DNA of 20,582 bases, taken from positions 99,824 to 120,405 of the IMG/VR virus record IMGVR_UViG_3300030085_004215. One strand, 5' to 3'. This document shows positions 1-20,582 of the stretch, one piece after another. The notes under the pieces were generated by a model. It did no database searches. It was given only the letters and a program-made list of their open reading frames with translations, and was not told where the DNA came from. A program made the translations under genes and the position numbers. The DNA is from a virus. How positions within the stretch are numbered: position 1 is the first letter of the stretch; every line of letters starts with the position of its first letter.

Positions 1-476
1 ATACTCTGAATATCTACCTTAGTCAATACTTGTTCCAAACTCCAAAATGCTCTAACTATAGTTTTGATACCATCCACGGTTTGCCAAGTTTTCCAACCGC
101 TTGGTGTTCTGGTCCAATCTACTTTCCATCGGTTCTCTATGTGAAACCCATTAGAAGCATTATTACCTGAATTATCTCGTTTAAAATAACTATTAGTTAA
201 TTCGTATTTTGACCTTCTTTCATTTCTTGGAAACCAACTTTTGTACTCTAACACGTCCATCCATTGAACACTTTTTAGTTTATTTAAACTCTTTAATGTT
301 TCTTTCTCCGTAATTTTCGGTATTGGACATGGATAAGTGTGTAAACACTTAGAGAGTTCTTCAATAACATCGTCTTTTTCAAAAGTCTTGATAATATATT
401 GCCACTCATCTTCATCAATAAATAGGTAAGGTTCCATATTATAGAACTTTTTAAAATATTTTACAACTTCTTCCAT
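1..476 (-). CDS. Methyltransferase-like protein, N-terminal part (runs off window edge)
   Basis: An open frame starts at an ATG at 476 and stays open to base 1, giving about 158 codons without a stop. The visible part has no catalytic motif, but it clearly resembles the N-terminal region of the gene just upstream (461-1681). Both carry EPYL-x-IDE-x-EW near the start, then a TF-x-KDDV-x-E-x-L segment, a conserved YP-x-P, an NAS motif and a downstream NRW-x-VD. The two genes therefore look like a tandem duplication, and a SAM-dependent methyltransferase domain is expected beyond the window. The start overlaps the upstream gene's end by 16 bases in a different frame, and no clear ribosome binding site is visible, which suggests translational coupling. 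Similarity by eye is certain; the methyltransferase function is inferred only from the paralogue. Confidence 0.75.
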   Translation of the reverse strand, partial: MEEVVKYFKKFYNMEPYLFIDEDEWQYIIKTFEKDDVIEELSKCLHTYPCPIPKITEKETLKSLNKLKSVQWMDVLEYKSWFPRNERRSKYELTNSYFKRDNSGNNASNGFHIENRWKVDWTRTPSGWKTWQTVDGIKTIVRAFWSLEQVLTKVDIQS

Positions 477-1681
477 ATCCAAATAGGTTCACAAAAGGTT
501 TTATCTTTTGTTTCTTTTGCTTTTTGTAATGCCTCTTCAGTATAATCTTCTGATTTAGCAGTTCCTGCTCCACCACTATTAGGTCGTTTTGCCATCTCCA
601 TTCCCAAACAACCTTGATATTCTGAATCACTAAATGTTGATATAAAATCATTCATGGGATTACAAATCTCTAACCAACTTTTGGTTGATTTTGTACTTGC
701 ATATACATCAGATATATTTACACACAAATATCCACCAGATTTTATTGAAGGCCAAAGTTTTTCAATAGTCTTCTGTAGAAACTTTTTATTCCAATCATCT
801 ATATCCTTATATCTAACCCAACTCTGAGTATCATCGTAACTATATCTCTCAACACTAAAGTAAGGTGGTGATGTAAAAACTGTATCAAACTCCATAGGGT
901 ATTTAGAATAATTGAAATCCTCTGCAGGAAATTCTTCGAAATCACATTTCTTTTGAACCTCGAATACTGTCATGTGTTTATGATAGAACTCTGCTTGTTC
1001 TTCGTAGATTGGATGATTTTCTTTTCTTGGGTCTATTCCAAGATAATACTCACTTGTTTCACTTGCATAGAACCCAGCAAGTCTATCACCCCATCCTGCA
1101 GAAAAATCCAATATGTTTTTACTACCCAACTTATCATATAGTACTTTTGCAACATTAGGTTTGAACTGAGAACAGATATACTTTCTCAAACTAATCATGG
1201 TTCGTAATACACCTTTATCGATTTTTTCCATTTTCAAACTATAGGCAGAACCCATAAGAGAGGTCATGAATTTTTTGTTCTCCCAAGTTCTTTTAGGACC
1301 TGGTGAAACCGAACCATCAACACTCCATCTATTTGATTGTTGAAAAAAGTTACTCGCACTATTTCCAATGTTCAATCGTCTAAAGTATTGTTGTTTACCT
1401 TGAAAATCTAAATTATATCTGTACTCAGTACCTTCCCTAGCAAACCACTCACCTTCAACAAGTATTTCGTTATGTCTTACACCCTTTAATTTTTTTAATG
1501 CATTAAAAGAATCATTTACATCGATATCAGCATAGGGTATAGGGTATGTCATAGCAACTTCTGCAAGGGATTCTTTTACATCATCCTTATCAAAAGTTCT
1601 TTTTATATAATCCCACTCCTGCTCATCAATATGTAAGTAAGGTTCTTGATTTAAGAATTTATCGAAATACTCTAAGTACAT
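461..1681 (-). CDS. SAM-dependent DNA methyltransferase (SPPY type)
   Basis: A 406-residue protein with an N-terminal region (about 1-170) of unknown function and a C-terminal Rossmann-like methyltransferase domain. Visible motifs are DFSAGWGDRL at 192-201 (SAM-binding motif I), an acidic GID at 215-217 (motif II), and TSPPYF at 270-275. The last is the catalytic S/D-PPY motif of amino-methyltransferases, and the SPP form is common in N4-cytosine enzymes. The likely product is N4-methylcytosine or N6-methyladenine in DNA, for host mimicry or protection from restriction. The specificity is unknown and no cognate nuclease is in the window. The ATG shares one base with the stop of the clamp gene (TAATG), so it is probably translated by coupling. 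The N-terminal region is repeated in the next gene downstream. Confidence 0.8.
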   Translation of the reverse strand: MYLEYFDKFLNQEPYLHIDEQEWDYIKRTFDKDDVKESLAEVAMTYPIPYADIDVNDSFNALKKLKGVRHNEILVEGEWFAREGTEYRYNLDFQGKQQYFRRLNIGNSASNFFQQSNRWSVDGSVSPGPKRTWENKKFMTSLMGSAYSLKMEKIDKGVLRTMISLRKYICSQFKPNVAKVLYDKLGSKNILDFSAGWGDRLAGFYASETSEYYLGIDPRKENHPIYEEQAEFYHKHMTVFEVQKKCDFEEFPAEDFNYSKYPMEFDTVFTSPPYFSVERYSYDDTQSWVRYKDIDDWNKKFLQKTIEKLWPSIKSGGYLCVNISDVYASTKSTKSWLEICNPMNDFISTFSDSEYQGCLGMEMAKRPNSGGAGTAKSEDYTEEALQKAKETKDKTFCEPIWIWKKL

Positions 1682-2409
1682 TAATTAACTTGTTGTGTTG
1701 CAACCAAGTAATATTGTGAGTTGTAATCATCTATGTTAAAACTGATAGTAGCAATACCTTGTGCACTAACTTTCAAAACTGCTTTTTGACACTCTTTATT
1801 TGCATTCAATATGTTTGAAAACATAGTTGCATTAAATGATACCAATTCAAAGTTTCCATTTTTAGTTGCATTAACTGGTATTGTAACTCTGTTAGTTGCT
1901 TGATTACTAAAACCAATGATAATTTCTACACCATCATCGTTTGCAACAATTGTAAATGTATCAGTATCAGGTAGTGCGGATTTACCACCAATAAAAGTAT
2001 TGATAAAATAACTATCTATATCAATTTCTAAATCCCACTCACTTGGTAGATTTTTTAAATCAGGTGGTGTTGGTATTACAGATAAATCACTCAACATATA
2101 TTTTGTTCGTGTTCCAAGTTTGTCTTTCATATCAACACTTACAAACTTTTCTCCCATCTGCGAGTAATCTATTTCTATTTCATCACCTAAGATACCCAAT
2201 AAAGAAACTAACTGTTGTGTATTATACACACCAATTTCAGATGCTTCTATATCAGTAACCTTATCTAACTTTACAGTTCCAACCAAAGATTTATCACCAC
2301 TAATAAATCTTGTCGAAATAGAATTACCATCAGATACCCATTTCACCGATTTTATCTCACCACCGAGATTGTATTTGTTAATAAACCTCAACAATGCTGT
2401 TTTATTCAT
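1681..2409 (-). CDS. 45: DNA polymerase sliding clamp (T4 gp45-like)
   Basis: A 242-residue protein resembling the T4 gp45 clamp (228 residues), which forms a trimeric ring around DNA and tethers the polymerase. It starts with NKTALLRFINKYNL and shows the two-lobed, beta-rich, motif-poor pattern of processivity clamps: a first lobe with a central YMLSDLSVIPTPP segment and a second lobe ending in a YLVATQQVN strand. It lies directly downstream of the DNA polymerase, as expected for a replication operon. Two in-frame ATGs exist, at 2415 and 2409. I chose 2409 because the AGGAG ribosome binding site is 9 bases from it but only 3 bases from the other. The clamp loader (gp44/gp62) is not in the window. 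The assignment rests on recalled family resemblance plus context. Confidence 0.85.
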   Translation of the reverse strand: MNKTALLRFINKYNLGGEIKSVKWVSDGNSISTRFISGDKSLVGTVKLDKVTDIEASEIGVYNTQQLVSLLGILGDEIEIDYSQMGEKFVSVDMKDKLGTRTKYMLSDLSVIPTPPDLKNLPSEWDLEIDIDSYFINTFIGGKSALPDTDTFTIVANDDGVEIIIGFSNQATNRVTIPVNATKNGNFELVSFNATMFSNILNANKECQKAVLKVSAQGIATISFNIDDYNSQYYLVATQQVN

Positions 2410-2469
2410 AACCATTTTCTCCTATTATTAATTGTATCTATATATACATATATATGAATTATCTCAAAA

Positions 2470-4974
2470 TCAAAAAAATCTTTCAATACTTTGCTCTTTA
2501 TCTACTACATCTTCCCACTTCATTGCTTCATAAAACATACCAATCTTTTTACTCATGGCCTGTTCAAACATTCTATTGTGGTCTATGTGTGTCTTAATAA
2601 AATCTAATATTTGTGGTGGGTCTTCCCAACCTTTATAACCTATTGCATCAAAACCATATGTATTTTCTTTTAAATACACCCATTTAATCTTACTACCATT
2701 ACCAATCTTCTCATACTTTCTACCCTCGAACCAATGTTCTAATAGTGAATTGTAATTTATTGCTGCCTTAACATGGACAGGTGCACCCTTTTTATATTTA
2801 CTGAATGGTGAATCCTCATCTTTAATTTCATATTTTCCAATACCTTTTACACCGATTGGATTTGCCATAACATCATAATGTAACATATGCATATTTCTTT
2901 TGAACTTACTAATTCGTTCATCGATTTGTTCTTTAGGAACATTTGCAAGAATATCTTCTAATACATTACTTAATAGTTCTTTCATGGCAACTGCAAAATT
3001 ACTTCTGACTGTATCCAAACCTTTTACTTGTATTTTATTTACTTTTCTACCAGCATCATTTATGATTCGTAATCCATATCTTTTCTTTGTGATGAACAAT
3101 CCTGTCTTTGCAATTACCTCTTGTTTAATATCAAACTCGTGTTTATCGATGTTAAGAAACTTCTTAGCAAAATAATTATAACTATGATTTAAGTAATCTT
3201 GTACCTCACCACATATTTCCATAATCCGTTGAGTCATCATGGTTTCACTTAATTTTTTATTTGGAAATCTCTTTTTAACCAATGGTACTGCAGATGCAAA
3301 AATAGAATCGGTATCTATGTATATAACATAATCATCTTTATCTCCAAGTTCTTTGTTATAAAAATGGTTCGTTATTTTCTTACTGAACTTAATTAAGGCT
3401 TGACCAGTAGATGTTGTTGCCTCTGCATTATCAATATCGTAAAATCTAAATACAGGTAATCCCAATACACCATACAATGAATTCAATAGAATCTTCTGTA
3501 AGTATTGTCTCCTATCAAAATAAGATTCTTTTTCTTTATCACCTTGTTCATGAAACTTTTTCACAAGTTTTCTCATCTCAACTCTTTCATTAAACCACTT
3601 AGTTAAAAGTGCAGGAATCAATCCTTGTTTATCTGTACGATACATAATACCATTAGAGGAAATACTCAAACCAGTTTCTTGTAAATAGCTTTCTAATCCT
3701 TTATTATCTATGGTATCTATTTCTTTACCATCACGATTACATAATGTATAAGTTTTAACTAAATCCTTTTTCAAAAACTCATCTGCGTTCCAACCCTTTA
3801 CTTTACCCACTTTTGTTTCAGGTGATATATTAAGAGAACGAATTACACTCGGATACATACTTGTAATATCTAAATCAAATACCCAATCATGTCTACCTTG
3901 TTGTGGAGATTGTACATATGCTCCAGCAAACTTATCGTCATCATCTCTCTTGTAGATATTTTTAGGTTTATTGGGTGCAACCACACTTATTTTTTTCAAG
4001 TAAACTAAAATAGCACCCTCAAGATATCGTGAACTCATCATCACATCTTCATAAGGAACATGACCAAGATGTGCTATACCACGAGCAATATTTATATAAT
4101 CTAATTTTTTATCCAACTCAATTAGAATTTGTACATCTCGGATATTATAATCTATAAATGTCTGTAAATCTTTTTCATATAAATCATTGAGTGTTCCTTG
4201 ATATTCAACCTTTTTCATACCAACTTCCACTTCACCTATATAATCTAAACGATAACTTGATTGTTGTATTGGTGAAAACTTACGATATAAAGTTAAATAA
4301 TCTAAAATACTAACACCTGCAATACTATGTTTCTTTTTATATTCCGAATACATAACATTTCTAATTGGTGATAACATATCTGCAACACTTTTACCCAATA
4401 CATTTACTGTTCTATTGTAAAGATATGGTATATCAAAAAATTCTAAATTCCAACCACTCAATATATCTGGTGATATTTCTGAATATTTTCTATAAAATGC
4501 AGTTAATAAATCATTTTCACTTGTAAATAACTCTACAATTGTATCACCTTTTTCGTAATTTTTTAGTTCTTGTTTGAGGTCAAGTGTGTAACAAAAATAT
4601 TTTTGTAACATCTCATCATAAAACGCAATAGAAGTTATCTTCTCATTTGCTTTCATTACATCTGGAAATCCATCTACAACTTCTACCTCGATATCAAAGA
4701 AAAAAGTTCTGATACCTTCACTTGGTTCATCTGAATCTGTGTATTGGTCTACTAAAAATCTTGTAGTGATAGGAACATCACTCTCAAATAGGTTGGGGTC
4801 ATCATCATCCCATTGATATACTTTCTTTACTTTATCACCATCTAAGGTATGATGAAATCCTGCAGGGCTTTTTAAATATGCATATTTTTTATATGGTACA
4901 ATAAGGTGACCTCTTCTATCATCCCACACATGAACTTTATTCCGTCTCTTTTCGTAATAAATATTTTTATACAC
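2470..4974 (-). CDS. 43: Family B DNA polymerase with proofreading exonuclease (T4 gp43-like)
   Basis: An 834-residue replicative polymerase (T4 gp43 is about 898). The 3'-5' exonuclease is intact: Exo I FFFDIEVEV with D94 and E96, Exo II WNLEFFD at 175-181, and Exo III YNIRD at 276-280. The polymerase motifs are complete: motif A DLDITSMYPS at 367-376, motif B KILLNSLYG at 494-502, motif C YIDTDS at 552-557, and a KKRYG motif further on. No intein or frameshift is visible. The start codon is GTG at 4974, overlapping the upstream stop by 8 bases (GTGTATAA); no in-frame ATG lies near it. It sits in the unit small acidic protein - polymerase - clamp - methyltransferases, driven by the promoter at 5344-5373. 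Confidence 0.97.
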   Translation of the reverse strand: MYKNIYYEKRRNKVHVWDDRRGHLIVPYKKYAYLKSPAGFHHTLDGDKVKKVYQWDDDDPNLFESDVPITTRFLVDQYTDSDEPSEGIRTFFFDIEVEVVDGFPDVMKANEKITSIAFYDEMLQKYFCYTLDLKQELKNYEKGDTIVELFTSENDLLTAFYRKYSEISPDILSGWNLEFFDIPYLYNRTVNVLGKSVADMLSPIRNVMYSEYKKKHSIAGVSILDYLTLYRKFSPIQQSSYRLDYIGEVEVGMKKVEYQGTLNDLYEKDLQTFIDYNIRDVQILIELDKKLDYINIARGIAHLGHVPYEDVMMSSRYLEGAILVYLKKISVVAPNKPKNIYKRDDDDKFAGAYVQSPQQGRHDWVFDLDITSMYPSVIRSLNISPETKVGKVKGWNADEFLKKDLVKTYTLCNRDGKEIDTIDNKGLESYLQETGLSISSNGIMYRTDKQGLIPALLTKWFNERVEMRKLVKKFHEQGDKEKESYFDRRQYLQKILLNSLYGVLGLPVFRFYDIDNAEATTSTGQALIKFSKKITNHFYNKELGDKDDYVIYIDTDSIFASAVPLVKKRFPNKKLSETMMTQRIMEICGEVQDYLNHSYNYFAKKFLNIDKHEFDIKQEVIAKTGLFITKKRYGLRIINDAGRKVNKIQVKGLDTVRSNFAVAMKELLSNVLEDILANVPKEQIDERISKFKRNMHMLHYDVMANPIGVKGIGKYEIKDEDSPFSKYKKGAPVHVKAAINYNSLLEHWFEGRKYEKIGNGSKIKWVYLKENTYGFDAIGYKGWEDPPQILDFIKTHIDHNRMFEQAMSKKIGMFYEAMKWEDVVDKEQSIERFF

Positions 4975-5317
4975 TAACCATTCCGTCTATTGTACTTTCT
5001 AATTCACCCCACATGAGAATACTACAATAAAGTATCTCATCATCTTGACTCCAGTCTCTACCACTAAATGACATTGTATCTTCTTCAAAATCATCTTCCC
5101 AATATACTTCGCCTGTATCATGGTTATAGATTTGACAAATGTGAAGTTCTTCATCAACCATTTCCCAAACTACTGCAAAATCATCACACTCACTTGTAGT
5201 GTAATCTTTACAGAACTCTAACATTAAGTTATCGAATGTAACTTCTCTTGTTTCTGGGCCTAATTCTTCTACACCCATATTGTGATTTTTATTATATATT
5301 GTTTCGTTCAAATTCAT
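4967..5317 (-). CDS. Small acidic protein of unknown function
   Basis: A 116-residue acidic protein, rich in Glu and Asp, with several Trp and Cys residues and no signal peptide or membrane segment. I do not recognise its family. The reading frame could begin at an ATG at 5338, but I chose the ATG at 5317 because AAAGGA lies 6 bases before it. It is the first gene after the promoter at 5344-5373 and overlaps the DNA polymerase start by 8 bases, so the two are likely co-translated. Its position suggests a replication-associated or regulatory role, but nothing in the sequence shows one. Confidence 0.75.
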   Translation of the reverse strand: MNLNETIYNKNHNMGVEELGPETREVTFDNLMLEFCKDYTTSECDDFAVVWEMVDEELHICQIYNHDTGEVYWEDDFEEDTMSFSGRDWSQDDEILYCSILMWGELESTIDGMVSV

Positions 5318-5343
5318 GATATTTCCTTTATTTTTCATACCTT

Positions 5344-5373
5344 AATATAAGAAATAAAGCATATATGAGTCAA
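5344..5373 (-). promoter_or_regulatory. Sigma70-type promoter for the polymerase-clamp-methyltransferase unit
   Basis: Read on the minus strand, TTGACT (5368-5373) is followed after 18 bases by TATATT (5344-5349); each box matches five of six consensus bases. It lies between the terminator of the TonB-dependent receptor gene and the start of the small acidic protein gene, where a new transcript is needed. This is the best host-type promoter in the window. Function is inferred. Confidence 0.7.
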
Positions 5374-5403
5374 GTGTTTTTTTGATTTTTTTATAACTTT
5401 TTT

Positions 5404-5431
5404 AAAAAAAGAGGGGGAAAATATCCCCCTC
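5404..5431 (-). terminator. Rho-independent terminator after the TonB-dependent receptor
   Basis: On the minus strand GAGGGGG (5425-5431 complement) pairs with CCCCCTC (5411-5417 complement) across a 7-base AT loop and is followed by seven T residues (5404-5410). It starts 13 bases after the receptor stop codon. This is a perfect intrinsic terminator that separates the receptor transcript from the polymerase unit. Confidence 0.93.
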
Positions 5432-5443
5432 AATTTTATTATT

Positions 5444-8197
5444 TTAGAAATTAACTGACAACCCTAAGTTAAAGCTTCTTGGTGTACCCAAAAAGACTTC
5501 AGCATTATGAGCCAAGTGAAGTTTATCACCATACCCATTATACTTTGAATTATCAACTGCATCTTGAATGTATACATTATCAAGTGCATTGAATAGATGT
5601 CCATGTAAGGTTACATCTAAACCAGCAATTTCTGGTAAGTTGTAAGAAAGGTGTAGGTCTAACTTACCATAAGATGGAGTTTTCCATACTTGTGTTCTAT
5701 CTGCATCACCATCAACCTCACGAGAATCAGGACTCCAATCTGAATAGTGGTTATCATACCATCTATAAAGACCTTGTACACTCAATCCTTCGATTGGTTT
5801 GATTGTTAATCCACCAACATAAGATTTCTGTGGCATATCACCAACTTTTAGATTATTAAGAGCATATTCATACTCAGTAGATGTTTGTCCAATGATTTGA
5901 TTATCATCATTATATTCCATCTCTGTGTAATCACCCTTAGCATCTCCATCAAAATACCAATCACCAATACTTACGGCAACATCCAAATCAACCATTTCGT
6001 GTAGAGCAACTTTAGACTCAATCTCGAAACCACTATGACTTTGATTTACACCAGTTAAGTAAATAATATCAGTATCACCACTATCACCTTGGCCTGTCGT
6101 TACAGATTTGGTAAGATTTCTATCTTTCCATTGAGTGTTATAGTAACTACCTTTGATAGCAACTTTATCACTTCTGTACTCACCACCGATTTCATTAGAT
6201 ATGAACTTTTCATTATCTGGATTTGAAGATACATTTCCATCATAATCAATTACATTATCTAAGATTGGTGGTTTCTGAACATACCCAATATTAGCAAATG
6301 CTGAAAGTCTGTCATCAAGATTATATCTACCACCACCTTTAACTTGGAAAGTAGTAATAGATGGTGCCTCTACAAAGTTATCAATCTTGTTTCCATCCTC
6401 ATCTACATCAAGAGCGAAATGGTCTTCGTAGGTATATCCAATCGTGGAAACACCACCCATACCATAAAGATTAATCTTCTCTGTATCGTATTTACCTTGT
6501 AGGAAAGCACCGAACCAATCTACTGTGGTTTCGTTATGATAAGCAATGATATCACCTAACCTAACGACTTTACCATCAGATGCGTTATCATCGGCATAGT
6601 CTACATAATAGTCTCCACCAAGTAAATCACGAACCTCACGAGCATGTTCAATACCAGCAGTTCTCCAATCAATACCAATCTGAACCTCAAGTTCATCTGA
6701 TACATCATAGTTCAATTTAGAAATCAAACCATATGTGTTTTGTCTGTTGATTGAGTTTCTTAGGATACCTGTTGAACGATTTTCAACATCAGAGAAAGCA
6801 GAATCTACATTAGATGAGTTCTGTGCAATCTCTCCATCCCAATCCCACATCCACGGTGAACTTGCATACCAAGGCTCTCCTTCAACTGCAGGTTTTCTAC
6901 TGACACTTCCATAAGTACCAGTACCACCACCTGAACCACCACTCCAATATAATACTGAAGATAATCTCATATCATCATTTATATCATAGAAATGGTTTAG
7001 ATTTACAAGTGGTTTATGAAAGAAGTTTTCTCTTTCATTTAGGAAATCAGAACTGAACCTATCTGTAGTTCTAGCACCATACATATACCAATATTGTTGG
7101 CCTTTGTATGATGGGTCTACAGGTGCCCAATTTTGATTGTAGAACCTACCAGCTTCAGTTTCGAACTTCTCACCTTCAGCGAAAGCAGTTTCATCGTATC
7201 CATCAATATCACCAGCTAACTCTTGTGAGTAAGTAGCGATATTCTGTTTGTATAGGTTCTGTCCGTGCCGTTGTGGGGCACCGATTGCATATAACTCAAA
7301 TCTTTGGTCATCAGATACAGCATAAGATGTACCCAAATAATAAGCCCAAGCATCTGTCCATGTACCGTCAATAAAACCATCACCAGTTTTACGAACTATA
7401 GTTCCACTTATTGCTAACTTATCATTGATTAGTCCAGAGTTATACGACAAGGTAGATTTAAGGAATCCACCTTCACCGACTTCTTGTTTAAACTTCCCAC
7501 CTTTATCGTGAGCAGCAGGGTCGGTAATAATGTTCATAGTTCCACCAATGGATGGTGTTGCTAGATTTACGGCTGATAGACCTCTTTGCATCTGAATGGA
7601 AGAAGTAGCATCTCCTACTCCATCCCAATTAGACCAATAAACCCATCCGTTCTCCATGTCATTTTGGGGAACACCATTAATCATAACGGCAACATTCCGT
7701 TGATTGAATCCACGAACATTGATACGGGCATCTCCCGCACCTCCACCTTGTTGTGTTGCATATACACTTGGTGTAGTATTAAGAATCATTGGAATATCTT
7801 GAGAACCTAATCTCACTTCCATTTGTTCTTTACTAACTGTAGTATAAGCAACGGGTGTTGTTTCATCCGCCCTTGAAGCCAAAACTTCAAGTGCCGTGAG
7901 AGCAACAACATCAGTTTCTAAATCGAAACTAACACTCCCAACGATATCTCCAACCTTTACACTTTTGGTTAGAGACACATAACCGATGTATGAAGCAGTA
8001 ATTTCAAAAGTACCAGTACCAGTTTCGATAACAAATTTCCCTTCGGAATCTGTCACTCCACCGAGTTCAGTACCTTCGATAACAACATTAGCTCCAACAA
8101 GTGGTTCTTCTCCCTCTCCAACAAAACCAGTAACTGCTTGTGCAAACACAAATCCTACTGATAATACTGAAGAAAGAAATAGATTACGATAGTTCAT
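5444..8197 (-). CDS. TonB-dependent outer-membrane receptor with carboxypeptidase-regulatory-like domain
   Basis: A full-length 917-residue outer-membrane receptor. It has a signal peptide (about 1-20, ending VFAQ), a carboxypeptidase-D regulatory-like beta-sandwich (about 20-100, with GANVVIEGT and GVTDSEGKF), a TonB-box-like region (LTALEV), and a plug domain with INVRGFNQRN, MINGVPQ and GGTMNIIT. The rest is a long beta-barrel ending in a C-terminal Phe (LGLSVNF), the usual outer-membrane assembly signal. Such receptors import siderophores, cobalamin, glycans or other large nutrients using energy from TonB-ExbB-ExbD. The substrate cannot be read from the sequence. I chose the ATG at 8197 over 8233 because GAGGAG lies just before it and the signal peptide then starts cleanly. 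The gene is embedded between phage replication genes, follows a B12-dependent reductase, and is intact, which is highly unusual for a phage. Confidence 0.93.
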   Translation of the reverse strand: MNYRNLFLSSVLSVGFVFAQAVTGFVGEGEEPLVGANVVIEGTELGGVTDSEGKFVIETGTGTFEITASYIGYVSLTKSVKVGDIVGSVSFDLETDVVALTALEVLASRADETTPVAYTTVSKEQMEVRLGSQDIPMILNTTPSVYATQQGGGAGDARINVRGFNQRNVAVMINGVPQNDMENGWVYWSNWDGVGDATSSIQMQRGLSAVNLATPSIGGTMNIITDPAAHDKGGKFKQEVGEGGFLKSTLSYNSGLINDKLAISGTIVRKTGDGFIDGTWTDAWAYYLGTSYAVSDDQRFELYAIGAPQRHGQNLYKQNIATYSQELAGDIDGYDETAFAEGEKFETEAGRFYNQNWAPVDPSYKGQQYWYMYGARTTDRFSSDFLNERENFFHKPLVNLNHFYDINDDMRLSSVLYWSGGSGGGTGTYGSVSRKPAVEGEPWYASSPWMWDWDGEIAQNSSNVDSAFSDVENRSTGILRNSINRQNTYGLISKLNYDVSDELEVQIGIDWRTAGIEHAREVRDLLGGDYYVDYADDNASDGKVVRLGDIIAYHNETTVDWFGAFLQGKYDTEKINLYGMGGVSTIGYTYEDHFALDVDEDGNKIDNFVEAPSITTFQVKGGGRYNLDDRLSAFANIGYVQKPPILDNVIDYDGNVSSNPDNEKFISNEIGGEYRSDKVAIKGSYYNTQWKDRNLTKSVTTGQGDSGDTDIIYLTGVNQSHSGFEIESKVALHEMVDLDVAVSIGDWYFDGDAKGDYTEMEYNDDNQIIGQTSTEYEYALNNLKVGDMPQKSYVGGLTIKPIEGLSVQGLYRWYDNHYSDWSPDSREVDGDADRTQVWKTPSYGKLDLHLSYNLPEIAGLDVTLHGHLFNALDNVYIQDAVDNSKYNGYGDKLHLAHNAEVFLGTPRSFNLGLSVNF

Positions 8198-8226
8198 AGT
8201 AATCTCCTCGTTTTGTTTATTAAGTA

Positions 8227-8260
8227 GGCACATTTTTCTACAGGTGTGCCGTCTGCCTGT
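8227..8260 (-). promoter_or_regulatory. H-type RNA pseudoknot in the leader of the receptor gene
   Basis: On the minus strand ACAGG (8260-8256) pairs with CCTGT (8244-8240), and GGCACA (8250-8245) pairs with TGTGCC (8232-8227). The order of the four strands is that of an H-type pseudoknot: loop 1 of 5 bases, no bases between the stems, and an A-rich loop 3 (AGAAAAA). It lies between the reductase stop and the receptor's ribosome binding site, about 20 bases from the latter. It could control translation of the receptor. I recognise no known riboswitch consensus in it. Confidence 0.55.
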
Positions 8261-8275
8261 CCGCTTTTGTTAAGT

Positions 8276-10291
8276 TTAATTAGCATAATCCTGGTCATCG
8301 TTATCACCAGTCAAAGGTGGAACTTCACAACTATCGTTGTTACAGAACTTATCAACTTCTGCTTCTTCATTCTTTATCACACCAAATGATAACTTACCAA
8401 GTTTTGCAACTTCTTTATCATAAGTTTTTTCATCAATTGCTTCATAAGGCATTTGTTGATACGCACCATAATCATGTCTTGGTAATAACGAAATACCTTT
8501 CAAATGATACTGATAATAATTCAAACATGGAGCAATCTGATTTGACTCTGTTTCAGGATTAAATGTAACCGTACAACTTACTTGGTTGTCTGCCCAATGT
8601 CGTTGTAAAAACGCGGCCAAACTAAATTGTTCCCAAATTGATAGTTCAGCCGCAGTTTTTATCCCCTCACCGACATCTACGGGTATATCTACAACCATTG
8701 TTGTATCTTCTGAACCAAATGCTGGTTCTAAGTTGTAACCTGCTTTCTTTAATGGTTCTATTAATTCTGAATGTTTTGATAACCTAACCCTTCTTATATA
8801 AAATCTACTTTCTGGATAATGCAAACCTGGAGTAGCACCAGCCAATAATGAAACGGTACCACTTGGTTTAACTGAAGTAGTTTTAATTGACTTTGGTACA
8901 GCAAACCAATCAGAATACATATCATCCCACTCTTGAATAACATCGTATCCATGATTTAACCACTCCTTTAGTTCATTGATTCCTCTGTGAGTAATGAACT
9001 GAGCAACACCACTAACAGAACAACCAATTCTTCTATTTCTCAACATAACTCTATTGGTATCACTCCAATGAGTTCTTCCCAAAGTAACCGTTTTAGCATA
9101 CAAGTATGCATATTTTAATGTTCTAGCATAATCCTCAAAATCATCATGATTATCAGGAAAAGTTTCTACTAAACAACATAACTCGTATGATTCAAGAGAT
9201 TGTTCCAAACAAGGATTTCCACCCATAACTCTATGGTCTTTGTTATCTCCACCATTTTTCATACGAGAATATTTTCTCATATTGTCTAACCAAGCAAAAC
9301 CTGGTTCTCCATTATCATTAATTCTTTTTGCTGCTTCGGTATAATCCATACCTAATTCAGCGAATATACTATTATTAGATGTCCATCCATAAGTTTCCCT
9401 ATGTGGATTTACTTTATAATTTTTTAAATCTAAATATTCTTCAGAATTAGGGTCACCAAATACAATCTCAGCAGTTCTTCTTACATTACCTGCAACAACA
9501 CACTTACCGATTAGATTCATAATATCTACGATTGTTGTGATTGTGATAGGTTCTCCACTATTGTTTTCTAATACTTTTCTAATCTCTTCATGTACTTCTT
9601 CTAATGGTTCGTGTCCACTTGATACTCCACCAAATCCACTTATTGGTTCTCCTGCAGGTCTGATTTTAGAATAATCAAATTTAATTGTGGCTTGTCCATG
9701 AAAATAACTCTCTAATAATAGCTTAAGTGATTCTACCCAACCCTCACGAGTATCTGGTATTTCAAATACTTGTTCGTCTCTATCTTTTTCAACTCCTTTA
9801 ACTATTATTTCTCCTGCACCCTTTGTATCAAATCCAACACCTACACCCAACATACTTGCATCCATCAAGAAACAAAATGGTTTAGCATAATCTTCTTTTA
9901 GTGTTTTTGTTGATACGAAAGCACAATTGTTTAGGGCGGCGTATAATCCCTTTTTCTCTGTGATAGGCGTTCCCATCGCCCACAGACCGCGACCAGGAGG
10001 CAAAAACTTCATAGTGAAAATACGCTCATACATATCTTGAGCTGACTTTTGAGCTTGCCACGGATTCCACCCTAATTGATGTGATTCAATCCAATTCATT
10101 TGCATGGTGTAGGTTCCCTCTACAACCCTTTGTACTGTTTCCCACCATCTTTCGTTCTTACCATCTTCTTTAATTCTTGAGTAGGTTCTCATATAAACCA
10201 ATTCACCAAGACCATTAAAACCAAATGGTGGTTTCTTTCTTTTGTATTTACTTATAAAATTTTCTGATAAAACAAATTTTTTATTGTCCAT
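8276..10291 (-). CDS. nrdJ: Adenosylcobalamin-dependent (class II) ribonucleotide reductase, monomeric RTPR type
   Basis: A 671-residue reductase that converts ribonucleotides to deoxyribonucleotides, needing adenosylcobalamin but no oxygen and no small subunit. The cysteines match the Lactobacillus leichmannii RTPR pattern: C123 in NNCAFVST and C372 as the reducing pair, C361 in NPCLEQSLE as the thiyl-radical cysteine with E363 nearby, and a C-terminal shuttle pair C650-x4-C655. The 11-residue spacing from the radical cysteine to the second redox cysteine is the same as in RTPR. Other family segments are VVAGNVRRTAEI and KPSGTVSLLAGATPG. I chose the ATG at 10291, since the upstream extension begins only at a TTG and a GGGATG box lies 8 bases before the ATG. 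The next gene downstream is a TonB-dependent receptor. Confidence 0.95.
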   Translation of the reverse strand: MDNKKFVLSENFISKYKRKKPPFGFNGLGELVYMRTYSRIKEDGKNERWWETVQRVVEGTYTMQMNWIESHQLGWNPWQAQKSAQDMYERIFTMKFLPPGRGLWAMGTPITEKKGLYAALNNCAFVSTKTLKEDYAKPFCFLMDASMLGVGVGFDTKGAGEIIVKGVEKDRDEQVFEIPDTREGWVESLKLLLESYFHGQATIKFDYSKIRPAGEPISGFGGVSSGHEPLEEVHEEIRKVLENNSGEPITITTIVDIMNLIGKCVVAGNVRRTAEIVFGDPNSEEYLDLKNYKVNPHRETYGWTSNNSIFAELGMDYTEAAKRINDNGEPGFAWLDNMRKYSRMKNGGDNKDHRVMGGNPCLEQSLESYELCCLVETFPDNHDDFEDYARTLKYAYLYAKTVTLGRTHWSDTNRVMLRNRRIGCSVSGVAQFITHRGINELKEWLNHGYDVIQEWDDMYSDWFAVPKSIKTTSVKPSGTVSLLAGATPGLHYPESRFYIRRVRLSKHSELIEPLKKAGYNLEPAFGSEDTTMVVDIPVDVGEGIKTAAELSIWEQFSLAAFLQRHWADNQVSCTVTFNPETESNQIAPCLNYYQYHLKGISLLPRHDYGAYQQMPYEAIDEKTYDKEVAKLGKLSFGVIKNEEAEVDKFCNNDSCEVPPLTGDNDDQDYAN

Positions 10292-10334
10292 AATAGTAAC
10301 ATCCCTAATTAATTTCAAAACTCTATATCTAAGT

Positions 10335-10362
10335 ATTATATATATCGAACTTAATAATACAA
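10335..10362 (-). promoter_or_regulatory. Possible promoter for the reductase-receptor unit
   Basis: On the minus strand TTGTAT (10357-10362) and a perfect TATAAT (10335-10340) are separated by 16 bases, 44 bases upstream of the reductase start and beyond the helicase stop. The -35 box is weak, and the surrounding AT-rich sequence makes chance matches likely. Confidence 0.45.
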
Positions 10363-10407
10363 TATATACATATTTTTAGAAGTTTTTAAAAGTTTTTCTT
10401 TGAAGTT

Positions 10408-11769
10408 TTATTCAAACCCATCGTTGTCAAAATCTTTCTTTTTTTGTGCTAATGTTTTACGAATATACTCATCAGCATTATTCATTTTCCCTTGTACTTC
10501 TTGTCCCCCTTTCGTGTTTGTTTCATAAATTTGAATGAAACCTGTGTTTGTATTTATGGTTGCTGGAAAGGTTATTCCATCAGGCCCGAATCTATTTTTG
10601 ATTACATGAAATCTACCTGTGTTCGCAATCTTATCCTCTACCTTACGACTCATACTCATCACAAAATCTGCTGTCATCACTTTACTATAATCCTCAGATA
10701 CTTTACTTGCATCAATAACATCTTCCTCTAATGATGAACGATTTGCCTGTGATGCAGTCCATATTGGAATATCAAACTCACCTGCCATACCTCTTAACTC
10801 TTCATATACATGACCTATCTGATGTCGTTTCTCATTGAAATTTTGTGTTGATTTCATGATATCAGCATAATCCACAATAACCATATCTGGTTTGATACCT
10901 TGTAGTTCACATTGTTGTAAATGTGCAGTTAAAGTATTTACACTTGCAGTTCTTGTTGGATAGTATTTTATTATCAACTCACCTTTTAGTTGTCCGATTT
11001 TTTTCAGTACTTCTTCTTTATAATATTGTAGGTTTCCAGTCGGTTGTCCACTTACGATGGTATCATATCGTAATCCTACATACTGAGCATTTAGCTCTAA
11101 TGTATAATGAATCACTGTCAATCCTTTTTTAACAGCATGAGCACCTAAGGCCTGTAGTGTCCAAGATTTACCAATACCAGCAGGTGCAACTACAACTCCA
11201 AGTTCACCACCTGCCAATCCACCATCCATCAAATCATTAACACTATCCCATTGTGTTGGTAATGTATTTCTTGCTTGTTGATTCATTCGTTCTTCAAAAC
11301 CAGTGATGTACTCGTGACCTATATCTCGTTCTACACCTGCAGTCATTGCTTTATCTATAATAGTTTTTATCTCATCATATTTTTGAGTTTCTAATAATTC
11401 AACACTTTCCATTATGGCACTCTTAACAACTTGATTTTTACAAAACTCAAGTGATTTTTCTTTTATAAACTCTAAATCAGGTGATTCTCGATGTTGCCAT
11501 GCACCTCGTAAACTATCAATGATTGAAGTTTTTAATACATCATTATCCACATCATCAACTAAAACTTTTAATGCCTCCATTGTAGGAGTATTTTTATATT
11601 TAGTAAAATAATCTTTAACTGATTTTACTAAAAATTTATTTGAATCAGAGTCAAAATATCCTATTTCTAAAATATCAATAATCTGTTTTGTGAATTTATT
11701 ATCTACTAAAAGTGATGTTATTAATTTACTTTGAAAATTTGTGCCGTATTGTATTAAAGATTCACTCAT
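10408..11769 (-). CDS. 41: Replicative DNA helicase, DnaB/gp41 type
   Basis: A 453-residue SF4 hexameric helicase (T4 gp41 is 475), which unwinds the lagging-strand template at the fork. The C-terminal RecA-like domain shows Walker A APAGIGKS at 195-202, a catalytic-Glu strand HYTLE at 221-225, Walker B VIVDYAD at 297-303, and the later WTASQANR and KNRFGP segments typical of DnaB. The N-terminal 150 residues are the helical interaction domain. I chose the ATG at 11769, because the longer reading begins only at TTG. No good ribosome binding site precedes it, and it starts 8 bases after the upstream stop, so coupling is likely. No primase (gp61) or helicase loader (gp59) is in the window. Confidence 0.93.
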   Translation of the reverse strand: MSESLIQYGTNFQSKLITSLLVDNKFTKQIIDILEIGYFDSDSNKFLVKSVKDYFTKYKNTPTMEALKVLVDDVDNDVLKTSIIDSLRGAWQHRESPDLEFIKEKSLEFCKNQVVKSAIMESVELLETQKYDEIKTIIDKAMTAGVERDIGHEYITGFEERMNQQARNTLPTQWDSVNDLMDGGLAGGELGVVVAPAGIGKSWTLQALGAHAVKKGLTVIHYTLELNAQYVGLRYDTIVSGQPTGNLQYYKEEVLKKIGQLKGELIIKYYPTRTASVNTLTAHLQQCELQGIKPDMVIVDYADIMKSTQNFNEKRHQIGHVYEELRGMAGEFDIPIWTASQANRSSLEEDVIDASKVSEDYSKVMTADFVMSMSRKVEDKIANTGRFHVIKNRFGPDGITFPATINTNTGFIQIYETNTKGGQEVQGKMNNADEYIRKTLAQKKKDFDNDGFE

Positions 11770-11777
11770 AACCAATA

Positions 11778-11966
11778 TTAAATATCAAGGTTACTATACA
11801 AATCGTTAAGTTTTTTATCATAAAATTCCTTTGTTTTTTTATCTCTATATTTTTTTCTTGCTTTGGATTTTATCTCCTCCGCATTTCTTCTATAATGTTC
11901 CATTTGCCATCGGCGTTGTGCCTCCCTTCGCTCCTTTTCACTATGGTATTTTCTTTTTCTACCCAT
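11778..11966 (-). CDS. Small basic protein between flap nuclease and helicase
   Basis: A 62-residue, highly basic protein (GRKRKYHSEKERREAQRR at the start, then KSKARKKYRDKK), predicted helical and probably nucleic-acid binding. Short Arg/Lys-rich YRRN-type sequences like this occur in many phage proteins near HNH nucleases, but no nuclease motif is present here. The ATG overlaps the stop of the flap nuclease by 8 bases (ATGGGTAG), and the stop lies 8 bases before the helicase ATG, so it is translated as part of the replication unit. Its position next to the helicase makes an accessory or loading role possible, but that is inference. Confidence 0.7.
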   Translation of the reverse strand: MGRKRKYHSEKERREAQRRWQMEHYRRNAEEIKSKARKKYRDKKTKEFYDKKLNDLYSNLDI

Positions 11967-13014
11967 GAGTCTTTTCTGCCATTACATTCAATCTATTAAA
12001 TGTTGTTGCTAACCAACTATCAAGATTAGGAAGTGCAGTATAAAGTTTATCTTCTAAAAACATTTTTTGAAACTTATGTTTTATTGTCCGTTGAATAGGT
12101 TGTTCTATAATATTTTGAATAGTCCTTTTACTATGACCTGATATATTTAAATCATCTAAATCCATAAGTTTTTTATTTAATTCGAGTTGTTCCTTACTCT
12201 CCGTAATTAAACTACATAACTTATATTGTTTCTTCTTAGTATCAGCACTTTTTATCAAATCATTTATATCATAACGATGTGGTGATTCAAGCCAAGGAAA
12301 TAGTTTTTTTAATGTTGCCGGGCCAGCACCTTTAATACCTGGTATACCATCAGAAACATCTCCATCGAGAATTCTATACAATAAAAAGTTAGAAGAGTTT
12401 ATTCCATACTCATTTAACACTCGTTCCCTATCATACATTTTCTTTTTGGTAGGGGAGTATACTTGTATCCTATCATCAATTAATTGTAAGAAATCTTTAT
12501 CAGTAGACATTATGGTACATTTTTTTTCAAATAAATGTTTAGATGAATAACCTATAACATCATCTGCTTCTATATTAGGAATATTAGTTATTGTTAAAGG
12601 TAAACATTCAAGATATTCAATAACTCGATTCAGTTGTTGAATCATCATCTTGTGTTCTTGTTCACGAGTTAAAGAAATTCCATCTGTCCTATTTAATCTC
12701 AAAGACATTTTCCTACCAGCTTTGTAACCTGGAAAAATCTTTCTACGGCGGTTAGACCCACCCTTACCATCAAATACAATAATAGTTCGAGTAGGTCTAA
12801 CCATATTTATAGTGTAACCAATTGACCTTAAAAAACCAACTATTCCACCAATGTGAATACCATCTTCATTGGTAGTTGGTATTGCGGTAAATACCCTTAT
12901 AAAAGTATTTAATCCGTCTATTAATAAAACCGAGTCGTTTGGTTCACCACTATCTACCTTACCGCCAGATTTTTTTATCTCGTCAAGTATTGAAAGATAT
13001 TTCTGTTTAGTCAC
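11959..13014 (-). CDS. rnh: 5'-3' exonuclease / flap endonuclease (T4 RNase H-like)
   Basis: A 351-residue FEN-family nuclease that removes RNA primers and 5' flaps from Okazaki fragments. Metal-binding residues of the PIN-like fold are visible: D33 in LLIDGLN, D82 in VFDGKGG, an EADD cluster at 149-152, and D172 and D174 in STDKDF. The helix-hairpin-helix segment follows as GDVSDGIPGIKGAGPATL at 218-235, with D219 and D222. A longer open frame begins at 13086 inside the recombinase gene. I instead chose a GTG at 13014, because GAGG lies 6 bases before it and the extra N-terminal residues would be translated from inside uvsX. The GTG overlaps the recombinase stop by 8 bases (GTGACTAA). Confidence 0.9.
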   Translation of the reverse strand: MTKQKYLSILDEIKKSGGKVDSGEPNDSVLLIDGLNTFIRVFTAIPTTNEDGIHIGGIVGFLRSIGYTINMVRPTRTIIVFDGKGGSNRRRKIFPGYKAGRKMSLRLNRTDGISLTREQEHKMMIQQLNRVIEYLECLPLTITNIPNIEADDVIGYSSKHLFEKKCTIMSTDKDFLQLIDDRIQVYSPTKKKMYDRERVLNEYGINSSNFLLYRILDGDVSDGIPGIKGAGPATLKKLFPWLESPHRYDINDLIKSADTKKKQYKLCSLITESKEQLELNKKLMDLDDLNISGHSKRTIQNIIEQPIQRTIKHKFQKMFLEDKLYTALPNLDSWLATTFNRLNVMAEKTHG

Positions 13015-14107
13015 CAAGAACCTCATCAGTAAATTCCACATCATCAATACCAAGTTTTTCTCTATACTTGAGAACCACTTTATCACAAATGATTTTATAG
13101 ATGTGTTCTCTCAAATCATCATCACCTGTAATTAATTCTTCCCAATCCTTAGACATAAACTTGTGGTCTTTACCATTTTGGTCTGTTAAAGTATACCAAG
13201 AACCACCTTGTTTAACTAACTTATGTTCTTTTAATACAGTCAACCACGCACCATAATTATCTATACCTCTATCGAAATACATATCATAATCTGCGTGTCG
13301 TAAAGGTGGGCCTAATCGATTTTTAATAATCTGTGCTCTACACTTCATACCAAGTACATTCTTACCTGTATCCTTAATCTGTCCCATATTCTTTAAACGA
13401 ATACGAGTAGATGCATGAAATGGTAGTGCTTTTCCACCACTTGTTGTCCAAGGGTCTCCAAACATTACACCCAACTTTTGTCTTAATTGATTAGTAAACA
13501 CTAATGCTACTTTTTGTTTACCAATCATTTGAGTAATCTTTCTCATTGCTTTACTAATTACAATTGCTTTTGCAGTTGCCCAACCATCTTTATCAAAATC
13601 TGCTTCCATCTCAACTTTAGTTGATGCAGCTGCAAGTGAATCAACTAAGATTGTAACTAACCTATCTTTATCACTTTCTCTAACTTTAGTTACAATCTCA
13701 TCAATCGCTTCAAAAATATCCTCAACGGTTTCCAAATGTAGATATAACATTTTACTCATATCTATTCCGATAACTTCCATAAACTCTTGTGAAACTGAAG
13801 TTTCAGTATCTATATAAACTGCAACTCCACCTTTCTTCTGAGTTTCTGCAAGTAAATGAGCACCAAGTAGTGATTTACCACTTGATTCTAATCCATTAAT
13901 TTCTGTGATACGACCAACTGCGATTCCACCATCTGGTCTATTTGATATTGCTAAATCTAACATAGAACTACCAGTAGAAATAAAATCCTTAATATCAGTA
14001 GGTGTTGTATCCGTACCATCAAGAAAATATGCTACTTTAGTATCTTTGAATTTTTTATTTAAACTGTCAGCCAGAGTATCTGCCAAAACATCGTGTACTG
14101 ATGCCAT
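13007..14107 (-). CDS. uvsX: RecA-like recombinase UvsX
   Basis: A 366-residue strand-exchange protein (T4 UvsX is 391) for recombination-dependent replication and repair. Walker A is GLESSGKS at 72-79, followed by a YIDTETSVS catalytic segment, a Walker B-like strand TILVDSLAAAST, and the VFTNQLRQKLGVMFGDPWTTSGGKALPFHAS region corresponding to the DNA-binding loops. The ATG at 14107 has AGGAG 8 bases upstream. It lies between gp32, its usual partner, and the flap nuclease. A stable stem-loop region precedes the ribosome binding site, which may affect its translation. Confidence 0.93.
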   Translation of the reverse strand: MASVHDVLADTLADSLNKKFKDTKVAYFLDGTDTTPTDIKDFISTGSSMLDLAISNRPDGGIAVGRITEINGLESSGKSLLGAHLLAETQKKGGVAVYIDTETSVSQEFMEVIGIDMSKMLYLHLETVEDIFEAIDEIVTKVRESDKDRLVTILVDSLAAASTKVEMEADFDKDGWATAKAIVISKAMRKITQMIGKQKVALVFTNQLRQKLGVMFGDPWTTSGGKALPFHASTRIRLKNMGQIKDTGKNVLGMKCRAQIIKNRLGPPLRHADYDMYFDRGIDNYGAWLTVLKEHKLVKQGGSWYTLTDQNGKDHKFMSKDWEELITGDDDLREHIYKIICDKVVLKYREKLGIDDVEFTDEVLGD

Positions 14108-14133
14108 ATATTAATCTCCTATTTTAAGAAATG

Positions 14134-14201
14134 TGGGGTGGTTCCAGAAGTACGGAGTGTTCCGTTTGATACTAGCAGTGGTAAAAACCTTAGCCACCCC
14201 A
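14134..14201 (-). ncRNA. Multi-branched RNA structure between gp32 and uvsX
   Basis: On the minus strand an 8-base-pair closing stem, TGGGGTGG (14201-14194) with CCACCCCA (14141-14134), encloses two smaller hairpins: GGT-TTTT-ACC (14189-14180) and ACGGA-ACAC-TCCGT (14165-14152). It fills most of the only sizeable gap inside the replication cluster, just before the uvsX ribosome binding site. It lacks a U tract, so it is not a simple terminator. It may be a 5' regulatory structure, a processing site or a small RNA. Confidence 0.6.
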
Positions 14202-14215
14202 TTATGAATTTACTA

Positions 14216-14968
14216 TTAAGAGTTAAATAACTCGTCAAAAGCCTCTGTAGTATTATTTGCCACAGGTGTACTTTTCAAATCAGTAGTTGATACAGTTTCT
14301 TTTTCATCTTCAGATGAATCTTCACTTGGGTTCAACCACTCATTTAACACATCTGTCAAATCTTCATACGACAACTCTTGATAGATTTCTTTAATGTCTT
14401 GTTGTGTCTTGACTAATTCAAGAACATCAGGTTCATCAGAAATAGGAGTTTGATTTGGTTTAACACGAATGTTTGTTTTAGGATAACTTGCACCTGTCTC
14501 TTCGGCTGATAGAAATTCTACCACGACATCACGACCATTTACTGGGTCTGTAATATCACCATAATCAGGGTCTGCTATTATAGAAAGTAGTTCTTGATAA
14601 ACTGTCTTTCCAAATCCCCAAAACTTCACTCCTTGTTTTTCTTCACCTCTTACAATGACTGGAGCAAAAGTTCTCATCTTAGCTTCTAACTTACGAGCAA
14701 GTTGATAATCTTCTTTACTACCACTTCCTTTTAGTTTTTGAGCAAACTCTTCAATAGGGTCTGGTCTTCCAAAAGAAGTTGGTGAAAGATAAGAACGATT
14801 GTTCAGATTGTAATGAAAGAAAAGTTCAATAAAAGGATTATCTTTATTGAATGCATAAGGAACGATTCTTATTTGAGTTTTACCTGGTTGTGGTTTCCAA
14901 AGACTGGAAGTACGATTATTTGTGGTTTGTAACTGATTGAGTCGCTTTTTAATTGCATTTAAATCCAT
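14216..14968 (-). CDS. 32: Single-stranded DNA-binding protein (T4 gp32-like)
   Basis: A 250-residue protein (T4 gp32 is 301) that coats single-stranded DNA at the fork and coordinates polymerase, helicase and recombinase. It begins with a basic LNAIKKRLNQLQ segment resembling the cooperativity domain. The core contains the WKPQPGKTQIRIVPY and KFWGFGKTVYQELLSI segments typical of the OB fold. The C-terminus is acidic and Ser/Thr-rich (EDSSEDEKE) and ends in AFDELFNS, the usual partner-binding tail. There are no cysteines, so the zinc site of T4 gp32 is absent and the segment LSPTSFGRPDP stands in that region. A GGAG lies 8 bases before the ATG. The leader holds a hairpin and a long AU-rich stretch. 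Confidence 0.9.
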   Translation of the reverse strand: MDLNAIKKRLNQLQTTNNRTSSLWKPQPGKTQIRIVPYAFNKDNPFIELFFHYNLNNRSYLSPTSFGRPDPIEEFAQKLKGSGSKEDYQLARKLEAKMRTFAPVIVRGEEKQGVKFWGFGKTVYQELLSIIADPDYGDITDPVNGRDVVVEFLSAEETGASYPKTNIRVKPNQTPISDEPDVLELVKTQQDIKEIYQELSYEDLTDVLNEWLNPSEDSSEDEKETVSTTDLKSTPVANNTTEAFDELFNS

Positions 14969-15011
14969 TGATTATTCTCCATTATGTTTATTGTTCATTA
15001 TTCATTAATTA

Positions 15012-15047
15012 ATCAAGTGTAACCTTGATACATTAATAAGTATATCA
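15012..15047 (-). promoter_or_regulatory. gp32 promoter and leader hairpin
   Basis: On the minus strand an extended -10 (TGATATACT, 15047-15039) is followed by a hairpin ATCAAG-GTTACA-CTTGAT (15029-15012) and then about 40 bases of nearly unstructured A/U-rich leader up to the gp32 ATG. T4 gp32 represses its own mRNA by binding from a 5' pseudoknot into an unstructured AU-rich leader, and this arrangement is similar. The -35 region is poor. Autoregulation is inference. Confidence 0.45.
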
Positions 15048-15084
15048 TTTTTTAACTAAAATACATTTTATTTTCAAAAAAGAC

Positions 15085-15155
15085 AAAAAAAAAGGTTCTG
15101 TAGTTTTTTAAGTTTAATATATAGTGGAAACTAAAAATCGGTCGAACCTTTTTTT
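15085..15155 (-). terminator. Terminator at the 3' end of the structured RNA
   Basis: On the minus strand AAAAAAAGGTTC (15155-15144) pairs with GAACCTTTTTTT (15098-15087), with an inner TAGTTT/AAACTA stem (15133-15128 with 15106-15101). The transcript ends in a run of nine T residues at 15093-15085. The loop is long but branched, and the U tract is strong. Confidence 0.75.
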
Positions 15156-15551
15156 AAAGTTGAAATTTTTGGGGATGTAGGATTAACGATTACCTACAAC
15201 TTCAAGCTCAGATTTTTTCTACCTTGTACCTAACACCTTTCAGTTACGAAAATTCTTCTAAATGATGGTTAGTCATCGTTGAAGTGAGTACAACCTCTGT
15301 GCCATTACCTTAACTCTCTGAGTTTAGTTTATTCGGTCATGAAGTGGGATTTCAGTTTTACCCTTACCCACAACAAGGTCAATAGAATCGTTTCTATTGT
15401 TATATCTTGAAGTACATTCTCTTAGTATTGTCATACGGTATTTTGAACATTTACCCGAATACCAACTCACCACAAGTCTAAGAGCGGATTACCTTATGAG
15501 CTTCTAAAGTGTACTCATTGTTCGGTCAATCCCATACAGAGTTAATTACTC

Positions 15552-15579
15552 TCTGTACTTTCAAAATTTCAATTGTCAA
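15552..15579 (-). promoter_or_regulatory. Possible promoter inside the 5' part of the structured RNA region
   Basis: A perfect TTGACA (15579-15574) is followed after 16 bases by a weak TACAGA (15557-15552) on the minus strand. If used, the RNA would start near 15545 rather than near 15610. The -10 box also forms part of a hairpin, so this is uncertain. Confidence 0.3.
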
Positions 15580-15640
15580 AAAACATTTTGTATCTCAAAC
15601 TCGATACATTAATATATATGTATATAAAATCCCAAAATGT

Positions 15641-15672
15641 ATTTTTTTTTATTTTTTTTTTATTTTTTTTTA
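15641..15672. repeat. Helically phased T tracts
   Basis: On the plus strand T runs of nine, ten and nine are interrupted by single A residues at 15641, 15651, 15662 and 15672, a spacing of 10, 11 and 10 bases. This matches the DNA helical repeat and would favour intrinsic curvature. It lies immediately after the TonB-C gene stop and upstream of the structured RNA. It could act as an UP-like element or simply be low-complexity sequence. Confidence 0.6.
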
Positions 15673-16002
15673 TTTAAATAAAATTGGTAATTGATATCTA
15701 ACTTTAACTGGTCTACCATTTTGTTTAGCAGGTTCAAATCTAATAGCTAATACTCTATCGATAATCGCATTGTTAAATTGTGTATTAAATGTATCTACAA
15801 TTTGTGGATTTACAACATCTCCTTCTTCATCAACAAAAAAACTAACAACTACTTTTCCTTTTATAGTTGAAGTATCTCTGGTTGGTAGGTGGTGATAATC
15901 TAATGTAAATGGTGTTTTGATTTTAGGTTGTTGGTTCTCACCGTATGGTGAATCTTGGGCAACCAACAGGCCCATTAATAGTAAACAAAAAAGTCGCTTC
16001 AC
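15670..16002 (-). CDS. TonB C-terminal domain protein
   Basis: A 110-residue protein with an N-terminal hydrophobic signal or anchor (MKRLFCLLLMGLLVAQ) and a TonB C-terminal domain over about 45-110: KGKVVVSFFVDEEGDVVNP, then an AIIDRVLAIRFEPAKQNGRPV segment that carries the family's R-F-x-PA-x-x-x-G-x-P-V pattern. TonB proteins carry proton-motive energy from ExbB-ExbD to outer-membrane receptors. This one lacks the usual proline-rich spacer needed to span the periplasm, so it may be a periplasmic TonB-C protein rather than a working transducer. I chose the GTG at 16002 because GGAG lies 7 bases upstream and the signal peptide begins there; the longer frame to 16062 has no such site. It may work with the receptor at 5444-8197. 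Confidence 0.82.
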   Translation of the reverse strand: MKRLFCLLLMGLLVAQDSPYGENQQPKIKTPFTLDYHHLPTRDTSTIKGKVVVSFFVDEEGDVVNPQIVDTFNTQFNNAIIDRVLAIRFEPAKQNGRPVKVRYQLPILFK

Positions 16003-16115
16003 TTTTGTTCTCCGAGATTTATATGATTGAAGTTTAACACAAGAAAGTCCATAAACTTTCAACCATAAGTATAAATTAAAATTAAAAAAATAAGGTTTTT
16101 TTTGTTAGAATTTTA

Positions 16116-16718
16116 TTAGATTCTGTTTATTTTGGATTCAAGTTGAGATATTAAGGTATTTATCCTTTCCAGTTTAGGATTATTAGGATTTTCTTTTAAA
16201 ATCTTGTCTCTTTTTATCATCAACTTACCATATGCTTTTTGTAAGTCTATTAGAGCAAGTCCTTTCATACTTCTTCTGTAATATAAATGTTCAAGTGCTT
16301 CATCTTCTGCTTCTGCTCCACGAACACCAGCAACTGCTGTTATGGTTTCAACCTCACCATATACATCTGTGACATCTTGAATTTCTTCCCATACCGTATT
16401 TTCCCACATAGCATCTAAATCTAAATTATCTATCTCTGCTAATGCTTCTTGTGTATCTATACTATCTTGAATTGCTTTTTCTCTTTGTTGTCTTTTTCTT
16501 TTTTCAGCAAACTCTCTATCTAAGTTTACAGAAAGAATTGAATCACATTCAGATAACCATCCACCATAACCTTTCCAAGCAGGCGAACCTTTGTAATCTC
16601 TGTATTCTGTGTCATCACAATCTTGTCCGTAAGCAACACCTCGTTTGAACTCTGATGTTCTTTTGATGTCTTGAGAATATATAACACTTAATAATAAGAC
16701 AAGTGTTAAATATTTCAT
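16116..16718 (-). CDS. Secreted helical protein of unknown function
   Basis: A 200-residue protein with a clear signal peptide (MKYLTLVLLLSVIYSQ) and no lipobox. The mature part holds two cysteines (in QDCDD and SECDS) that could form a disulfide, then a charged helical stretch (REFAEKRKRQQREKAIQDS) and a C-terminal helical segment of coiled-coil type. I do not recognise a family. The ATG overlaps the stop of the upstream membrane protein by four bases (ATGA), so the two are probably co-translated and may act together in the periplasm. Confidence 0.7.
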   Translation of the reverse strand: MKYLTLVLLLSVIYSQDIKRTSEFKRGVAYGQDCDDTEYRDYKGSPAWKGYGGWLSECDSILSVNLDREFAEKRKRQQREKAIQDSIDTQEALAEIDNLDLDAMWENTVWEEIQDVTDVYGEVETITAVAGVRGAEAEDEALEHLYYRRSMKGLALIDLQKAYGKLMIKRDKILKENPNNPKLERINTLISQLESKINRI

Positions 16719-17182
16719 AATATGTCAATTTCTATATTTAAATTTCGTGTAGGACTTTTGTCGTAATCTGTACCGACTATTATTTGATATTCACCAGGTG
16801 GTATTTTACTTGACCATTCTGTTCGATATAGTTTCCACACATAGGTTTCTATTCTTTCTTTATTTTTATACGGGTCTAAAGATAATGGTGAAGCATGTAC
16901 TCTTTTACCTTGTGAATTTATCATGTATAAACGAGTATTTTCTTTTTGAACTTTATAACGAATCTTTACACAATCACCACCATTTATATCTGTGGTTTGC
17001 CATGCCTGTAATGGATATTGATTGAAAGTATCCATCTTTGGTTCTGAACTTACTATTGATGGTTCATCGTAATCGTAGAAAAAAACAAATCCTAAAACAA
17101 AACATATAAGAGCTATTAGAATCATCTCTAATAGCTCTTCACTTTGAGTCTTATAATTATTTTGTTTAGCCCACATAGTCAT
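16715..17182 (-). CDS. Membrane-anchored protein with beta-rich extracytoplasmic domain
   Basis: A 155-residue protein with one N-terminal membrane helix (about 19-36) and a C-terminal domain of about 115 residues predicted to be beta-rich, with GDCVKIRYKV, TRLYMINSQGKRV and PPGEYQIIVGTDY. The last resembles strands of immunoglobulin-like or FlgD-like sandwiches, but the family is not recognised. AAGGA lies 5 bases before the ATG at 17182. It follows the pilin gene after a stem-loop and overlaps the secreted protein gene by four bases. Its position suggests an envelope role alongside the pilin-like proteins. Confidence 0.7.
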   Translation of the reverse strand: MTMWAKQNNYKTQSEELLEMILIALICFVLGFVFFYDYDEPSIVSSEPKMDTFNQYPLQAWQTTDINGGDCVKIRYKVQKENTRLYMINSQGKRVHASPLSLDPYKNKERIETYVWKLYRTEWSSKIPPGEYQIIVGTDYDKSPTRNLNIEIDIL

Positions 17183-17200
17183 AGTCTTCCTTTTAATAAA

Positions 17201-17226
17201 TAGGGGATTAGGATGTTAATCCCCTA
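17201..17226 (-). terminator. Stem-loop after the pilin gene, probable terminator or attenuator
   Basis: A 10-base-pair perfect stem, TAGGGGATTA with TAATCCCCTA, closes a 6-base loop five bases after the pilin stop codon. The following minus-strand bases (TTTATT) form only a weak U tract, so partial termination or mRNA 3'-end protection is likely. Confidence 0.6.
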
Positions 17227-17230
17227 ATCA

Positions 17231-17668
17231 TTATTGTACTAACAGTTCTGGAGATTCAGCCAATTCAAAAGTAGTAGAATCGTAAGTGTAATACCATATC
17301 TCATCATTTCTTCTGAAATGATATAGTCTACCCTCACCATCACTTTCGATATTATATTGCCACTCACCATCTGTATCAGGCACACCTAATATAAGATTAA
17401 GAGTCACATTACGACTTCTACCAATAACACTTAATGGATTATAAGGCCAAGCTTCAAGACCTGTTCTGAGTAACTCCTCAGAAGCGTGTTCTTCAAGACC
17501 AGCCCACACCATATCAGCGAATGCCTTCTCTGCCGATGCTTCCGCATTATCCACGGTCTCTTGGTATCTCGGTATAGCAACAGCTGCCAAGATTCCCAAT
17601 ATGATTGTAACCATTACTAATTCAATCAATGTGAAACCCTTAGATGTGTTTTTGATTATGTTCTTCAT
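17231..17668 (-). CDS. Type IV pilin / pseudopilin
   Basis: A 145-residue protein with a textbook class III signal: a short basic leader, then G11 followed by FTLIELVMVTIILGILAAVA. Prepilin peptidase would cut after G11, giving a mature N-terminal Phe and the invariant Glu at position 5 (E16). The hydrophobic helix (12-33) anchors and polymerises the subunit. The remaining domain has no cysteines and a beta-rich C-terminus (GRLYHFRRNDEIWYYTYD). AAGGAA lies five bases before the ATG. Assembly would need host PilB, PilC and PilD, as no such genes are in the window. It could be a pilus subunit or a type II secretion pseudopilin. Confidence 0.9.
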   Translation of the reverse strand: MKNIIKNTSKGFTLIELVMVTIILGILAAVAIPRYQETVDNAEASAEKAFADMVWAGLEEHASEELLRTGLEAWPYNPLSVIGRSRNVTLNLILGVPDTDGEWQYNIESDGEGRLYHFRRNDEIWYYTYDSTTFELAESPELLVQ

Positions 17669-17700
17669 TTTGTTTCCTTCCTGGACTTTTTGTCCGTTGA

Positions 17701-18348
17701 TTATGGTACTAAAGTTTTGTTTAATTTAGCTGGATTTTCAGTATCTATCACGACCATTACAGGTGCCTGAGCATCTGTTCCACTACCACTTCCTGGTATT
17801 ACTAAGTAAGCATATGAACCATCCTGAAATGGTGATTCAATACCTTGATTACCAAAGTCTTTTTTGAAATCAAGAGCACCAACTTCTTGTCCACCATCAA
17901 AGTCTACGGATGTTTCAAGGTTCATCCAACCACCTTGTAGTGCATCATCATCATCAACTGCAGATGAGAATATGTAGACAAACTCACTTAAGTCATCTTC
18001 ATAAGAAGCTTTTTGTTCTAAGATAGTTTCAATGTATGCCTCAAGTGTCTCATCAGTTAGAGCACCTTCTGCTAAATCAATACCACCTACAGCAACATCG
18101 TATTTCTCTTGACCAGGAAAACGACCTTTACCTTCTTCAGATAGTGTTTGGTTGTAATAATTGTTAGCAACAGTAAGAATCTTATCGATGTTAGCGATAG
18201 TCTTTTTCTCTTTTGCACCAGCTCCAACTTGTCCAAACTTTGGAGCAGCCGTAGTTGCTAGGGTTGCCATCATAGCCGTAGTAACAGCGAATTCAGCAAG
18301 TGAATTACCTTTACGACTCTTTAATTTTTTTCTAAGTTTCTCGAACAT
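17701..18348 (-). CDS. Type IV pilin-like protein with atypical G|N signal
   Basis: A 215-residue protein with a basic leader (KLRKKLKSRKG) followed by NSLAEFAVTTAMMATLATTA. If cut after G14, the mature protein has Asn at position 1 and Glu at position 5 (E19), the pilin hallmark, although the hydrophobic helix is richer in Ala and Thr than usual. The remainder is acidic, with a DDDD run and a C-terminal beta-rich segment (YAYLVIPGSGSG, APVMVVIDTEN). AGGAG lies 7 bases before the ATG. It directly precedes the classical pilin gene, so the pair may encode major and minor subunits. The pilin reading is inferred from the N-terminus and the neighbour. Confidence 0.75.
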   Translation of the reverse strand: MFEKLRKKLKSRKGNSLAEFAVTTAMMATLATTAAPKFGQVGAGAKEKKTIANIDKILTVANNYYNQTLSEEGKGRFPGQEKYDVAVGGIDLAEGALTDETLEAYIETILEQKASYEDDLSEFVYIFSSAVDDDDALQGGWMNLETSVDFDGGQEVGALDFKKDFGNQGIESPFQDGSYAYLVIPGSGSGTDAQAPVMVVIDTENPAKLNKTLVP

Positions 18349-18374
18349 TTCAGTTCTCCTAATTGTTATTGTTA

Positions 18375-18397
18375 CTTATATAGTACAATAACTGTAC
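18375..18397 (-). promoter_or_regulatory. Palindrome and TATA-like box upstream of the pilin pair
   Basis: A perfect inverted repeat, GTACA-N5-TGTAC (18383-18397), abuts TATATAAG (18382-18375) on the minus strand, about 27 bases before the pilin-like start. The box resembles phage late (TATAAATA) or host -10 elements, and the palindrome could be an operator. No good -35 box is visible. Confidence 0.35.
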
Positions 18398-18460
18398 CAA
18401 AGTGGTCGATTTTTAGAATTTTTTTTTCTGTGTTGATATTGTTGAACTTAGAGAGGTGCG

Positions 18461-18489
18461 AAAAAAAACCCCACAAAAAGTGAGGTTTT
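18461..18489 (-). terminator. Rho-independent terminator after the thioredoxin-fold gene
   Basis: On the minus strand AAAACCTCAC (18489-18480) pairs with GTGGGGTTTT (18474-18465) through ten pairs, one of them U-G, around a T5 loop, and runs into a T8 tract (18468-18461). It ends the transcript that begins upstream with the lipoprotein and beta-barrel genes. The pilin genes therefore need their own promoter. Confidence 0.88.
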
Positions 18490-18529
18490 CAAAATGTTAC
18501 AGTGTAACAAAACTAAACAAGGTGTATCA

Positions 18530-18904
18530 TTAGAATACATCTTCGGCTAGGACATCATCAATAGCACCTTTTACATCCTTATTATCGATATCTAATTCTC
18601 CATCCATATCAGCTTTCCATGTTTCTTTCTTACTACCATCATAGAATAAAGCCATGGACGGAAAGTTTCTGAATCTAAGTTTTTTTGTTACCTTTGGTGC
18701 TTCTTCACTTTTAATGTAAATGATTTCGGCATCTTGATATCCTTTTACACCCTTTACAATATCTTTGTCAAATGGTTGTTCTTGCCATTCTGATGTAAAT
18801 ACAGCAACTACAACTCCACCATTTATTTCTGATTTAAAATTCTTATCATTTATCTGACTAAAACCTACAGATAGAAATAATAATAAACCTAATAACTTTC
18901 TCAT
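18530..18904 (-). CDS. Secreted thioredoxin-fold protein without the CxxC active site
   Basis: A 124-residue protein with a signal peptide (MRKLLGLLLFLSVGFSQ) and a thioredoxin-like domain: a VVVAVFTSEW strand and turn, a helix, a DAEIIYIKSEEAP strand, and RFRNFPSMALFYDG containing the cis-proline (P82) of the fold. Where thioredoxins have WCGPC, this protein has W40-Q-E-Q-P, so both redox cysteines are missing and it cannot be a disulfide reductase. It is more likely a binding or chaperone-like protein in the periplasm. I chose the ATG at 18904, because AGGAG lies 7 bases upstream and overlaps the stop of the preceding gene. The longer frame to 18937 adds a basic tail before the signal peptide. 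Confidence 0.8.
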   Translation of the reverse strand: MRKLLGLLLFLSVGFSQINDKNFKSEINGGVVVAVFTSEWQEQPFDKDIVKGVKGYQDAEIIYIKSEEAPKVTKKLRFRNFPSMALFYDGSKKETWKADMDGELDIDNKDVKGAIDDVLAEDVF

Positions 18905-18914
18905 ATTACGACTC

Positions 18915-19574
18915 CTACTTGTCTTTCTTCTTAGCAACTTCTACTCTAAGATTAGATACTAACTTCTCTAATTCTTCAATTTTTTCTTCAAACTCATCTA
19001 TATAATCATAGACCTCATCCATGTCTTTTTGTAGTCCACCAACTTGTGTTTTGTATTGTTCGTAGGAACGAGGCCAGTTATGACCATCGGGTTTGGATGG
19101 ATACTCATCACCAAATATAGATTCAATAGATGGTGGTTCAGGTAAGTTCTTTGCTTCTTCTATTTCTGCTAACAACATATAATAACCACCAACACCTGCT
19201 GATATAATACCAACTAAAGCAACGATAGTCTGTATAGACATCGTGAACTTTGTACCCATAACTTTATCTTCTGATATCTCTACAGGTTCTTCTTTTTTCG
19301 GTTCTACTGGTGGTATATCCTTTACCTCAGGTTTTATTTCTATGGGTTCTTTATGAATCTCTTCGTGTTTTTCCTCGTGTTGTTTTGTATCTGTTGAAGA
19401 GTTCATCAAAGCATCTGTAATATCTTCAAATGTACAGAAGTTCATCTCAACAAGGATTTCACCAATAGTCCCTTTGTTACCTTTAACTTGTGCTTGTAAG
19501 GCTTTGCTTAGTTGTCTCTTTGTAATGATATCCTCATCACATAATAGTTGTCCTAATTTGACACCATCACTCAC
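18915..19574 (-). CDS. Membrane protein with MshEN-like (secretion ATPase N-terminal) domain and coiled coil
   Basis: A 219-residue protein. Residues 5-56 (KLGQLLCDEDIITKRQLSKAL, then GEILVEMNFCTFEDITDAL) resemble the N-terminal domain of type II secretion or type IV pilus ATPases (GspE/PilB/MshE), which in some members binds cyclic di-GMP. There is no ATPase domain. A Pro/Glu-rich linker (about 60-105), one membrane helix (about 111-136), and a C-terminal acidic region with a probable coiled coil (178-215) follow. The start is a GTG sharing one base with the upstream stop, with AAGGGG 7 bases before it. Its nearness to two pilin genes suggests a link to the pilus machinery, as inference. The segment match is by eye. 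Confidence 0.7.
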   Translation of the reverse strand: MSDGVKLGQLLCDEDIITKRQLSKALQAQVKGNKGTIGEILVEMNFCTFEDITDALMNSSTDTKQHEEKHEEIHKEPIEIKPEVKDIPPVEPKKEEPVEISEDKVMGTKFTMSIQTIVALVGIISAGVGGYYMLLAEIEEAKNLPEPPSIESIFGDEYPSKPDGHNWPRSYEQYKTQVGGLQKDMDEVYDYIDEFEEKIEELEKLVSNLRVEVAKKKDK

Positions 19575-20155
19575 TAATACACCCCTTGATAAAATGTAGC
19601 CTCAGGATCTGTACCTACTTCCAAGTTATCAAATATTATTATACCATGTTGCATTTCATCTCTGTAAGGATTGAAGAAGTATCCATCAGCTATACCACTT
19701 ACAAGACCATCTTCATACTTACTAATCGATGCTTGTGAGAACTCTGTGTAATCAGATAGTCCTACAATCTCTAATGTAATTCTACCACTTGTTGTTTGTA
19801 GTAGTAATGAATCCATTTGTGTACCACCTAAGTATAGTTTCTCATCTATCGGTTGTCCATTATCAGCTCCATTGTTGTCATACATAATCAGAGCATAATG
19901 TTCCTTTTCAGGTGTAACCCTACCATCTTCTCTTTGAAAGTGAAGTACGAATATCTTTTTTATAGAACCATCATCTTGTACTTCAGAAGCTCCGTATGTA
20001 GTTATACTCTCGTAGTATTCACGAGCTATAATCTCTGAACCATTGACGAACATTTGAATATTCTCTACTAATGGTTCTTCTATTCTATCGTCCTCACAAC
20101 TCGGCATCAAAAACATTGTTGACAACAATATTAATCCACAAATTGTCCTTACCAT
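19574..20155 (-). CDS. Outer- or inner-membrane lipoprotein of unknown function
   Basis: A 193-residue protein with a lipoprotein signal (MVRTICGLILLSTMFLMPSC), in which C20 would be lipidated, followed by acidic residues (EDDRIEEP). The mature part is beta-rich and reads like a secreted sandwich domain (VENIQMFVNGSEI, HYALIMYDNNGADNGQPI, GRITLEIVGLSDY). I do not recognise a family. The open frame extends to 20221, but AGAGG lies 8 bases before the ATG at 20155 and the signal peptide begins there, so the shorter form is preferred. The stop overlaps the next gene's GTG by one base. Confidence 0.75.
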   Translation of the reverse strand: MVRTICGLILLSTMFLMPSCEDDRIEEPLVENIQMFVNGSEIIAREYYESITTYGASEVQDDGSIKKIFVLHFQREDGRVTPEKEHYALIMYDNNGADNGQPIDEKLYLGGTQMDSLLLQTTSGRITLEIVGLSDYTEFSQASISKYEDGLVSGIADGYFFNPYRDEMQHGIIIFDNLEVGTDPEATFYQGVY

Positions 20156-20180
20156 ATTATATACCTCTTCTTGATTCATT

Positions 20181-20231
20181 TTAACACCCACATCCACAAT
20201 CACAACAATTACAGCAATCACATTTCTTCAT
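20181..20231 (-). CDS. Cysteine-rich 16-residue peptide
   Basis: A very short open frame, ATG at 20231 to TAA at 20181, encodes MKKCDCCNCCDCGCGC: eight cysteines in 16 residues, at positions 4, 6, 7, 9, 10, 12, 14 and 16. AGGAG lies 6 bases before the ATG, as good a ribosome binding site as any gene here has, and the frame fits neatly between the beta-barrel and lipoprotein genes. The composition suggests a tiny metallothionein-like metal-binding peptide, or a scaffold modified after translation. It could be a chance frame; the ribosome binding site and composition argue against that. Confidence 0.6.
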   Translation of the reverse strand: MKKCDCCNCCDCGCGC

Positions 20232-20244
20232 TATTTTCTCCTAT

Positions 20245-20582
20245 TTACCAACCTACAAACTGATAGTTCATACCAAACTTAATGTCGTATGCTGGTCGTT
20301 CCCAATAATACAAGTATCTACCCTCAGTAAATACACCTAAATTATCTTTTATCTTTACACCAAAGATAGCACCAAAGTCATAATCATTCCAATCATGCCA
20401 CATCGGCTCCATGAACATAAAGTCACTAGCTTCTTTACCTTCTTCTAAATGAGTTTGATAATGAGCAGCGTTGTGATAAGCATGGTCGGTGTGTCCATAA
20501 TGTATTGGTAACCAATTACCCCATGTATGTATCCACCAATTCTCATCATAATGATAAAAGTCAATTCCTAATACCAAAGAAG
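20245..20582 (-). CDS. Outer-membrane beta-barrel protein, C-terminal part (runs off window edge)
   Basis: About 112 C-terminal residues of a protein whose 5' end lies outside the window; the frame is open to base 20582. The end shows alternating strands (FGAIFGVKIKDNLGVF, GRYLYYWERPAYDIKFGM) and terminates in NYQFVGW, the aromatic ending of an outer-membrane barrel. The earlier part is strikingly rich in His and Trp (WWIHTWGNWLPIHYGH, then DHAYHNAAHYQTH), which may be a metal-binding or extracellular loop. The substrate and family are unknown. It precedes the Cys-rich peptide gene by 13 bases, so the two are probably co-transcribed. Confidence 0.7.
   Translation of the reverse strand, partial: SLVLGIDFYHYDENWWIHTWGNWLPIHYGHTDHAYHNAAHYQTHLEEGKEASDFMFMEPMWHDWNDYDFGAIFGVKIKDNLGVFTEGRYLYYWERPAYDIKFGMNYQFVGW

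Follow-up and report, generated by a model that had tools for sequence, protein, structure and literature searches.

A TonB-dependent receptor gene apparently taken from Marinimicrobia (SAR406) and exchanged among T4-like phages

Uptake genes carried by phages are known, the PstS genes of cyanophages among them. The phage-encoded TonB-dependent receptor (TBDR) is also known as a kind, since a TBDR (SusC) of the marine megaphage Mar_Mega_1 has been published, with nutrient uptake during infection proposed by its authors (PMC9723777); this was the one earlier report of a phage TBDR found in the literature searched, which held no earlier description of TBDRs in SAR406 phages. The receptor described here resembles that of Mar_Mega_1 in being a phage-encoded, full-length TonB receptor for which a similar role in uptake is proposed, but it belongs to another TBDR family, occurs in hundreds of viral contigs, appears to derive from SAR406 and occupies two sites. 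Its sole full-length viral structural match, A0A8D9FQQ5 ('TonB-dependent receptor SusC [uncultured marine phage]', 12% identical), may be the same protein as the Mar_Mega_1 TBDR. Like cyanophage PstS, the present gene is a gene for nutrient uptake, of host origin, in a marine phage of T4 type; PstS, however, is periplasmic, whereas the receptor is predicted to be an active transporter of the outer membrane. Escherichia coli BtuB (1nqe) has the TBDR fold in common with it, but the two are 12% identical and neither a riboswitch nor a tree links them. The closest described counterparts belong to a conserved group of TBDRs in the FCB superphylum, encoded on the chromosome in Marinimicrobia. They are orthologous to the phage receptor (45-66% identical) and have the same domains and near-invariant residues but, unlike it, have no ribonucleotide reductase (RNR) or DNA polymerase neighbours; no characterised member of this family was found in this analysis. 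New here are the presence of the family in hundreds of viral contigs, its traced SAR406 origin, its two alternative sites and its exchange among phages.

The receptor gene and its setting

The window (the whole stretch of DNA analysed, 20,582 nucleotides) is the final 20.6 kb of a 120,405-base virus record. On the minus strand, genes for gp32, UvsX, an exonuclease, a small protein, a DnaB-like helicase, a class II RNR and the TBDR follow one another, and the order continues with a small protein, a family B polymerase (polB), a clamp and a methyltransferase-like protein (Table 1). The receptor is thus flanked by replication genes of T4 type (polB, clamp, DnaB-like helicase, exonuclease, UvsX and gp32), as a sequence-only reading of this DNA had described. 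The first ATG of the receptor reading frame, at 8233, would give a protein of 929 residues (5444-8233, minus strand); an internal ATG at 8197 is preceded by a good ribosome-binding site, GAGGAG, and yields 917 residues and a gap of 78 bases to the RNR gene. The same reading had claimed an intact 917-residue TBDR lying 78 bases after a B12-dependent RNR and followed by a terminator of its own. All of this holds: the reading frame, Pfam domains, AlphaFold2 barrel and signal peptide agree on an intact receptor, the RNR is assigned by TIGR02505 and the gap follows from the ATG at 8197, and a hairpin with a run of T residues (5431-5411) begins about 12 bases after the receptor stop codon.

Table 1. 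Features of the receptor locus and of the surrounding window, with the basis of each assignment
Feature	Position in window	Strand	Basis or remark
TBDR gene, 917 aa	5444..8197	minus	start is the ATG behind the ribosome-binding site GAGGAG
Signal peptide MNYRNLFLSSVLSVGFVFAQ	8138..8197	minus	read from sequence and alignment; kept in phage relatives
CarbopepD_reg_2, N-terminal carboxypeptidase-regulatory-like domain	7895..8116	minus	Pfam, 53 bits, above cut-off
Putative TonB box region LEVLASRA	7868..7891	minus	deduced from location, after the regulatory-like domain and before the plug
Plug domain	7538..7864	minus	Pfam PF07715, 54.3 bits, cut-off 23.9
Transmembrane beta barrel, final residue phenylalanine	5447..7501	minus	AlphaFold2 model and PDB fold matches
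Class II (adenosylcobalamin-dependent) ribonucleoside-triphosphate reductase (RNR)	8276..10291	minus	TIGR02505, 371.5 bits, cut-off 340
DnaB-like replicative helicase, upstream of RNR	10408..11775	minus	one of the T4-type replication genes
Family B DNA polymerase (polB), other side of receptor site	2470..4974	minus	one of the T4-type replication genes
Small acidic protein, 123 aa, without assigned function	4967..5338	minus	relatives in 2/80 loci
Intrinsic terminator GAGGGGGATATTTTCCCCCTC-TTTTTTT, predicted to end the RNR-receptor transcript	5411..5431	minus	~12 bases past receptor stop
Promoter-like TTGACT-18-TATATT, before the next genes	5344..5373	minus	consensus match only
Secreted protein with TonB C-terminal domain	15670..16062	minus	PF03544, E 3e-11; no anchor or long linker beyond the signal peptide

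AlphaFold2 models the receptor as a beta barrel closed by a plug (mean pLDDT 81), matched in the fold search by TonB receptors in the PDB with E values down to 1e-35, and the protein has a plug, a C-terminal barrel round it, a signal peptide and a terminal aromatic residue, which are among the features by which TonB-dependent transporters are recognized. A sequence search of the PDB gave a match confined to the N-terminal and plug part (9gbc_A). In the alignment, the LEVLASRA segment is nearly invariant in the phages and in close host orthologs. Assignment as SusC/RagA was rejected (TIGR04056, 51.8 bits against a cut-off of 368), as was a haemoglobin/transferrin/lactoferrin receptor (TIGR01786, 61.8 bits against 323.75), and no SusD lipoprotein gene was found among the receptor's neighbours in the window.

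RNR and receptor are probably co-transcribed, because no sigma-70-type promoter match lies wholly inside the gap that separates the two genes, and because both the terminator and the next promoter-like site are located past the receptor; one weak match (8314-8285) falls at the 3' end of the RNR gene. Terminator-like sites are in excess in this region (11 versus 2.6 in shuffled sequence), whereas promoter-like sites are not (34 versus 31), so the promoters are to be read as consensus matches only.

Distribution, host origin and exchange

A contig scan revealed relatives of the receptor in 331 viral-contig stretches, the best 80 being 74-92% identical to it. Among these best 80 of 331, the RNR gene lies directly upstream in all 75 loci with enough upstream DNA, a few of them with another gene intervening, and when contigs were picked by their RNR instead, the receptor was present in 63 of the 70 with room for it; six of the others run from RNR to polB, with or without an extra gene between, and one holds too little sequence to judge. 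The gene pair that the earlier reading had proposed to seek in related phages is therefore frequent there, and a chimeric assembly is excluded by the recurrence of the same junction in dozens of contigs. The receptor is nevertheless dispensable, since about 10% of relatives are without it. At locus L171 (4380-4600), one of the six, the RNR-polB junction retains the last nine codons of the receptor (FNLGLSVNF-stop) and its terminator and is a deletion scar. The T4-type capsid gene gp23 is present in two related records of larger size; an annotated phage collection returned only proteins of about 24-31% identity, all from uncultured metagenomic phage records.

Other genes also lodge here. Glutamine synthetase, an unusual cargo gene for a phage, lies between RNR and receptor in five loci (PF00120 tested on L175; L178, L207, L237 and L070 called by sequence likeness), and in L077 (12981-15105) a HAD-type phosphatase-like gene, thymidylate synthase and dUTPase stand between the receptor and a divergent polymerase. 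The occurrence of glutamine synthetase, thymidylate synthase and dUTPase in these relatives identifies the RNR locus as a cargo site for supply functions. In L048 and L363 (the same contig) and in L355, the match to the RNR is incomplete and has a large gap upstream of it, and the helicase match of L355 is incomplete as well; these partial RNR matches look like interruption by an intron, an intein or an insertion.

The nearest cellular relatives of the receptor, at about 56-66% identity, all come from Candidatus Marinimicrobia (SAR406) or from unclassified FCB-group metagenome-assembled genomes (MAGs), and beyond Marinimicrobia a wide family extends across the FCB superphylum. In a 53-row tree, the Marinimicrobia orthologs enclose a clade (SH-aLRT 100) made up of 34 phage receptors together with a single MAG sequence (L082). 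Sequence comparison thus places the receptor as a host gene of Marinimicrobia origin carried by phages, and a gene of host origin that has become fixed in a phage genome of lytic type is what is expected of an auxiliary metabolic gene, judging from this nesting, the T4-type neighbours and gp23 in the two related records. Monophyly of the phage receptors alone is rejected (p 1.5e-4), L082 falling within their clade, which implies repeated transfer, a return of the gene to a host, or misplacement or misbinning of L082; on this Marinimicrobia MAG contig (JAFMFP010000048.1), two TBDR paralogs lie in tandem and a DegT-like aminotransferase is encoded as well. Marinimicrobia are also most likely the hosts of these phages, mainly in view of the origin of the receptor and of signal peptides that resemble those of the host.

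The gene is under strong purifying selection and is very likely functional, on two grounds: an alignment of 39 cellular orthologs from across the FCB superphylum has 184 near-invariant columns (at least 95% identical), of which 12 of 12 phage copies retain 182, and close phage pairs give dN/dS values of 0.05-0.17. Among the phages, predicted barrel loops and strands show equal conservation (0.86 for both). The phage receptor probably retains the ligand and the energy coupling of its host ortholog.

A second site for the same receptor came to light in nine further viral contigs. Gene order, read in detail for six of the nine, runs hsp20, small proteins, a 280-residue membrane protein and the receptor, followed in several contigs by a polynucleotide-kinase-like phosphatase and, further downstream, by genes for peptide deformylase, QueD, QueE or an IMP-dehydrogenase-like protein. 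No RNR of any class, class I included, was detected in the second-site records, which are fragments of up to 69.5 kb. Conversely, five RNR-site records, that of the window's own virus among them, contain hsp20 and the marker membrane protein with no receptor behind them, and no record tested encodes more than one Plug protein.

RNR-site and hsp20-site receptors are intermixed in the tree, well-supported branches forcing at least five changes of site, and a single clade of RNR-site receptors is rejected (p 1.6e-40). Distances between receptors correlate at 0.11-0.19 with those of polB, helicase and UvsX, which correlate with one another at 0.75-0.94; RNR and receptor are intermediate at 0.53, and all of these values are lowered somewhat by the choice of loci on receptor similarity. 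In AU tests, one core clade is rejected by the receptor data (p 2e-85) and the grouping of the window with locus L001 by the core data (p 1e-36), while three other core clades are not rejected (p 0.10, 0.11 and 0.42). Locus L383 matches the window at 93% in UvsX and 89% in polB but at 73% in the receptor. Site interleaving, low correlation with the backbone, the AU conflicts and the L383 mismatch together show that the receptor has been exchanged between phages and between the two genomic sites. Its placement beside RNR is common, not obligatory.

Possible roles during infection

Taken together, these data are best explained, in our judgment with a probability somewhat above even, by a mobile host-derived transporter gene that sustains nutrient import during infection and is not a dedicated partner of RNR. 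T4-like phages most likely infecting Marinimicrobia would have taken an outer-membrane TBDR gene from them; the gene would be transcribed together with RNR, the Sec and BAM machinery of the host would deliver its product to the outer membrane, and there, with energy from host TonB, the receptor would maintain or raise uptake of the host ortholog's substrate while host gene expression declines, to the likely benefit of the phage. As exchangeable cargo, the gene would be swapped by recombination, held at the RNR-polB site or behind the hsp20-membrane protein pair, or lost. The earlier idea that the phage supplies a nutrient receptor stands in this general form, a functional-looking, host-derived TBDR that is probably co-transcribed with RNR being consistent with feeding of the infected cell.

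SAR406 is abundant and largely uncultured. At the deep chlorophyll maximum, TBDR genes contribute some of its abundant transcripts (PMC13096325). An active transporter of host type, if phages do place one in the outer membrane, would alter what the cell takes up and not only its internal metabolism. The abundance of SAR406, its strong TBDR transcription and the presence of the TBDR in most detected phage relatives give such a change a potential bearing on ocean nutrient flow. The receptor also offers a way to recognize likely SAR406 phages in metagenomes.

Frequent swapping, however, is also expected of a surface or competition gene. A phage TBDR variant could displace or mask a host receptor used by competing phages or bacteriocins, and this superinfection exclusion or receptor replacement is a serious rival because exchange of the receptor between phage lineages does not follow the backbone and some of these phages encode a secreted TonB C-terminal domain that could block TonB. 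The position of the receptor among replication genes also suits it, as does the precedent of TBDRs such as FhuA, which are phage receptors and exclusion targets; the PDB fold matches of the receptor include FhuA bound to phage T5 pb5 and to the exclusion lipoprotein Llp. The TonB C-terminal domain protein, possibly a partner or a competitor of host TonB, is nonetheless present in only six of 22 related virus records, one of the six without the receptor, a distribution on which we rejected it as a fixed partner of the receptor. Moreover, the predicted loops show no diversification relative to the strands, and the phage copies retain the near-invariant host positions as well as the TonB-box region. 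Given the conserved loops and this intact region, we favour transport and regard exclusion as unlikely, at about one chance in a handful.

Slightly less likely again is a more specific form of the transport explanation, in which import of a phosphorus- or nucleotide-type compound feeds phage DNA synthesis. Of 49 orthologs outside Marinimicrobia whose downstream DNA is long enough, 16 (L111, L119, L140, L146, L153 and eleven other FCB loci) are directly followed on the same strand by a gene for a nucleotide pyrophosphatase/phosphodiesterase (PF01663, E 1e-90; phmmer matches to ENPP1 and Xanthomonas NPP), and the phage locus gathers RNR, thymidylate synthase, dUTPase and glutamine synthetase. 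The pair is missing, however, from all 24 Marinimicrobia orthologs and from the phage records, which makes it a weak hint to substrate; a gene of this type lies elsewhere in the three Marinimicrobia genomes tested, and the neighbourhoods of the Marinimicrobia orthologs offer housekeeping genes only as a clue. Gene neighbourhood is weak evidence in any case, and ENPP-type enzymes take varied substrates. A phosphorus- or nucleotide-type substrate is thus a weak guess, and it is improbable, to a similar degree, that SAR406 phages install a transporter importing such a compound for viral DNA, trading its alleles between two docking sites as a shared pool. The receptor-pyrophosphatase pair in FCB loci is, in its own right, a clue to what an uncharacterised TBDR family transports.

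The sequence-only reading had put forward, alongside other scarce nutrients and other uses, a cobalamin receptor supplying B12 to the class II RNR, an explanation that we now consider very improbable. BtuB is a TBDR, the B12-dependent RNR is adjacent and probably co-transcribed in the 75 testable loci among the best 80 of 331, and RNR distances are the best correlate of receptor distances (r 0.53). TBDRs under riboswitch control are the genes expected to import B12. Of nine Marinimicrobia genomes scanned, however, seven have exactly one cobalamin riboswitch, and all seven riboswitches precede a TBDR gene with a Plug domain that is not the ortholog of the phage receptor. Local alignments of these TBDRs with the phage receptor are weak at best (about 20% identity, E 0.013 or worse), and in a tree that included other TBDRs of these genomes, the five tested form a clade of their own (SH-aLRT 100), apart from the clade of phage receptors and orthologs (SH-aLRT 100), although the riboswitch rows are long branches and the deep order is unsure. 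Scans of the window and of six cellular ortholog loci gave no cobalamin riboswitch, and 12 phage records gave no cobS-family match above cut-off. BtuB ranks only 32nd-35th among the PDB fold matches, no closer than siderophore or PQQ receptors; siderophore, PQQ, citrate and B12 receptors score alike, so the fold search is uninformative on substrate.

On this indirect evidence, a different, riboswitch-controlled TBDR is the candidate B12 receptor of the Marinimicrobia host, and cobalamin is disfavoured as the substrate here. A functional pairing with class II RNR fares no better: the same receptor also occurs at the hsp20 site, in fragments where no RNR was detected, and receptor and backbone trees disagree. 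The B12 part of the earlier proposal is thus largely overturned by a non-cobalamin grouping of the receptor and by its loose linkage to class II RNR in related phages; neighbouring cargo genes such as RNR and the receptor need not share a function.

Elsewhere in the window, a manA RNA motif (RF01745, 73 bits, cut-off 55.2) lies upstream of the gp32 gene (15172-15372, minus strand). A cluster of genes for exported proteins (16116-20221, minus strand) encodes type IV pilin-like proteins (17231-17668, with an N_methyl match, and 17701-18348), a secreted thioredoxin-like protein (18530-18937) and a lipoprotein-like protein (19574-20221).
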